Under the pieces are notes generated by a model that saw only the letters and a program-made list of their open reading frames with translations, made no database searches and was not told the origin of the DNA. This document shows positions 1 to 64,000 of a stretch of DNA of 64,000 bases, in pieces. This DNA is from an uncultured Anaerolineaceae bacterium (GTDB taxonomy: Bacteria; Chloroflexota; Anaerolineae; Anaerolineales; Anaerolineaceae), in the NCBI GenBank assembly GCA_927443345.1, contig CAKMKJ010000006.1:62001-126000 (forward strand), read 5' to 3'. Position 1 is the stretch's first letter, and the number at the start of each line of letters is the position of its first letter. Position numbers and translations under genes: made by a program.

Positions 1-440
1 TGATGGAAAACCTGGAAATGGGTGCTTACACAGTAGAAGACAAGGAATGGATTAAAAAAAGAATAAATGAAATGTTCCAGGTCTTCCCGGTATTAGGCAA
101 ACGTTCCAACCAACTTGGCGGAACATTATCTGGTGGTGAGCAGCAAATGCTCGCAATTGCCCGAGGGTTGATGGCGAATCCTAAATTAATCCTGCTTGAT
201 GAACCCTCCATGGGGTTGTCTCCGGTGCTTGTGGAACAAATTTTTGATATCATCCAGGACATTAACAAACAAGGAACAAGCGTTCTTCTCGTAGAGCAAA
301 ACGCTCAAATGGCATTAGTCATTGCAGACCGTGCATATGTGTTAGAAACCGGAAAGATCGTCCTTCAGGGAAATGCAGACGATGTTCTCCACGATCCCAA
401 GGTGATCAACGCCTACCTTGGCGGCGGAGCAACCGACTAG
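1..440 (+). CDS. livF: Branched-chain amino acid ABC transporter ATPase (LivF-like), 3' part
   Basis: C-terminal part of an ABC ATPase; the gene begins before the window and the frame is open at base 1. Visible are the signature LSGGEQQMLAIARG, Walker B LILLDEPSMGLSP, the switch region LLVEQNAQMAL and a short tail ending in AYLGGGATD. LLDEPSMGLSP and VEQNA are typical of LivF, the second ATPase of the high-affinity branched-chain amino acid (or amide/urea) importer, which works on the cytoplasmic face with LivG and the LivH/LivM permeases. The Walker A half is outside the window. Family assignment is firm, substrate is not. The gene ends just before a hairpin terminator. Confidence 0.9.
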   Translation, partial: MENLEMGAYTVEDKEWIKKRINEMFQVFPVLGKRSNQLGGTLSGGEQQMLAIARGLMANPKLILLDEPSMGLSPVLVEQIFDIIQDINKQGTSVLLVEQNAQMALVIADRAYVLETGKIVLQGNADDVLHDPKVINAYLGGGATD

Positions 441-456
441 TTTTCTCAATAATCAA

Positions 457-493
457 AAAAAGAGAGACATGGTTTTTTCCAGTCTCTCTTTTT
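457..493. terminator. Bidirectional rho-independent terminator
   Basis: A 12-bp stem, AAAAAGAGAGAC (457-468) paired with GTCTCTCTTTTT (482-493), with A-rich and T-rich flanks on the two sides. It sits between the livF-like gene (+) and the convergent chemotaxis receptor (-) and can serve both. Confidence 0.85.
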
Positions 494-555
494 GTTTAAT
501 TAATTTTCTTTCTATTTTAGATCAGATCCATTACACCACCGAATCGTCGATAATC

Positions 556-2895
556 CTATTCTTTGGTTATCTGAACTTCTTCCTGATTTAATTTAAATGT
601 ATTCACTATTTGTTGAAGTGCATGTGCCATATCTGCAAGAGATTGGGCAGAAGCAGTTACTTCTTCAACCTGAGCGCTCATCTCTTCTGCGCTGGCACTC
701 ACCTCTTCGATGGCTGCACTGTTTTCTTGACTGACACTGGCAATGCTTTCAACTGCTTGAGAAACTTCTGATGAATTGGCGGCCATTTCTTCAGTGGATG
801 CGGTATTTTCTTCGATTACAGCCGAAACTGAGTCGACCGAGGCAACCAACGCTTCTGATGCGATTTTCATTTTCTCTGAAGCTTCAGAAGCTTCAAGCGC
901 TTGTTTGTTTACAGCTTCTGCGGCAGTTAATATTTCATTAAGCGCTTGGCCAGCTTCATTGGCATTGGTTAAACCGACTTCCATTTCTTTTGTGCCTTCT
1001 GCCATGGCTTTCACGGCTTCTGCAACTGTGGTCAATATGCCATTGATCAAACCACCGATTTCTTTGGTAGCAAGTGAAGATCTTTCAGCCAATTTTCTGA
1101 CTTCATCAGCAACAACCGCAAATCCTTTGCCGTGCTCGCCAGCACGGGCGGCTTCAATGGCTGCATTCAAAGCCAGCAAATTCGTTTGAGATGCAATATC
1201 TTCGATGGTTTCCACGATCTGTCCAATCTCTTCAGACCGTTTACCCATTTCTTCTACCTTATCGGCTGAGATTCCAACCTTGGCCTTGATGCTCTGCATA
1301 CCTGTCAATGTACGTTCAACGGTGAGCGCACCTTTTTCTGCAGCTTCTGAAGCAGTGCGAGAACCTGAAGAAACGGCGGTGGCATTGTTGGCCACTTGTG
1401 TAATAGCGTTGCTGATCTCTTCGGTTACAGCAGAAGCTTGTGCAATTGAGCTGCTTTGTTCTTGTGCCCCTCTGGCGACGCCATCAATGGCTTGTGTCAT
1501 TTGTTCAACCGCCGAAGCCGTCCTATTGATGGATGAAGCCTGGTCAGCTGTGCCTTTTGCAATTTGCTGCACAGTGGCTGCAATTTGGTTGGTAGCCTGG
1601 CCTGCCTGGTTGGCAGCATTAGCCAATTGCTGTGATGCCGCGCTCAAGCTGGTAACGTTTAAGGCCACATTCCCGATTGCCTTACGCAAATTCGAAACCA
1701 TTTCAGCAAAGGCAAGACCAAGTTCATCTTTCTCAGACATGGGCTGAGGATCGACGGTAAGATCATTGGCAGCAATGACTTGCGCAATGCCTGCCCCGTC
1801 TTGCATATACCCAATAATGCCATTGAAAGATTTGCCAATATCACCAATCTCATCTTTGCGGTTCGTGATTAAATCTTTTTCTTTTTCAGTCATATCGCGT
1901 GCCAGATCACCGACCGAAAGCTGTTTGCCGGCTTTCACTAGAATCGACATCGGTTTTGTGATCGAGTTGCTTATGAAGAAGGCAAGGAACAAAACCGCTA
2001 TGATTGAAACGACAACAATTATGATCGCTGTCATTGCCATCTCATTAATTGCAGCATTAGCTTCAGCTACATCTTCTTCAACAATCAAGCCTAGCCTAAG
2101 TTCTGGAATCCAGGTGTAATGGCCAAGAACATCTGTACCGCGATAATCTTTATAAGTCGCTTTGCCTGAGATGCCCGTCATTAGGTCTTTGGCTGCCTTT
2201 GATTCCATTTTGACTTCCAATTCAGGGCGTTCTACAAACAATCCAGCGGCTTTCATATCATCTGAAAATCTTGGCGCGCTTACCAAAAATCCTTCCTGAT
2301 TGATTAAATAGGCATCAGACGTTTCACCTATGAAAGCTTTTGATAATATTTCTTGAAAATAGGTAGCTGGCACCACTATCCCAATTACGCCAACGACTTT
2401 GCCATCCGCTCTGATGGGTTCAGCAAAGACAATAATCGGATTACCAGTTGCTTTTGAGATCAAAATATCAGAGATTGCGGTTTTTCCAGTAAGCGCCTCA
2501 TCCATATAGGCTCGTGATGAGAGGTCAAGCGTCGACCCGTCATTTGTAGCAATTGAAATCTTGTTGGTTCCTGTCAGGAAGATGGTTTCGTATATGCCCC
2601 AGTCTTTGTAGTATTGTTCGATAGCTGGTTTTGCTTTTTCTGGATCCATTGAGTTAATGCGGGCGACTCCGGCTAGCGTTTTAACATCCTGTGTGCGCTC
2701 TTCAGTCCATGTAACTAAAAAACTTGTAACGTCCACTTCAACAAGGTTTTGTATTTGATCTACATATTCATGAAGCACAGCACTTGTTCTGGTATAGCTA
2801 ATAACGCTGCTGACAATGATGGGCACAAGGCCAATAATAAGCATGAATGAAAGTAATTTTGCGCGCATTCGAATGTTATTTATTAACTTAGCCAT
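556..2895 (-). CDS. Methyl-accepting chemotaxis protein
   Basis: A 779-residue transmembrane chemoreceptor. An N-terminal membrane helix (about residues 12-33) is followed by a large extracellular Cache-type sensor (about 40-280), a second helix (about 283-308), a HAMP linker (about 310-375) and a long coiled-coil signalling domain. The hairpin tip that binds CheA/CheW is clear ([20 protein letters not shown] followed by [20 protein letters not shown]). It should relay a small-molecule signal to a CheA kinase elsewhere on the chromosome; the ligand cannot be read from sequence. ATG start with AGGAG about 7 nt upstream. No che genes are adjacent, so it is an orphan receptor. The C-terminus lacks an obvious NWETF-like CheR pentapeptide. 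Confidence 0.95.
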
Positions 2896-3036
2896 CTAAA
2901 ACTCCTATCTTGAATTCACGAATATTGTCGAAAAGAATTGGCAATAACACGAAGTAATAATCAATGTTTGAGCATAATAGACACTTATTTCATGTTAACC
3001 ATAACAAAGTGGAAAGTAAAACAAATAAATTTAAAA

Positions 3037-3044
3037 TAAAAACC
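3037..3044 (+). repeat. Target-site duplication, left copy
   Basis: TAAAAACC here is repeated exactly at 4351-4358, immediately outside the two inverted ends of the IS256-family element. An 8-bp duplication is usual for that family. Confidence 0.85.
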
Positions 3045-4350
3045 GATTACGCAACCTATTTTCTGTAAATTGAAGTCAGAAATACCCATAGTTCTTTAAC
3101 AACTTAATGACTTGCCAGCACAATAATGTTTTCCGATCTGCCACTCCTCGCTGATCTCCATGAGTAAGGCTGAGACCAATCTAACACAGGATGCCTCATT
3201 AGGAAAAACACCAACTACTCTAGTGCGTCTGCGAATTTCTTTGTTGATCCTTTCCAGGCTATTCGATGTCCGAATAGATCTTCGGTGTTCCAGGGGAAAA
3301 TCAAAAACCGAAAACCCCTCGGAAAGGTTATCTTCAAGCCATTTTGATAGACGCGGAGCTGATTGTTCATACTTCTCAATGGCTTCTTTCAACATCTCCT
3401 CTGCTCTAGTCTTATTGGTCGCGTTGAATATGGATCTAATTTCAGCAGCTACTTCCAGCCTCATCGACTGTTTGGGCAGATAAGCACCAGCGTTTTGTTG
3501 CAAGTGGAACTGGCACCTTTGCCAAGGCACACTACCAAAGACGGCTCTCCTCGCCGCTCCTAGACCTACGTGATCATCACTGATTATCAACTCCATTCCA
3601 TGCAGTCCACGGTCTTTGAGTGCCTTCAGAAAAGCTCTCCAATGGGCTTCGTGCTCACTCAGAGCTACAGAAACCCCAAGAATCTGCCTTTCACCCTCTG
3701 GAGTGATGCCGGTGGCCACCAAAACCGCGACATCTCTCACTTGCCCAGCCACGCGAACTTTCTCATAACGAGCATCCAGGTAGAGATAGACGATTTCTCC
3801 CAAAGGTCTCTCCCGCCATTCTTGCAGTATTTCATCCAGTTGAGCGGTTGCTCTGCTAACCTGCGTGGCTGAAATTTCAATTCCACACAATTGCTCAGTG
3901 ATAGCTTTCACTCTTCTGGTTGAGACTCCCTGAATATACATCTCGGCCAGAGTAATCGTGAGGGCTCTTTCGCTTCGAAGACCTTTTTCTAAAGCGGAAG
4001 GGTAAAATCCTCCTTCCCGCACCTGGGGAACTGCGAAGGTAATCTCTCCAATGCGGGTCTTCACAGTCTTGGGCTTGAACCCATTTGCGTGGCCTTTTCG
4101 ATCTTCTGTTCGTTCGTATTCATCAGCCTGTAGATACTTTGATCGTTCTGCCTGCATGGCTTGATTGATCAGCACACGCATCATCTCAGGTAATGCATCA
4201 AGTCCTTTTTCTGCTAGTTCTTCTGCAAAGGTATAATTATTTTGGTGAGTCATTTTGTTCTCCTTTTTTGGTTTCGTCACCTTAAGGATACTTCTGACTC
4301 ACCGCTTTTTGTTAAGGTTCGGCTTTTTACAGAAAGAATGTTACATCAAC
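3045..4350 (-). mobile_element. Complete IS256-family insertion sequence
   Basis: A 1306-bp element. Its ends form 25-bp imperfect inverted repeats with 18 of 25 matches: GATTACGCAACCTATTTTCT... reading inward from 3045, and GTTGATGTAACATTCTTTCT... reading inward from 4350. Both share the inner block TTTCTGTAAA. It is flanked by the 8-bp direct repeat TAAAAACC (3037-3044 and 4351-4358). One transposase gene fills it. Intact ends, intact gene and perfect duplication suggest a fairly recent insertion between the chemoreceptor and the next gene. A decayed relative of its transposase-proximal end lies at 12329-12478. Confidence 0.93.
3096..4253 (-). CDS. IS256-family transposase (mutator-type, DDE)
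   Basis: The likely start is the ATG of MTHQNNYTFAEE at 4253, with AGGAG 6-7 nt upstream; an in-frame start nine codons earlier (4280) lacks that signal. About 385 residues, full length for IS256 transposases. The catalytic triad is visible: Asp in YLYLDARYEKVR, Asp in LIISDDHVGLGAARRA and Glu in SNSLERINKEIRRRTRVVG. The family signature around the zinc-binding-like C/H pair (WQRCQFHLQQNAG) is also present. No frameshift or stop, so it may be active. It catalyses cut-and-paste or copy-out transposition of the surrounding element. Confidence 0.97.
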   Translation of the reverse strand: MTHQNNYTFAEELAEKGLDALPEMMRVLINQAMQAERSKYLQADEYERTEDRKGHANGFKPKTVKTRIGEITFAVPQVREGGFYPSALEKGLRSERALTITLAEMYIQGVSTRRVKAITEQLCGIEISATQVSRATAQLDEILQEWRERPLGEIVYLYLDARYEKVRVAGQVRDVAVLVATGITPEGERQILGVSVALSEHEAHWRAFLKALKDRGLHGMELIISDDHVGLGAARRAVFGSVPWQRCQFHLQQNAGAYLPKQSMRLEVAAEIRSIFNATNKTRAEEMLKEAIEKYEQSAPRLSKWLEDNLSEGFSVFDFPLEHRRSIRTSNSLERINKEIRRRTRVVGVFPNEASCVRLVSALLMEISEEWQIGKHYCAGKSLSC

Positions 4351-4358
4351 TAAAAACC
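4351..4358 (+). repeat. Target-site duplication, right copy
   Basis: TAAAAACC, identical to 3037-3044, directly outside the transposase-proximal inverted end. Confidence 0.85.
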
Positions 4359-4465
4359 TGTAAAATGGATATAAATAATATACCGCGGGTAATCAATCAT
4401 AATCACCAGAAGTAGTTTGATTTTGGTTTAATATCTATTTTGGGGGGCGAAAGGTAATAACGTTT

Positions 4466-5113
4466 TTAGTTCTTGCGCTCTTTCAAAGCCAGATCAATTT
4501 CTGCCAACAACTGCTGCCATAATTCTGGCGTGATCTTTTTACAAGTTGTGAAGAGCTGCTTTACCGGCCCAAGCGGTTGCGCAAAAGCCAGCTCTTGCAC
4601 TTTCTCAGGGCAGATGAATGGGGTTTGAAATGCCTTCGCTGCATCACCTTCAACCGGCATTAACCAGTTGCTGGTAGCCAATCCCCACTCTACAAACTCG
4701 ATTATTTTTTGCCAGGGATATTTACGATCTTCCATCAAAATCGAATAGACCACACTTCTTACGCTGTAATCACCCTGAACTGCAAAGAATTGCCCCGCAG
4801 AGAAGAGGATGGCGGATTCAAGCGTGTACCCGTTCCAACTGGGAGGCTGCCCTACGGGACGAATGAACACCCGCGTGGTGGATGCAGACGAGAAGAGCTT
4901 CTTTCTCTGTTCACGAAGTTCAACAACAAGAGCCCCCTCTTCTTCATTGGCGAGGATGGCTGCAGCGGTCATCATCACAGCCAGATAGTGGCCATTAACC
5001 ATGCCGTTGCTGCATAGTAATTGATGGCCATTCGATTCCACCTCGGGAGCAAACTTGTCTCCGTTGAGCAGGATCAATTCACTGGGTGTAAATGCTGAAT
5101 CGGTTAGCTTCAT
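4466..5113 (-). CDS. Hypothetical protein, 215 aa
   Basis: I do not recognise a family. The protein is soluble: no signal peptide or convincing membrane segment, although one moderately hydrophobic helix (YLAVMMTAAAILANEEEGAL, about residues 43-62) could be a helical core. It is rich in aromatic and acidic residues and ends in a charged helix (LAEIDLALKERKN). No metal or nucleotide motif is visible. It stands alone, divergent from the diguanylate cyclase 230 bp away. ATG start; the upstream GGAAAAAT is only a weak ribosome site. Confidence 0.75.
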   Translation of the reverse strand: MKLTDSAFTPSELILLNGDKFAPEVESNGHQLLCSNGMVNGHYLAVMMTAAAILANEEEGALVVELREQRKKLFSSASTTRVFIRPVGQPPSWNGYTLESAILFSAGQFFAVQGDYSVRSVVYSILMEDRKYPWQKIIEFVEWGLATSNWLMPVEGDAAKAFQTPFICPEKVQELAFAQPLGPVKQLFTTCKKITPELWQQLLAEIDLALKERKN

Positions 5114-5345
5114 TATTTTTCCTTGGTATTTACCTCTAACCCTACTTAATCTGACTAATTCTACTAGAAAATTCGGGTCAACGTTTCACAATTTTCATCT
5201 GGTGACTTATTGTAAGTTTATTTTAAAAAAATTCTTTGAAGACAAAGTTTTAGCTTTAAATTTTATGTACATTTCATTGTGAAAACATGAAATAAAAAGT
5301 AAACTAAGGTAATAGCTAATGGTAGATATGTGTTCAAGGTAATTT

Positions 5346-7286
5346 ATGCAGAATAAAATTATTGGTTCTGAAAAATGGATGGAATTTTTACCCCAAATGC
5401 AGATTGTGTTTGATCAACTCAATGATGCGGTTTTCATCTATGATCAAACTGGCGAAATCCTGCTGGCAAATCAATCAGCTTCAAGATTAACCAGGTTGGA
5501 GACAACTGAAATAATCGGCAAATCCATAGAGGCATTTGTTTTACTTCAACCTCATCTTTCTGAAAAAAAAACCCATTTTTTGGAATATGACCAATCTTCC
5601 TCATATGAGTATCCAAAGTTTCAATCAGAAATTTTAACCAATGATGGCCAAAAAGTAAAAGTAGAAGTCAATTATCTACCTCTTTCAAATAATACAAAAC
5701 CAGTTACTTGTTTAATTGTAAAAAACATTTCCGAGCAATCAATTTCCACCACCTTGCGTGAAATAAACTCAACATTGTCCTCATCGTTAAGTTTGGTCGA
5801 GGTTTTTGATTTGTTATTGGTAGAATTGCGAAAATTGATCCGTTACGATGGCGGCAATATCATGAAAATTGGTGACAATATGGCCACCATCACCAGAACA
5901 TTAGGTTATGAAACTTTTGATGAAAAACTACCCAACTTTCTATATACCTTTCACTTTGATATTGATTCAACCCAAAACCTAAAAACAATTACGAATCAAA
6001 AAAAGCCCTTAATTATCCATAACACACAACAAATTCCATACTGGAATCACAATGAGGTCAGTGCTTTGTTTCGAAGTTGGATAGGGGTTCCAATCATCAT
6101 TGACAATAAAGTAAATGCCATAATCAGTCTGGATAAAGTGGAGCCCAATTATTTTACAGAGGAACATGCCATTATTCTGACTAATTTTGCAAACCAAGCT
6201 GCGTCTGCTATTAGAAATGCGAAATTTTTTAAGGAGGCCACACGCGCAGCCAATCGTTTCATGACCCTTTATCAATTGAGTCAAATAATAAGTACTAATA
6301 TTAGAACCGCAGATATCTACCCATCGATCCACCAGGCTGTCTCAGAATTGATGGAGACTGAATTTTTTAGTATAGCGCTATATGATAAAAATGAACAAAC
6401 CATCACTGACGTCTACATGATCGACAATGGTCAACCCCAACAACTATACACCCGCCCTCTTGAAAAAGGTCTCTTTTCAACAGTATTGAAAAGCGGGAAT
6501 TCTTTGTTATTTAACACTTTTGATTCGGATAAAGTAAAAGAATTGGATGCAGTGATAATTGGAGATGACGCTGACCCGGAAATTTCGCAATCCATTCTGG
6601 TGGTGCCATTGAAAATCGGCGCAAAAAGTATCGGCGTGATCTCTGCACAAAGTTATAAGCCTAACATGTATACGAATTCAGATCGTGAAACGCTTGAATT
6701 GTTGGCTGCCAATGTTGCCATCGCCATTGAAAATGCCCGCCTTTTTGACGAAGTGCAAAAGATGGCAACAACCGATCCACTCACGAGTTTATACAACCGG
6801 CGAAAATTTGAAGAATTGGCTTCAAAAGAATTCGAACGGTCGCTCAGGTACACACGACCATTATGCGCCATTATGATTGATTTAGACCAATTTAAGTTGG
6901 TGAATGATCAATACGGACATCTCATTGGTGATCAGGTATTGACTTCATTGGCAAAATTGTGCAAAAAAAGTTTGAGAAATATCGATATTCTGGCGAGGTA
7001 TGGAGGCGAAGAGTTCATTATCATAATGCCAGAAACTACAGCCAAAGAAGCCCTTAAAAGTGCCGAGCGAATGAGGCAAGATTTTGGACAAAACAAGTTA
7101 GAAACCGTTCATGGTCCAATCTCAATAACGATCAGCCTGGGTCTGGCAGATCTCACCAAAACATGTGATTCTTTAGAAACATTAATTGACCGCGCTGATC
7201 AGGCCATGTATGAATCAAAACGCACAGGTCGCAACAAATCTACAATTTGGACAAATCGACATAAATATCGAATACACAATCAATAA
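5346..7286 (+). CDS. Diguanylate cyclase with PAS and two GAF sensor domains
   Basis: A 646-residue cytoplasmic signalling protein. Order: PAS domain (about residues 15-125; FDQLNDAVFIYDQTGEILLANQSA), first GAF (about 140-290), second GAF (about 305-455), then GGDEF (about 470-640). The catalytic loop is RYGGEEF (about 550-556). An RxxD inhibitory c-di-GMP site (RNID) lies just upstream at the standard spacing, so product feedback inhibition is expected. It should make cyclic di-GMP from GTP in response to ligand or redox signals sensed by PAS/GAF. No EAL or HD-GYP domain and no membrane helices. The ATG start lies after a 230-bp AT-rich gap shared with the divergent gene. Confidence 0.95.
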   Translation: MQNKIIGSEKWMEFLPQMQIVFDQLNDAVFIYDQTGEILLANQSASRLTRLETTEIIGKSIEAFVLLQPHLSEKKTHFLEYDQSSSYEYPKFQSEILTNDGQKVKVEVNYLPLSNNTKPVTCLIVKNISEQSISTTLREINSTLSSSLSLVEVFDLLLVELRKLIRYDGGNIMKIGDNMATITRTLGYETFDEKLPNFLYTFHFDIDSTQNLKTITNQKKPLIIHNTQQIPYWNHNEVSALFRSWIGVPIIIDNKVNAIISLDKVEPNYFTEEHAIILTNFANQAASAIRNAKFFKEATRAANRFMTLYQLSQIISTNIRTADIYPSIHQAVSELMETEFFSIALYDKNEQTITDVYMIDNGQPQQLYTRPLEKGLFSTVLKSGNSLLFNTFDSDKVKELDAVIIGDDADPEISQSILVVPLKIGAKSIGVISAQSYKPNMYTNSDRETLELLAANVAIAIENARLFDEVQKMATTDPLTSLYNRRKFEELASKEFERSLRYTRPLCAIMIDLDQFKLVNDQYGHLIGDQVLTSLAKLCKKSLRNIDILARYGGEEFIIIMPETTAKEALKSAERMRQDFGQNKLETVHGPISITISLGLADLTKTCDSLETLIDRADQAMYESKRTGRNKSTIWTNRHKYRIHNQ

Positions 7287-7353
7287 TTCATGCTTGAAAT
7301 AGATACAAAATAAGGGTAAAGTAAAGATGTGCTGTAATAGAACCAGTAGGTAA

Positions 7354-7968
7354 ATGTCTATGATTGGTAATATTTCGTCTATTTATACTCAAATTAGTCT
7401 GGCCGTGACTAACGTCACTGCCGCTAATCCTTCTATGAATAATGGCAAGAGTCAAGATAATGTCATAGCCCAGGAAGAAAATAAAGAATACTCGCAATCC
7501 ACCAGGGTAACCATCTCTGAAGAAGCCTTGAATAAATTGAAGTTGGAAAAAGAATCCAAAGAAACTGACAAAACGTCGCCCACTTCTGGTATTAGTCAGC
7601 TTTCTTCTGAAGAGTCACAACAAGTGGCTGAGCTAAAATCACGCGATCAGGAAGTTCGAACTCATGAAATGGCTCATGTGATGGTCGGAGGCAGCCTGGT
7701 GCGTAAAGGTGCCAGCTACCAATACCAAACTGGGCCGGATGGACAGCGTTACGCGGTTGGCGGTGAAGTATCCATTGATTCCAGTGCGGTGAGCGGTGAT
7801 CCATCCGCCACCATTACCAAGATGCAGCAGGTAAAACGAGCTGCCCTGGCGCCGGCTGAGCCCTCCAGCCAGGATAGGGCTGTGGCTGCGGCTGCCGCAC
7901 AAACCGAAGCTGCCGCCCGATTGGAACTATTGCAGCAAAGTGCCGAAAGCACAATAACTGAGGAATAA
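7354..7968 (+). CDS. SprA-related putative metalloprotease
   Basis: 204 residues. The N-terminal 80 are polar and low in complexity. The C-terminal half carries the SprA-related block: RTHEMAHVMVGGSLVRKGAS (an HEMAH zinc-binding HExxH), the QYQTGPDGQRYAVGGEV segment and a conserved Ala-rich C-terminal helix (AAAAAQTEAAARLELLQQ). Proteins of this family are annotated as putative metalloprotease catalytic domains; activity is not well established. Start ATG at 7354; a second ATG two codons later is equally possible. A broken copy of the C-terminal segment is found at 9750-9877. Confidence 0.85.
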   Translation: MSMIGNISSIYTQISLAVTNVTAANPSMNNGKSQDNVIAQEENKEYSQSTRVTISEEALNKLKLEKESKETDKTSPTSGISQLSSEESQQVAELKSRDQEVRTHEMAHVMVGGSLVRKGASYQYQTGPDGQRYAVGGEVSIDSSAVSGDPSATITKMQQVKRAALAPAEPSSQDRAVAAAAAQTEAAARLELLQQSAESTITEE

Positions 7969-8187
7969 TTCTTAGAAAAGAATTTTGCCTTTTATAAACC
8001 GAGCCGATTTTGCTTTATAAGCCCTTTTTAGTTTATCCTTCAGTGAACAATAGTATTGAAGCATTCGTGACCTTCAGAATGATCTTTTGCTATTGACGTA
8101 ATATTGACGTCCATTGTGTAACATCGACATATGGAACGAAAATGAAGTTTTTATGCAAATTGGGTAAACGGCTTATTGGAAGGGACT

Positions 8188-9660
8188 ATGAAAATGAACA
8201 AGAGACCAAAATTTCTAAAATTTCTGGTTCTAGTCCTGCTTGTTGCATTGGTTTTATCGGCTTGCAAGCCCAGCGATGATAATGTTGGAGAAACCCAGGC
8301 TGCACTGACAGAACCGGTAAGTACTCCCGCTGAAATTTTAACCGCTGAAATAATTGAAACTGAACAGAATACCAGCGAAGCCAGCCCTCTCGGTTTCATT
8401 CGCCAGGGTGCAGTGTTTGGCGTCATGGACATGTATCAGGCGGAAGAGGTGGCAACCGGAGGATATGATCCGGCTGTTTTTGAATGCGGAGACTCGTGGC
8501 TGGCAAGTTTTTCTGAAGATTACGGCGAAAACGTGATCACGCTTCAGTACCAGACCCCAGTCATCCCCACGGAGATTGAACTATTCACCAACAGCAAGCC
8601 TGAAACGATCGTGCGGGTGGAACTACTCAACTCATTCTCGGGGTTGGCAGTCATCTATGACGAAAGTCAGCCCCCGCAGTGGAAGCAGAGTGCAATTCAA
8701 GGTGCCTGTGAAACCAGCCTAAAGCTTGAGATCGAGACAGACATAGAAGTTGACACAATCTTCATCGAATTCACAGACCTTGCTTCAGCTTCACGGCTTG
8801 ATGCCGTGGAGTTATCAGGTGTGTTGAATTCGTTCACAGAACCACTGATCTATTGGCGCGTCCCACTGCCTGACACCCCCGTGGATATGGTTGTAAACCC
8901 GATGGGTGAAATATTCGTGGCAGCGGGTATGAACGGATTATACAAATTCGACCTGGAAGGCAACCAGTTGGACAAAATGCCTGCGCCAGACCAGGCCGAT
9001 GTGATGAGCCTGGAAGCTGACTCAAGCGGAAATCTATTTGTTGCTGATTCAGGTTTTGGCTGGTTGGTGGTTTTCGACTCTGAAGGCATTCAGACGGATG
9101 CAGGCGGAGATGGCATATTCGGACACCTCGGTTACAACCCGGCAGATGACAACCTCTATCTACTGCACGGCAGCAACATCGAGGTTTATTCCACTGATGC
9201 GGTGACGCTGATCAGGCAGATTCAGTTGGATGATCTGCACGCTTACGCCAACATTGCCTTTGATTCAGGTGGCAGGATGTTTCTGATCCGCGACTACGAT
9301 TGGGATGCCGTGCTGGTAGAGATGGATCCCCTCACTGGTGAAGAACTGGATGCCTTCCCTCTTGTCACTTCCAACCAACGGGATATAGTTGCGAAAGACT
9401 TGACAGTGGATGCTCAAGGAAATTTCTACGTTTTGTTCGCTATGAACACCGGTGAAATTGCAGTTCACATGCTTGACCCACGCGGCAATCTCATGCAGCG
9501 CTTCGGGCACCTTTCGTACAATACAAAAGATTGGCCTGAAGGCTCCTTCCTGGATCCCAAAGCAATTTCGGTAACCCCCGACGGCAGGTTTCTGATCATT
9601 GTCGACGGGTATGAAGAACAATCATATCTTTCAGCCTTTATGCTTGAAATTGATGAATGA
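8188..9660 (+). CDS. Secreted lipoprotein with NHL/beta-propeller repeats
   Basis: The start is taken at ATG 8188 because GGAAGGG lies just upstream; a TTG at 8176 is in frame but inside that ribosome site. The signal peptide ends in lipobox LSAC (Cys26). The mature protein has a discoidin-like beta-rich segment (about residues 60-200) and then repeated blocks of the NHL/propeller type (VVNPMGEIFVAAGMNGLYKF, ADSSGNLFVADSGFGWLVVF, VDAQGNFYVLFAMNTGE). It is probably anchored outside the cytoplasmic membrane and binds a ligand or partner. No catalytic motif is visible. It is monocistronic. Confidence 0.85.
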   Translation: MKMNKRPKFLKFLVLVLLVALVLSACKPSDDNVGETQAALTEPVSTPAEILTAEIIETEQNTSEASPLGFIRQGAVFGVMDMYQAEEVATGGYDPAVFECGDSWLASFSEDYGENVITLQYQTPVIPTEIELFTNSKPETIVRVELLNSFSGLAVIYDESQPPQWKQSAIQGACETSLKLEIETDIEVDTIFIEFTDLASASRLDAVELSGVLNSFTEPLIYWRVPLPDTPVDMVVNPMGEIFVAAGMNGLYKFDLEGNQLDKMPAPDQADVMSLEADSSGNLFVADSGFGWLVVFDSEGIQTDAGGDGIFGHLGYNPADDNLYLLHGSNIEVYSTDAVTLIRQIQLDDLHAYANIAFDSGGRMFLIRDYDWDAVLVEMDPLTGEELDAFPLVTSNQRDIVAKDLTVDAQGNFYVLFAMNTGEIAVHMLDPRGNLMQRFGHLSYNTKDWPEGSFLDPKAISVTPDGRFLIIVDGYEEQSYLSAFMLEIDE

Positions 9661-9749
9661 AGAAATAGTTTAGTTTGGTTATTCTACAAACTATTTATCT
9701 TGAAAAGTTTCTGTATCTGCAATCACCTAACCGATTACACCGATCGACA

Positions 9750-9877
9750 GGATGACTCGGGTTAAATGTGCTGCTTTGGCACCGGTAGCCATCCAAACCG
9801 AAGCTGCCACCCGATTGGAACTTTTGCAGCAAACGACGGGAAATTACAATCTGTTTCCTTACACTCCCCATGTCTAA
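9750..9877 (+). pseudogene. Broken partial copy of the SprA-like gene
   Basis: From ATG 9752 the frame reads MTRVKCAALAPVAIQTEAAT followed by RLELLQQTTGN, up to a stop at 9875-9877. It matches the C-terminus of the 7354-7968 protein (KMQQVKRAALAPAE ... AAQTEAAARLELLQQ), with about 16 residues deleted between the ALAP and QTEAA blocks and a new tail. At nucleotide level the run CAAACCGAAGCTGCC is identical in both. The zinc-motif half is missing, so this is a degenerate duplicate. Confidence 0.85.
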
Positions 9878-9889
9878 AGACAGGGGGTT
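9865..9889. repeat. Hairpin resembling an IS200/IS605-type end
   Basis: CCCCATGTCTAAAGACAGGGGG folds into a stem (CCCC-TGTCT with AGACA-GGGG and one bulged A). Such short stems followed by TTCTC are common at the ends of IS200/IS605 elements. No TnpA or TnpB gene is nearby, so this may be a fossil end; the assignment is tentative. Confidence 0.35.
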
Positions 9890-9966
9890 CTCATCATCTT
9901 TAATGAGCAACTTTAGCTTTTGTCATAAGCTCTACTCCGTTTTAAAGGCCTGAGTTTTTATGATTT

Positions 9967-10018
9967 AGGTGGGCTCGTTTTCAATGTAAATTTCTCATTC
10001 AGGTGGTCTCGTTTTCAA
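9967..10018 (+). repeat. Two direct 18-bp repeats, possible IS end
   Basis: AGGTGGGCTCGTTTTCAA (9967-9984) and AGGTGGTCTCGTTTTCAA (10001-10018) differ at one base and are spaced 34 bp start to start. Multiple short terminal repeats of this kind are seen at IS21-family ends, but no IstA/IstB gene is present here. Possible fossil element end. Confidence 0.45.
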
Positions 10019-10089
10019 AATTAAAAAACAGTTTTTCTGGCGGCTAAGAATATCAGAACAGCACGCTACACGGTAATGAGATTCTCGAC

Positions 10090-10345
10090 TAAATATCCGT
10101 ATCAAAATGTGTATAAAAAAATTTTATCCTAAAAAGGTGCTAACAAGTATTCAGCGTTGGTTCCATAGTGTTTGATGAGGTGTGTTTACCATGCCCAATA
10201 TTCTGAATCACAAGAAATAATGGGTAAATTCAAAGCATAGAGGTGCACAGAAAATGCTATACTATAGACAAAATTTTCATAATTCTTTGCCCAGTATGAA
10301 AAATTGATGGTGATTTTATGTTGACGGGAAATTCAGGGATTGCCT
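10090..10345 (+). repeat. Dispersed diverged repeat, copy A
   Basis: About 250 bp collinear with 40320-40570. Identical islands include TTGATGAGGTGTGTTTAC (10172-10189 and 40402-40419) and AAAATGCTATACTA (10251-10264 and 40479-40492). GTGTATAAAA, TTTTATCCTAA and AATTCTTTG are also shared at matching offsets, with small indels. In copy B the repeat leads into a decayed PAS-sensor gene; here it leads into the glycosyltransferase-like gene. The GCTATACT block may be a -10 element. It looks like a duplicated gene leader. Confidence 0.8.
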
Positions 10346-10389
10346 AAATGGCATCTTGAATTGTATTCAAATGACAGTAAAATAATCCA

Positions 10390-12084
10390 GTGCATAAATA
10401 TTTAACAACAATATTTTCAAACCCTAGGGGAGTAATGCTTAAAGCTTTTTCCAGTAAACTCATATTGAACAAGTCATTTTACAAAAATATCATCTTTGTT
10501 TTTATATTATTTATTATTGCTATATTAGCGTCCCTAATTATTGGATATTTCACAAAATTCTCATTTTCTAAATGGGGATTCAGCGATTCTTCAGTTTATT
10601 TTGCATCAGCACAAAATTTTGCTAATGGATTAGGTTTAGGTCTCGTAAATCCTGATGGAGTCTTCAATCGTTTAACTATCTTTCCTCCATTTTACTCGTT
10701 TACGTTAGGTATACTAGTAAAACTTGGTCTTAATATATTTGTTGCTGCTCGTCTAATTGATGTGGTGACTTTTGGGTTGTTTATATTTGTTATTGGATTT
10801 CTATTTTACATTATTACTTCTTCTCCAAGTTTATCTTTGGCTTTTTCAATTTTGACATTAGTTAATTTCGAATTGATAATTAACTTTACAAGTTTATTGT
10901 CAGAACCAATTGCTTTTTTGTTTGGTTTTTCAGGCTTTTTACTATCAATATTATTGATAAAACAGAAGAAATTTCTTTTTTTATTTTTATCTGGCACATT
11001 ATGTGCGCTAGGTCTTTTAACCCGTTACGCATTTATAGCCTTTCCCATCGCAAGTTTCATAATTATTAGTTTTTTTCTCGACGAAAAGTTCATCAAAAAA
11101 ATATTTACCCTTTTTGTATATTTGGTATTTAGCATTGGACCATTTGCCTTATGGTCTGTGATAGGCTATGGCGACTCAATTTCAATGGCTGGAAGAAGCT
11201 ATTTTATTGAGGGTTCAATCATTGATAAAGTAACTTTTGTCATCACAGAATATTATGAGATTATCAAATATTGGGTACCGTACCGAAGTTACATGATTTT
11301 TGATATCAGGACACAATTTCTAACGCCAATACTCATTGTTGTTATAATTTCAATTATTCTTATTGGCGTCTTCCTTGCAATAAAAAATTATCGAAACTCA
11401 GTTGACCAGAATAAGATGGCTATTGTTTTAACCATCGGTTTCCTTATACTTGCGATTACTTATTTCTTCATTCTTATTTTTTCAAATACCTTTACAAATA
11501 TGTCCGCGATCAATGGAAGAATTTTGTCTCCGCTATTACCAACATTTTTTGGGTTTCTTCTTTGTTGTTTATTATTATTGAAAAATTTTTCAAAAATTCA
11601 TCCATCAATCATTTACTCTCTTTGTTTTATCTTCGTCTTTTTGTTTGTTAAATTTAATTTCCCTTTAATACAAAATTATTTCGTCAAAAATGCAAATAAA
11701 GATAATGAACCTACACCTGTTTGGGTGGATAAACCTATCTTTGAAAAAATAAGAAATATGAATTTTAATAATTCTGACATGGTTTTTTCAAATGGACCGG
11801 ATATCGTACTTTATTACACAGCAAAATATCCATTCTATATTTCTAACGACATGGTTTCAGAAGGAATAGATACTACAGTAATTAATGACCAATCCAATCT
11901 CATAAATTGTCAGATATATATATTGTTTCCCACAGATTTCATAGACCCACTTCAAAGGCAAGAAAATCCATTAACAAAAATATCTGTTATAAAACTGATT
12001 AATAGCAATAATGTTCTCTATTCTTCAACGGATGGCACAATTGTTTATAACGATTATTGTCCAGGGCTTCATGTTCTAAATTGA
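10390..12084 (+). CDS. Polytopic membrane protein, GT39/ArnT-like glycosyltransferase
   Basis: Up to 564 residues from GTG 10390. ATG 10435 (MLKAFSSKLILNKS) is an alternative, with GGGGAG only 2 nt upstream. Ten or more hydrophobic helices are followed by a short polar C-terminal domain (about 430-564). The first extracytoplasmic loop (SDSSVYFASAQNFANGLGLG, then PPFYSFTLGILVKLG) has the acidic residue plus Y-x-x-A pattern and P-P-x-Y of the lipid-phosphate-sugar-using mannosyl/arabinosyl transferases. Base composition is strikingly AT-rich with AT-ending codons, unlike neighbours, and the gene is bracketed by element fragments. This suggests horizontal acquisition. Exact donor and acceptor unknown. 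Confidence 0.7.
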   Translation: MHKYLTTIFSNPRGVMLKAFSSKLILNKSFYKNIIFVFILFIIAILASLIIGYFTKFSFSKWGFSDSSVYFASAQNFANGLGLGLVNPDGVFNRLTIFPPFYSFTLGILVKLGLNIFVAARLIDVVTFGLFIFVIGFLFYIITSSPSLSLAFSILTLVNFELIINFTSLLSEPIAFLFGFSGFLLSILLIKQKKFLFLFLSGTLCALGLLTRYAFIAFPIASFIIISFFLDEKFIKKIFTLFVYLVFSIGPFALWSVIGYGDSISMAGRSYFIEGSIIDKVTFVITEYYEIIKYWVPYRSYMIFDIRTQFLTPILIVVIISIILIGVFLAIKNYRNSVDQNKMAIVLTIGFLILAITYFFILIFSNTFTNMSAINGRILSPLLPTFFGFLLCCLLLLKNFSKIHPSIIYSLCFIFVFLFVKFNFPLIQNYFVKNANKDNEPTPVWVDKPIFEKIRNMNFNNSDMVFSNGPDIVLYYTAKYPFYISNDMVSEGIDTTVINDQSNLINCQIYILFPTDFIDPLQRQENPLTKISVIKLINSNNVLYSSTDGTIVYNDYCPGLHVLN

Positions 12085-12328
12085 AATAATCGACTGATCT
12101 ATTTTTTAAACAACAAATCAATTTGCGAGAAATCATCGGCAGTCAAAGAATCAATGCAGGCAGTCGATGAAATATAGTTGCTTAAATAATCCTCCTGTAA
12201 TAAATTTCAAAAATATTAAACATGTTGTCTTATGCAGATTTCTACATAAATTTTTATAGGTTATTAAAATAATACATGGTGGAAATCAATAAAATGTACA
12301 TATTGCATAATCCGTAGGTAGACAAAAA
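12085..12328. other. AT-rich gap, nothing recognised
   Basis: About 240 bp between the membrane protein and the fossil IS end. No convincing gene, RNA or terminator seen. Confidence 0.5.
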
Positions 12329-12478
12329 GTTGATGTATCATTCTTTCTGACATAAATTTCTTAACCTTAACAAAAGCGGTGTGTCATAAGTATCCTTAAG
12401 GTGACGAAACCATATAAGGAGAACAAAATGAATCACCAAAAAGATTATACCTTTTCATTAGAACTTTCAAAAACTTAA
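12329..12478 (+). mobile_element. Fossil end of an IS256-family element
   Basis: From GTTGATGTATCATTCTTTCT onward this tracks the transposase-proximal end of the intact element at 3045-4350 (reverse strand). It shares CTTAACAAAAGCGGTG-like and AAGTATCCTTAAGGTGACGA blocks, the ribosome site AGGAGAACAAA and the start codon at 12428. The reading frame then gives MNHQKDYTFSLELSKT and a stop (12476-12478), against MTHQNNYTFAEELAEK in the intact copy. No further match is clear beyond about 12480, and no distal end was found. Confidence 0.9.
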
Positions 12479-12584
12479 TGAAGATTTCGGTTTAAATGAA
12501 CTTGCTTCCTAATCAGTATCTCTGGTTTATCGGTTCACAAATTTGGTTTAACCACGAATCCAATCACCTTGATAATTATCCCTC

Positions 12585-12612
12585 TTGACAACCCCAATAT
12601 TCTGCTTATAAT
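12585..12612 (+). promoter_or_regulatory. Consensus sigma-70 promoter for the PadR-ABC operon
   Basis: TTGACA (12585-12590), 16-bp spacer, TATAAT (12607-12612). Both hexamers are perfect. It lies about 40 bp upstream of the PadR coding frame. Downstream, ATAC-N6-GTAT (12631-12644) is an inverted repeat at the expected initial transcribed region, a plausible PadR autoregulatory operator. Confidence 0.8.
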
Positions 12613-12649
12613 AATAAAAAATTAATTATTATACAGTAGAGTATTTATT

Positions 12650-13231
12650 ATATCTGTCCGTCACGCTCTCTTAGGTCTTCTTGCTCAAAAGCCCCGCTAC
12701 GGTTATGAACTGTGCGCGGGGTTTACTGCGCTCGTCGGCGGTAAAGAAAACTGGGAAGTTAAACCCCCTCAAATCTACACCACGCTTGCACGAATGGTCG
12801 ATTCCGGGCTGGTGACTTTCAGCAACGCCAACGGCCAGCAGAGCAAGGGCGAATACGCCATCACCCCCACCGGGCATGATGAACTGATGAATTGGTTCCG
12901 CATGAGTAACATTGAAGAACCCCATCAAGACCCTTTTTATCTCAAACTGATGCTTTCGCTCGAACTGGATGAGGTGGATGCTTCTCGGCTGATTGTCATC
13001 CAGCGCGCTGCACTGTATCAAGAACTGCACCGCATCACCGAACAGCGTCAGACACTTGATCCACAAAATCAACTGGCCCAAATGCTGCTGATGGATAAAT
13101 CAGCCATGCACCTTGAAGCCGATCTGCGTTGGCTGGACATGATCGAATCCCGGCTGGATGAAGTTCAGCGCCAGCCTGCTCCCAAACCAGCCATGCGTCC
13201 GCGCGGGAGACCACCAAGTCAAAACGCATGA
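12650..13231 (+). CDS. PadR-family transcriptional regulator (non-ATG start)
   Basis: The frame reads SVRHALLGLLAQKPRYGYEL from 12653, exactly the normal N-terminus of PadR winged-helix proteins (wing and recognition helix through KPPQIYTTLARMVDSGLV), followed by an alpha-helical C-terminal dimerisation domain. The codon at the expected Met is ATA (12650), preceded by ATT (12647). No ATG, GTG or TTG occurs in frame before ATG 12794, which would remove most of the DNA-binding domain. About 193 residues. PadR proteins typically repress adjacent ABC efflux genes and are released by a drug or metabolite. It precedes the ABC pair by 49 bp, so co-transcription is likely. Confidence 0.85.
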   Translation: MSVRHALLGLLAQKPRYGYELCAGFTALVGGKENWEVKPPQIYTTLARMVDSGLVTFSNANGQQSKGEYAITPTGHDELMNWFRMSNIEEPHQDPFYLKLMLSLELDEVDASRLIVIQRAALYQELHRITEQRQTLDPQNQLAQMLLMDKSAMHLEADLRWLDMIESRLDEVQRQPAPKPAMRPRGRPPSQNA

Positions 13232-13280
13232 AAACTTACGTTCTTATCAATTTTGAAAAAATTCAACCAGGAGAAATATA

Positions 13281-14018
13281 ATGGCAACAATTGAAGTAAA
13301 AAACCTCAGTAAAGTTTATGGCAGTGGAGAAACAAAAGTCACCGCTTTAGATTCTGTAAACCTGATCATTGAACAAGGTCAGTTCGTGGCCGTAATGGGT
13401 CCGAGCGGATGCGGAAAATCCACCCTGCTGCACCTGATCGGCGGCCTTGATCGTCCGACCGGCGGCAGTGTGTTCATCGAAGGCAGCGATATCTCAAAGA
13501 TGAGCGACAACACCCTCACCGAACTGCGCCGGCGAAAGATGGGCTTTGTTTTCCAGTTCTTTAACCTGATCCCGGTGCTGGATGCGATAGAGAACACCGC
13601 GCTGCCACTAATTCTGGATGGTATTAAACCCGATATAGCCCGCACAAAAGCCAGCGAATGGCTCAGCCGCAACAAACTGGATGGCCGCGGCAATCACCGC
13701 CCGGATGAACTCTCAGGCGGACAGCAGCAGCGCGTGGCCATTTCACGGGCCATGGTGTCTGACCCGGTCATCATTCTGGCGGATGAACCCACCGGCAACC
13801 TTGATTCACGCAGCAGCGATGAGATTGCCGTCGCCCTGCGCAAGATTGTTACCGATTGGAAACGCACCGTGTTGATGGTCACTCACGATCCACGCATTGC
13901 GGCTTATGCCGACCGAATCATCTTCTTAAAAGACGGCAAAGTAGTGGATGATACACTGTTGAATGGTTCAAATGGCGAGAACGCAAAACGCCTGAAAGAG
14001 AAAGTCGAGTCACTATGA
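13281..14018 (+). CDS. ABC transporter ATPase, MacB/LolD type
   Basis: 245 residues, a single nucleotide-binding domain. Walker [10 protein letters not shown] (about residues 38-46), signature [14 protein letters not shown], Walker [14 protein letters not shown], and H-loop [18 protein letters not shown] and the overall length mark the LolD/MacB/FtsE group that works with FtsX-fold permeases as mechanotransmitters rather than classical importers. Its stop overlaps the start of the permease (ATGA), so the two are translationally coupled. AGGAG lies 6-8 nt upstream of the ATG. Confidence 0.95.
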
Positions 14019-16552
14019 GAATCCAATTTTTATTAGCCTGGCGTTACCTATGGGGACGCAAGCAGCGGATGGTGCTAACCACGCTGGCAGTTGTTTTTGG
14101 CGTCACCCTGCTCTTCGGTCTGAACTCCATGATTCCTGGAATGATGGAATCCTTTCGCCATAGCATGGTCACCACCTCTGGCAAAGTGGATATTTCAATC
14201 TCAAGTGATTCTAACAATCCGTTTGAACAATCCGTTTTGAGCGATTTAAGCGAGATTGACGGCATCAGTCAGTATACGGGCATTCTTACCAAGAATGTTG
14301 TACTGCCAGAATCTTTAGGCGGGTCAATTAACAAACTGACCGGCGCATCCTCTGTGACTGTCACCGGTGTGGATTTTGCCACAGCGCAAAACGTGCGCAA
14401 TTATTCTTTGCGAGACGGCCGCTTTCTTGAAGCGGGAGACACTTATGTCACCGTCATTCCACAACTCCTGGCCGACAAAATGGAACTGAAAACTGGAGAC
14501 ACTTTCACAATTCCTTCGAGCGAAGGAGTGGCAGATTTGAAAGTGGTCGGTGTTCTTTCTCTGAGCGCTTCTGCCGGCTTGGATGAAATTTTTGTTCCTC
14601 TGGCGACAGCTCAATCAATCCTCAATCTGCCTGAGAAGATCAACACCATTGATGCATTGATCAAATCTGGTTCAGATCGTGATGAAGTCGTTGCATCAAT
14701 CCTGGCAAAATTAGGCCCCAATTTCAAAAGCGGAGCAATTCAAACGGGTGATGAGCTCGCATCCGCCTTAATGATGGGTGAATCGATGATGTGGTTATTC
14801 GGCATCATGGCCTTGGCCATGGCCGGATTTATCATCTTTAATACCTTCCGCACGGTGGTGGCTGAACGCCGACGTGACCTGGGCATGCTGCGCGCCATCG
14901 GTGCTTCTAAACAAACAATCATGGGATTGATCATGGTTGAATCACTCATCCAGGGAATCATTGGCACTGCTTTGGGTCTGTTGTGTGGATACCTTTTTAG
15001 CCTTGCTTTGCTCGCAGGTGTAGGAAGCATCTTTGCAAGTATGCTGCGCGTCACAATCGGAGCCCCGGTAATTACTACCGCCAACTTAATCGGTTCGATT
15101 ATTCTGGGTGTTGGTTTCACCGTTGGCAGCGGCTATTTTCCGGCCAGATCGGCTATGAAGGTAACCCCGCTTGAAGCCATGCGTCCCACGTTGGGCACAA
15201 TGGAATATCGTCAAAATAACAAACGCGCAATCTGGGGTCTGGTTCTACTTGCGCTTGCGCTTTTTGGTTTGCTTTTTGGTGAAATTAAGATAGCCGGTCT
15301 TTCAGGCGTCGTTTTTCTGGTCGGAATCATTTTGATTGCACCAGTGATGGTCAAACCAGTGGCTGATATCTTTGGCAAACTAATTTCATCGATTTACCCA
15401 CGTGAAGGTAAGCTTGCTCAAGGAAATCTCACCCGCCAACCCTCTCGAGCTGCGATTACAGCCTCTTCGATGATGATCGGTCTCGCCATTTGTATCGCCT
15501 TGATGGCGATGATCACCAGCATCGAACATGGTTTCGTCAGATATTTGGATAAAAGCCTGGGCACAGATTATCTACTCATGCCGCCGTCACTTGTTTTAGG
15601 GGGTGGAAACCTTGGTGCCAATCAGGGATTGATCGAAAAGATCAAGGCAACTGACGGTATAGAAGAAGCAACATCACTGCGTTTGGCATCCAGCCAGATA
15701 GATGGGACTGCATTACAACTCATCGGACTTGATCCACTCGTGTACCCAAAAATCGCCGGACTCGAATTCAGCGAAGGAATATCAGAAAAAGCGTTTGAAG
15801 CCATGACCATGGGACCGGCCATCATCGTTAATGGCGTTTTCGCAATCACGAGCAATGTAAAAACCGGAGATGTATTAACACTTCAGTCACCGCAGGGTGA
15901 ACAAGAATACACCGTTGTCGGTATTGCTTTTGATTACCTGAATGCGAAAATCGCTACCGGATATATTTCACAAACCAATCTGGCAAATGACTTCAATTCA
16001 GAAAGTGATGTATTACTTTTAGTCAATCGAACGCCAGACGCTACTGCTGAAGAAGTAACCCCTGCACTGCAAGCTGTGATAAAAGAGTTTCCAACTTTTA
16101 GCCTGATTGATTCTTCCGAATTCAAGACTGAACAAATGGGGATGTTCAAGATGGCAATGAGTGTGTTTTACATCATGGTGGTTATGCTGGCAGTTCCGGG
16201 CCTGATAGCCATGGCAAATACCATGAGTATTAATGTCATCGAACGCACGCGTGAGATTGGTATGCTGAGGGCTGTAGGAGCCACCCAGACTCAAGTAAAA
16301 CGAATGGTCTTTGCCGAAAGTGTTCTGCTTTCTGCCCTGGGAACCACTATGGGTATTATGGTGGGGCTCTTTCTCAGCTACCTGCTGGTCAAAGCCATAA
16401 GTGTCATTGGCTTTAGTACTGAATTCTATTTCCCAACCATGGGCATTATCGCCTCCATGGTAGTAGGATTAGTTTTCGGCATCATCGCCGCCATGGTCCC
16501 GGCCAGGCAGGCAGCCAACACGGTCATCGTTGAAGCATTGCAATACGAATAG
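14015..16552 (+). CDS. FtsX/MacB-type ABC permease with two FtsX units
   Basis: 845 residues. N-terminal helix (about 18-40), periplasmic or extracellular MacB-PCD-like domain (about 45-250), an FtsX core of helices (about 265-400), then a second helix plus extracellular domain (about 490-690) and a final FtsX core (about 715-845) ending in VPARQAANTVIVEALQYE. The repeats ERRRDLGMLRAIGASKQTIM and ERTREIGMLRAVGATQTQVK are the coupling helices of the two halves. It likely moves lipopeptides or peptides, or drives a cell-envelope process, powered by the upstream ATPase. Its regulator is the PadR protein. A strong hairpin follows. Confidence 0.93.
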   Translation: MRIQFLLAWRYLWGRKQRMVLTTLAVVFGVTLLFGLNSMIPGMMESFRHSMVTTSGKVDISISSDSNNPFEQSVLSDLSEIDGISQYTGILTKNVVLPESLGGSINKLTGASSVTVTGVDFATAQNVRNYSLRDGRFLEAGDTYVTVIPQLLADKMELKTGDTFTIPSSEGVADLKVVGVLSLSASAGLDEIFVPLATAQSILNLPEKINTIDALIKSGSDRDEVVASILAKLGPNFKSGAIQTGDELASALMMGESMMWLFGIMALAMAGFIIFNTFRTVVAERRRDLGMLRAIGASKQTIMGLIMVESLIQGIIGTALGLLCGYLFSLALLAGVGSIFASMLRVTIGAPVITTANLIGSIILGVGFTVGSGYFPARSAMKVTPLEAMRPTLGTMEYRQNNKRAIWGLVLLALALFGLLFGEIKIAGLSGVVFLVGIILIAPVMVKPVADIFGKLISSIYPREGKLAQGNLTRQPSRAAITASSMMIGLAICIALMAMITSIEHGFVRYLDKSLGTDYLLMPPSLVLGGGNLGANQGLIEKIKATDGIEEATSLRLASSQIDGTALQLIGLDPLVYPKIAGLEFSEGISEKAFEAMTMGPAIIVNGVFAITSNVKTGDVLTLQSPQGEQEYTVVGIAFDYLNAKIATGYISQTNLANDFNSESDVLLLVNRTPDATAEEVTPALQAVIKEFPTFSLIDSSEFKTEQMGMFKMAMSVFYIMVVMLAVPGLIAMANTMSINVIERTREIGMLRAVGATQTQVKRMVFAESVLLSALGTTMGIMVGLFLSYLLVKAISVIGFSTEFYFPTMGIIASMVVGLVFGIIAAMVPARQAANTVIVEALQYE

Positions 16553-16568
16553 CTTTTTGTTTTTCATA

Positions 16569-16608
16569 ACCATGACAAGGCTAATTTATGCCTTGTCATG
16601 GTATTTTT
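16569..16608. terminator. Terminator after the ABC permease
   Basis: ACCATGACAAGGC (16569-16581) pairs perfectly with GCCTTGTCATGGT (16590-16602) and is followed by ATTTTTT. It lies between convergent genes and may also act on the minus strand. Confidence 0.9.
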
Positions 16609-16611
16609 TAA

Positions 16612-17061
16612 TCAATAGATGTTTTCGTATCGAATCAGACTGACCACATAAACTGCGCCAGTAACCACGACAATCCCGGCAAGTATCCACCAGATCAAAT
16701 CAGAAGAGAGTGGTTTCTCTGTGGCACCAACCATTAAGAGTAATAGGTAGGTAAGACATATGCCGGCTTTGAAAGCATTATTACCTGAACGATATTGAAT
16801 CCACAGTTTTCGTTCATCCATGCTTTCTATCCTGGCTTTTTGCAAGGCAACAGGGTTCTTTTTATAGCGAAAATATTGAAGTAGATTCCACCCCCCCACA
16901 ACTACAAAAAACAGTCCTATACCTTCAATGAGACGTAAATAGGGCGTCCATGCAGCAGCATTGAAATCAATACTTCCAGTGATAAATAGCAAGATGCCTA
17001 ATCCGAGCATCACTCCGCCTTTGATCAACTCAGTGTTTTGGTTCGATTTTTGGTTGTTCAT
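16612..17061 (-). CDS. Four-helix membrane protein, DUF2178-like
   Basis: 149 residues with four predicted membrane helices (about 14-30, 40-60, 98-112, 120-142). The cytoplasmic loop after helix 2 contains DERKLWIQYRSGNNAF, similar to the conserved DER-x-x-x-I loop of DUF2178 proteins, which commonly sit beside a small XRE regulator. Function unknown. It starts 5 bp after the stop of the XRE gene, so the pair forms one operon under the palindrome-flanked promoter. Confidence 0.8.
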   Translation of the reverse strand: MNNQKSNQNTELIKGGVMLGLGILLFITGSIDFNAAAWTPYLRLIEGIGLFFVVVGGWNLLQYFRYKKNPVALQKARIESMDERKLWIQYRSGNNAFKAGICLTYLLLLMVGATEKPLSSDLIWWILAGIVVVTGAVYVVSLIRYENIY

Positions 17062-17066
17062 AGTGT

Positions 17067-17264
17067 TTATCCTTCTTCATAAATGAAAATATCTTCTATT
17101 GTTAATCCAAACAACCGTGCAGTTTTGAATGCCAATAGAATTGAGGGGTTATAACGGCCTTGCTCAAGTGAAATTATGGTTTGGCGTGAGACCTCTAACC
17201 GTTCGGCCAGCTCTTGCTGGGTCAATCCATTATTAATACGCAACTCTTCAAGTTTGTTCTTCAT
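17067..17264 (-). CDS. Small XRE-family helix-turn-helix regulator
   Basis: The start is set at ATG 17264 (MKNKLEELRINNGLTQQELA) because AGGAG lies 6 nt upstream; the frame extends further without a good ribosome site. 65 residues, essentially one HTH domain: LTQQELAERLEVSRQTIISLEQGRYNPS. The C-terminal part (LLAFKTARLFGLTIEDIFIYE) is typical of the YozG/YgzD-like regulators paired with membrane proteins. Two near-identical 16-bp palindromes flank its promoter, so autorepression is very likely. Confidence 0.93.
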   Translation of the reverse strand: MKNKLEELRINNGLTQQELAERLEVSRQTIISLEQGRYNPSILLAFKTARLFGLTIEDIFIYEEG

Positions 17265-17303
17265 CTTTCTCCTGCTATCCAAAATTGAATACACCGGTTT
17301 ATT

Positions 17304-17361
17304 GTAAAGCTAGCTTTACATAGTATAGAGTATTATTTATGAAATGTCAAGCTCGCTTTAC
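17304..17361 (-). promoter_or_regulatory. XRE promoter with two palindromic operators
   Basis: On the minus strand, TTGACA (17345-17350), 17-bp spacer and TATACT (17322-17327) form a near-consensus promoter. GTAAAGCTAGCTTTAC (17304-17319) is a perfect palindrome just downstream of the -10. GTCAAGCTCGCTTTAC (17346-17361) matches it at 14 of 16 positions and overlaps the -35. The starts are 42 bp apart, about four helical turns, so two bound dimers would face the same side. Confidence 0.9.
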
Positions 17362-17387
17362 TTTTTTTTAAAACAGTAAGGAAACAA

Positions 17388-17415
17388 AAAGGACAGGTTG
17401 TGATTCCTGTCCTTT
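17388..17415 (-). terminator. Terminator for the M23-type lipoprotein gene
   Basis: AAAGGACAGG (17388-17397) pairs with CCTGTCCTTT (17406-17415). On the minus strand the stem is followed by TTTTTGTTT. Confidence 0.85.
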
Positions 17416-17445
17416 CCTAACTGCAGAAAATATCTATTCGTTACT

Positions 17446-20229
17446 TTATCTTCCCAACGCCTCGCGGTGGTATCTCTTTTTATTCTTTTTCATTTGCTTG
17501 TTGACCGCATAACCGCCAGCCAATAATGCAGGCAGAGCTGCCGCACCGCAAATCAAAGTGCCGGGTTGGACTTTGCTTTTCAACTCAATGCCGACCTGAT
17601 ATACCGTATCTGTGCCATGAATGCGGCTGTCAATACGTTCCATTCTGATGAAATACGTACCATCAACCGGCACCGTCCAATCCAGTGAGGCCGATCCATC
17701 CGAACTTAGGGGGCGAGCCTCGCCAATAAAAGTGGCACCATCTGTATCATAAAGTGTCAACAGTGCTGCAGATCCCAGGTTGGTCGGAGTAGTACTAAAC
17801 CTGAGTTGATCTCCAGTTATGCCAACAAAACTGATCCAATCCACATTATCCTTCTGACTACCGTCTCCGCGAGTGACCGGTGCACACCAGTTATGCAATA
17901 CCGGAGTTCCCACCTCCATCAAACTGGCTCCAGATATGTCATCATTTCCCGGGTCAGAACCTTCATAAGCATCCACAATGCAGGAGCCCACGAAGAGCGT
18001 GCTTGTTTCAGCAACGCTGATGTACTCCTCGGCATTTCCAACATTATCCACTGCCCTCATGCGGAACTGGACAGTCTGGCCAGGTGTACCCCAGTAGACC
18101 ATTTGCCGAGCGCTTCCATCGGGTTTTTCAGCCAAATCAACCCAATCGCCACCAGGTTCGCTGGTTTGAATTTCAAAATGATTTATGCCATCCGCTCCCT
18201 GATCAACCTCCCAGGTAAGCAAAACGGCACTCGAATTAGTGATTTGCGGTAAAGTATTCATGTGACTGAGAGGTAAGTCAGAACCACCGGTTACGGTAAA
18301 TTCTTGAATAATACTGGTTGTCCCAGCCAGGTTGCGGGCTTCAACCGTCCAGGCATAATCACCTGCTGGCAGCAGCCCAATTTCCCACGACATACCCTCT
18401 TGCCATTCAAGCAGGGCAGAATAACTACCCGGCCCTGAAAGCGTGCTTCGCGTTTGGACACCTGCTGCTACCGTCCAGGCAAGATTCAAATTCAAGGTTG
18501 TGGTAATGATTTCAGGCAGGATCAAACCAGGCGGTTCTGGTGGATTGACGCGTGAGATAACCTTCATTGAAGCAGCATTATAGGCTCCGATCAGGTTGTC
18601 TGCCAGGTTGGAATCCCCATCCTGAAACAATTCATAGGTGCCACCAAAATCAACATCGGGATAAAGCAGAGCAGAGACCTCCGCACCAACCTGAATAGAA
18701 CGGGAATTATCCAGGAAAGATGGCGTAATTGAACCCAGGTTTGGATAATCTGCGATATCGAACACTTGACATGCGCCTTGATATTCAGCTTCAGTATAGA
18801 GCGCAGCCTGGTTTTTACCTGGGATGCAAGCCGGCGGTTGGGATGGGCAAGCGTATGCTTTGGTTAATTCAGTTAATCCTTGATTGCCAGTTGAAACTTT
18901 ACCCGCTTTATCTTTAACAACTATTGATAGAAAGAACTTGCCATTTGGAATATTGGCATCACAAAGATTGATTTCTTGGGTGAAAGGCGTGGAGGTTATG
19001 ATGCTGCCAATCGGGGTCCAGGCTTTACCTGTGTTGATCATTAATTGGCCGCTGGCTACTGCCGTGTCATCATGCATCCATCCGCCAACGTTTAATGTGG
19101 GAGAAGTGATGGTGGCATAAGGCAGTGGACTGGTAATTCCGCCGGTTGGCGTGGCCACATCACCATTTTGTGATACGTATCGATCACCAGAAATGTATTC
19201 GGAACCATAATCAGGGTAGGTACTGGCCTCTTGATAGGTACGTGGACGGCCGCCATTGACAGCCACTTCATCAAAAACAATATCCACCGAGGTACCCCAA
19301 ACAGAGTTGGGTGTGGTATGCACATGGAAGTGCAGATGGTGTCCTGTGCTATAACCAGTATCATCAACTTTACCAATGAACTGACCCTGCACTACCTCTG
19401 CACCAACGGTTCTTAACGCCGCAGGGATTGTCCCCTGGGCAAGGTGATAATAGACCTGGTAAGTCGTCGGGGAGGTGCTTGGATCTGCCAGAACAATGTA
19501 ATTGGTATTGGTTGTGTTTCCGTTTGCATATCCATCTTCGAAATATCTGACATAACCATGTTTGGCGGCTTTGATATCGAACATGGTGCCATTGGCAAAA
19601 TCGAAAGCATACAGGCATGTAGATGGGCAAGATTTATAAATAAAGACGTGACCAATGCTTCCGGTGAGTCTTACCGACGTACCTTTCGTCCAGGGTAATT
19701 TATAACCAGTGTAGACAACGCCTGCTTTTTGCTGCTGCTGTTCTCCCGGCATGTAATTGGCTTTATTATTTTCCGATAACATATAGTCAGGCACAGCCAA
19801 CAATTCTGCTGCAAATGTAGGATCGGCCTGAAATGTGACCCTCCAGGGTTGAGTAGCGTCACCTGTAGCATAGGCAATGACCAAAGCTGGTTCGCTGTTT
19901 TGCACTTCACCCGTATCTTTATCCACCATGCTGAGCCAGACCAATGCCAGAGATTTGTCTTTCGAAAATTCAACGTGGTCAATCGCGACTCGATAAACGA
20001 TAAAGGCAAGCACGTCTTCACGACCGGAGGCGGCTTTTTGTATAGCTGTATTTAATTCTATCTCACGCGGATCGGTAAGGGTTTTAGGTTGAGGAAGCCT
20101 GGGTTCTTCTGTTCCACCTGGCGTAATGCTGCCTTCATCAGGAGAAACCTGACAGCCGATTAAAGTGCCAATCAGCAACAAGCTGACCAGCATCAAGAAA
20201 GTATACCTGAACCACTTTGACGATTGCAT
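17446..20229 (-). CDS. Multidomain secreted M23-type peptidase-like lipoprotein
   Basis: Start chosen at ATG 20229 (MQSSKWFRYTFLM), with GAGGTG six nt upstream; an in-frame GTG at 20247 is less likely. Lipobox LIGC (Cys26), then a helical/beta N-domain, an M23 (LytM-like) domain (about residues 185-320) with YAFDFANG and HHLHFHVHT, a beta/gamma-crystallin-like block (about 480-555; CQVFDIADYPN ... YELFQDGDSNL), two Ig/FN3-like modules, a PPC-like beta domain (about 780-885) and a C-terminal hydrophobic helix plus KKNKKR. It probably acts on or binds the cell wall. The first zinc ligand is less canonical than HxxxD, so activity is uncertain. Confidence 0.82.
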   Translation of the reverse strand: MQSSKWFRYTFLMLVSLLLIGTLIGCQVSPDEGSITPGGTEEPRLPQPKTLTDPREIELNTAIQKAASGREDVLAFIVYRVAIDHVEFSKDKSLALVWLSMVDKDTGEVQNSEPALVIAYATGDATQPWRVTFQADPTFAAELLAVPDYMLSENNKANYMPGEQQQQKAGVVYTGYKLPWTKGTSVRLTGSIGHVFIYKSCPSTCLYAFDFANGTMFDIKAAKHGYVRYFEDGYANGNTTNTNYIVLADPSTSPTTYQVYYHLAQGTIPAALRTVGAEVVQGQFIGKVDDTGYSTGHHLHFHVHTTPNSVWGTSVDIVFDEVAVNGGRPRTYQEASTYPDYGSEYISGDRYVSQNGDVATPTGGITSPLPYATITSPTLNVGGWMHDDTAVASGQLMINTGKAWTPIGSIITSTPFTQEINLCDANIPNGKFFLSIVVKDKAGKVSTGNQGLTELTKAYACPSQPPACIPGKNQAALYTEAEYQGACQVFDIADYPNLGSITPSFLDNSRSIQVGAEVSALLYPDVDFGGTYELFQDGDSNLADNLIGAYNAASMKVISRVNPPEPPGLILPEIITTTLNLNLAWTVAAGVQTRSTLSGPGSYSALLEWQEGMSWEIGLLPAGDYAWTVEARNLAGTTSIIQEFTVTGGSDLPLSHMNTLPQITNSSAVLLTWEVDQGADGINHFEIQTSEPGGDWVDLAEKPDGSARQMVYWGTPGQTVQFRMRAVDNVGNAEEYISVAETSTLFVGSCIVDAYEGSDPGNDDISGASLMEVGTPVLHNWCAPVTRGDGSQKDNVDWISFVGITGDQLRFSTTPTNLGSAALLTLYDTDGATFIGEARPLSSDGSASLDWTVPVDGTYFIRMERIDSRIHGTDTVYQVGIELKSKVQPGTLICGAAALPALLAGGYAVNKQMKKNKKRYHREALGR

Positions 20230-20322
20230 AATGGGCACCTCTACCACAAAAATAATTCACCTCATGGATAGGGTGCAAGTTCTACGCCAAACCATTATGG
20301 AACATAGGCTTGGGTCTAGTTG

Positions 20323-21633
20323 TTAAGAGTATTTTTCTTTTTGTTGAAGCGTGAAATAAAAACAAGCACCTTTTCCTGGTTCCGCCTCAACCCAAACCCG
20401 GCCGTCGTGGTGTTCCACTGCTCGGCGCACAATCGATAGACCGATTCCCATTCCTTCATAAAAGTCACTTTTATGAACGCGAGTGAATGGTTCAAAAATT
20501 TGCTCGGCATCAGACTGATCAAATCCCAACCCGTTATCTCTCACGAAATAGACTCTTTCCTCTTCTTCATTTTCAAAACAACCTACCTCGATGTGTGCAT
20601 TGGAGGTCTTTTTGGTATATTTCCACGCGTTTTGTAACAAGTTTTGGGCAATTAATCTGGTTACCCCTTTGTCAGCAATCAGAAACATATCAGGTTGTAT
20701 GGTGAAATTTAAAACCCGTTCGGGGTCTTGCAATTTCAAAGTATTCATAGTGTCTTGAACAATCTCACTGAAGTTGATTCGTTCGTATTCCAATGGCTTG
20801 CGGCTGATACCCGTAAGTACAAGCATATCATCCAGCATTTCATTCATGGTTAGTCCGGCTTGATGGATGTGATGGACAAACTTATTACCTTCGGCATCCA
20901 GTTTTTTGTTATATTCTTTTGCCAAAATATCTGAATAACCAAGAATGGCGCGGATGGGAGCCTTTAAATCATGTGAGGCTGTATAACCAAAAGACTTAAA
21001 GTCATCCCTTTCTTGCATGGCAATATCCAAATCACTCAAAGTTTTGTGATGCTCTGTGAGATCAACAACGGATACCAATGTTGAATCCAATCCCACAGAA
21101 CGCAAAGGATGAGACAACACTTTTACAAAAATACTCTCTCCATCCTTTTTAAGATGTTCCCATGGGCCTGATTGTCGTAGTTCGTCCTTATGGTCAGTTA
21201 GTACTTTCATCATAGCGGGAACATCTTCTTCACGCCGTAAATCAGTAATCTTCAATTTTCGAAATTCCTCAGGTGAATAACCATAAACCTTGCAGGCTGC
21301 CGGGTTTACTGCCATTATCTCGAGTGATTTATTGTCATAAATCCACATTGCCTGGGGATTATCTTCAAACAAAAGATTGAAACTGCGCTGAACTGCCGCG
21401 ATCTCATTCATCAACAAGTCTTTATGTGACTCCTCTTGTTTCAGTAACAGATAAATGAGTGTTGTGGCTAGAAAAACATAAACTAATCCCTTTATAGTTG
21501 AATATAATCCGGCACTCTCAAGATTGGGGGCCATTGCAAATGCCAATTTATCTGAAAACATTATCCACAAGACGGAGAATATTCCAAAAATCAGAGGAAC
21601 TCTAAAAGATCGGCTAAATTTTAAACCCTTCAT
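20323..21633 (-). CDS. Membrane PAS sensor histidine kinase
   Basis: Start at ATG 21633 (MKGLKFSRSF), with AAGGA upstream; a TTG six codons earlier is also open. Two membrane helices near the N-terminus (about 10-28 and 40-58), a PAS domain (about 80-195; EDNPQAMWIYDNKSLEIMAV), a HisKA dimerisation domain with the phospho-acceptor His in ASHDLKAPIRAILGY and an HATPase domain (N-box LLQNAWKYTKK, G1 DNGLGFD, G2 EGMGIGLSIVRR). The architecture resembles bacteriophytochrome-family and cyanobacterial kinases. No response regulator is adjacent, so the partner is elsewhere. Confidence 0.94.
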   Translation of the reverse strand: MKGLKFSRSFRVPLIFGIFSVLWIMFSDKLAFAMAPNLESAGLYSTIKGLVYVFLATTLIYLLLKQEESHKDLLMNEIAAVQRSFNLLFEDNPQAMWIYDNKSLEIMAVNPAACKVYGYSPEEFRKLKITDLRREEDVPAMMKVLTDHKDELRQSGPWEHLKKDGESIFVKVLSHPLRSVGLDSTLVSVVDLTEHHKTLSDLDIAMQERDDFKSFGYTASHDLKAPIRAILGYSDILAKEYNKKLDAEGNKFVHHIHQAGLTMNEMLDDMLVLTGISRKPLEYERINFSEIVQDTMNTLKLQDPERVLNFTIQPDMFLIADKGVTRLIAQNLLQNAWKYTKKTSNAHIEVGCFENEEEERVYFVRDNGLGFDQSDAEQIFEPFTRVHKSDFYEGMGIGLSIVRRAVEHHDGRVWVEAEPGKGACFYFTLQQKEKYS

Positions 21634-21696
21634 CCCCGTTATCCTTTCCAACTCATGAGAGCCAACTAATAAATATTAAATCCATACCTACAAAAA

Positions 21697-21724
21697 AAAA
21701 CAGAGCCTTATAAGACTCTGTTTT
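21697..21724 (-). terminator. Terminator for the zinc-ribbon membrane protein gene
   Basis: AAAACAGAG (21697-21705) pairs with CTCTGTTTT (21716-21724). On the minus strand a run of nine T follows. Confidence 0.85.
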
Positions 21725-21735
21725 CTATCACTAAA

Positions 21736-23307
21736 TCAGGGCTGAAAAACCACAAAATTATCAAACAAAATCTGAGTTCCTTTTTCTTCAAAAGTGCCTG
21801 CCAGCATGCCCACATCACCAGCTTTGAGGTCACTATCATCCACCGCATCAACATAATCGCCGTTGATATAAAGCGTTAAACGGGAACCAACACAATCAAA
21901 ACGGATATGATTTACTGCAGAGCCGGCAAAGATGGTATCAGTTACGAGCATGCCGTTCTTGGGGAGGAATGTTTGCTCTCCATCCACGACTTTTCCGATG
22001 CCATAATATCCATCGCTGGAAATGACCGCAAAGTAATAATTATTGGCATCTGTATACCGGCACTGCACACCAAAACGATTTCCTTCGGGGCCGCCCTGCC
22101 TGACAGTATCCACCTCAACTCTGGAATCAGTGAAGCTCTTTTGGGGATTTGACCACAGATCAAAATTGGCACTGCTAACGGTTACCCGATACTGGCCTTC
22201 AGAATAAGTGGTCTCCCCTTCTGTACCTGAATTTTCAAGCCAGCCATTAGCTTTTCCAGAAAAATCATCGTAAAACAGCACCTGTTGTTTGGTCATGCCA
22301 GATTGAAAGGGAGACAAAAGCGAAGTCACGTCCATTTTAAAATATGTTGGCGTTCCTGGAATCAAAACTGCAGAATCCAAATATTGGGTGGTGTTACCCA
22401 GCAGATTGCCATTTTCGTCATACACTTTTGCCTGCAATTCAACCAGGCTGAAGGGAGAATTACCAGGGTTGTAAATAGTACCCTGAACTTGCACAAACTC
22501 ACCAGGTACTGAACTGCTTGCCTGACCGGTTAAATAATGGTACCAGTTGAAAAGATTTGCCCTCGATGAATTGGTCGTGAAGAACCAATACAGAAAGAGA
22601 CTCAGCAGGGTGATAAAAAACACCAGCAAAACACCTGCCATTACTTTAAATCCGCTTCTGGCATCTGGATCGCTTAATTCAATAACGCACCAGACAGGCA
22701 TAAGCAAGAAAAAGGTTAGAATTTTGATCCAGGAGCGTCGATACCATTTTTTCTTTTTAGGCTTCTTAACAACAACTTCATCTTCAACTTCATCTTCAAT
22801 TTCTTCTACAATTTCTTTTACTACTTCTTCGTCAACTTCTTCCACAACTTCTTCGTCACCTGCCGGTTCAGCAACACCTAAATCACGGCCGCAAGCCTGG
22901 CAGACTTTGGCCGTTTCATCCACCAACTCGCCGCAATATTGACAAGTTTTTAATAGAGATGATCCGGCTGGTTCATCCATGTATTCCGTCATCTCGGTGA
23001 ATGGATTAATGCGAATATTTACTGGCTTCTCAGGTTTTATTGTTTCAACAGTGGTAACTGGTAATTCTTGTTGAGTTTTTAAGGCTGCCAGGGCTTTTTT
23101 TATCACACTGGCGTCAGGATTATGCAGCAGACAAGCTTCCATAAGTTTGATTTTTTCAGCGTCATTGTCGCGCGTTTCAATCTCCCAAACCCATGCCTGG
23201 ATATTTTGGGGTTCGGCAACAATGATCGGTTCGAGGATAATCCTCGCCTCGACCTTTTTACCTGCTTTGATTAAATCTATCGCTCGTTTTAACGCTTCCG
23301 CCGACAT
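21736..23307 (-). CDS. Zinc-ribbon membrane protein with extracellular LamG-like domain
   Basis: 523 residues. A TPR-like N-terminus (about 1-85), a zinc ribbon (CQYCGELVDETAKVCQACGR, about 113-132), a long Glu/Val acidic repeat (about 145-180), a Lys-rich patch (KKPKKKKW), two or three membrane helices (about 190-245), then an extracellular FxLYD-like beta domain (about 270-345) and a concanavalin/LamG-like jelly roll (about 355-523) starting at LFYDDFSGKANGWLE. The layout, with zinc ribbon inside and jelly roll outside, suggests a scaffold or sensor. No enzyme motif. Confidence 0.8.
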   Translation of the reverse strand: MSAEALKRAIDLIKAGKKVEARIILEPIIVAEPQNIQAWVWEIETRDNDAEKIKLMEACLLHNPDASVIKKALAALKTQQELPVTTVETIKPEKPVNIRINPFTEMTEYMDEPAGSSLLKTCQYCGELVDETAKVCQACGRDLGVAEPAGDEEVVEEVDEEVVKEIVEEIEDEVEDEVVVKKPKKKKWYRRSWIKILTFFLLMPVWCVIELSDPDARSGFKVMAGVLLVFFITLLSLFLYWFFTTNSSRANLFNWYHYLTGQASSSVPGEFVQVQGTIYNPGNSPFSLVELQAKVYDENGNLLGNTTQYLDSAVLIPGTPTYFKMDVTSLLSPFQSGMTKQQVLFYDDFSGKANGWLENSGTEGETTYSEGQYRVTVSSANFDLWSNPQKSFTDSRVEVDTVRQGGPEGNRFGVQCRYTDANNYYFAVISSDGYYGIGKVVDGEQTFLPKNGMLVTDTIFAGSAVNHIRFDCVGSRLTLYINGDYVDAVDDSDLKAGDVGMLAGTFEEKGTQILFDNFVVFQP

Positions 23308-23384
23308 ATGCCCACTACTCCGTCATAACGATAATTGTCGTCATGATTTGATATTACCTGAATCAGATTTCGATGTCAAATTTG

Positions 23385-25211
23385 TTAATTGTTTGACTCA
23401 ATCTTTTTTAGCATTTGCATTTGCTCAACATATTCCAGACTTTGATGTCTGAAATAAGTGTTATAGAGATTGGCGTAATTGCCAGCTTTGGCTAGCAGCG
23501 AATTATGGTTTCCTTCTTCGATGATCGCTCCATTTTCGACAACAATTATTCGATCAGCCGATTTCACCGTTGACAGGCGGTGAGCAATCAAAATGCTGGT
23601 GGTTTTCTCCAAAATCAGTGTCAATGCCTGTTGAATCTGCCATTCCGTGAAAGGATCGATGCTCGCAGTGGCTTCATCCAGGATGAAGATGGCTGGTTCT
23701 TGCACCAGCACCCTCATTAAAGACACCAACTGTCGTTGTCCCATTGAAAGCCGGGAACCGCGTTCACCTACCTCTGTTAGCAACCCATTGGGCAGAGTAT
23801 CCAGCCATTCGCCATCGCCAATCTTTTTGGCAATAGCCACAATTTCAGAATCAGTGACTTGCGGCTTGGCGTAACGTATATTTTCAGCCACACTGCCTGA
23901 AAACAGAAAAGGCACCTGTGAAACCACCCCCAGGTGACGACGGTAATCATAAAGGTCAAAACTGCGGATGTCATGGCCGTCAATTAATAGTCGGCCTTCT
24001 TGAAACTCATAGAAACGGGCAATCAACTTGGCGATCGACGTTTTACCGGCACCAGTATGGCCTACAATGGCCAGGTTCTCACCGGCTCTGATGGTGAGAT
24101 TGAGCTTGTCGAGAATTTGTTCGCTTTCTTTATAATGAAAACTGACCTTCTCAAACACGATCTCACCTCGCAATGGAGGGACCGATTGAGAATCATTTTG
24201 AACCACGGCTGTAGGCGTATCTATCAGAGCGAACACACGTTCAGAAGCTGAAAGACCATTCTGAATGGAAGTCCAGAATGAGGTAATGTTCATCACCGGA
24301 AACATGAAGCGGTCAAGGCTGAGGATGAAAAGAAACCAGGCTCCCACAGAAACGATACCTGCGACGGCGCTCAGCGCACCTGTATAGACCATTACACCAG
24401 TGGCGATGCCCGATAAAGCGTTGAGTGTTGGAAACACAACCGAGAGTGCTAATCCACGCTTGACATTAACAATGTAAGAAGTGTCGTTGGCATCATTAAA
24501 TTCTTGATAGATACTGGCTTCTTGCCTGAAATTTTTGGCCACAGCAATTCCGCTGACAGTTTCTTTGATCGTGGAATTGACATTTGCCATGGCGCGCATG
24601 CCCTGACGAGTGGCTTTTCGGGCAATGGTGCGGTACAAAATCGCAAAGAGGGTCACGATTGGGATTATCGCGAACAGGTAAAGAGCCAAGTGCCATTCGA
24701 TGACGAAAAGTACCACAGCCAAAATCAATGCTTCGACCACTTGACTGGCTACATCCGTCACGAGAGTGATCAATTCACCGAAATCTCGTGTATCTGAAGT
24801 GATTCGCGACACAATTTTGCCAGATGAAAACTCATCATAAAAAGATAAATCGTGTTCGACTGAAGCGGAATAAGCATCTATGGCCAAAGTAGCTACAACA
24901 TCCGCGATAGTAACAGCCATCACTCTGCGCAGACCCCAGTTGAAGAACCAAATTGAGAGTCCGATAAACAGCACGGCAGCGCCCACGCCAATCATGCTCC
25001 ATAATTGGGGCACCCCTTGTAACAGATCTACTCCGCGTGAAACGATGATTGGCAGCAGCGACCCTGCCCCGGCAATCGCCAGGGTTAACAAAGATACCAC
25101 CAGCAAACGCTTCCAATGTGGTTTGAAATAATCCAAAATACGACGAGTCAGTTCTTTATCGTCATAAGTGCGATCATACTTTTCTGCGCCAAGACCATCA
25201 AAAAAGCCCAT
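23385..25211 (-). CDS. ABC exporter half-transporter, canonical-site subunit
   Basis: 608 residues: six-helix membrane domain (about 30-330) and an ATPase domain. Walker A GHTGAGKTS, Walker B IFILDEATASID with the catalytic Glu, H-loop LIAHRLSTV. The signature is LSMGQRQLVSLMRVL, with Met replacing the second Gly of LSGGQ. It lies directly downstream of a second half-transporter whose Walker B Glu is Asp. The two likely form a heterodimer with one active and one degenerate ATP site, as in BmrCD/TM287-288-type exporters. Substrate unknown. GAGGAATT ribosome site. Confidence 0.93.
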   Translation of the reverse strand: MGFFDGLGAEKYDRTYDDKELTRRILDYFKPHWKRLLVVSLLTLAIAGAGSLLPIIVSRGVDLLQGVPQLWSMIGVGAAVLFIGLSIWFFNWGLRRVMAVTIADVVATLAIDAYSASVEHDLSFYDEFSSGKIVSRITSDTRDFGELITLVTDVASQVVEALILAVVLFVIEWHLALYLFAIIPIVTLFAILYRTIARKATRQGMRAMANVNSTIKETVSGIAVAKNFRQEASIYQEFNDANDTSYIVNVKRGLALSVVFPTLNALSGIATGVMVYTGALSAVAGIVSVGAWFLFILSLDRFMFPVMNITSFWTSIQNGLSASERVFALIDTPTAVVQNDSQSVPPLRGEIVFEKVSFHYKESEQILDKLNLTIRAGENLAIVGHTGAGKTSIAKLIARFYEFQEGRLLIDGHDIRSFDLYDYRRHLGVVSQVPFLFSGSVAENIRYAKPQVTDSEIVAIAKKIGDGEWLDTLPNGLLTEVGERGSRLSMGQRQLVSLMRVLVQEPAIFILDEATASIDPFTEWQIQQALTLILEKTTSILIAHRLSTVKSADRIIVVENGAIIEEGNHNSLLAKAGNYANLYNTYFRHQSLEYVEQMQMLKKIESNN

Positions 25212-25306
25212 AATTCCTCAAAATCCGAGAATCGTAAACCGTTATTCGTGAACTGTCATTTCTCCAGTTTTACCATTCACGGTTCACGAGTTACGATTCA
25301 CGGCAG
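25212..25306. repeat. Degenerate short repeats of a GTGAAxCGT type
   Basis: CCATTCACGGTTCACGAG and TTACGATTCACGGC repeat a TTCACGG/GATTCACG core. Related strings occur at 37565-37620 (GTGAACCGTGATTCGG) and 37735-37800 (CACGAATCGACTAATCACG). Spacer repeat with no gene. Confidence 0.5.
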
Positions 25307-27064
25307 TTACTCACTAAATATCTTCCGATACGCATCACTGGTGCGCATCAAGTCATCGTGTGTGCCGGCAGCCGTTAATGCGCCGCCCTTCACCACCAAA
25401 ATCAGGTCTGCCCAGCGGATCTGCGATAGACGATGGGTGATGATAAAAGTAGTGCGGCCTTTTGCAGCAGCGTAAATGGCGCGCTGAATTTTATCTTCGG
25501 TGGCCGAATCTATTGCGCTGGTGGAATCATCCAACATCAAGATGCGCGGATCGGTGAGGAAGGCTCTCGCCAGTGCTAACCGCTGACGCTGCCCACCTGA
25601 TAGGGTGACACCGCGTTCTCCAATGATGGTTTGATAGCCATCAGCGAAAGTCTCAATGAAATCATTTGCCTGAGCAGCCTTTGCAGCTTCTTCAATTTCT
25701 TGTTGAGAGGCACCAGGTTTGCCAAATGCAATGTTTTCTGCAATCGTCCGAGAGAACAGAAAAATATCCTGCTCAATAATGGAAATGTTACGCCGCAGAT
25801 TTTCCAGGGTCCAATCGCGGACGTCCACCCCATCAACGAGAACCTGCCCTTTATTGACATCGTAAGTGCGGTTGACCAATCGCGCCAGTGATGTCTTGCC
25901 AGAGCCCGTCTGACCAACAATAGCAACTGTTTGGCCAGGTTTCACTTTAAAACTAACATGGTCGAGCACCGGTTCACCCTCTGCATAACCAAAAGATACT
26001 TCTTTGAATTCAATTTCTCCGCGCATAGGCTGGGCATAGCCCGCAGCGTTTTGATCCAAATTATCTTCGCGATTCATGACCTCAAGGATCCGTTTTGCGC
26101 TTGCCAAACCAAGTGAAATTCTCGAATAAGCCCATAATGAAGCAAAAGTCGGAAAGTCAAGCATAAGCAGCAAGCCAAAATAACCCACCACTTCGCCAAT
26201 ATCAATCCGCCCCACGCGGAAGAGCAGCAAGGCGTGAAGAAGACCCGCAGCCAGTGCAATGCCGTAAAGCAGCAACGGTAAGAAACGGGCTTCTTTCCTC
26301 CCCTGCTCTACTGAAGCATCTCTGTAGCGCTTTACATTTTGCTTGAAAAGCGCGATTTCAGCCAGTTCACGTGCCGACCCTTTGACCGTTTCCACACCAT
26401 CCAGCGATTCTGCCAAACGGATATTGAGAGCGCCAAATGCTTCACGCACTTCTTCAGTGATGGGAGCCAATCCGCGCATATATATACGCAATGCAAAGAA
26501 ATACAACACAATGAATGCAGCAGGAACGATTATCAACTGCATATCATATCGCGGGGCTGCAATCACCGGAAAAATCAAGAATGTCAACGATCCCACCACC
26601 ATATTTAAGCCGGGGCTGAAGAGAAAGTTCACCTCACGCACATCATTCGTGGCGCGTGCCATGGTGTCACCCACGGGTTGAAGGTTATGAAAAGTCATGC
26701 TCTTGCCCAGCAGGCTGGTATAGAGTTCGCGACGCACAGCCCGCTCTACGCGCTGTGCGATAAACTCAAACCCAAAATTTCGCGCAAACTGCAGCACACC
26801 TCGACCGATTGAGCAAGCAAGAATTACGACTGTGATGGCAATGAGCGCCTTGTTATCAAATACCGAAGCTGACACCACATTGAAGGCCTCACCCACTTTT
26901 ACCTGGATGATAGCCAAAAACCCGGCATTGAAAAGTGCCCCGGCGATGGCGACTATTAGAATCGGCCATTGATGAATGGCATGTGAAAAAATCCAACGCG
27001 CAGGAGAGCTTCGGTCGGTTTTATACTGCTGAGGAAGCGTAAATTCTGAAATAGTGTCTGTCAT
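25307..27064 (-). CDS. ABC exporter half-transporter, degenerate-site subunit
   Basis: 585 residues: membrane domain (about 28-320) and ATPase domain. Walker A GQTGSGKTS, full signature LSGGQRQRLALARA, H-loop IITHRLSQI. Walker B ends ILMLDDSTSAID, with Asp where catalytic Glu is normal. Its signature motif would complete the active site of the partner at 23385-25211, while its own Walker B faces the partner's altered LSMGQ. That is the textbook arrangement of a heterodimeric type IV exporter. It is first in the two-gene operon, separated from the partner by a 95-bp repeat-rich gap. Confidence 0.93.
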   Translation of the reverse strand: MTDTISEFTLPQQYKTDRSSPARWIFSHAIHQWPILIVAIAGALFNAGFLAIIQVKVGEAFNVVSASVFDNKALIAITVVILACSIGRGVLQFARNFGFEFIAQRVERAVRRELYTSLLGKSMTFHNLQPVGDTMARATNDVREVNFLFSPGLNMVVGSLTFLIFPVIAAPRYDMQLIIVPAAFIVLYFFALRIYMRGLAPITEEVREAFGALNIRLAESLDGVETVKGSARELAEIALFKQNVKRYRDASVEQGRKEARFLPLLLYGIALAAGLLHALLLFRVGRIDIGEVVGYFGLLLMLDFPTFASLWAYSRISLGLASAKRILEVMNREDNLDQNAAGYAQPMRGEIEFKEVSFGYAEGEPVLDHVSFKVKPGQTVAIVGQTGSGKTSLARLVNRTYDVNKGQVLVDGVDVRDWTLENLRRNISIIEQDIFLFSRTIAENIAFGKPGASQQEIEEAAKAAQANDFIETFADGYQTIIGERGVTLSGGQRQRLALARAFLTDPRILMLDDSTSAIDSATEDKIQRAIYAAAKGRTTFIITHRLSQIRWADLILVVKGGALTAAGTHDDLMRTSDAYRKIFSE

Positions 27065-27549
27065 TTTGTAAGGATGATAAGTTTATCACCAAGTGCTACC
27101 AAAGAGATGCCCTTAAGGAGTATTGTTATTTTTAAAAATAACAATTTCTCCAAGTTATTCAAGATTTTTTTGGTTTTATTAATTTGGTGTGGCAAGAAAA
27201 TCAATACCCAAGTGATTTTACAAGGAATTAATTTCAATTCCTTACTCATTGCCTTACAATCAACATCCGTTATAGAAACAAAAAAATCATGTTTTAAGCT
27301 TAAATTCAATATTTTATAGTATTTAGACAACAATTAATGTTACCTTTGTTCCTTTTTTTTGAAAAAATAAACCATATAATAATATTAGTGATATTGCCTA
27401 AATTTGGCAATTTAGAATTCACATTAGGCATTTCAAACAGTAAAAGACATTTATATCCATATCCGAAAGGAGGTGAAAGTAGACTAAGAGAGCTTTTTGT
27501 CTGCAATAGATTTATCTAAACCACCTTATTCATATTTTGGAGGAGAACA
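27065..27549. other. AT-rich divergent intergenic region with RNA-like leader
   Basis: 485 bp between the exporter (-) and the BMP operon (+). It contains a perfect 24-bp palindrome centred on 27133/27134 (27122-27145), rich in A and T. Near the BMP gene, GTAGAC (27479-27484) pairs with GTCTGC (27499-27504) around a weak inner stem, and AGGTG (27471-27475) could pair with CACCT (27522-27526). This may be a structured 5' leader. It does not match the purine riboswitch core that I would recognise. Confidence 0.4.
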
Positions 27550-28581
27550 ATGTCGAAGAAATTAATGTTCGTGGTTTCAATTCTTGTTGCGTTAACTTTT
27601 GTACTTTCTGCCTGCGCTGCCCCCGCCGCTGAACCCGCTGCTGCACCTGCGGCCGAAGAAGCTGGCAAATTAAAAGTCTTTGGTGCTTTTTCCACGCCTG
27701 TCGAAGAACCATGGGTTGGTGTCATCCATGCTGCACTGAATAAAGCAAATGATGAAGGAAGGATCGAATACACCTATCAGGAAGCTATAGGTTATTCTGG
27801 CGACATGGAACGCGTCTTACGCGAAGTTTGTGAACAAGACAAACCCGATCTCATCATGGGTGACGCTTTTGGCAACGAAGAAGCTGTTCGCCGTGTAGGT
27901 GCGGATTACCCAGAGATTGCCTTCGCGTTCGGATCCGGCTCCGGCCCATCGGAACCAAATGTGGCTGTTTTTGACAACTGGATCCACGAACCTGCTTACC
28001 TGATGGGTATGCTGGCCGGTGGATTAACCGAAACCGACAAACTTGGTGTTGTGGGTGGTATGCCCGTTCCTGAAGTCAATCGCTTGACCAATGCCTTCAT
28101 TGCCGGTGCCAGATCCATGAATCCTGAAGTACAGGTAATGGTCTCCTTCATCAACAGTTGGTTCGATCCTGCTGCTGCCAAAGAAGCTGCCTTAGCCATG
28201 ATTGATAATGGCGCTGATGTTCTCTATGCCGAACGTTTTGGTGTCATTGAAGCTGCTGCTGAAAACGGTCTTTACGCTTTTGGCAACATGAGTGATCAGA
28301 ATGAACTGGCCCCTGAATACGTTGTCTCCAGCGCAGTTTGGAACATGGACCCGACCGTTGACTACCTCATCAAACAGGTTACCGCCGGTGCTTTCACCGC
28401 TCAGGATCTGAAAGACTTCTCCATGATGGGTAAGGGCGGCGCATCATTGGCTCCTTTCCATGGCACAGAGAGCAAGATCCCTGCTGATTTGATTGCCACT
28501 GTGAAAGAACGTGAAGCAGAGATTTTAAGTGGTATGTTCCGCGTGGATGTGACTGAAGCTCAACCTGCTGGAATCAATTAA
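27550..28581 (+). CDS. BMP-family nucleoside-binding lipoprotein
   Basis: 343 residues. Signal peptide with lipobox LSAC (Cys21), an Ala/Pro linker, then a BMP (PnrA-like) fold: VFGAFSTPVEEPWVGVIHAA, YPEIAFAFGSG, LAGGLTETDKLGVVGG and NAFIAGARSMNP. PnrA/BmpA proteins bind purine nucleosides outside the membrane and deliver them to an ABC permease. AGGAG lies directly upstream of the ATG. It is the first gene of the operon. A strong hairpin after it probably protects its mRNA and reduces read-through, which would give the usual excess of binding protein. Confidence 0.92.
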   Translation: MSKKLMFVVSILVALTFVLSACAAPAAEPAAAPAAEEAGKLKVFGAFSTPVEEPWVGVIHAALNKANDEGRIEYTYQEAIGYSGDMERVLREVCEQDKPDLIMGDAFGNEEAVRRVGADYPEIAFAFGSGSGPSEPNVAVFDNWIHEPAYLMGMLAGGLTETDKLGVVGGMPVPEVNRLTNAFIAGARSMNPEVQVMVSFINSWFDPAAAKEAALAMIDNGADVLYAERFGVIEAAAENGLYAFGNMSDQNELAPEYVVSSAVWNMDPTVDYLIKQVTAGAFTAQDLKDFSMMGKGGASLAPFHGTESKIPADLIATVKEREAEILSGMFRVDVTEAQPAGIN

Positions 28582-28643
28582 CAAATCAGACTATCAATAG
28601 TAGAAACTGTATTAAGTTCAGAAATTTAATAAGTTGATAAAAT

Positions 28644-28690
28644 GGGAGGCGAAGTTCTTTCCGCAAGGAGAGGGCTTCGCTTTCCCGCCC
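28644..28690 (+). terminator. Intercistronic hairpin (partial terminator or mRNA stabiliser)
   Basis: GGGAGGCGAAG (28644-28654) pairs with CTTCGC-TTTCCC (28675-28686), with an inner TCC-GCAA-GGA stem-loop. No T tract follows, so complete termination is unlikely. It separates the binding-protein gene from the ATPase gene. Confidence 0.7.
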
Positions 28691-28735
28691 TAACCATAAA
28701 GTTGAAATTATTTAATTTTTCACCGAGGAGCGTTT

Positions 28736-30223
28736 ATGCACGCTGTTCAAATGAAAGGGATCGTCAAAAGATTCGCCGACCTGGTTGCCAATGATCATGT
28801 GGATTTTGATCTTGAAAAAGGCGAAATCCATGCTTTATTGGGAGAAAACGGCGCGGGAAAAACCACGCTCATGCGTATTTTATATGGTTTGTATCATGCA
28901 GATGAAGGTCAAATTCTAATTAATGGATCACCAGTAGCGATTCATGCTCCCAGAGATGCCATTAAATTGGGCATTGGCATGGTCACTCAGCACTTTACAC
29001 TTGTACCTACGTTGACAGTTGCTGAAAACATGGTTCTTGGAGAAACCGGAAGTTTCACCATAAACCTCAAAGAAATAGAGAAAAAAGTCGCCGAGGCTTC
29101 TAAACGCTTTGGCGTACCGGTTAATCCCCATGCTCTCATTAGACATCTTTCCGTTGGCGAACGCCAGCGTGTTGAAATTCTGAAAGCACTTTACCATGAT
29201 GCGCAAATTTTGATCCTGGATGAACCTACTGCAGTGCTGGTTCCGCAGGAAGTGGAAGTTCTTTTTAATGCACTTTTACGGTTACAAAAAGACGGCCTTT
29301 CTGTCGTTTTTATCAGCCATCACTTAAACGAGGTCATGCAAATATGCAACCGGGTGACCGTGCTAAGAGATGGCAAACTGACTGGTACAGTAAAGATCGC
29401 TGATACAAATCTAAAAGATCTGGCAAATATGATGGTTGGCCGTGAAAATTTTGGCGTCACACGCCAGGGCGAACGAGAACAAGGAAAGGTAGAACTGCGC
29501 ATCGAAAAGATCAACGCAGTTGATAAAAAAGGGCTCCAAGCGCTAAAGGATGTATCCCTTGAAGTTCGCCAGGGAGAGATATTAGGATTGGCAGGGGTTT
29601 CAGGGAATGGACAAACCGAGCTTTCTGCTGTTCTATGCGGTACTCAAAAAATTACAAGCGGCAAGGTGTTCGCCGGTGATGTTGATCTGTCTAGCGCTGA
29701 TACCAGTGATGTGTGTGCTGCCGGTGTTGGGCGGATTCCAGAGGATCGACATGCGAACCTGGTTGGAGAGTTATCTGTTGCAGAGAATCTGATTCTTGAT
29801 CAAATGGATAAATTTAAAAAGAACGGCATTATGGATCAACAGAAGATTCAAGATAATGCCGAAGAACTCATCAAAACCTACAACATCAAAGCGAATGCAA
29901 ATGACCGCCTTCGAACGCTTTCAGGTGGAAATATGCAAAAAGTAATGCTGGCGCGCACACTCAGTCAGAATCCTCGTATTGTGATAGCAAGTCAACCAAC
30001 TCGTGGATTGGATGTTGGAGCGACAGATTATGTTCGCAGCACATTGTTGGAACAAAGGGATCGAGGTGCCGCGGTCTTGCTGCTTTCAGAAGACCTGGAA
30101 GAGATTATGGCGCTCTCTGATCGTATTGCGGTCATTTACGGCGGGAAGATCATGGGGGTCCTCCCTGCCCAGGAAGCCACAGCAGAAAAATTAGGCTTGA
30201 TGATGGCCGGATCAGCCGCCTAG
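28736..30223 (+). CDS. Nucleoside ABC importer, double ATPase (NupO/YufO-like)
   Basis: 495 residues with two ABC domains in tandem. First domain: Walker A GENGAGKTT, signature LSVGERQRVEILKAL, Walker B ILILDEPTAVL. Second domain: altered Walker A GVSGNGQTE, signature LSGGNMQKVMLART, and IVIASQPTRGLDVGA in place of Walker B. This RbsA-like asymmetry is normal in the family. It energises uptake with the two permeases downstream. GAGGAG is 5 nt before the ATG. Confidence 0.95.
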   Translation: MHAVQMKGIVKRFADLVANDHVDFDLEKGEIHALLGENGAGKTTLMRILYGLYHADEGQILINGSPVAIHAPRDAIKLGIGMVTQHFTLVPTLTVAENMVLGETGSFTINLKEIEKKVAEASKRFGVPVNPHALIRHLSVGERQRVEILKALYHDAQILILDEPTAVLVPQEVEVLFNALLRLQKDGLSVVFISHHLNEVMQICNRVTVLRDGKLTGTVKIADTNLKDLANMMVGRENFGVTRQGEREQGKVELRIEKINAVDKKGLQALKDVSLEVRQGEILGLAGVSGNGQTELSAVLCGTQKITSGKVFAGDVDLSSADTSDVCAAGVGRIPEDRHANLVGELSVAENLILDQMDKFKKNGIMDQQKIQDNAEELIKTYNIKANANDRLRTLSGGNMQKVMLARTLSQNPRIVIASQPTRGLDVGATDYVRSTLLEQRDRGAAVLLLSEDLEEIMALSDRIAVIYGGKIMGVLPAQEATAEKLGLMMAGSAA

Positions 30224-30242
30224 GATAGGAGAAGAAGACACT

Positions 30243-31298
30243 ATGACAAAATACAGAATTGAACGTGCTCCTGCTCCAGGCTGGATGCGTATCCTCATCC
30301 CCTTATTGGCCATTCCAGTCACTTTCTTACTCACTTCGGTCATTATCCTCCTGGATGGGGCGAACCCGTTTACTACTTATTATCACTTTTTGGTCTCGCC
30401 TCTCGCCGGCAGAGTAAGTGCTATCGAGGTGTTTGTAAAATCCACACCACTTCTGCTTACCGGTGCTGCGGTAGCTTTTGCTTTCAAGGGTGGGTATTGG
30501 AATATTGGTGCAGAAGGCCAGCTTTATGCCGGAGCCATCGCAGCAACATTCGTAGGAACAGTTCTGTTGGATGTTCCTCCAATCATCGGCATTCCTGCCA
30601 TGGTCATCGGCGGTTTCGCTGGCGGCTTACTTTGGGCGCTTCCATCAGCCATTCTAAAGGTCAAGCTGGGCGTTGATGAAGTGGTTACCACCTTGTTGAT
30701 GAATTCCATCGTGTTGAATGTGACCAGTTTTCTACTGAATGGCCCATGGCGTAATCCTGTTTCCATGTGGCCGCAATCTCCTGAGATTTCTGCAGGAACG
30801 GTTTTTCCACAACTAATACCACGTTCAAGGCTTCACTTCGGCATCATCATTGCCGTGATCGTAATCCTCATTATCTGGTTTGTGATCAGTCGAACTTCTT
30901 TCGGATTAAAAATGCGCGCCATCGGGCTTAGCAAGGAAGGTGCACGATTTGCCGGCATCAAGGTCAACAAAACCATGTTGATTGTTGCACTTGTTAGCGG
31001 TGGTATTGCCGGTCTGGCTGGCGCGGGAGAGGTGGCCGGTATTCACTTCCATTTGATCGATGCAATTTCGGATGGACTTGGATACAGCGGTATCACCATC
31101 GCCACACTTGGCGGACTTCATCCGTTAGGGGTTGGCATTTCCGCTCTGTTTATCGGCTTAATTGATACCGGAGCTCAGACCGTTTCTAGAGTCTTGGGAG
31201 TACCAGTGTATCTGGGTGACGTGGTGCAATCGACTTTGCTTTTAGTCACCCTGTCCCTCTTCGTCCTGCAAAACTTCCGCATCCGGAGGGTAAATTAA
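30243..31298 (+). CDS. Nucleoside ABC importer permease, first subunit (YufP-like)
   Basis: 351 residues, about eight to ten membrane helices. The core FKGGYWNIGAEGQLYAGAIA matches the BPD_transp_2 permeases of nucleoside/BMP systems. It pairs with the next gene to form the channel. Its stop codon shares one base with the next start (TAATG), so the two permeases are translationally coupled. Confidence 0.93.
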   Translation: MTKYRIERAPAPGWMRILIPLLAIPVTFLLTSVIILLDGANPFTTYYHFLVSPLAGRVSAIEVFVKSTPLLLTGAAVAFAFKGGYWNIGAEGQLYAGAIAATFVGTVLLDVPPIIGIPAMVIGGFAGGLLWALPSAILKVKLGVDEVVTTLLMNSIVLNVTSFLLNGPWRNPVSMWPQSPEISAGTVFPQLIPRSRLHFGIIIAVIVILIIWFVISRTSFGLKMRAIGLSKEGARFAGIKVNKTMLIVALVSGGIAGLAGAGEVAGIHFHLIDAISDGLGYSGITIATLGGLHPLGVGISALFIGLIDTGAQTVSRVLGVPVYLGDVVQSTLLLVTLSLFVLQNFRIRRVN

Positions 31299-32215
31299 TG
31301 GAATTCACACTCTTTCTCGTTGGATTGATTGCCGCTACACTGCGGGTGGCCACCCCCCTTATCTACGGAACCCTGGGTGAACTTTTTTCTGAACGCTCAG
31401 GAGTGCTCAACCTGGGAATCGAAGGTACCATGTTCCTGGGAGCATTCGTTGGATTTGCCGCTGCCTCATTGAGCGGTTCGCTTTGGATAGGACTGTTGGC
31501 TGCGATCATTGCTGGTTTACTAGCCGGGTTGTTGATGGCTTTGTTGTCGGTGCGTTTGGGAGTCAACCAACACGTTGCTGGTTTAGGAATCACGTTGTTG
31601 ACCACAGGTTTATCTCTATACGCTTTTCGCGTAATCTTTGGTGAAAGCAAAGTTCCACCCTCCATTGAATCCTTTCCGATGCTGTCTATCCTGCCAGAAA
31701 CTCATATATTAGCTCCGATCACCAACCAATATTTATTGACCTTTATCGGCCTTGCCCTGATCCCTGTGGTTTGGTGGATCATCAACAAAACCCGCTTTGG
31801 TTTGCAGATTCGAGCCGTGGGCGAGAATCCCGAAGCTGCTGATGCAGCCGGTTTGAACGTCTATGCCATACGTACCGCGGCTCTGGCCATTGGCGGTTCG
31901 TTGATGGCGGTAGGTGGAGCATTTTTGACCATGGCGCAACTTGGATCTTTCACCTTTGGCATCATTGCAGGTCGTGGCTGGGTGTGTATCGCCCTGATCA
32001 TCTTTGCCAATTGGAAAGCGGTCAATGTCTTGTGGGGAGCCTTAATCTTCGGTGGCGTGCAGGCTCTGCAGTTGCGCTTGCAAACCCTGGGGTTCAAACT
32101 TCCGTATGAATTGTTCCTCTCCTTGCCTTACGTGGTCACCATTATAGCGCTGACCATTGCAGGACGAAATTCTTCAGCCCCATCAGCTCTACTTAAACCC
32201 TATCGCCGTGAATAA
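31298..32215 (+). CDS. Nucleoside ABC importer permease, second subunit (YufQ-like)
   Basis: 305 residues, about eight helices. LFSERSGVLNLGIEGTMFLGA and RFGLQIRAVGENPEAADAAGL are hallmarks of the second BMP-system permease. It completes a full importer of lipoprotein, double ATPase and two permeases. The next gene starts 13 nt after its stop, tying transport to the oxidising enzyme. Confidence 0.94.
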   Translation: MEFTLFLVGLIAATLRVATPLIYGTLGELFSERSGVLNLGIEGTMFLGAFVGFAAASLSGSLWIGLLAAIIAGLLAGLLMALLSVRLGVNQHVAGLGITLLTTGLSLYAFRVIFGESKVPPSIESFPMLSILPETHILAPITNQYLLTFIGLALIPVVWWIINKTRFGLQIRAVGENPEAADAAGLNVYAIRTAALAIGGSLMAVGGAFLTMAQLGSFTFGIIAGRGWVCIALIIFANWKAVNVLWGALIFGGVQALQLRLQTLGFKLPYELFLSLPYVVTIIALTIAGRNSSAPSALLKPYRRE

Positions 32216-32227
32216 ACGGCAGGAGAT

Positions 32228-34558
32228 ATGATGATGAAATACAAGTATGTAGGTCAACCTTACAACCGACCAGATGCAATCAGCAAGGTTACAGGCAAGG
32301 CAGTTTATCTGGATGATGTCCGTCTGCCGGATATGCTGCACACCGCTGTGCTACGTCCGCAATTCGCTCACGCTCTGATTCTCAGTGTGGAGACGAGCGA
32401 AGCAGAAAAATGTCCGGGTGTGGTCAAAGTGGTTACAGGCAAAGACTGCAAATTCCGTTATGGCGATAACATCAAAGATTTACAACCCATGGCTGTCACC
32501 AAAGTACGTTACATCGGAGACCCGGTGGCCGCAGTCATTGCAGACACCGCCGCACATGCCCGCGCTGCCCTGGATAAGATCAAGGTGGAATACAAACCAC
32601 TGCCCGTCTATACTGACGCACGCGATGCGATGGCCAAAGATGCTGCCCTGATCCATGAAGACATGGATGATTACTGGCGTCTGCCCACCCTCAAACAGGC
32701 TTCCGGCACCAATATCGCCAACACTTATCACCTTGTCAAAGGCCGCGGCGAAGAAGGCTTCGACGAAGCAGACGTGATCATCGAGGAAGAATTCAACTAT
32801 CCGCTTGGATCATGCGCTGCCATCGAACCCCACGGCACCATTGTTTGGTTCAAAGAAGACCGCACCATAGAAGTGTGGTCCACCACCATTTGTCCATTCA
32901 TCATCCGCGAAGACCTGGCTCATTCATATGATATGCCCGTCAGCGATGTGCGTGTTCATACCCCAGACCTGGGCGGTTGCTTTGGCTACAAGTCTGATGT
33001 CACCACCGAACAAACCATTGCCTGGATTGCCAGCTTCGTACCGGGACGCCCCGTCAAATGGGTGGGCACCCGCGAAGAAGACTTTACCAGCACCCTGCTT
33101 GCTCACGGCATCCGCACCAAGATGAAGATGGGCGCAAAGAAAGACGGCACATTAGTCGCCATCAAAAGCATCATCTATCACACTGGCGGCGCGTATGCTG
33201 ACACAGCCGTCAACGTGACCATCGCATCCACACACAACTCAACCGGTCCATATGAATACAAACACTGCGACCTGACCGGTTACACCGTTTATACCAACAC
33301 CCCGGCAGTCGGCGCCTATCGCGGTTATGGCCACCAGGAAAGCCAGATCGCCACCGAACGCATGATGGACCTCATGGCCCGCAAATTGGGCATGAATCCG
33401 CTTGAATTCCGAAAGAAAAACTTCCTGTCTGAAGGCAAGGTCAATGCCGTCGGTGAAACCATGTGGAAACACAACGGCAATCTGCTCGAATGCGCCAACC
33501 GTGTCGACAAAATGGTCTTCGGCAAACCCAAACCAGCAGAAGATGATCAATTCGTGTACGGCCGCGCCATGGTAACTGTCATGAAATCCCCCAAGGGTGC
33601 TCCATTCTCCACCAAGGGCTGCTACATGAAGATGAACAATGACGGTTCCGTCAACATCAACATGGGCGGAGCGGAAGTCGGACAGGGTCTGCGCACTGTG
33701 ATCAAACAAGTGGCCGCTGAAGCCCTCAAGATTCCACCCGAACAAATCAGAATATACACTGAAATCGACACCCAATATTCGCCCTATGAGTGGCAGACCA
33801 TCGGTTCGATGTTCACCACCCAGGGTGGACGCGCCATCATCCGTGCCGCAGATAAACTGATTGCAAGCTTGAAGAGTACCGCCGCCCAGGTTTTGAAAAC
33901 AGATGTGGATTACCTGGAATATGACGGTGAATTCGTCTTCCTTCAAAACGATCCAACCATCCGTGTAGCTGTGGCAGACCTCGCCCGCGGTTACATTACC
34001 AGCGATGGTATCACCATCGGTGAACTCGCCCAATCGGTTTCAGATGCCCGCCTGCCCCGCTATTCCAACCCTGATAAGAATGGACAGGGTTCCATTGGCG
34101 TCTCGTACACCATGGGCTCCCAAGCTGTGGATCTCAAAATCGAGAAGAAAACCGGCAAAGTGATTATCAATCACTTCTACTCAGTATTTGATGTCGGCCA
34201 GGTGATCAATCCCCTGCAAATCCGCGGATCGGTGCTTGGCGGTGTGTTGATGTCCATCGGTGCTGCTTTAACTGAGGAAGTCGTTTTTGACAAGGAAGGC
34301 CGCATCACCAATCCACACCTGTTCAAATATCATATACCGACCTACAAAGAAGCCCCTGAACAGACTATCGAATTTGTTGAAACCCCCGATCCCATCGGTC
34401 CGTTTGGCGCGCGCGGTATTGGCGAACATTCAGTCATTGGGGCTGCACCTGCCATCCTCAATGCCATTTATGACGCCATCGGCGTGGACCTGTTTGAGAT
34501 TCCTGTAACACCAGACAAGGTGAAAGCTGCCCTTGAAGCACGAAAGGAGTTGAAATAA
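32228..34558 (+). CDS. Xanthine dehydrogenase family, molybdenum-binding subunit
   Basis: 776 residues, full length for the large subunit. N-terminal a/b hammerhead (ISKVTGKAVYLDDVRLPDML), then the molybdopterin domain with GGCFGYK, the GAYRGYGHQESQ segment, GGAEVGQGL and the C-terminal GARGIGEHSVIG, whose Glu is the expected catalytic base next to Mo. It should hydroxylate a purine or another N-heterocycle with water-derived oxygen. Three adjacent ATG codons follow CAGGAG. Its stop overlaps the next start (TAATG). No FAD subunit gene lies in this operon, so the electron acceptor is open. Substrate inferred from context only. Confidence 0.92.
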   Translation: MMMKYKYVGQPYNRPDAISKVTGKAVYLDDVRLPDMLHTAVLRPQFAHALILSVETSEAEKCPGVVKVVTGKDCKFRYGDNIKDLQPMAVTKVRYIGDPVAAVIADTAAHARAALDKIKVEYKPLPVYTDARDAMAKDAALIHEDMDDYWRLPTLKQASGTNIANTYHLVKGRGEEGFDEADVIIEEEFNYPLGSCAAIEPHGTIVWFKEDRTIEVWSTTICPFIIREDLAHSYDMPVSDVRVHTPDLGGCFGYKSDVTTEQTIAWIASFVPGRPVKWVGTREEDFTSTLLAHGIRTKMKMGAKKDGTLVAIKSIIYHTGGAYADTAVNVTIASTHNSTGPYEYKHCDLTGYTVYTNTPAVGAYRGYGHQESQIATERMMDLMARKLGMNPLEFRKKNFLSEGKVNAVGETMWKHNGNLLECANRVDKMVFGKPKPAEDDQFVYGRAMVTVMKSPKGAPFSTKGCYMKMNNDGSVNINMGGAEVGQGLRTVIKQVAAEALKIPPEQIRIYTEIDTQYSPYEWQTIGSMFTTQGGRAIIRAADKLIASLKSTAAQVLKTDVDYLEYDGEFVFLQNDPTIRVAVADLARGYITSDGITIGELAQSVSDARLPRYSNPDKNGQGSIGVSYTMGSQAVDLKIEKKTGKVIINHFYSVFDVGQVINPLQIRGSVLGGVLMSIGAALTEEVVFDKEGRITNPHLFKYHIPTYKEAPEQTIEFVETPDPIGPFGARGIGEHSVIGAAPAILNAIYDAIGVDLFEIPVTPDKVKAALEARKELK

Positions 34559-35037
34559 TGGCTGAAAGAATGACCTTTACGATCAACGGCAAAGAACAGA
34601 CTGTTGATTATGAACCTGAAATGATGTTGCTGGATTTGCTCCGCGAAGTGCTCAATTTGACGGGCACCAAACACGGCTGTGACAACTCCACCTGCGGCAC
34701 CTGCACCGTGGTCATGGATGGCAAAGCCATCAAAAGCTGCAACACGCCTGCTGCCAAGGCAGCCGGCACTTCAATTTTAACTGTTGAAGGTCTTGCCAAG
34801 GGGATGGAACTCCACCCCATCCAAAAAGCCATTTCAGAATCTGGCGCTGTGCAATGCGGTTTCTGCACCCCCGGCATCGTGATGGAACTTTATGGGCTAT
34901 TGGAAGCCAACCCGGATGCCAACGAAGTTGAAATGACCAATGCCTTGAATAAGCATCTTTGCCGCTGTACCGGCTATGAACCCATCCGTGACGGCGCTTT
35001 GATTGCTCAAAAAATGATCAAAGAAACACGCAAGTAA
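34558..35037 (+). CDS. Xanthine dehydrogenase family, 2x[2Fe-2S] subunit
   Basis: 159 residues. The N-terminal plant-type cluster is seen as HGCDNSTCGTC with a distal KSC. The second, all-helical cluster domain has QCGFCTPG and HLCRCTGYEP. It passes electrons from the Mo centre to an acceptor. It is coupled to the Mo subunit by a one-base overlap. The expected third partner, an FAD domain protein (CoxM/XdhB type), is absent here; it may lie elsewhere or be replaced by a ferredoxin. Confidence 0.95.
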   Translation: MAERMTFTINGKEQTVDYEPEMMLLDLLREVLNLTGTKHGCDNSTCGTCTVVMDGKAIKSCNTPAAKAAGTSILTVEGLAKGMELHPIQKAISESGAVQCGFCTPGIVMELYGLLEANPDANEVEMTNALNKHLCRCTGYEPIRDGALIAQKMIKETRK

Positions 35038-35060
35038 AATTTATCTTTTTGGAGACTAAA

Positions 35061-36269
35061 ATGGCTTACGATATTTTGATCAAGAATGCAAAAACCCGCG
35101 AAACCGGCAGTAATTTAATGCAGATTGCCATTGAAAAAGGCAAAATTGTAAAAATTGCGGAAGAAATCTCCGGAGACGCCAAACAGACTATTGACGCAAA
35201 CAGCAATCTCGTAACCGGTTCATTTATTAACGGACATTTACACCTCGATAAAGTCTACACCCTGGCCATGATGGATGATGAAGCCATCAACGCTTATACC
35301 GACGGCGGTATGGGCGGCGCAATGACGGCTATTGAACTTGCATCCAACGTCAAGAAAAAATATGACGAAAAATGGATTATCCAAAACGTACGCAAAGCGC
35401 TTGACCTGGCCGTACGCTATGGCAACACCCACATCCGCGCATTTGCAGATACTGACACCACCGGCAAGCTGGAAGGTGTCAAAGCATTGTTGAAAGCCCG
35501 TGAAGAGTATAAAGGCCGGGTTGAAGTGCAAGTGGTTGCCTTCCCGCAAGATGGTGTGGTTCGCGACCCCGGCGCTGAAGGTTACGTTGAAGAAGCCCTC
35601 AAACTGGGAGCTGATGTCGTTGGCGGCATCCCCTGGATTGAGTACACCGATGCCGATTCACAAGAACACATTGCCTTGATGTTCAAACTGGCGAAAAAAT
35701 ATAATAAAGACGTCTCGATGCTGATTGATGATGCTGGTGATCCTACCCTGCGTACGCTTGAGATGCTGGCTGTCACCACGCTGCGCGAAGGCTGGCAGGG
35801 ACGAGTGACCGTGCAGCACGCACGCGCTATGGCTTTGTACCCGGAACCCTACTATCGCAAGATAGAAGCCCTTTTGAAGAAGGGTCAAATTGGCCTCGTT
35901 TCTGATCCGCAGACCGGACCGCTGTATGCCCGCGTGAAGTCACTTTATGCCGCAGGGGTCAGTGTTGCCCTCGGCCAGGATGATATCGCAGATGCTTACT
36001 ATCCGTTTGGGCGTAACAACATGCAGGAAGTCGCCTTTTTGGCCGCCCATTTAATGAATATGGTCAGCCGCCCCGAGATGGAAATTCTCTTCGACCTGAT
36101 CACCACCAATGCTGCCAAAGCCCTTGGTATCAAGAATTACGGCGTCAAAGAAGGCTGCAACGCCGATCTCGTCATTCTGGATGCAGGCAATGTCTGGGAA
36201 GCCCTCTGGTCACACGACTATCCGCTGTACGTGATCAAGGACGGCGTGGATATCACCGTTCGCAAGTAA
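35061..36269 (+). CDS. Amidohydrolase, cytosine-deaminase-like
   Basis: Start at ATG 35061 (MAYDILIKNAKTRE), with GGAG upstream; TTG 35049 is part of that ribosome site. 402 residues, amidohydrolase TIM barrel: NGHLHLDKVYTL (HxH metal pair), HIRAFADTDTTG, VTVQHARAMALY (third His) and VALGQDDIADAYYPFGRNNM (metal Asp). The last motif and length match CodA-type cytosine/isoguanine deaminases. In this operon a purine, oxidised purine or pyrimidine base is the likely substrate. It may act before or after the hydroxylase. Confidence 0.88.
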   Translation: MAYDILIKNAKTRETGSNLMQIAIEKGKIVKIAEEISGDAKQTIDANSNLVTGSFINGHLHLDKVYTLAMMDDEAINAYTDGGMGGAMTAIELASNVKKKYDEKWIIQNVRKALDLAVRYGNTHIRAFADTDTTGKLEGVKALLKAREEYKGRVEVQVVAFPQDGVVRDPGAEGYVEEALKLGADVVGGIPWIEYTDADSQEHIALMFKLAKKYNKDVSMLIDDAGDPTLRTLEMLAVTTLREGWQGRVTVQHARAMALYPEPYYRKIEALLKKGQIGLVSDPQTGPLYARVKSLYAAGVSVALGQDDIADAYYPFGRNNMQEVAFLAAHLMNMVSRPEMEILFDLITTNAAKALGIKNYGVKEGCNADLVILDAGNVWEALWSHDYPLYVIKDGVDITVRK

Positions 36270-36283
36270 GTATTAGTTTTTGT

Positions 36284-36304
36284 AGGGGCTTATTGCATAA
36301 GCCC
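36284..36304. repeat. Short hairpin, REP-like
   Basis: GTAGGGGCTTA (from 36282) with TAAGCCC (36298-36304) around a TTGCA loop. The GTAGGGG start is shared with the hairpin at 36368-36395 on the other side of the terminator. Confidence 0.5.
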
Positions 36305-36315
36305 TAAGATAGTTC

Positions 36316-36349
36316 AAACCCCCGCGGAGTCGACTCCGCGGGGGTTTTT
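36316..36349 (+). terminator. Strong terminator of the nucleoside/purine operon
   Basis: A perfect 32-bp palindrome (36316-36347) centred on GTCGAC, with ACCCCCGCGGAGT as one arm, followed by more T. Very GC-rich stem. Confidence 0.93.
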
Positions 36350-36367
36350 CATTATCATTGTTTTTAG

Positions 36368-36395
36368 GTAGGGGTGTATGGCTATACGCCTCTAC
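36368..36395. repeat. Short hairpin, REP-like
   Basis: GTAGGGGTGTAT (36368-36379) pairs with ATACGCCTCTAC (36384-36395), allowing G-T pairs. It resembles the hairpin at 36284-36304 and the GTAGGGG repeats frequent in this group. Confidence 0.5.
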
Positions 36396-36408
36396 AACAT
36401 TGTGTTAA

Positions 36409-37560
36409 TTATTCTGCAAGCGGAGGTGGAACAACCTCAGAGGTCTGAAGCACTGGAGGCACATTACCTGCTTTCATTTCGCGATAGGTCTGCGTCCAGA
36501 TGCTGGAGCTAAAGAGGTCAAACCAACTGCCCACCAGGGTGGCTGGGGAGCCGACGACAGTGAAGAAGAAGATTAGCGCCACAATTCCACCGACGATCCA
36601 GGCAGCGAGACCTGAAGAAAAGATGCTGGTGATGCCAAAAGCGATTGCACCAGGGATGGCACCTACGATTGCTCCGGGGATCATCATGACAACCATTACA
36701 GGAATGAGAACGAGAAGGGCGACAAAGAATGCGATGCCGAAACCGATTCTCAAACCAAGCATGACCAACCAGGTGAGGATGGCATTCTTGAAGTTATGCG
36801 CCATCAAAGCCCAACCACGCTTGAAACCTTCTCCAATTGAGGCATCGTCAATGGCGATGGCGCGAACAATAAACTGGCGCCACAGGCCAACAAAGATCAT
36901 CACAATGGCCAACAAGAGGAGCAGGAAGCCTGCCAATATGATCAATCCGATCATGCCGGGGGCAAAGCTGAAGTCACCATTGACAGCGTTGAAGGCAAAG
37001 ATTGCACCACCGATGGCAAATGACAAGGCAATCAGCAAACCAGGGGCACCAATGATCAGGTCAATCACCCAGATGCGGAAGGCACGGATATTCCAGCCCA
37101 AAGCCCAACCTTGTTTGAATTTTTTCTTGCTGCCGTCGGCTTCGTATTCATCCACCATGCGCATCAAGGAGGTCTCTGTGGGGTAACGCACCAGTGCTAA
37201 AAGAAGGCTGGTAATTAATCCAATCGCAAACAAGATTACGATTGTCCAGATGATGGTTCCGACAACACGGTCAGGGGTGAAGAGGGGCATCACATCGTTT
37301 TCAAACCATGTAGCGCTATCCTGCATCCATGAGGGCATATCATTTATAAATTCGTTGCCACCAAAGTTGCGATCCCAATGGAATCGGTCAGAAGGATTGG
37401 AATTGGAGTTAAAGTCATAACCAGTACCACCACCGCCACCACCACCGCCATTAATGGTGCTGCCGCCGGCCAATGCCAATAAGAATGCAAAAATCCATAA
37501 AACCTTGTAGTTCCAAACTGTGTACCAAGCTCGTGAAATTTTCTTGCCAATATCAAACAT
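36409..37560 (-). CDS. Polytopic membrane protein of unknown function
   Basis: Start at ATG 37560 (MFDIGKKISRAWYTV), with GGAGAG upstream; the frame runs further into repeat DNA without a good start. About 383 residues. A first helix, then an extracellular Gly-run and Asn-rich loop (about 30-90), and about six to seven more helices in a pattern common to bacterial DUF-type envelope proteins (RMVDEYEADGSKKKFKQGWA ... AIDDASIGEGFKRGWALMAH). The two internal KRGWAL/KQGWAL blocks look like a duplicated unit. No catalytic motif. Confidence 0.8.
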   Translation of the reverse strand: MFDIGKKISRAWYTVWNYKVLWIFAFLLALAGGSTINGGGGGGGGTGYDFNSNSNPSDRFHWDRNFGGNEFINDMPSWMQDSATWFENDVMPLFTPDRVVGTIIWTIVILFAIGLITSLLLALVRYPTETSLMRMVDEYEADGSKKKFKQGWALGWNIRAFRIWVIDLIIGAPGLLIALSFAIGGAIFAFNAVNGDFSFAPGMIGLIILAGFLLLLLAIVMIFVGLWRQFIVRAIAIDDASIGEGFKRGWALMAHNFKNAILTWLVMLGLRIGFGIAFFVALLVLIPVMVVMMIPGAIVGAIPGAIAFGITSIFSSGLAAWIVGGIVALIFFFTVVGSPATLVGSWFDLFSSSIWTQTYREMKAGNVPPVLQTSEVVPPPLAE

Positions 37561-37611
37561 TTTTCTCTCCATTTTTTTGTGAACCGTGATTCGGAATCCG
37601 TGAACCGTCAA

Positions 37612-37819
37612 AAAGTGACGATTGAACTGATTTTTTTCGCGTTTCCTTAGCTGTTCAAATGATTTCTATAATTAATATACGTGGATAATGTTTTTTCGTT
37701 TCATTGATATTTATTAGAACCGTATTAACAAAAACGTGATGAGTGATTTGTGAATAGGAAAACTAAATCCCAAATCACGAATCGACTAATCACGATTCAT
37801 TAATTACTAATTACTGCTC
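37612..37819. repeat. Degenerate GTGAAxCGT-type short repeats
   Basis: From 37565 onward and again at 37735-37800 there are strings such as GTGAACCGTGATTCGG and AATCACGAATCGACTAATC, related to those at 25212-25306. No gene seen. Confidence 0.5.
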
Positions 37820-39949
37820 TTACTTTTCCATAGTCAGCGAGATTCTGCCCCGTTCAGCTTCTACCTTCAGGATGGCGACTTCGATAATATCGCCCACTTG
37901 AAGGCTCACACCGGCAGGAACCTGGGTGCGGTGCAGCAAGCCGTCTTGTTTGACGCCGATATCGACAAAAGTGCCAAAATCCACCACGTTGCGGACGGTT
38001 CCCTTGAGCATCATGCCCACGGACAAATCTTCCATTTTGAGTACATCAGAGCGCAGAATAGGCGCAGGAGTGTCTTCACGCGGATCACGTCCGGGACGCA
38101 CTAACTGCTCGAGGATATCAGTGAGGGTCGGCACGCCGCAGCCGATCTGCTCAGCCAGCTCGTGCATGGGTTTTGTTTGCAGCTTGCCGATGGCTTTGCG
38201 CTTTTCATCCAATGAAGAAGACATGCTGATGCCAGCCAGGTCGAGCACGGATGCCGCTACCGCGTAACTTTCAGGATGGATGGCTGAGGCATCCAGCAGA
38301 TTTTTGCCGTCGCGGATGCGCAGAAAACCCGCAGACTGTTCGTAAGCTTTGGGTCCCAACCCGGGCACCGTTTTAATGGCTTCGCGATCCGCGAAAGTGC
38401 CTTTTTCATCTCTGAAGGCCACCATCTTCTCGGCCAGTTTTTGTCCGATGCCTGAGACGTAACTGAGCAAGGCGGGTGATGCGGTGTTGACATCCACACC
38501 CACGCTGTTGACTACATCTTCGACCACCCCTGTGAGGGCAGCAGTCAGGGCGGTTTGGTCTACATCATGCTGATACATGCCCACACCGATAGAGCGCGGA
38601 TCAATTTTGACCAACTCAGCCAGCGGATCTTGTACGCGGCGGGCAATGCTGACCGCACCACGGATGGAAACATCCAGGTCGGGCATTTCTGCGCGCGCCA
38701 ACGGGCTGGCGGAATAAACCGAGGCGCCGGCTTCGTTGGTGATCAGATATCTTACGGTGGTCAGATCGCGGGTGATCTCGGCTGCCAGTTGTTCCGTCTC
38801 GCGCGAAGCAGTGCCGTTACCGATGGAGATAAGGGTGATGCCGTGTTTGGCGATCAGCGCTGTAATTTTTTCTTTGGATTCCTTCCATGCGTTTTGGGGA
38901 GCATGTGGATAAATGGTACCGGTATCTAAAAGTTTGCCGGTAGGGCCGACCACCGCCAGCTTGGTACCGGTGCGGAAGCCGGGATCCAGACCCAGCACAG
39001 TCTGACCCAAGAGTGGAGGCTGACCCAATAATGCCTTGAGATTGGATGCAAAGACCTTGATGGCATGGGTTTCACCTGCCACGGTCAGTTCACGGCGCAC
39101 GTCGCGCTCAATGGAGGGCAGCAGCAGTCTTTCGGCAGCATCCGTGATGGCGGTTTCAAGTTCAGCGCAGAAGGGTGAACGCACGTCCGGGCGGTAATAG
39201 TCCACGATGGAACTCTTCCAGTCCTTCTCATCCACGGCAACTTTTACGCGCAGCACTTTTTCGGTTTCGCCGCGGTTAATGGCCAGCACCTGGTGCGGAC
39301 GCATGCGGCTGACCTGCGAGGTGAATTCATAATAGGTGGCGTAAACAGATTTTTCATCTTTGGCATCTTCGATATATTCGCTGGTGAGGGTGCCAAACTG
39401 CATGGCCTTGCGGCGGGTGGAGGCTCTCACTTCGGCAGAATCGCTGATGGTTTCGGCAGTAATGTCGCGGGCACCGGCCAGGGCATCTTCAACGGTTTCA
39501 ACTTGCTCGTTCAAGAAACCCAGTGCCATCTTTTCCGCGTCGCCGGGGGTGCGCGCCTGGGTGAGGATCATGTCTGCCAGACCTTGCAAGCCCTTCTCGC
39601 GGGCAATGGAGGCACGCGTGCGGCGTTTGGGTTTGTAAGGTGCATAAAGGTCTTCAACAGCCGTCATGGTGTCGGCGGTGGTCAATTTTTCTAGCAGTTC
39701 GGGCGTCATCTTGCCCTGTTCTTCGATGGAGGCTATTACTGCAGCGCGGCGTTCTTCGAGAGTGCGGCCTTTATCGAGCAGACTCTGCACCTGGCGTAAT
39801 TGATCCTCATCCAGGGTGCCGGTGGCTTCTTTACGATAACGAGCAATAAATGGGACGGTTGCGCCTTCATCCAACAATTCGATGGTGGCGGCCACCTGGG
39901 TGGGACGAATATTGAGTGCCTTGGCAATGTCTTGTGCAAAGTTGACCAT
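37820..39949 (-). CDS. tex: Tex-family RNA-binding transcription accessory protein
   Basis: 709 residues, full length. Helical N-terminus with TVPFIARYRKEATGTLDEDQ, a YqgF-like nuclease fold (GLDPGFRTGTKLAVV), HhH helices (VSGIGQKLAEKMVAFRDEKG, VPGLGPKAYEQSAGFLRI) and a C-terminal S1 domain (GMMLKGTVRNVVDFGTFVDI GVKQDGL in two parts). Tex binds nucleic acid and affects transcription and RNA turnover in many bacteria. ATG with AGGA upstream. Monocistronic. Confidence 0.97.
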   Translation of the reverse strand: MVNFAQDIAKALNIRPTQVAATIELLDEGATVPFIARYRKEATGTLDEDQLRQVQSLLDKGRTLEERRAAVIASIEEQGKMTPELLEKLTTADTMTAVEDLYAPYKPKRRTRASIAREKGLQGLADMILTQARTPGDAEKMALGFLNEQVETVEDALAGARDITAETISDSAEVRASTRRKAMQFGTLTSEYIEDAKDEKSVYATYYEFTSQVSRMRPHQVLAINRGETEKVLRVKVAVDEKDWKSSIVDYYRPDVRSPFCAELETAITDAAERLLLPSIERDVRRELTVAGETHAIKVFASNLKALLGQPPLLGQTVLGLDPGFRTGTKLAVVGPTGKLLDTGTIYPHAPQNAWKESKEKITALIAKHGITLISIGNGTASRETEQLAAEITRDLTTVRYLITNEAGASVYSASPLARAEMPDLDVSIRGAVSIARRVQDPLAELVKIDPRSIGVGMYQHDVDQTALTAALTGVVEDVVNSVGVDVNTASPALLSYVSGIGQKLAEKMVAFRDEKGTFADREAIKTVPGLGPKAYEQSAGFLRIRDGKNLLDASAIHPESYAVAASVLDLAGISMSSSLDEKRKAIGKLQTKPMHELAEQIGCGVPTLTDILEQLVRPGRDPREDTPAPILRSDVLKMEDLSVGMMLKGTVRNVVDFGTFVDIGVKQDGLLHRTQVPAGVSLQVGDIIEVAILKVEAERGRISLTMEK

Positions 39950-40109
39950 TAGAAATCCTGTAATAAATGATTTAGAGAGGTTATTCTATCACAAGCCGCG
40001 CAACGGGCATGTTGTGGTAAGAGGCGTGATATTTAATCGCCAACCAAAAACGGTGCGGCTTTTACTACTCTTAACTTTTTTGGTATACATCTGCTAGAGC
40101 AACCAACTT

Positions 40110-40320
40110 TTTATGCTAAGAAAAATGCACCGTTTTTGCACCTGATTGTCTTCAATCACCAAGCCGAGCAGAGTATCGCCAGCAAGAGCAGCTTCATCCA
40201 CCCAATGGAAGGGGTCTTCAAGTTAGGCGAGGGTACCAGAAATTCTTTGTACCGTCGAATTAGTGGGTTGGCAAGATTTAGGAGAGTTCTCACAAACTCG
40301 AAGGGGATGAAGCTCTCAGA
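40110..40320 (-). pseudogene. Fragment duplicating the C-terminus of the 275-aa hypothetical gene
   Basis: Matches the gene at 43353-44180 in the same orientation. Near-identical run: AGAGCAGCTTCATCCACCCA at 40184-40203, continuing into ATGGAAGGGGTCTTCAAGTT. Decayed similarity extends to about 40320. The start and N-terminal two thirds are missing and the frame is broken. Decayed duplicate. Confidence 0.85.
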
Positions 40321-40570
40321 ATAATATCCCTAAGAAGAAGTGTATAAAAACTTTTTATCCTAAGCAGGTAGTATCGAATGTCAGTGGTGGTTCCAATTTG
40401 CTTGATGAGGTGTGTTTACGATACCCAATAATTTGATTTGCAAGAAACCTTCGATAAATTTGAGGCAAGGTGCCGCGGAAAATGCTATACTAAATAAAGA
40501 TTTACAGAAATTCTTTGAAAGATGGACAACAATGAAGGTGATTTATTGTGACGTGGATTTCGGGATAAAC
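40320..40570 (+). repeat. Dispersed diverged repeat, copy B
   Basis: Collinear with 10090-10345 (see copy A). It begins at the end of the 275-aa gene fragment and leads into the PAS-sensor pseudogene at 40602. Confidence 0.8.
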
Positions 40571-40601
40571 TTAAGTTTTAAAGAAATAGAACATTCAAGT
40601 T

Positions 40602-41050
40602 TTGGAAAACCCATATACAAATCTGTTTAATCTAGCAAACGATACGATTCTAATAGTAGATGAGTCGGGAAAAATCATCGACCCAAATGAACGAGCCTCT
40701 ACAACGGATGGTACCTCCGCCAATAATTGTAGCAAAAAAAATGTTGCTGATTTACGGAATCCCAGCTCAAGAATTACTGTTCTTGAAGATATGAAAGCAG
40801 TTCATGAAAATATGTGAAACCTTTTTGAGACTATTCAACAAACCAAGATTGGAAAACTAATTTTTGTTGATATGAGTTCTCAATTTTATAAAAATTGGAA
40901 AACTCTTCAAATTTTCTCAGTATTTTTCTCGATATCAGCGATTAGAAAAAATGCAGAAGATAGAATACATCAATCTGATCCAATACTTATAAAAGCTCAA
41001 CAAGTTGCAAAAATTGGTTCCTCGTAACATTTAGAGTTGTGAAAATAAAA
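40602..41050 (+). pseudogene. Decayed PAS-domain sensor gene
   Basis: A single frame with stops at 40815-40817 and near 41030. First part: NPYTNLFNLANDTILIVDES then GKIIDPNERA, typical of PAS. After the first stop the same frame continues with RKNAEDRIHQSDPILIKAQQ and VAKIGSS-stop-HLEL, which is the common start of a second PAS domain (AQxVAKIGSWHLEL, Trp codon TGG-like changed to TCG/TAA region). No kinase domain remains. A dead N-terminal remnant. Confidence 0.8.
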
Positions 41051-41109
41051 AATCTCTTGATTCCCCGGTATGCTTATAAAATGATTGGGTAACTATAGGA
41101 GTGATTTTG

Positions 41110-42117
41110 ATGAAGCTTTCAATTTCTGTTCGCTTTACTGACTCTATGCTTATTGATGTAGCTAGACGATATGGCATTAATAAAAATACCTTAAACCTTC
41201 TCGGGGGTTTTGATAGCCTCGTATATGAATTTAGTCGTCAAGATGGCAATTTTATACTTCGAATCCTTCAGGATCCAAGGAGAACCCTCGCTATTGTTCA
41301 AGGAGAACTTGATTGGATTGAACACCTTGTTCGTAACGGTGTTCCAGCAGCACGTCCAATATACTCCATGGACGGTAACCTTGTCGAAACAATTATTGAT
41401 GATCAGGGTGGATTATTTCTGTGCACAGCATTTGAAAGAGCTCCTGGTGGAGAAATACGCATGACACATATTGGTGACAGACTCTTTGAAAGCTATGGTG
41501 ATCTCATAGGGCGAATGCATGCAGCAACAAAAAGCTATTTACCCGGCAACTCCTGTTGGAAAAGACCTGATTGGGACACACCAGGTGCTATTTCTGCCGA
41601 TATCGAGATGCCGCCCGGGCAGGATGAGGTTATGAATTTATATCGTAAGGTTAAAAACACTCTTCGAGCATTACCACGAGACCCCGAGTGTTATGGACTC
41701 ATTCATACAGATGCCCACTTTAGTAACATTTGCATTGATGAGGATTTCAACCTCACAATATTTGACTTTGCGGAGTGCTGTTATGGGCATTTTATCTACG
41801 ACATAGCCATGGTGCTCTTTTATTTTGCTGGCGGATTCGACGATTCAACCGCTTTTACAGGTAAATTTTTACCCCCCTTTCTTACAGCCTATCGAAAACA
41901 TAACCGGATCAACCCCTCTTTTCTTCAAACAATTCCTCTCTTTTTATCACTCAGAGAGATCGATCTCTATGCGGAATTTCTATCCTACCAGAAAGCGGGC
42001 AGCGATGATCAGGGTGGTGAATGGCGAGACGAATTCCTAATGGGACGCAAGGAAAAAATCCTCTCCGGAACCTCATATATAGAGTTTGATTGGTCCTCCC
42101 TTGCTGGGTATTTATAA
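41110..42117 (+). CDS. APH/choline-kinase-fold phosphotransferase
   Basis: Start at ATG 41110 (MKLSISVRFTDSM), with AGGAGTG upstream; GTG 41101 is also in frame. 335 residues, protein-kinase-like fold of the aminoglycoside/homoserine/choline phosphotransferase family. Catalytic loop GLIHTDAHFSNICID (H-x-D-x5-N) and metal motif TIFDFAE. The nucleotide Lys region is not obvious (GNFILRIL, Arg in place of Lys). The substrate could be a small alcohol, amino acid or antibiotic; length and motifs are close to the SrkA/homoserine kinase type. AT-richer than neighbours. Confidence 0.85.
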   Translation: MKLSISVRFTDSMLIDVARRYGINKNTLNLLGGFDSLVYEFSRQDGNFILRILQDPRRTLAIVQGELDWIEHLVRNGVPAARPIYSMDGNLVETIIDDQGGLFLCTAFERAPGGEIRMTHIGDRLFESYGDLIGRMHAATKSYLPGNSCWKRPDWDTPGAISADIEMPPGQDEVMNLYRKVKNTLRALPRDPECYGLIHTDAHFSNICIDEDFNLTIFDFAECCYGHFIYDIAMVLFYFAGGFDDSTAFTGKFLPPFLTAYRKHNRINPSFLQTIPLFLSLREIDLYAEFLSYQKAGSDDQGGEWRDEFLMGRKEKILSGTSYIEFDWSSLAGYL

Positions 42118-42454
42118 GGATGGGTAATTACTGATTTTTCAAGATTTTTTACTTATTATTTCCATGAAGTTTTAACATTTGGTAATACTTCTTTGAATGC
42201 CAAATGAGAAGGTAGCGAAACGAGTATTCACCTCTTATGAATTATGGTTGTTGGATTCTTTAACTAGGTAAACATCTTCATTCCAAAGGAAACAAAAACC
42301 GAAAAGTGTGAAGAACTTTATAAAGACATATAGAATAATTTATTAACATCCGAAAAACTTAAATTGCCAACCACTTACTAACATATTTTTCCTCTTGGAT
42401 TTTATTGGCATTTCTTGTGTCAATTTGCTACACTATTACAAATTAGAGGAGAAA
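42118..42454. other. Intergenic gap, nothing recognised
   Basis: 337 AT-rich bp between the phosphotransferase and the methyltransferase. No convincing gene, terminator or RNA was seen. Confidence 0.5.
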
Positions 42455-43234
42455 ATGGAAGATTATCACCTATTAGTTGACCTTCATAAAAATGCAAATC
42501 GGCAAGGCCCTGGCGGTGTCGCAGAAGTTGAAAAAATGCTTAACCTTGCCAGTGTAGACCGAAATGCCCCCCTCAAGATTGCTGATATCGGATGTGGAAC
42601 AGGGGCATCCACACTGATTCTTGCAGACCTTTTAAATGCCCAGATAGTGGCGGTTGATTTCTTGCAAGACTTTCTTGAAGAACTAGAAATCAGAGCTACC
42701 AAAATGGGGCTTTCAGACAAGATTACTACTCTCTCCTGTTCAATGGAAAATCTCCCATTCAGAGATGAGGAATTTGATATTATCTGGTCAGAGGGTGCGA
42801 TTTATAATATTGGTTTTGAAAAAGGGGTTACAGACTGGCATCGTTTCCTCAAACCAGATGGTTTACTTGTCGTGTCGGAGATTACCTGGATCACATCCTC
42901 CCGTCCGGTAGAACTTCAGGAATATTGGGAGGGTGAATATTCAGAAATTGATGTTGCCTCCGCAAAAATTAACATTTTGGAGAAAAAAGGTTATTCTCCG
43001 ATTGGATATTTTGTTTTGCCAGAATATTGTTGGCTTGATAATTATTATCGTTCTTTACAAAACAGTTTTAACGATTTTCTCAACCGTAATGGCAATAGTA
43101 TAGAAGCACAAGCAATTGTTGAAATGGAAACAAGAGAAATAGAGCTATATGAGAGATATAGAAACTACTTTAGCTATGGGGTTTATATCGCAAAAAAACA
43201 GAACAATCAGAGAAATTTCAACCCTGGCAAGTAG
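42455..43234 (+). CDS. Class I SAM-dependent methyltransferase
   Basis: Start at ATG 42455 (MEDYHLLVDLHKNANRQGP), with GAGGAG 5 nt upstream; the frame extends upstream without a ribosome site. 259 residues. SAM motif I KIADIGCGTGASTLILADLL, acidic motif II IVAVDF and post-motif LPFRDEEFDIIWSEGAIYNI. The N-terminal LHKNANRQGPG is shared with uncharacterised and ubiE-like methyltransferases. Small-molecule target unknown. Confidence 0.9.
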   Translation: MEDYHLLVDLHKNANRQGPGGVAEVEKMLNLASVDRNAPLKIADIGCGTGASTLILADLLNAQIVAVDFLQDFLEELEIRATKMGLSDKITTLSCSMENLPFRDEEFDIIWSEGAIYNIGFEKGVTDWHRFLKPDGLLVVSEITWITSSRPVELQEYWEGEYSEIDVASAKINILEKKGYSPIGYFVLPEYCWLDNYYRSLQNSFNDFLNRNGNSIEAQAIVEMETREIELYERYRNYFSYGVYIAKKQNNQRNFNPGK

Positions 43235-43352
43235 GTGTCGGGTAGGAAAATTAGTTTGGTTTTTCAAGAGGAAAAAGCAAATTATCTGTTAACAGTAAAT
43301 TGTTATTAATATTTGTAAAGGCGCCCACCCGGCCGTCTTTTATTTTCTTTGT

Positions 43353-44180
43353 CTACGCTTTATTAATCGAAAACGGCAAATAATGATGGTACTGGTCGCC
43401 GTTATAATCTTCAATCACCAGTCCGATCAGGTAATCGCCGGCAAGAGCAGCTTCATCCACCCAATGGAAGGGGTCTTCAAGTTTGGTGAGGGTGCCAGAA
43501 ATGCCGCGCAGGGAATGCATCTTGGGGTTGCTGAGATTGAAATCGGTCAGCACTTTCACGGTGGGGATGAACATATCGCCTGATTTGATAGTCAGATCAT
43601 GTGTCACGAGTCGGCCTCGTTTTTCCAGGATGATTTGTTTATCGGTCATTTCACCATCAAGATCAAATTTCAAACGGGCGCGATTGGCATTGCCCGAATC
43701 CTTTTTGGTAAACAAACCTTCGAGCTGGCAGCCTTCTTGAGCATACTCAAGGGGATGCATAAAGGCAAAGGCCGCATTGAGTCCGTCGGTCAGCACGCGA
43801 ATCACCGGGGAAATTTCAAGTGAGAGGTTAATCTCAGAATCCCAAACGGGGTGAACTAATCTGGTGATCTCTTTTTCAACCGCTGAACGCACATGCTCCT
43901 GCATCAGTGGGCCATAATAATAATCATATTCCTGGTCTTTGAAATAAATCTCAGTAAAAAGGAATGCTATATTTTCACCGCTGATTTGGACCGATAGTTT
44001 GAGTGATTCCCCCAGGGAGATCTTGTCAGCCTCCAATTGAAGTGTATCGATTTGATACTTAGCTGCCCCAGGAGCAACAAGGGTTTGAATTAACTTTGAA
44101 GGAACACTTGCATTATTCGGTTCGTTGAATGCGATTTTGAGTTCCCTATCATTGACAATATATGTCCGCACAAGCTCCAT
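43353..44180 (-). CDS. Hypothetical protein, 275 aa, mostly beta
   Basis: I do not recognise the family. There are two beta-rich halves (about 1-130 and 150-275) and no signal peptide or membrane helix. The second half resembles a secretion/sporulation-type beta sandwich (KVLTDFNLSNPKMHSLRGIS), which is only an impression. GAGGAG stands before the ATG. A partial decayed copy of the 3' end lies at 40110-40320, so the family has duplicated here. A TATACT-like -10 lies near 44250 on its strand. Confidence 0.75.
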   Translation of the reverse strand: MELVRTYIVNDRELKIAFNEPNNASVPSKLIQTLVAPGAAKYQIDTLQLEADKISLGESLKLSVQISGENIAFLFTEIYFKDQEYDYYYGPLMQEHVRSAVEKEITRLVHPVWDSEINLSLEISPVIRVLTDGLNAAFAFMHPLEYAQEGCQLEGLFTKKDSGNANRARLKFDLDGEMTDKQIILEKRGRLVTHDLTIKSGDMFIPTVKVLTDFNLSNPKMHSLRGISGTLTKLEDPFHWVDEAALAGDYLIGLVIEDYNGDQYHHYLPFSINKA

Positions 44181-44612
44181 TTTAAGCTCCTCTTCAGCGT
44201 CATTACCTACAAGATTTCTATCTATACTTTTACCATTAATTATTTAATACAGTATACCAATCACTGAATGCTGGGGAACATGATTTCGCAATGGTATTTA
44301 ACATCTGAATCCAACCCGGTCTTATTTAATCCAAATGCTACTTTAGTCTATTGATTCGTTTTTGGACATTTGAAATAGCCTTGTCGATACCTTACTTAGG
44401 ATCATTGTCGCAGTTTAACAAGGTGTGAAAAAGCCTACCATAAACGTTATCTAAACGCCATCAAAAAAGCCGGATTTTCAAAATCTTCATCCCAAATACA
44501 ACACTTAAATATTCTGTCACACTCACGAACATACACCCTCGCACACCGAACCAGGAAGGGGTCGTTCAGTTCTAAATGCAAAAGAACATTCTTCAAATAT
44601 TTTTCCTGATCT
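44181..44612. other. Intergenic gap with likely promoter of the 275-aa gene
   Basis: 432 bp. Apart from the TATACT-like box near 44250 on the minus strand I see no gene, RNA or strong hairpin. Confidence 0.5.
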
Positions 44613-44819
44613 CTACCTTATGAAAAATGGTAAATTAATAGCCCCCGTTGGACATATCTCTTCACACAGTCCACAATTATTGCATTGTTCAGGTTTGTCG
44701 ATGGTTGGTTCCATACCTTGAAATGCAATTGTTCCGGCTGCGCACACATAAGAACAAGCCCCGCAATGAATACATAATGATGCGTTAATCATCTGAAATA
44801 ACATTTCGCTTTGAATCAT
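44613..44819 (-). CDS. 2[4Fe-4S] ferredoxin
   Basis: Start at ATG 44819 (MIQSEMLFQMINASLCIHCG); longer frames start inside the regulator spacer. 68 residues with two cluster motifs, CIHCGACSYVC and CNNCGLCEEICP. The usual Pro after the first cluster Cys is Ala (CAAGTI). A small cytoplasmic electron carrier. It follows the Crp/Fnr gene by 72 bp on the same strand and may be co-transcribed with it. Possible electron donor or acceptor for a nearby redox enzyme, including the heme-copper complex. Confidence 0.9.
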   Translation of the reverse strand: MIQSEMLFQMINASLCIHCGACSYVCAAGTIAFQGMEPTIDKPEQCNNCGLCEEICPTGAINLPFFIR

Positions 44820-44891
44820 AAAAGAAAACCCTTTCACGTTATTGATTCTAGCGTGATGAAGGGGCAAATAATACGCTTTTTGTCTTACTTG

Positions 44892-45557
44892 TTAGAAATT
44901 GGCTTCTTCTTCCAAGCCCTTTTGATTTATCACAACGATCTCCCCATTTTTACGTTCAATCAATCCAGCTTTGATAAAATCGCGCAGGGTTCGTCCAACT
45001 ACATCTCGCACTGTACCCAGATGGGCTGCAATTTCGTCTTGCGTCCAAGCTTTAGAAAATTGACTACCATTTGCCTTTTTTAACAAGAATAATGCCAGAC
45101 GGCCTCGTACCGAATGTAAAGACAATTCATCAACCAATTGAACAAGATGATCAAGACGCTTGGCAAAATCTGTAAGGATTAAATAGGCGATATCAGCACG
45201 AGATTGTAAAAGAATTCGGAAACATCCAACTGGGATGATCAAAAGCGATAAGGGTGAGATTGCCTTGATGCATGCCCGCACGTTATTATTGGCATCCATT
45301 GCAGGGACAGTGTTAAAATGCATTCCGGGGATAAGAACGGAGATGATCTGTTCATTTCCATTGGGAGATAATCGAAAAATTATTGCGGAACCTGACCTTA
45401 CAAATCCCACAAATTCGCAAGGCTCATCCTGCATTTGAAAGATTGTGTTAATAGAATATTCCTTTAGAAGAGAAACCCTGGCCACTTCCTCTCGTGATTC
45501 CGGTTTTAACGAATTGAATATTGCAATATCATTAATAGTTTGAATAGGTACGGTCAT
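44892..45557 (-). CDS. Crp/Fnr-family regulator, DNR/NNR-like context
   Basis: 221 residues. N-terminal cyclic-nucleotide-binding fold (about 10-125; EYSINTIFQMQDEPCEFVGF, GSAIIFRLSPNGNEQIIS), dimerisation helix (about 130-160) and a winged HTH (WTQDEIAAHLGTVRDVVGRT). There is no N-terminal Cys cluster, so it is not a canonical Fe-S FNR. Next to a putative nitric oxide reductase, a heme/NO-sensing DNR-type role is attractive; this is inference. The ATG lacks a strong ribosome site. Confidence 0.9.
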   Translation of the reverse strand: MTVPIQTINDIAIFNSLKPESREEVARVSLLKEYSINTIFQMQDEPCEFVGFVRSGSAIIFRLSPNGNEQIISVLIPGMHFNTVPAMDANNNVRACIKAISPLSLLIIPVGCFRILLQSRADIAYLILTDFAKRLDHLVQLVDELSLHSVRGRLALFLLKKANGSQFSKAWTQDEIAAHLGTVRDVVGRTLRDFIKAGLIERKNGEIVVINQKGLEEEANF

Positions 45558-45766
45558 TTAAATAGTCTCTGTTTCCGAAACATAACTTGTTGGCTATGAA
45601 CTCTAACATTCTTTTCTTGATGTGTAATGCAAAATCAATTTTAGTATTATAAACAGTATCTTCAGCTTTTTCCCACTTGAAATAAACCTCAATGATAAAT
45701 CAATGAAGCATTATGAGATTGACCAAACAGAATAATATTTATTCATGTAGAATCAATCCCTTAATA
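45558..45766. other. Upstream region of the Crp/Fnr gene
   Basis: About 210 AT-rich bp between the regulator gene and the terminator of the heme-copper operon. It must carry the regulator's own promoter. No FNR-type box could be assigned with confidence. Confidence 0.4.
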
Positions 45767-45807
45767 AAAAAAGGACTGAGTACTCATTTTGAGTATTCAG
45801 TCCTTTT
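45767..45807 (-). terminator. Terminator of the heme-copper operon
   Basis: GGACTGAGTACTCA (45773-45786) pairs with TGAGTATTCAGTCC (45790-45803). On the minus strand a T7 run follows. It isolates the operon from the Crp/Fnr gene downstream. Confidence 0.9.
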
Positions 45808-45887
45808 GAATGAAAATCCCCTTTACTAAACATTTATCGGTCAATTAAGAACGACTTAATTTTACACATTGCCAGATTAATTGATAT

Positions 45888-47516
45888 TTATACTTTCTCC
45901 GTTGATTTTTGCCATTTTTCGGGAATGACCAGTGAGAAGACATTTTTTAACCCAAGAGTACTCACGAGGTTAACCACGAATATGATAAACCCGATTGAAA
46001 GGATGCTGCCAAAAATAATGGCGGCCAGAGTATAAGGGGTAAATTCACCGCCAGTATAAAGTGTACGGCGCAGCATACCCTTTGATCCAGCCATACCCAT
46101 CGCCATAGCCATTCCAACCGAGCCAATCATCCATAACCAAAAATGCCAGTCAACAAGTTTTTTGAACTTAAACTCAAGATGGGTGAGCATGGGCACCAGA
46201 GTGTAGATCACCGAGAAGAGCATGGTGCCGACACCGGTGAGCAGCAGGGCGTGCGCGTGCAATCCGATCACCCATTGAGTGTTGTGAAGTACCACGTTCA
46301 AACCGACATTAGCCTGCAAAATACCAGCCATAGCCCCCATGACGAATCCGAACATCGACCCCAGGGTGAATTGTAAAGGCGGTGACATTTTCACGGGGCG
46401 GGCTTTCCAAATGGTCATTAGCGTGGCAAAAAGGGTCAAGCCCATGGTGAATATTTCACCCCACGTGATCAACTGGCCTGAAAACAATCTCATCCACATA
46501 GGTTGAGAGGTATCACCCAACAAGTGGTGACTCCATACCCCCATTGAAACCAGTAAATCGACCATAATAACGGTTTTAACTACATTCGCGCCAAAGAGTT
46601 TCCTGCCGGTGAGAAGCGGCACCAGCAGGTACCACACACCAGCCGTATAGATGAGTACATTTCCATCCGCGACCATATCCAAACCCCACCAATAGAGGTT
46701 TTTGTAGAGGAGTGCATCAACTGCCCCCGGGTTAAGCGGATGTCCCAACAACGCAAAAACGCCATACACCAGGATCAGCACACCCGCCGCTAGCAGTACA
46801 ACCGCATTGATGACTGTGTCGATGGATCCTCTTGCTACTGCAACGATAAATACTGGCATGCCATTGTAGTCAAGGTTTACTGCGCCTTTATCTTCTTTGC
46901 CAAAAAGCTTCATTAATCTTGGAATACCAAATGCTGCTCTAAGAAATTGACCGACAGTATATGAACCATCATGGTCTTTGCTCAACACAGTTTTAAAAAT
47001 ATTGTATGAGAAGATTAAAATGTTCACCATAATGATGGCCGCCCCCAACATGAAGGCGATACTTCCAATCAACGGAACGCGGTCAAACGCAACGGGCAGA
47101 GGCCAATAAAGAGTGTATAAAGCGTTAAATAATCCAAAGAACCCCGCGGCCCAACAGACCATGACACCGATGATTTGCAGCCAGAAGTTAGCTACTACCA
47201 ATTTGGGGTGTTTGACGGGTTTTTTTACCAGATAGGGCACCAGGAAATAAAACGCGCCGAAAATTGCCATATAAACGAAACCGTAGATACCCACAATGGG
47301 ATGTGCGGTAAGCATGGCGTAGTAGAGATTTTCGGTGCTGATGTCGCTTCCGACAGGACGGATGTTATTAAGTAAGGTTTCCATACCATGCAGCGAATTT
47401 ATATCATATTGCTGCGATCTCATTAACATGCCTTCAAGTCCGGAGAGCAGCATGAAAAGGAGTGCAACCACCGTAAAACGCAATGTCCATTTTTCAATCC
47501 AGCCAAGTTTTGCCAT
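45888..47516 (-). CDS. Heme-copper oxidoreductase subunit I, probable nitric oxide reductase
   Basis: 542 residues, 12-14 membrane helices, B-family-like layout. Low-spin heme ligands: His72 (TAHPIVGIYG) and His422; high-spin heme ligand His420 (IGLHAHALLLTG). The helix VII His pair is His330/331 (WSHHLLGDTSQP). In helix VI, where oxidases have WWTGHPxxY, the sequence is YWWGLDMVADGN: Asp280 replaces the Cu-B His and Asp284 replaces the cross-linked Tyr. Loss of the Tyr argues against O2 reduction and fits NO reduction. Some non-canonical NOR families are known to use two His and one Asp at the metal. AGGAG precedes the ATG, 9 bp after subunit II. Confidence 0.9.
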   Translation of the reverse strand: MAKLGWIEKWTLRFTVVALLFMLLSGLEGMLMRSQQYDINSLHGMETLLNNIRPVGSDISTENLYYAMLTAHPIVGIYGFVYMAIFGAFYFLVPYLVKKPVKHPKLVVANFWLQIIGVMVCWAAGFFGLFNALYTLYWPLPVAFDRVPLIGSIAFMLGAAIIMVNILIFSYNIFKTVLSKDHDGSYTVGQFLRAAFGIPRLMKLFGKEDKGAVNLDYNGMPVFIVAVARGSIDTVINAVVLLAAGVLILVYGVFALLGHPLNPGAVDALLYKNLYWWGLDMVADGNVLIYTAGVWYLLVPLLTGRKLFGANVVKTVIMVDLLVSMGVWSHHLLGDTSQPMWMRLFSGQLITWGEIFTMGLTLFATLMTIWKARPVKMSPPLQFTLGSMFGFVMGAMAGILQANVGLNVVLHNTQWVIGLHAHALLLTGVGTMLFSVIYTLVPMLTHLEFKFKKLVDWHFWLWMIGSVGMAMAMGMAGSKGMLRRTLYTGGEFTPYTLAAIIFGSILSIGFIIFVVNLVSTLGLKNVFSLVIPEKWQKSTEKV

Positions 47517-47525
47517 GGTTTTCTC

Positions 47526-47942
47526 CTATTTCACTTCGATTGCATCTCTGACAACCATGCCAGAATGCTTGGGGCCAGAATATTCAGTAGATCGAACATC
47601 ATACACGCCGGTTTCATCGAACATCCAGATGATCGTGTTGGTTCTGCCGGGAAGTACCTGCATCTGGAAGACCATGCTGTTGTCTTTTCGGAAAACCCCG
47701 AACCCATAAGTTACATCAGCGGAGGTGGCAGCAAATTGCACATATTCACCCTTCTTGATCTCCACCGGTGCCTCCATTGAAATGATGTAATCCTCATATT
47801 CAATATTCACTACTTTAGCAGGAGTTACTTTTTGCCATAACTGCCACGATTGCCACGGAACAAGCGTTGAGAGTGTGACCGCATTTACAACGACAAATAA
47901 GGCGACAAGAAAGAATAACCAATTTCGCTCTGATTTATCCAT
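47526..47942 (-). CDS. Heme-copper oxidoreductase subunit II lacking CuA
   Basis: 138 residues: one N-terminal helix (about 8-28) and a cupredoxin domain outside the membrane. In CuA proteins the pattern is DVxHSF ... CSEYCGxxHxxM. Here it is DVTYGF (Tyr79 for His) and STEYSGPKHSGM, with Ser118 and Ser122 for the two Cys; Glu120, His126 and Met129 remain. So the fold is kept but the dicopper site cannot form. Electrons probably enter another way, for example directly from quinol or a cytochrome. Start ATG 47942, one base after the stop of the 34-aa gene. Confidence 0.9.
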   Translation of the reverse strand: MDKSERNWLFFLVALFVVVNAVTLSTLVPWQSWQLWQKVTPAKVVNIEYEDYIISMEAPVEIKKGEYVQFAATSADVTYGFGVFRKDNSMVFQMQVLPGRTNTIIWMFDETGVYDVRSTEYSGPKHSGMVVRDAIEVK

Positions 47943-47943
47943 C

Positions 47944-48048
47944 TTACTTACCTCTGTCCTTTATCAAGATGGAAAATACGAGAAAAAAAATAGCAACGGA
48001 GATAACCAGGGTGACATAAATCCACCATAAGTTGTCTGTAAAGTGCAT
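47944..48048 (-). CDS. 34-aa single-helix subunit (subunit IIa-like)
   Basis: ATG at 48048 with AAGGAGG 5 nt upstream, an excellent ribosome site. Translation: MHFTDNLWWIYVTLVISVAI then FFLVFSILIKDRGK and stop. One membrane helix (about residues 8-29) with positive residues at the C-terminus (KDRGK). It ends 1 nt before subunit II, so translation is coupled. Thermus ba3 oxidase has a 34-residue helix subunit IIa in the same operon position. That makes a structural subunit the best guess here. Confidence 0.8.
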   Translation of the reverse strand: MHFTDNLWWIYVTLVISVAIFFLVFSILIKDRGK

Positions 48049-48797
48049 ATGAACCTCCTTAAATGATTGTTGAGTTAATTACCCATTACTGATTACAAGG
48101 TAGATCTTTTACCTCCTTTAAATTTGAGTAATCCGCTCAATTCAAATTAAGGTCTGACCAATTGTTGATCAAAAAAACTTGCTTCGAAAAACGGATTTCG
48201 CAGTTGGCGTTTTGTAAGACTATTGATAATGGAATGTTATGCTGTAAACATTCCAAATACCATGACTTAAGTCTTATTTGTCTCGTAAAATGGTTTTCCT
48301 AACCTAATAAATGCATTGAGCCATTAGGAGATTTTGAAGTGAGGTAATTCAAGTTTAATTATCCAGCTAGCAGACACATACTTCTTGAAAATGGCTTTGT
48401 CTTTTGTAATAATTCGCCAGCCTAGTAGGAACAACCGAATAAAGAATTAATACCCAATCGAATGAAGGGGGTACAAAATCTGTTACCTGAGTTAAACCCC
48501 AACATAAAATCATCTTTTTATCTAATTGGCAAAGAATTAAGGGAAACAGTTTAACCCACACTCTCTGGTAATTAATCAAAAAAACAGAATAAATACACAA
48601 TTTGATCTAAGAATACACAACAAGTTTTACCGAATTGGTTTATCACCGTTTGGGTGAAAATCGGATTTGTTAAAACTTATGTTTTCTCAGATCAAAAACC
48701 TATGCCTTGTTGATTTTTCGATGAGGAATGTGGAAACAACTTATGAGTAAACGGTGCTTAGCGCTTTCTAAGTTTTAATTACAATCAGGCTCTCAGT
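48049..48797. other. Long upstream region of the heme-copper operon
   Basis: 749 bp. It holds the operon's promoter region. Candidate operator: nested inverted repeats AATTTGA (48121-48127) / TCAAATT (48142-48148) and TTGAG (48124-48128) / CTCAA (48136-48140). A TTGATCAA palindrome lies at 48165-48172. A second AAAGGAGG-like string (minus strand, near 48112-48119) has no usable start codon after it. No other gene is convincing; an open frame at 48367-48600 (-) lacks support. Confidence 0.5.
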
Positions 48798-51700
48798 TTA
48801 TGGAATTTGGTTCAATCTTTCTTTGAGTATTGAATAAATCGATTGAATATCCAGTTGTTGTTTCCCGGTCAACTTATCTGTTAGTTTATCCCAGGTTGTT
48901 TTTGCCTTTTGGCGCGTGGATTCTTCTGCTCCTTCAGCATTCATGGTTACCTCCAAAACAGGGGCCAGACCCTTCTGGTTTCCCAGATGGATCAATAATC
49001 GACAAGCTTCAACCACCCCTCGATGGAAAAAATTCATCGTTTCGAGCGCTATCGCTTTTTGCAGCAGCAAGAGTAATTCACTTTTTGCTGATTGCAAATT
49101 GCCACTTTCGCGATATGCCTCAGCTAAAACAATCCGCGCAGATAAGATTCCCCAATCAGATTCTATCTCTTCACTAATAGCCAAAGCTTGTTCATTATAA
49201 AAAATAGCATTCTCAAAATCATTTTGGTAAGCCGCGGTTTCACCGAGATTCGACAAGGCAATCGATTCTCCCTCGCGGTCACCTATTTGACGACAGAGTT
49301 CTACACTGTTGGAAAAATAATCAATCGCTTTAGGATAATTCTTCAACTCCAAATAAGCTGTACCCACATTGTTTAGTATCAGCGATTCAGAATAGAAATT
49401 TTGATTCGAACGAACATTGATCAATGCCTCTTGGTAATAATTCAAAGCAAGGTTGTAATCACCTCTATAACATGCAATATCTGCAAGAACATTCAGTACT
49501 TTTGAAAGTCTACGCCAATTTTCAAGTTTTTCACATAACACGCGGCAATCGAGGAGGTTCTCTTCAGCAGTGGATGGATCCCCCAGATTTAATCGAGCAT
49601 ATCCAAGGTTGTAGAGTGAATGAGATTCTTCTTCATTATTTTTTATCAACCGGGACAACTCAAGTGCTTCCAATGCAAAGCTAATGGATGTGGAAGAATT
49701 TTTACATATTTTGGCATGGGTTGCCAATGCATTTAAGCAAAAAGCTTCTTCGTCCTGTAAGCCAAATCTTCGAGCGGTATCCAACCCAAAATGCATACTA
49801 TCTACTGCGTTCTCATACTGTTGAATATTAATCCCAAAAAGAGCGACCCGGCAAACAAGTTTTGCACGGCAGATCAAATTCTGATCATTATCAGAAAACT
49901 TTGCAAGCAAGTTATCAAATGTTTTTATACCTTCTCGATAAAGGCTTAGATTTTCAAAATAGTTGTTTAAAGGTGTAATTAATTCTTCAACAAGTTTCCA
50001 TTTCTCGGATTGGATAAACCATTGGATTGCCACCTCTATATCAGAGAGGATACTTTCAAACCCTTTGTGAAAACTGATTGCGAAATTTCCTTTGAACTCT
50101 GTATATAAATATAGACTCTGTTGATAAAACCAGACTGCGTGGCGTTCAGCAAGTGTCTTTTGCTCATCTTCTGAAAGCGTATATCTCTCACGGATGTTTT
50201 GCTTGACAACCCGGTGAAACCGATAATGAGATTGTCCATCCCAAATTAGTAATGCCCTGCGTGAGAAATCCTCCAAAACAGAATCTGAAATTTCGCAAAC
50301 AACCTGGGCTGCCTGAACAGTGAACGGATTTTCAAATATGGTTAATCGGAAAATAAATAATTGCTCTTGACTAGAAAGGTGACGCCAAACGTTCTCAAAG
50401 GATGCCTGAATACTACGGTGCCGTTCTGGAAGATTTATTGAATTGGAGTTCAGGATTTTAATACTTTCTTGAAGTCCAATCAAAATCTCTTCTATAGGAA
50501 TCCATTTTGTTTGACAGGCTGCCAGATCAATTGCCAAAGGGAAGCCTTCTACAAGATCACAAATTTTTATGACATTAGTGGAGAAATCAGGGTTGGAAAT
50601 TTCAGGAAGACTTTCAACCTGTAAATGAGAATAGAATAGTTTCGCTGCATCTGATTGCTCACCTTCTCGGGTTGACAGGCCGCTCAAAGCCAAAACTTTC
50701 TCTCCGACCAAATTAAGAAATGAATACGAAGTGAACAGAAGAACACTATCTGGTGCAACCTCGGTTAATTGTTTTGCCAGGAGGGCTGATATTTCAACGT
50801 CTTCGACATTATCAAACACCAACAGCGCAGAGCGATTAAGAATCCAATCTGATAATTCTTGCATTGAATTCGATGTGTGCTCTATACTGTTCCCTAATGC
50901 GAGCAGAATTGTTGAAGCAAGATGTTCCAAAGTGAAACACCCCGCAATAGATACAAAATAAACGCCATCCTTAAAAAGAGCGTTTTGAAGGTTGGCCAGT
51001 TCTACTGCCAGTCTCGTTTTACCAGATCCACCAGGGCCTGTAATCGTGATGACTTTATACTCCGGATTAGTTATCCAATTTTCCAAGACTATTATTTCAT
51101 TTTCACGACCGACAAAGGGGGTGGCATAACCTGGCAAATTCTTCAAAATCGAGATCCACGGTTTTTGAGTTTTGCCGGAGGATAAAAATTTTTGAATATC
51201 TGAATACGCATTCTGAAGAAGCAATCCGGGTTCAAGATCAAGGCTGCTTTTTAGATAACGAACAGCGGAATGGTAATGACTTAAGGCAACGTTTGCCAGG
51301 GAGGATTGAAGAAGTATACGGATCAATCGAGCATGGATATCTTCATCCCAGGGGGCAATCGTCAATAAATCTTCAGCAATTTTTCGTGCTTGCACCCATT
51401 CGCCGCGGGATTCAAAATATTTTAGCAAAATAGAATACCCTGACACTTTAAGTCGATTAATTTTTTCTCGTTTCAGTATCAGCCAATCTTCAAACAAATC
51501 AGAATCCGGAAAAGTCAACAAAGGGAGAATTTCGCCATTAACAAAGCTCATGGTTTTTTTGAGTTGATAAATTGGAAATCCACAAGATGACTGACCGTTG
51601 TGGCGATCTAACAAAATTTGGATTGTATTTTCAAACGCCAATACATCAACTTGAATGGCAACATTTTCATTCAATGCCAAAGTATCTCTATCGCTGGAAA

Positions 51701-51980
51701 ATATTTCAACATCTTCGATGGTTTCTGAAATCGCCTTCTTAATCGTGGTCAACGCCTGCCGCAGATTGTGCAGCGCTGTCTGATCTGGAACATCGGGCCA
51801 GAAAATCGATGCCAATGAACTGCGGGTTTTCAACTGATTTTTTTCAAGTAATAAATAAGCAAATAATCCCCTGGCTTTTTGTGAAGAGATTTCAACCAAC
51901 GGGCACCCGTTAATACTGATTGAAAAATCGCCAAAAAAATTGGCTTTCAAAGTCAGGTGATGTGATTCGATTTGCTTCAA
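48798..51980 (-). CDS. SARP-like transcriptional regulator: BTAD, NB-ARC-type ATPase, TPR
   Basis: 1060 residues. N-terminal OmpR-like winged helix (about 10-100; ANFFGDFSISINGCPLVEIS), bacterial activator domain (about 105-250), an AAA/NB-ARC-type ATPase (P-loop ITGPGGSGKTRLAVELA near 310; ALLVFDNVED near 390), then about ten TPR repeats (YARLNLGDPSTAEENLLDC, ALNYYQEALINVRSNQNFYS, DYFSNSVELCRQIGDREGES). It resembles AfsR/MalT-type signal-integrating activators that oligomerise with ATP. Divergent from a small gene plus lipoprotein, which may be its targets. Confidence 0.92.
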   Translation of the reverse strand: MKQIESHHLTLKANFFGDFSISINGCPLVEISSQKARGLFAYLLLEKNQLKTRSSLASIFWPDVPDQTALHNLRQALTTIKKAISETIEDVEIFSSDRDTLALNENVAIQVDVLAFENTIQILLDRHNGQSSCGFPIYQLKKTMSFVNGEILPLLTFPDSDLFEDWLILKREKINRLKVSGYSILLKYFESRGEWVQARKIAEDLLTIAPWDEDIHARLIRILLQSSLANVALSHYHSAVRYLKSSLDLEPGLLLQNAYSDIQKFLSSGKTQKPWISILKNLPGYATPFVGRENEIIVLENWITNPEYKVITITGPGGSGKTRLAVELANLQNALFKDGVYFVSIAGCFTLEHLASTILLALGNSIEHTSNSMQELSDWILNRSALLVFDNVEDVEISALLAKQLTEVAPDSVLLFTSYSFLNLVGEKVLALSGLSTREGEQSDAAKLFYSHLQVESLPEISNPDFSTNVIKICDLVEGFPLAIDLAACQTKWIPIEEILIGLQESIKILNSNSINLPERHRSIQASFENVWRHLSSQEQLFIFRLTIFENPFTVQAAQVVCEISDSVLEDFSRRALLIWDGQSHYRFHRVVKQNIRERYTLSEDEQKTLAERHAVWFYQQSLYLYTEFKGNFAISFHKGFESILSDIEVAIQWFIQSEKWKLVEELITPLNNYFENLSLYREGIKTFDNLLAKFSDNDQNLICRAKLVCRVALFGINIQQYENAVDSMHFGLDTARRFGLQDEEAFCLNALATHAKICKNSSTSISFALEALELSRLIKNNEEESHSLYNLGYARLNLGDPSTAEENLLDCRVLCEKLENWRRLSKVLNVLADIACYRGDYNLALNYYQEALINVRSNQNFYSESLILNNVGTAYLELKNYPKAIDYFSNSVELCRQIGDREGESIALSNLGETAAYQNDFENAIFYNEQALAISEEIESDWGILSARIVLAEAYRESGNLQSAKSELLLLLQKAIALETMNFFHRGVVEACRLLIHLGNQKGLAPVLEVTMNAEGAEESTRQKAKTTWDKLTDKLTGKQQLDIQSIYSILKERLNQIP

Positions 51981-52041
51981 TGTAAATTCTAACTTTCTGT
52001 TTGACGATACTTTGACGGTGTTTTTCTATGATATTCCCATA

Positions 52042-52284
52042 ATGAGAAATCAAAACTCAAATTTCCATCTTTTAGTTGATAAGGCTGACTACCATTCATT
52101 CTTGTTGCGGATCTGGAAAGTAAAAGAACAGAATGGGTGCAAATGGTATCTGTCGCTCGAAAACCCATTAACCCGTGAGCTTATCAGTTTTCATGATCAA
52201 CATACATTTATTAATTATTTAACACAATTAATCGAAAAAACACAAGGTCTTTCAAACAAAGATTATAAAGGAGATGAAAAATGA
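52042..52284 (+). CDS. Small conserved-looking protein, about 80 aa
   Basis: Start at ATG 52042 (MRNQNSNFHLLVDKADYHSF); the TTG at 52012 is also in frame. No family recognised. It is compact, aromatic and charged, with no signal. The core SFLLRIWKVKEQNGCKWYLS and SFHDQHTFINYLTQLIEK reads like a small beta-alpha domain. Its stop overlaps the start of the following lipoprotein (ATGA), so the two are coupled. It is only about 60 bp from the divergent SARP gene. Confidence 0.75.
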   Translation: MRNQNSNFHLLVDKADYHSFLLRIWKVKEQNGCKWYLSLENPLTRELISFHDQHTFINYLTQLIEKTQGLSNKDYKGDEK

Positions 52285-53408
52285 AAAGGAAACTCATTAA
52301 ACTGGTCGCATTTTCGCTATTGGTATTTTTGTTGGGGTGTTCAAAACTTCAAGCAGAAGCACCAACACCTGTGCCAACGGATAAACCTGTTGCTGCGTCG
52401 GTTGAAGAGACTGCTGTTCCTACATCCACAAACGCTCCAGTGGAAGAAGTTGCCGCCCAACTCGCAACAGAAGAACCCACTGCTGTCATCACTGAAATTA
52501 TCCATGAGGCAATTCCGGATGTCTCAAAATATTCATCAGCCGAACGAATTGATGATTGCAGCACTGGTGAACGCGTTGCCTTGGGTGCGACAACATTGAT
52601 TGGCGTTGCCTGTGACAATTGGAAGAAAGCCAAACTTGAGCGTCCGGCGGATGCACCGAATGGAACATACTATCCATTCATTGATATCGTTCGTGCCGAG
52701 ATGGGCTCAAATCAAGTGTGGATGTTCGCCAAAATCAATCTTTATAAAGACGCAGCAGGCCAACTACCCCCTGAATTAAGCCTGGGCTTCGAAATTGATA
52801 CTGATCTCGATTCACGCGGAGAATATTTGATTTTAGCCAATGGGTTGAGCTCAACGGAGTGGACAACAGACGGCGTTCAGATTTGGTGGGACCAGACGAA
52901 GGATGTCGGAGGAGCCAAACCTCATGTGCCTGATGGAACGGTTGGCGACGGCTACGAAACCCTGCTGTTTGACGCCGGTCAGGGTCTTGATGCTGATCTA
53001 GCCTGGGCTAGGATCAACCCCGAGAATGGCGCAAGTGTGGAATTTGCCTTCAAACCTGATCTGCTTCCTGAAAACAAGGTTTTTGTTTGGTGGGCATGGG
53101 CGACCTTAAACCCGGTTTCGCCGGTTGATATGGAACTGGTCGACAGTCAGAAAGACACAGAAACATGGATGTTTGATAACACTTGCAGCAAAATCTTTAA
53201 TGGCAAGCCGAGTAAAATGATCGTCAATATTTGTGAGTTTGTAATCCCAACACCTACACCACTGCCAACAGAACAACCCAGAGTACCATCTGGACCAAGT
53301 TGTGTAGTTAAATCCGATGCGCAGTGTAATGCTGAAGCCAATATTAATGGTGGAGGATTCCCGTGGTGGTGGGATAATTCATCGTGCTCTTGTCAACCTA
53401 CAAATTAA
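52281..53408 (+). CDS. Secreted lipoprotein with Thr/Pro-rich linker
   Basis: 375 residues. Signal peptide with lipobox LLGC (Cys20), a low-complexity APTPVPTDKP linker (about 27-75), then a beta-rich domain of about 220 residues with many Trp and acidic residues (YYPFIDIVRAEMGSNQVWMF, ELSLGFEIDTDLDSRGEYLI), and a short Cys-rich C-terminus with a WWWDNSSCSCQPT-like end. No enzyme motif known to me. It is translationally coupled to the small gene upstream. Confidence 0.82.
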   Translation: MKRKLIKLVAFSLLVFLLGCSKLQAEAPTPVPTDKPVAASVEETAVPTSTNAPVEEVAAQLATEEPTAVITEIIHEAIPDVSKYSSAERIDDCSTGERVALGATTLIGVACDNWKKAKLERPADAPNGTYYPFIDIVRAEMGSNQVWMFAKINLYKDAAGQLPPELSLGFEIDTDLDSRGEYLILANGLSSTEWTTDGVQIWWDQTKDVGGAKPHVPDGTVGDGYETLLFDAGQGLDADLAWARINPENGASVEFAFKPDLLPENKVFVWWAWATLNPVSPVDMELVDSQKDTETWMFDNTCSKIFNGKPSKMIVNICEFVIPTPTPLPTEQPRVPSGPSCVVKSDAQCNAEANINGGGFPWWWDNSSCSCQPTN

Positions 53409-53438
53409 CCTTCTCACAAAACAAATCTTTATTCACTT

Positions 53439-53467
53439 CTGGTGGGGAAAAAACCCCACCAGTTACA
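53439..53467 (+). terminator. Terminator-like hairpin after the lipoprotein
   Basis: CTGGTGGGG (53439-53447) pairs with CCCCACCAG (53454-53462) around an A6 loop; only a weak T-containing tract follows. Confidence 0.65.
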
Positions 53468-53580
53468 TTATTAAAAATCAATTGCCAATTCAGCACGAAT
53501 CAAGGATAAATTTAGATATACTTAGGAATAATCTGTATTCCGTGTAAATATCAAATAATTCAAGGATTTACGAGGTTGGT

Positions 53581-54309
53581 TTGTATTATCTATTAGGCAT
53601 CGACGACACCGATTCCCCTCCCATCGGGGAAGCTACCAATGCGGTTCAAAACACCGCCGCTCTTGCCCTCAGCCTCGGGCAAAAGCTGGAATCCTTGGGG
53701 TTGGCAAGACTGCTCAATGTTTCGTGCCATCAATTGTTCCTCCACCCTACTATAGCCTATACCACCTGCAACACTGCTTGCTGCCTCCTCCTGGATAGTG
53801 ATGCGCAAAAGATACGCGAAATTGACATGACCACGCGAATAACGTTGCGCAGTCACAGTGCTGCGAAAGCCAACCCAGGATACGCGCTGGCGGCCTGGAA
53901 TCAATTCGACCCTGAGGTTGTGGCATGGGGGAAAAACGCCCAATTCGTTGAATTGCAACGCATGGATGCCATAAATCTTGCCAAACGATGCGGTATTGGC
54001 GCCGCAGGAATTTCAGGCAGCGGCGCGGGTGTGATTGGCGCACTCGCAGCCATTGGCCTGCGTTACGAGGGAAATGACGGTGTCATTTACTGGATGCCCG
54101 GTTTGGATAAGCTTCACGGCGTGCATACATCCATTGAAACCAACCAATTCATTCAATTTGCAAGTATCGAAAGCGAAAATCTTAAACATCCAGCACTTGA
54201 TGACCGCATCCATTTCAGCGCAAACAAAAAACCCATACTCAAAGGAGGGCGGATTGTGCTTCAAGTTTCACGAGCAAAAAGGGGTGCAGAATACGAGTGG
54301 GAATCATAA
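53581..54309 (+). CDS. TiaS-like GIDDTDS-domain protein
   Basis: TTG start with ACGAGG 6 nt upstream. 242 residues. The N-terminus LLGIDDTDSPPIGEATN and later GISGSGAGVIGALAAIGLRY match the GIDDTDS and glycine-rich blocks of the archaeal TiaS ATP-dependent tRNA-Ile2 modifying enzymes, but the OB-fold and zinc ribbon of TiaS are absent (TiaS is about 420 residues). Bacterial short homologues exist with unknown function. It probably binds ATP or a nucleotide. It stands alone. Confidence 0.75.
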   Translation: MYYLLGIDDTDSPPIGEATNAVQNTAALALSLGQKLESLGLARLLNVSCHQLFLHPTIAYTTCNTACCLLLDSDAQKIREIDMTTRITLRSHSAAKANPGYALAAWNQFDPEVVAWGKNAQFVELQRMDAINLAKRCGIGAAGISGSGAGVIGALAAIGLRYEGNDGVIYWMPGLDKLHGVHTSIETNQFIQFASIESENLKHPALDDRIHFSANKKPILKGGRIVLQVSRAKRGAEYEWES

Positions 54310-54337
54310 ATGCTTGTTATTTAAGGACTTATAGATT

Positions 54338-55153
54338 TTATCTTTTTGTGGCTTTAATCGAAAACATCAACGGGATGGGTTTCTGCCCATCGGGAAAATG
54401 ATAGAGTCCGTTCCCGTCAGGTACGAGAAACGGCAACTGCTGATAGACGCTGAATGGAAACTCATGTAAGAATTCAATTTGCAGGCCGTTTTCGATCAGA
54501 CCATTGGTGATCTCTGAAAGTGTATGATTCCAGCCGATTTCTTCTTTTGACTGGATTTTTGCATCACGATCTGCATAAGAGCCTTCGACATCAAAGTGCA
54601 TGGCTTCTTTCTCAAAATATGGGTAGCGGTACTGCAAATTAGGCGAGCAGTCATCAAACACCATCGCAAAGGGGTGAAATTCAGCAATATACAAGAAACC
54701 ACCCTGTTTTACATAAGAAGAAGCGATCTTTGCCCAGCGCGGAATATCTGGCAGCCAGGTTAAGACACCGTAAGAAGTGAAAACAATATCATACTGACCT
54801 AAAAGATGCTTTGGCAAGTCATAAAGATTGGAGCAGATGAAACGGGCGTCCAGGTTGCAGCGCTCTGCAAGTTGAATGGCTTGTTCAATTGCCGATTCAG
54901 AAAAGTCCATGCCGGTGACATGAGCCCCCAGTCTTGCCCAATTGAGAGTGTCCTTGCCAAAATGACATTGCAAGTGAAGCAGATTTTTTCCTTGCACATC
55001 CCCCACTTCTCCAATTTCCAATGCATTCAATGCGTTTTCTCCCGCCACAAACTTATCTACTGCATAGAATTCAGAGTTGACGTGAACAGGAACCCATTCT
55101 TCCCATAGTTTTCGATTGTTTTCCATGTAGGTTTGGTTAAGATCGTCTGACAT
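54338..55153 (-). CDS. Class I SAM-dependent methyltransferase
   Basis: 271 residues. SAM motif LLHLQCHFGKDTLNWARLGA (an altered but recognisable motif I of this subfamily), acidic loop VTGMDFSESAIEQA and motif DIVFTSYGVLTWLPDI. The N-terminal NRKLWEEWVPVHVNSEFYAV is typical of a methyltransferase subgroup common in soil and sediment bacteria. Target unknown. GGAGGG stands before the ATG. Confidence 0.9.
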   Translation of the reverse strand: MSDDLNQTYMENNRKLWEEWVPVHVNSEFYAVDKFVAGENALNALEIGEVGDVQGKNLLHLQCHFGKDTLNWARLGAHVTGMDFSESAIEQAIQLAERCNLDARFICSNLYDLPKHLLGQYDIVFTSYGVLTWLPDIPRWAKIASSYVKQGGFLYIAEFHPFAMVFDDCSPNLQYRYPYFEKEAMHFDVEGSYADRDAKIQSKEEIGWNHTLSEITNGLIENGLQIEFLHEFPFSVYQQLPFLVPDGNGLYHFPDGQKPIPLMFSIKATKR

Positions 55154-55202
55154 AAAATAATCCCTCCGCGTGTTGGAGGGATTTTACCATTTTTTGTTAT
55201 CG

Positions 55203-55258
55203 GGCGGTTAGGGGTCAAAATCCCACTACCGCCCGGGGTGGTTAACCAAAAGGTTAAC
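55203..55258 (-). terminator. Hairpin region after hsp20
   Basis: GGTTAACC/GGTTAACT arms around AAAA overlap the stop codon. Further on, GGGCGGTTAGGG pairs with CCCACTACCGCCC; an A-rich/T-poor tail makes termination uncertain. Confidence 0.5.
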
Positions 55259-55757
55259 TCGATTTAATCTCGATCTTGTGGGTCTGTTTGGCTGCTGCAG
55301 GTGTTTTGGGCAAGGTAATGTTGAGTATGCCGTTTTTGAAATTAGCCTCAACCTTTTCTTGCTGAATTTCGCTCACCAACGGAATCGTTCTTTGGAAGGA
55401 TCCGTAAGACCTTTCAACCCGATGGAAATTTTTTCCTTTTTCTTCAACGTCGTTTTTCTTTTCACCGCTGATAATCAAAGATTCATTCTCCAAAGTAAGT
55501 TGAATGTCTTTTTCTTCCATGCCAGGCAGTTCAGCGGTCACTAACATAGCCGCTTCGGTTTCGCATACATCAATACGGGGCATGAAATCTGACGCAGTAC
55601 GCGTAGCGGGAACTGAAAGCAGGGTGAAGGGATCATTGAAGAACTGGTCGAACATGCGGTTCATTTCGTTCTGGATCGCCATCACGGGGGTTTCGTTTTC
55701 GCGCCGGGCTGGCATTGTATTGCCTCGGCGCCGTAAAGGAAGAATGCTACTGTTCAT
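55254..55757 (-). CDS. Hsp20/alpha-crystallin small heat-shock protein
   Basis: 167 residues. N-terminal arm (about 1-60; MNRMFDQFFNDPF), alpha-crystallin domain (about 60-150; AAMLVTAELPGMEEKDIQLT, RTIPLVSEIQQEKVEANFKN, GILNITLPK) and an I-x-I/V tail (HKIEIKSS). An ATP-independent holdase forming oligomers. AGGAGG 6 nt before the ATG. An imperfect hairpin follows its stop (55203-55240 region). Confidence 0.95.
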   Translation of the reverse strand: MNSSILPLRRRGNTMPARRENETPVMAIQNEMNRMFDQFFNDPFTLLSVPATRTASDFMPRIDVCETEAAMLVTAELPGMEEKDIQLTLENESLIISGEKKNDVEEKGKNFHRVERSYGSFQRTIPLVSEIQQEKVEANFKNGILNITLPKTPAAAKQTHKIEIKSS

Positions 55758-55877
55758 TTTGACCTCCTTATGGTCACCAAAAATTATTGATACTCCAAAT
55801 ATAAAAATGAAGGATTAAAAATTTGAAAGAGAAATATCAGAAGTATGTTAAAAAGAGACAGCTATCTCAATTGTGCA

Positions 55878-56687
55878 TCAAATATTTTGCAATAAGAAAT
55901 TCTGATAAACAATCTCGCCGGTTTGGAATCCTTTATATATCCATGTGTCTTTATTCCCTGCAAATTCTCGCAGTAATTTGTGCAGCATTTTCGGAACTCC
56001 GCGTTGAATATTTGCAAACCGGCGGCCATGGTCAGCATCTAATGCCTTGATTACATTAGGGGTTATATTCTCATGAGTGAGGAGGACCATCCCGCTTTGT
56101 TTTAGTTGTTCTTCAAGCTCATCAAGTTGTTCAAGATTACGAAAATCAGCAAACATGAAATAACCACCCGGTTTCAAGACACGCTTGACTTGTGCAAGGA
56201 AATCCACCATCGACCCATAACAGTGAGAAGACTCCACATTCAGTACGATATCAAAGCTCTGGTCGTCGAAAGGAAGATTTTCAGCGTCGCCAGGTACAAA
56301 ACTCAGTCCTTCAACGCGATAATGTTCCAAACACAGGTTGACGGCATTGTCTGAATAATCCACACCGACTACACTCGCCGGATTAAGGTAGCGTTTGATG
56401 TAATCCGCTCCACCACCCCGCCCGCTGCCCACTTCCAGTAGCTTAAGTCCGCGCAATTCTACTGCACCTGCAACGTAATGGTACAACTGAATACAGGTGC
56501 GGTTTATCTCATCTTCCGCTTGTAAAACTAGATCTGCTGTTGCATTATCGGGGGCATAACCGTAATTCATGAAGGTCCAGTCTCGTTTTTGATAGCCAGA
56601 AGCCATAAGCTGGTACATCTGTTTACGAGAAGATTTTCTGAATTTTGGAAAAAGGTCACACATTTTGGTGTAATACTTGGCTAACAT
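55878..56687 (-). CDS. SAM-dependent methyltransferase, lipid/polyketide type
   Basis: Start at ATG 56687 (MLAKYYTKMCDLFPKFRKSS), with AGGAG 4-5 nt upstream; longer frames lack a ribosome site. 269 residues. Motif I LKLLEVGSGRGGGADYIKRY, motif II VVGVDYSDNAV, then GDAENLPFDDQSFDIVLNVE. The Y-x-x-x-Y-N-terminus and GSGRGGG resemble phthiotriolone/ubiquinone-type O- or C-methyltransferases. Substrate unknown, perhaps a lipid. Confidence 0.9.
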   Translation of the reverse strand: MLAKYYTKMCDLFPKFRKSSRKQMYQLMASGYQKRDWTFMNYGYAPDNATADLVLQAEDEINRTCIQLYHYVAGAVELRGLKLLEVGSGRGGGADYIKRYLNPASVVGVDYSDNAVNLCLEHYRVEGLSFVPGDAENLPFDDQSFDIVLNVESSHCYGSMVDFLAQVKRVLKPGGYFMFADFRNLEQLDELEEQLKQSGMVLLTHENITPNVIKALDADHGRRFANIQRGVPKMLHKLLREFAGNKDTWIYKGFQTGEIVYQNFLLQNI

Positions 56688-57034
56688 AACTCTCCTGAAC
56701 ACTGAATAATTTTTAACCGATAAGTACCATAGGATATGGGAAACATAGCTCAATATTGAAAATCGACTGTGTTAATCATTCCAGAATTTCTGGTCTCTAG
56801 TAGACCGAATCAGTTTCTATTATACATTTAGAAAAATTCCGATTACAGTAATTGACTTCGAATGTGGGTAATCCATATTAGGCGAGATAGCATGGTTTTG
56901 GAGAGAGAAATATATAAAGAGGGTAAAAAAGGATCTTCCACTGGTTGAGGGGGGCAACCAGCAGAAGATCACCATTATTATAGCAAATTTTTGCAATCCA
57001 AATATTAAATTGTTGGTAAATTTGCAAAACTCTA
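56688..57034. other. Intergenic gap containing an ACD terminator
   Basis: About 347 bp. Apart from the hairpin at 56925-56971 no feature is evident. Confidence 0.5.
56925..56971 (-). terminator. Terminator of the acetate-CoA ligase gene
   Basis: GATCTTC (56932-56938) with TGGTTG pairs with CAACCA and GAAGATC (56964-56970), a two-part stem with small mismatches. TTTTTT follows on the minus strand. Confidence 0.85.
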
Positions 57035-59131
57035 TTAGCTCAGAATGATGCGCCCATCCAGCACAAGCGCGCCTTCACCCTTTGTGTGAACTAACAGCGG
57101 ATTCACTTCTACCTCAGCAATTTCCGGGAAATCCAGTGCAAGCTGACCCAGTCGCTGGATGCATGAAACCACAGCATCTAGATCTGAGGCGGGTATTCCG
57201 CGGAAACCTCTGAGCAATTTTCCCGCGCCGGTTTCGTTAATCATCTCAAGTGCTTCTTTTTCACTAATGGGTGCAACTCTGAAAGAGACATCTTTGAACA
57301 ATTCAACATAAACGCCGCCCAATCCGAACATCAAAAGTGGACCGAAGCCTGGGTCACGGCGCATTCCTACAATCACTTCCTGTCCGCCGCCAGCCATTTG
57401 TTCGATCAACACACCTTCCAGTTTGGCTTCAGGCATCTTGCGCCCGATGTCGATGAACATACGTTCATAGGCTGCCATGACTTCAGTTTCGTTTTGCAGG
57501 TTCAGAATAATGCCGCCAACATCTGATTTATGCAAAATTTGCGGAGAAACAATTTTCATTACCACCGGAAAGCCAATTTCCTCTGCCAGTGTGGCTGCAG
57601 CCACCGGATTTGTGGCCAGACCACCTTTGATCATCGAAAGTCCATAAGCCGCCAGAATGGGCCGTGTCTCAGCCTCACCAAAGACTTTTGATGCCCCTGG
57701 TGCTCGTATGATTTTTTCCGCGGCAGAACGATCCACGTTTGTGAGCGGCGTGATGGTTTCGATATTCTGACTGCGCCAATCGGCATAATCCAGCATGGCT
57801 TTTAATACCCTGCCCATAGATTCAGGGTGAACAAACATGGGCATGCGGTTGCCTTGCAGCACCAGTCTGGCTTCGGTTACTGATATGTCGCCCATAATGC
57901 AGGTCAGCACCGGTCGTGTCGAGCCTTGAGAGGCATCCACAATGGCCTGGGCAACCCCTGCAGGGTTCACCAAAGATTGCGGTACAAGCATGGGAATGAC
58001 AATATCCACATTTTTGTCTGAAATGAGCTGTTTGACCGCCATTGCATAATCGGCAGGTTCTGCGCCGCCCAACATATCCACCGGGTTGCCCACCTGCGCC
58101 GCCGGATTGAGATGCTGGCGCAGTACCTCACGAGTATCCACTTCGAGGTCTTCAAGGAAGATACCGTGGGCAGAAAGTGAATCCGAGGCCAGGGCGGCTG
58201 GTCCGCCGGCATTGGTGAGGATGACAGCCCGCTTGCCAGTCGGCAGGGGTTGAAAATCCAGACACATCGAAACATCGAAAAGCTCCGCCACGGTGTCGAC
58301 TTCAATCACACCTGCCTGTTTAAAGGCAGCCTGGTAGGCTGAATAAGAGCCCGCCAGCGAACCAGTGTGTGACGAAACCGCCCGCGCCCCCGCGCTGGTA
58401 CGTCCGGCTTTGAGCAGCACAATCGGTTTTTTACGCGAGACTTCGCGCGCCACTTCTAGAAAACGACGCCCGTCACGTATTTGTTCAACATAAGCAGCGA
58501 TGACCGTTGTATTGGGGTCATCGCCCAAATATTCAATGATGTCCGTTTCAGTCACGTCCGCTTCGTTGCCAAGGCTGAGGAAGTGTGAAAAGCCAACTTT
58601 CTTGCCCTGAACCAAATCCACTACGCCGCCGCACACAGCCCCTGACTGAGAGAGAAAACCAATGCCACCTACATCAGGCAAACCGCTGATGAAGGTGGTG
58701 TTCAATCCATTATGCAGGTTAACCAGCCCAACACAATTGGGTCCAATCAAACGCATTTGATATTCTGCGGCGATCTTCAAGCATTGGGTTTCCAATTCCG
58801 TACCACCAGCGCCGGTTTCTTTGAAACCGCCTGATATGATCACCACAGCCTTAATTCCACGTTTGCCGCAAGCTTCAAGCGCTTCAGGTGTTGCCGGCGC
58901 AGGCAAGATGATTACGGCCAGATCTACCGGGTTTGGAACATCTGCGATATCTGCATAACACTTGCGCCCCAAAATATCTTCTGAACCGGGGTTGACAGGG
59001 TAAATGCCGCCTTGGTAGTTGTAATCGATCAGGTTCTTTAAAATACCGTGACTCAGCTTACGCGGATTGGCTGATGCGCCGATCACAGCAACGCCAGTGG
59101 CTTCAAAAAATGGACGCAGGGAAGAGGGCAT
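57035..59131 (-). CDS. ADP-forming acetate-CoA ligase, fused alpha-beta
   Basis: 698 residues. CoA-binding Rossmann domain (about 10-130; GVAVIGASANPRKLSHGILK), succinyl-CoA-ligase-like domains (about 140-450; FLSQSGAVCGGVVDL, active-site SHTGSLAGSY) and a C-terminal ATP-grasp domain (about 470-690; GFPVVMKIVSPQILHKSDVG, GFGPLLMFGLGGVYVELFKD). It makes ATP from acetyl-CoA or another acyl-CoA, releasing the acid, a substrate-level energy step typical of anaerobes. ATG with AGGAC upstream. Monocistronic with its own terminator. Confidence 0.95.
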   Translation of the reverse strand: MPSSLRPFFEATGVAVIGASANPRKLSHGILKNLIDYNYQGGIYPVNPGSEDILGRKCYADIADVPNPVDLAVIILPAPATPEALEACGKRGIKAVVIISGGFKETGAGGTELETQCLKIAAEYQMRLIGPNCVGLVNLHNGLNTTFISGLPDVGGIGFLSQSGAVCGGVVDLVQGKKVGFSHFLSLGNEADVTETDIIEYLGDDPNTTVIAAYVEQIRDGRRFLEVAREVSRKKPIVLLKAGRTSAGARAVSSHTGSLAGSYSAYQAAFKQAGVIEVDTVAELFDVSMCLDFQPLPTGKRAVILTNAGGPAALASDSLSAHGIFLEDLEVDTREVLRQHLNPAAQVGNPVDMLGGAEPADYAMAVKQLISDKNVDIVIPMLVPQSLVNPAGVAQAIVDASQGSTRPVLTCIMGDISVTEARLVLQGNRMPMFVHPESMGRVLKAMLDYADWRSQNIETITPLTNVDRSAAEKIIRAPGASKVFGEAETRPILAAYGLSMIKGGLATNPVAAATLAEEIGFPVVMKIVSPQILHKSDVGGIILNLQNETEVMAAYERMFIDIGRKMPEAKLEGVLIEQMAGGGQEVIVGMRRDPGFGPLLMFGLGGVYVELFKDVSFRVAPISEKEALEMINETGAGKLLRGFRGIPASDLDAVVSCIQRLGQLALDFPEIAEVEVNPLLVHTKGEGALVLDGRIILS

Positions 59132-59197
59132 GGAATGTCCTTTCGCAAACAGAATGGGATTGTTCTGGGTTGATTATATCAAGGTGGTTCAATGAGG

Positions 59198-60148
59198 TTA
59201 AGGTTGAGCGATGGGGTCTGGCCAGGCATCCATGTAAAAATTCATATACTCCTGCACATGGGTTTGCCAATAATTTCGAGTATGGCTACCAGGATAGATA
59301 TGAAATTCGGGCCGAATGCCGTTGGCCAGCAGCACTTTGACGTAATAATCAATATCGGGGGCTAAAGAATCCTGTTCGCCGCGGTCAAGATAAATGCGAG
59401 GGAAATCTTCAACGGTATGGGTCTCAAGCTGTTTTTGAACCCAGTTGGAATCGCCGAACATCAACCCGTAACTATGACCGCCTAAGGTGCCAAAGGAGTC
59501 AATGTAACGCATGGCGAGTTTGATGGCCCAACCGCCTCCGCGTGAGATACCGCCGATGGCCCGACACTCTTTTATAGTACAAGTAGCATAATTAGCATCC
59601 ACCCACGGGATCAGATCGTTTATGATGGAATCTGGGAATTTGGAAATAGAATTGTCTTCAAGAAAAAGCTCTTCAAAAGGGAAAATCATGATGAATGGCG
59701 TCTGGCCTTTGCTGATGGCCAAATCTGCGATGCCATTGACACCTAAACTGATCCAGTAGCTATCATCCATGCCCTGCCCATGTAACAGGTAAAGAACGGG
59801 GTAGTTGCCAGTTGGGTTGTAGCAGGGCGGAAGGTAAATAGATACAGGCATCGACACTCCAAGCGCATTGGATGGTACCGATACCTTATTGACGGTTCCT
59901 CTAATCTCGGCACAGGGGGTTGCTGTCGCGGTTGCAGTGGCCGTGGGAGTCACAGTGGGTGTTGCAGTTGAAGTTGGAGTGACTGTAATAGTGGCTGTGG
60001 CCGATGCTTCAGGCGTATGCGTTAGAAAAGGAGTTGGGGTTGTACTCAAGCGCAAAATAGTTGAACTCAAAGCACATCCACTAATTAGAATGACAATAAA
60101 GATACCGGTACAGACAGTGAAAATTCTCTTCTGAAGAGTGCGATTCAT
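59198..60148 (-). CDS. Secreted esterase, EsterD/feruloyl-esterase fold
   Basis: 316 residues. Lipoprotein signal (LISGCALSS, Cys26), a long Thr/Pro-Thr linker (about 35-80), then an alpha/beta-hydrolase of the Esterase-D type: VLYLLHGQGMDDSYW (oxyanion), nucleophile GGISRGGGW, acid near DRGEQDSLAPD and His in YPGSHTRNYW. Anchored outside the membrane, acts on an ester, possibly a plant or sugar ester. Coupled to the upstream acyltransferase by a 4-bp overlap. Confidence 0.9.
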   Translation of the reverse strand: MNRTLQKRIFTVCTGIFIVILISGCALSSTILRLSTTPTPFLTHTPEASATATITVTPTSTATPTVTPTATATATATPCAEIRGTVNKVSVPSNALGVSMPVSIYLPPCYNPTGNYPVLYLLHGQGMDDSYWISLGVNGIADLAISKGQTPFIMIFPFEELFLEDNSISKFPDSIINDLIPWVDANYATCTIKECRAIGGISRGGGWAIKLAMRYIDSFGTLGGHSYGLMFGDSNWVQKQLETHTVEDFPRIYLDRGEQDSLAPDIDYYVKVLLANGIRPEFHIYPGSHTRNYWQTHVQEYMNFYMDAWPDPIAQP

Positions 60149-61059
60149 ATCTTTGGAACCTCATTTTTCGCTTCAGGCCAAACCGGCAGAAACATCATCC
60201 ACTGACTGGGATCAAGCCGGATAAACTGTTCAGCAATCTTTAGAACTTTTTCAGCGTTGAACACTAATTCATCATGTGTATCTTCACGATGCTCGAACTC
60301 TACTTGAGGTGAAACATCCACGACTATTGTACTATCAGCAAGCGTTTCAAAACCAAGCACAAAGACCCTGGCGTTGGTTTTGAGCGCCAGTCTGACATAA
60401 GCCACTGGCAACGCGGCCTTTCGGCCAAAAAATTGTGGCTGCTGATCAGATTGATCTATGGGGCGATCAATACCGGTAGCCACGGTTCCTCCGCTTTGCA
60501 GTCGCTGCCGGGCCTGCTGCATGGCTTCCATACTTAAGGGTACAACTTCCATGCCGCGATCATTGCGCAATTTATTTTGCCAGGCATATCCCTTGTTGGG
60601 ATTTGGAATGGCTAACGTCAGGAACTTGAATCCAAGGTGAGCGAGATACAAACCGCTTAGATTAAACCCTGACAGGTGTGGCATCAGCATCAATGTTCCT
60701 TGCTTGCTTTTTGAAAACATGCACTCATGCATCATTTTCTCAAATTCGGGGGTTAGTCTCACAAATTTTCGAATCTCATCAGGCCGGTCAAGATTATGAT
60801 AAAAATCATAAAGTGCTTTACCCTGGTTTTGATACACCTTACGAATGGCCTGACGAAGCTGCCGAGCACTGAGTTTGCCATCGTGAGCAACCCATTGATT
60901 GAGGCTGATAGCGCGAAAGGTTGGGCTAAAAACCCGGTTACCAGCCAGGTAAGATAAGACAGCAGCAACGGGATGTCCGATGAAGTTGGGAAGACCCTGA
61001 CTTAATGCCAATATTGCAGCAGTGCCCAGTGTCTGTGGGGTGGAGTCGTCATATTTCAT
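60145..61059 (-). CDS. LpxL/HtrB-like lipid acyltransferase
   Basis: 304 residues. One hydrophobic N-terminal segment and a lysophospholipid acyltransferase fold: FDFYHNLDRPDEIRKFVRLT-like region, motif MPHLSGFNLSGL and GTVATGIDRPIDQ. In most members the first block is HxxxxD/E; here position +5 is Asn (HLSGFN), so activity or mechanism could differ. Chloroflexota lack classical lipid A, so a glycolipid target is likely. Its stop overlaps the esterase start. Confidence 0.8.
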   Translation of the reverse strand: MKYDDSTPQTLGTAAILALSQGLPNFIGHPVAAVLSYLAGNRVFSPTFRAISLNQWVAHDGKLSARQLRQAIRKVYQNQGKALYDFYHNLDRPDEIRKFVRLTPEFEKMMHECMFSKSKQGTLMLMPHLSGFNLSGLYLAHLGFKFLTLAIPNPNKGYAWQNKLRNDRGMEVVPLSMEAMQQARQRLQSGGTVATGIDRPIDQSDQQPQFFGRKAALPVAYVRLALKTNARVFVLGFETLADSTIVVDVSPQVEFEHREDTHDELVFNAEKVLKIAEQFIRLDPSQWMMFLPVWPEAKNEVPKI

Positions 61060-61213
61060 AATCTTTGAGCTTTATTTTATCTAACTACTGAAGTTTTAGG
61101 AATACCCGGTAAATTTTGTAACTAAACCGATGTATCTGTGTTAAACAATTGGTTATGGTAGAATGTTCCTGCGTGAAGTTCTGCTCGCCAACCCCCATTC
61201 TTCGGAGAATAAT

Positions 61214-62524
61214 ATGATAAATACTATCCCGGTTAAATTGAAAGATCGAAGAGCCCGAAGGTCATGGTATTTTTATGATTTTGGCAACTCTGCGTATGCT
61301 GCAGTCGTTTTATTAGCCGTTTTTTCTGCTTATTTTAAAGGTGTTGTCGTTGGAGGTGCTGAAGGCACCCGTTTGTGGGGAATTGCCGTGGGCACGGCAG
61401 CTATTTTAGTAGCCATTATCTCACCAGTTCTTGGTTCAATTGCAGATTTTTCAAAAGCAAAGAAGAAATTGCTCTTTATCTTTACCTCGATCTCAATCAT
61501 ATTCACTGGTCTCCTGTTCTTTGTAGGGCCTGGTGATGTCATCATGGCGATGACCTTCTTCATCCTGGCTGAAATAGGCTACCGAGGTGCACAGGTCTTT
61601 TACGATGCACTCCTGGTTGATGTGTCTACACCTGAAACGATTGGCGCAGTTTCTGGCAAAGGCTGGGCGATCGGTTCCATTGGTGGCGTCGTCTGCCTTG
61701 TAATTGTGCTGGCTTTACTTAAAGGCTTTAATGTCCCGGTTCAGTATGCCTTCCTGGTTACCGCTTTGTTTTACACCGCTTCAGCATTACCTACATTTTT
61801 ATGGGTAAAACAAATCTCTGAACCAGAAAAGCTGCCCCCCGGTGAAACCACCTTTGGATTGGCATTCAAAAAACTTGCCGACACCTTCAAAGCTATCAAG
61901 AGTTACAAAGAATTCGTTAAATACATGGTTGCCTTTTTAATCTACAACGACGGCATCATGATGTTAATGGATTTTGCTGCCATTATCGGCGCTACTTTAT
62001 TTGGTGTGGACCAGACCCAATTGATCATCTTTGTGATCATTATTCAAATTGCAGGTGCTGGCGGTGCTTTCTTGTTCGGCAAAATCTCAGACCGTCGAAG
62101 CAGTAAAGAATCGGTTATTTATGCATTACTAATCTTGATTGGCGCAATCATCGCCTTGCTCTTCATTAAATCGATGGTGTTATTCTTCGTGGTGGGTGCA
62201 GTGGCCGGTTTCAGCCTTTCTGGTGCACAGGCAGTCAGCCGTTCGATGGTTAGCCAACTTGCGCCTCCAGATAAAGTTGCCGAATTTTACGGTTTTCTTT
62301 CTGTGGCTGGACGCACTTCAACTTTTATCGGACCGCTCGTGTTTGGTACTTTATCCTTCCGAATGCACAACTGGTACCAAAACCGTGGATTTGATGCGGT
62401 CGCCTCTGAACATAATGGATTGATGTGGGGCATTGGCTCCATTCTGGTCTTCCTTGTTATCGGACTTTTATTTCTTCTTAAAGTTCGTAAAGTGACCCAT
62501 AAAAACCCAATGGTCTTTGATTAA
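61214..62524 (+). CDS. UMF1/ATG22-type MFS transporter
   Basis: Start at ATG 61214 (MINTIPVKLKDRRARRSWYF), with GGAGAA upstream. 436 residues, 12 membrane helices. The opening YFYDFGNSAYAAVVLLAVFSAYF and GKGWAIGSIGGVVCLVIVLA match the UMF1 subfamily (Atg22-like permeases). Substrate unknown, suggested amino acids or osmolytes. It ends at a strong terminator. Confidence 0.93.
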   Translation: MINTIPVKLKDRRARRSWYFYDFGNSAYAAVVLLAVFSAYFKGVVVGGAEGTRLWGIAVGTAAILVAIISPVLGSIADFSKAKKKLLFIFTSISIIFTGLLFFVGPGDVIMAMTFFILAEIGYRGAQVFYDALLVDVSTPETIGAVSGKGWAIGSIGGVVCLVIVLALLKGFNVPVQYAFLVTALFYTASALPTFLWVKQISEPEKLPPGETTFGLAFKKLADTFKAIKSYKEFVKYMVAFLIYNDGIMMLMDFAAIIGATLFGVDQTQLIIFVIIIQIAGAGGAFLFGKISDRRSSKESVIYALLILIGAIIALLFIKSMVLFFVVGAVAGFSLSGAQAVSRSMVSQLAPPDKVAEFYGFLSVAGRTSTFIGPLVFGTLSFRMHNWYQNRGFDAVASEHNGLMWGIGSILVFLVIGLLFLLKVRKVTHKNPMVFD

Positions 62525-62537
62525 ATTTTACACAAAT

Positions 62538-62573
62538 CACCGCCAGAGAGTGATCTCTGGCGGTGAAATTTTT
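62538..62573 (+). terminator. Terminator after the MFS gene
   Basis: CACCGCCAGAGA (62538-62549) pairs perfectly with TCTCTGGCGGTG (62554-62565), loop GTGA, followed by AAATTTTT. Confidence 0.93.
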
Positions 62574-62597
62574 ATCAACCAAAGTATAATAAACCCT

Positions 62598-63329
62598 ATG
62601 ACAACAACCATCCGTTATCCTCGCCGCCGGGTTATACGCAAAATTTTAAAAACCGGTATCGCTGCCGCTTTTGGTATCCTGGCTGATTTCGAAATTGAAG
62701 GCCGGGAGAATATCCCATCTATGGGACCTCTTTTAGTGGTTGCCAATCATTTTCATTTTCTTGATCCTCTGGCTTTGATCCATACTGCCCCTTGGCCGAT
62801 GGAATTCATGGGAGGCGCTCAAACCCCCAATGCCCCCGGTGCTGTCGGATGGTTAAGCAAAGCTTTCGGCGTGATCCCAACTTATCGAGGCACCGGATCG
62901 CGTGAAACGCTGCAAAATGCAGAAGAAATTTTGAAGCAAAAAGGAGTGCTGGCAATCTTCCCTGAAGGCGGAAGTTGGGCGCAGGTTCTAAGGCCGGCCA
63001 GACCAGGCACTGCCTTTTTAGCCTGGCGGACAAAAGCCCAGATTCTGCCAGTTGGTCTGAACGATCTTGTTGGATTCTTTCAACGCATCAAATTCGGTCA
63101 GCGGGTTCATGTCAAGGTAAAGTTCGGTAAACCCTTCGGCCCTGTAGCAGCTTCTGACGGCTCCCGCCCGGGGCGTGAAGAATTGGATGAAATTGGACAT
63201 GACATCATGCAACACATCTCTTATCTTCTGCCCCCCGAACGGCAGGGATTCTATTCACCTGATCCTGCCATTCGAAATGCTGCACTCGGAACAGAAATTT
63301 ACCCCTGGGCAAACTTATCCGAAGTATAA
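62598..63329 (+). CDS. PlsC-like 1-acylglycerol-3-phosphate acyltransferase
   Basis: Start at ATG 62598 (MTTTIRYPRRRVIRKILKTG), because the frame upstream runs through the preceding terminator. 243 residues. Motif I NHFHFLDP (HX4D), motif III FPEGGSW, motif IV-like ILPVGLND. An N-terminal amphipathic/hydrophobic segment anchors it. It acylates a lysophospholipid at the inner leaflet. It ends in a perfect-palindrome terminator. Confidence 0.93.
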   Translation: MTTTIRYPRRRVIRKILKTGIAAAFGILADFEIEGRENIPSMGPLLVVANHFHFLDPLALIHTAPWPMEFMGGAQTPNAPGAVGWLSKAFGVIPTYRGTGSRETLQNAEEILKQKGVLAIFPEGGSWAQVLRPARPGTAFLAWRTKAQILPVGLNDLVGFFQRIKFGQRVHVKVKFGKPFGPVAASDGSRPGREELDEIGHDIMQHISYLLPPERQGFYSPDPAIRNAALGTEIYPWANLSEV

Positions 63330-63332
63330 ATG

Positions 63333-63358
63333 AAACCGGCGAAATTTCGCCGGTTTTT
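63333..63358 (+). terminator. Terminator after the PlsC-like gene
   Basis: Perfect palindrome AAACCGGCGAAA/TTTCGCCGGTTT (63333-63356) followed by TT. Confidence 0.92.
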
Positions 63359-63430
63359 GCAATCTTAACCTACTTTTTTTCATCATTTAAGCGATAATAA
63401 GTTAACCATCATTAGTAGACAGGATTAACT

Positions 63431-64000
63431 ATGAAAAGAATCGCCTTAATCATAATTATTGGTCTTTTTTTAATGGGTTGCAGCTTACCTTTCACTATTA
63501 ACTGGAATACTCCTCCAACTCAACAAATTGAAACACCGGTACAAATCAACGCAACTGAGACTGTGGATGTCATTGCAACCGAACCGCCAGCAGCCCACAC
63601 TGCAGCCCCCTTGAATGGAATTGAAATGAACCTGGGCAGTATCTATATGGTTCTTCCACCCTGTATGGCCGCGAATGCCACCGGCACGCTTGTTCCTGCA
63701 GTACCGTATGATGAATTCAACGGTCCAATGGAGTATTATCCTGAAAACCGCAAAATCGCTTTCCTGGGTTATCCACTTTCAGGCGGTTTTTTTGAGGCAA
63801 ATGGTTCCGATCATGGAGGATTGACTATTTATCCGATCGCTGATTTTGTTGCCATGAACCAAGCAGCCATCTCACCCATCGTGACAAATATGCAGATTCT
63901 TCTTGCTGACAAACCTGCTGCTCCTCAATCCATTCCTTTCCTGCCTGTTTTTAATGCCGCACAGGTTTTTAAAGCACAAGTAAAATATCTCGATTTCCAA
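63431..64000 (+). CDS. Lipoprotein, 5' part (cut by window end)
   Basis: ATG 63431 with AGGA 8 nt upstream. The frame stays open to the last base (190 codons). Signal MKRIALIIIIGLFLMGCSLP with lipobox LMGC (Cys17), then a polar Thr/Pro linker (about 25-65) and a folded domain beginning near NGIEMNLGSIYMVLPPCMAA. The rest, and thus the family, is outside the window. Typical of the many lipoproteins in this genome segment. Confidence 0.88.
   Translation, partial: MKRIALIIIIGLFLMGCSLPFTINWNTPPTQQIETPVQINATETVDVIATEPPAAHTAAPLNGIEMNLGSIYMVLPPCMAANATGTLVPAVPYDEFNGPMEYYPENRKIAFLGYPLSGGFFEANGSDHGGLTIYPIADFVAMNQAAISPIVTNMQILLADKPAAPQSIPFLPVFNAAQVFKAQVKYLDFQ

Follow-up and report, generated by a model that had tools for sequence, protein, structure and literature searches.

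In the excerpts cited here, gNOR is described as carrying D as its active-site residue at the tyrosine position in Sulfurimonas, Sulfurovum and Persephonella (PMC8756737, Table A4), together with a cupredoxin as its second subunit and without a proton channel (PMC8756737), and Methylomirabilis is also credited with a gNOR (PMC6094997). The enzyme is reported to be quinone-oxidising and non-electrogenic (PMC8906906), and therefore needs no CuA. A His-to-Asp exchange at the Cu-B/Fe-B site is stated for 'certain NOR types' in a passage of PMC3475470 that cites Sievert 2008, the Sulfurimonas genome paper; the 'certain NOR types' of this passage are taken here to mean gNOR. gNOR, sNOR and nNOR are listed as proposed types in the relevant part of PMC11388526, and Glu211 and Glu280 of cNOR are reported in PMC3431322 to be critical for activity and proton uptake.

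The locus analysed here encodes a heme-copper enzyme with Asp at both the helix-VI Cu-B histidine and the tyrosine position (the Asp-Asp family), which a preliminary description had presented as an under-described variant and a good candidate for a new subtype. That claim is not supported: Asp at the tyrosine position is already published for gNOR (PMC8756737), and the His-to-Asp exchange for certain NORs (PMC3475470). The odd metal site is known in kind from other microbes, and the status of a new subtype is not shown. Among the titles and abstracts of the literature library searched, none described a heme-copper operon of this Asp-Asp kind from Anaerolineae or Thermoproteota; one may be included in Murali et al. 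2024.

Operon layout and gene neighbourhood

The operon occupies 45888-48048 on the minus strand of the window, the 64,000-nucleotide stretch of DNA under study, and consists of exactly three genes, a small membrane peptide coming first, followed by subunit II and then subunit I (Table 1). The contig that carries the window is 140 kb long and belongs to a 3.67-Mb genome, 98.8% complete, which its named relatives mark as an Anaerolineae-type member of the Chloroflexota. A pattern scan of genome contigs returned 29 loci, all of the Asp-Asp family, and the gene order was common to the Anaerolineae and Thermoproteota operons. A small peptide ORF of 34-61 aa with a hydrophobic stretch directly precedes subunit II in 24 of the 29 operons; among the five with no printed small peptide, L018, L023 and L029 are near a contig end.

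Table 1 Genes and active-site codons of the three-gene operon
Feature	Position	Strand	Basis
Small membrane peptide, first operon gene, 34 aa	47944-48048	-	ORF list
Subunit II, COX2-type cupredoxin without CuA, 138 aa	47526-47942	-	Pfam COX2, E 6e-5
Subunit I, heme-copper catalytic subunit, 542 aa	45888-47516	-	Pfam COX1, E 9.6e-63, 213 bits
Asp280 codon, helix-VI Cu-B His position	46677-46679	-	alignment column
Asp284 codon, oxidase Tyr position	46665-46667	-	alignment column
His330-His331 codons, helix VII metal ligands	46524-46529	-	alignment; invariant in family
Glu354 codon, helix VIII, column with Glu in cNOR	46455-46457	-	alignment column

A neighbouring Crp/Fnr regulator had also been pointed out for the window. 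Such a gene does lie directly downstream of the operon, but in five loci only (the window, L010, L011, L012 and L013), all of one genus; it is missing in L014 of that same genus, and L024 and L028 have a Crp/Fnr gene elsewhere. Other genes found near the operon were a hemerythrin gene in L013 and L017, a heme o synthase gene adjoining it in L028, a CtaA gene in L029 and a ferritin-like gene in L031-L034. Directly downstream of the Crp/Fnr gene in the window lies a small dicluster 4Fe-4S ferredoxin (Pfam Fer4; 44613-44867, minus strand), and upstream of the operon a 1060-aa BTAD/NB-ARC/TPR regulator-like protein is encoded at 48798-51980 (minus strand). Membrane proteins of 459-491 aa with no Pfam match were observed near the operon at L012:13201-14673 and L022:9741-11117, and are BLAST-related in L012, L022 and L025.

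A perfect 10-base palindrome, GACTTAAGTC, lies at 48264-48273 (minus strand), about 220 bases before the operon, and is a possible regulator site; the stretch around it is alike in the window, L010 and L011, and not in L012-L014. The FNR-type box TTGATNNNNATCAA, searched with up to 2 mismatches, matched the window 84 times where 63.3 matches were expected, a number reached in 2 of 100 shuffles, and was set aside; its first match upstream of the operon (48775-48788, 2 mismatches) is 727 bases away. An Rfam search of the window returned 0 matches.

Helix VI and the active site of subunit I

Subunit I was aligned with MAFFT L-INS-i as 44 family rows (41 distinct, with L050 repeating L038, L095 repeating L037 and L097 repeating L029) and 32 other heme-copper subunits I: 9 A-type, 8 B-type, 12 others, 1 sNOR, 1 cNOR and 1 cbb3, the classes of unannotated comparator rows being assigned in this analysis from motifs. 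The sNOR row stands for Ruegeria pomeroyi plasmid genes (L039), called sNOR by their Asn and by the host list in the excerpt of PMC8756737, and the cNOR (NorB) row was found by motif on S. meliloti pSymA. The family set comprised alignment A2, from which L032 (a stop within the given stretch) and L036 (a fragment) were dropped, and 16 added rows (L050-L061, L095, L097, L098 and L099) chosen with a motif containing both Asp.

Asp280 falls in the column of the Cu-B histidine, which held Asp in 44/44 family rows and His in 32/32 comparators. The Asp284 column likewise held Asp in every family row, and the comparators carried Tyr (29), Gly (1, cbb3), Asn (1, sNOR) or Glu (1, cNOR). Both placements agree with the preliminary description. 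The stretch upstream of Asp280 fitted without gaps, with Trp276 facing Trp in most rows, and helix VI was one residue longer than in A- and B-type enzymes, an extra residue that sits further along the helix and is also present in the cbb3 and cNOR rows. Two contrary registers were noted: a pairwise HMMER alignment, by placing a gap, sets Leu279 opposite the Cu-B His, and counting back from Pro300 points to Met281. Asp280 was kept at the Cu-B His position because the residues before it, Trp276 among them, align without a gap and the many-row alignment gives a consistent register.

The contig scan used peptide patterns taken from the query, one of the two being [YF]WWGLDM, so that the motif in L010-L038 was partly selected for. 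Loci found by profile were read with an Asp-independent pattern, and both Asp were present in 32/32 of those covering helix VI, some of which repeat scan genes; L062 and L100, fragments that lack helix VI, stand outside this count. The presence of Asp at both positions is not due to chance.

The heme ligands His72, His420 and His422 and the helix VII metal ligands His330 and His331, previously said to be intact, were in place and invariant in the 44 rows, as were His411, Arg483 and Arg484. No other histidine, whether His411 or one supplied by a shifted helix VI, was found to fill the Cu-B position. The oxidase position and the part of helix VII preceding His330 hold none of the invariant tyrosines, which are those at 82, 134, 137, 296, 438 and 487, and the check for a tyrosine elsewhere thus came out in favour of the earlier reading. 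Glu354 was Glu in 44/44 family rows and, among the 32 comparators, its column held Glu in cNOR only, a match to one very divergent row (end branch about 4). Asp284 and Glu354 may be the counterparts of Glu211 and Glu280 of cNOR.

The structure model (m77926db34f2f) had a mean pLDDT of 78.1 and a pTM of 0.83 but was poorly defined around the active site, where residues 332-336 and 407-413 fell below pLDDT 50. The best 50 matches each of Foldseek and VIA-align were oxidases and bo3 and aa3 quinol oxidases, with cbb3 in the VIA-align list; that NORs are missing among these best 50 is uninformative.

An O2 reductase with an unusual site is very unlikely, even though subunit I is a member of the oxidase superfamily, is called cytochrome oxidase by annotation models far below their cut-off (best NCBIfam match CtaD/CoxA, 122.6 bits against a cut-off of 670.75) and, as the sole PF00115 match in the window's genome, leaves no other heme-copper gene there. 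One Cu-B His is lost, the oxidase position of helix VI has no tyrosine, the helix-VII stretch before His330 holds no invariant one, and the genome also encodes a bd oxidase. The family gene was the only heme-copper gene in 7/7 family genomes tested (in two pieces in G488), and match counts indicated further heme-copper genes in other family genomes, e.g. G565, G664, G723, G610, G711 and G1076.

CuA loss, distribution and host genes

In an alignment with sNOR and ba3 subunit II, Tyr79 replaces one CuA His and Ser118 and Ser122 replace both CuA Cys, exactly the exchanges first described for the window. All three were present in 27/27 operons with a readable subunit II; in the remaining two of the 29 the contig ends within 21 bases and subunit II is unreadable. 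The same exchanges were seen in every subunit II printed for L050-L061, L095, L098 and L099, L097 being left out with only 87 bases upstream, and in L055-L061 a Val precedes the Tyr. The remaining CuA His and Met were not strictly kept, the His missing in L018 and L099 and the Met in L055, L060, L061 and L098. The closest solved sequences to subunit II were Thermus ba3-type subunits II (1ehk_B, E 4.6e-7), and the lowest E-value among 15 listed of 173 plasmid records belonged to the R. pomeroyi sNOR subunit II (3e-10). The sequences of the two subunits support the preliminary description in its features of an NO reductase rather than an O2 reductase, in a non-heme metal probably held by two His plus an Asp, and in an electron path that would bypass CuA.

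That a His ligand and CuA are missing could also be read as decay, leaving a degenerate or non-catalytic heme protein such as a sensor or a decayed oxidase. This reading is very unlikely, since the 44 bacterial and archaeal rows have 89 invariant positions, heme ligands and acidic residues included, and the operon has been kept across the two domains.

The named relatives were Chloroflexota MAGs with 56-96% identity, mostly of Anaerolineae or Thermoflexia and one labelled Dehalococcoides sp., and the archaeal relatives in the scan were six Crenarchaeota/Thermoproteota MAGs with 48-50% identity. The family was present at E<=1e-60 in 6/101 genomes of near relatives, all in the window's genus (6/16 genomes of that genus), and at E<=1e-20 in 2/400 genomes drawn from the phylum, the window's genome included. 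By our own count from the listed scores, it was present in 21/396 genomes of the window's class and in 13/300 of the phylum to which G490 belongs, G490 being the genome that carries the Hecatella locus L038. Viral contigs gave 51 pattern stretches and 0 relatives, and none of the 284 plasmid records matched covered 80% of the query. Other heme-copper genes of both phyla were checked for eNOR and gNOR and none was found, His and Tyr being present in 62/62 readable rows (from 66 loci, with L102, L127, L128 and L129 left out).

A tree of 20 of the 44 family rows and the 32 comparators separated the family from A, B, cbb3, sNOR and cNOR by a single branch (99/98), with a stem of 0.61. Such a placement among the heme-copper families had been called for at the outset. 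Ten bacterial rows formed a clade (100/100), but L099, whose genome belongs to the window's class, fell in with archaea, in one of their two groups (98/93); this position of L099 makes an exchange between the domains likely. Two further sets of archaeal heme-copper genes, L070 (G721)/L134 (G777) and L071 (G544)/L130 (G629), have His and Tyr intact and join the sNOR row in the tree, and the helix-VII stretch of L070, HHVFMDIPNP, is rather like that of the Asp-Asp family.

Among the listed matches, the family, fragments included, scored at least 173 bits and every other heme-copper match at most 101 bits. This sharp gap, and the long stem in a tree lacking the gNOR sequences that might break it, would suit an undescribed NOR family in its own right, found in Chloroflexota and Thermoproteota, that has its Asp features in common with gNOR through convergence or because the two are sister groups; each testable gNOR trait was nevertheless found here, judged against excerpts of the published descriptions, and this reading is considered unlikely. 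In its fullest form it would comprise a metal site of 2 His and 2 Asp with Glu354 nearby, a 2-His-carboxylate-type non-heme iron in a heme-copper fold, removing NO in non-denitrifying Anaerolineae and Thermoproteota and exchanged between domains, which is similarly doubtful.

Host genes bear on the hemes and on the task of a gNOR-like enzyme. Heme o synthase (TIGR01473) scored over its cut-off in 7/10 family genomes and below it in the window's genome, G001 and G013 (200.4 against 210.3 bits in the last); because TIGR01473 is not passed in the window's genome, b-type hemes are likely in that organism. NosZ was over cut-off in 0/16 family genomes and in none of 14 control genomes either, so that this search had no positive control, and short matches to its cupredoxin part occurred in 15/16 family genomes. 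NirK was over cut-off in 0/16, with weaker matches in 5/16 (best 112 bits, G694). Cytochrome d1 passed its low Pfam cut-off in 3/16 (G1076, G806 and G286) once neighbouring pieces were summed; as candidates for NirS these matches were rejected, being stretches of ~100 positions in frames of more than 1000 residues, and were taken for other beta-propeller proteins. No cytochrome d1 was found in the window's genome and no convincing NirS in the 16 family genomes. NO removal is likelier than denitrification because neither NosZ nor NirK exceeded its cut-off and no convincing NirS was found in these 16 genomes. NrfA was over cut-off in 2/10 family genomes and was not found in the window's genome.

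Comparison with described reductases

The operon probably encodes a gNOR-like (NorGH) membrane nitric oxide reductase that would remove NO in its hosts, and the sequences are best read as those of an NO reductase fed by quinol, with a metal site rich in carboxylates and probably occupied by iron. (Mena)quinol would supply electrons to the low-spin heme, with no CuA in between. The non-heme metal, more likely iron than copper, would have His330, His331 and Asp280 as its ligands and Asp284 nearby, in the manner of Glu211 in cNOR, and two NO would be joined to N2O at the heme-metal centre without the oxidase tyrosine. The task in these hosts would be NO removal and not a full denitrification chain. 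General models call these genes cytochrome oxidase, and in consequence O2 respiration by a heme-copper enzyme may be ascribed to hosts that would instead reduce NO to N2O. With a compact three-gene operon and members in hot-spring MAGs, the choice of iron or copper at the 2-His/2-Asp site would become testable.

Likeness to gNOR, which was compared by published description (in excerpt) only, comprises Asp at the tyrosine position (Asp284, 44/44), replacement of one Cu-B/Fe-B His by Asp (Asp280, 44/44, against His in 32/32 comparators) and a cupredoxin second subunit, here a COX2 domain that has lost its CuA ligands in 27/27. Every gNOR trait open to test by sequence was found. The hosts differ, being Anaerolineae and Thermoproteota that are not recognisable denitrifiers. 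eNOR is described with Gln at the tyrosine position (excerpt of PMC8756737), in contrast to Asp284 in 44/44 rows here.

The sNOR (NorSY) row has the same helix VI-VII register, and no other of the 15 listed plasmid matches had as low an E-value as its subunit II; it differs by its retained Cu-B His, by Asn in place of the Tyr, as PMC8756737 gives for sNOR, and by a complete set of CuA ligands, none of which the family has. The cNOR row shares a carboxylate at the tyrosine position, Glu in the Glu354 column and the length of helix VI, but keeps the helix-VI His and lies far off in the tree. cNOR works with a heme c subunit. Both cNOR and qNOR are described with Glu at the tyrosine position and three metal His (excerpts of PMC8756737 and PMC3475470), whereas the family has Asp284 and Asp280. 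The B-type (ba3) enzymes resemble the family in gene order, small peptide, II and I, as in the ba3-like clusters of the PMC3475470 excerpt, and in providing the nearest PDB subunit II (1ehk_B, E 4.6e-7); the ba3-type rows differ by their Cu-B His and Tyr, and ba3 subunit II by its intact CuA ligands. In A- and B-type oxygen reductases the Cu-B His is followed by Tyr four residues on, where the family has Asp at both positions. To these systems the present analysis adds a real and strongly conserved NO-reductase-type operon, its clade in Anaerolineae and Thermoproteota, the loss of CuA throughout the rows read, a kept small peptide and a cNOR-like Glu354.
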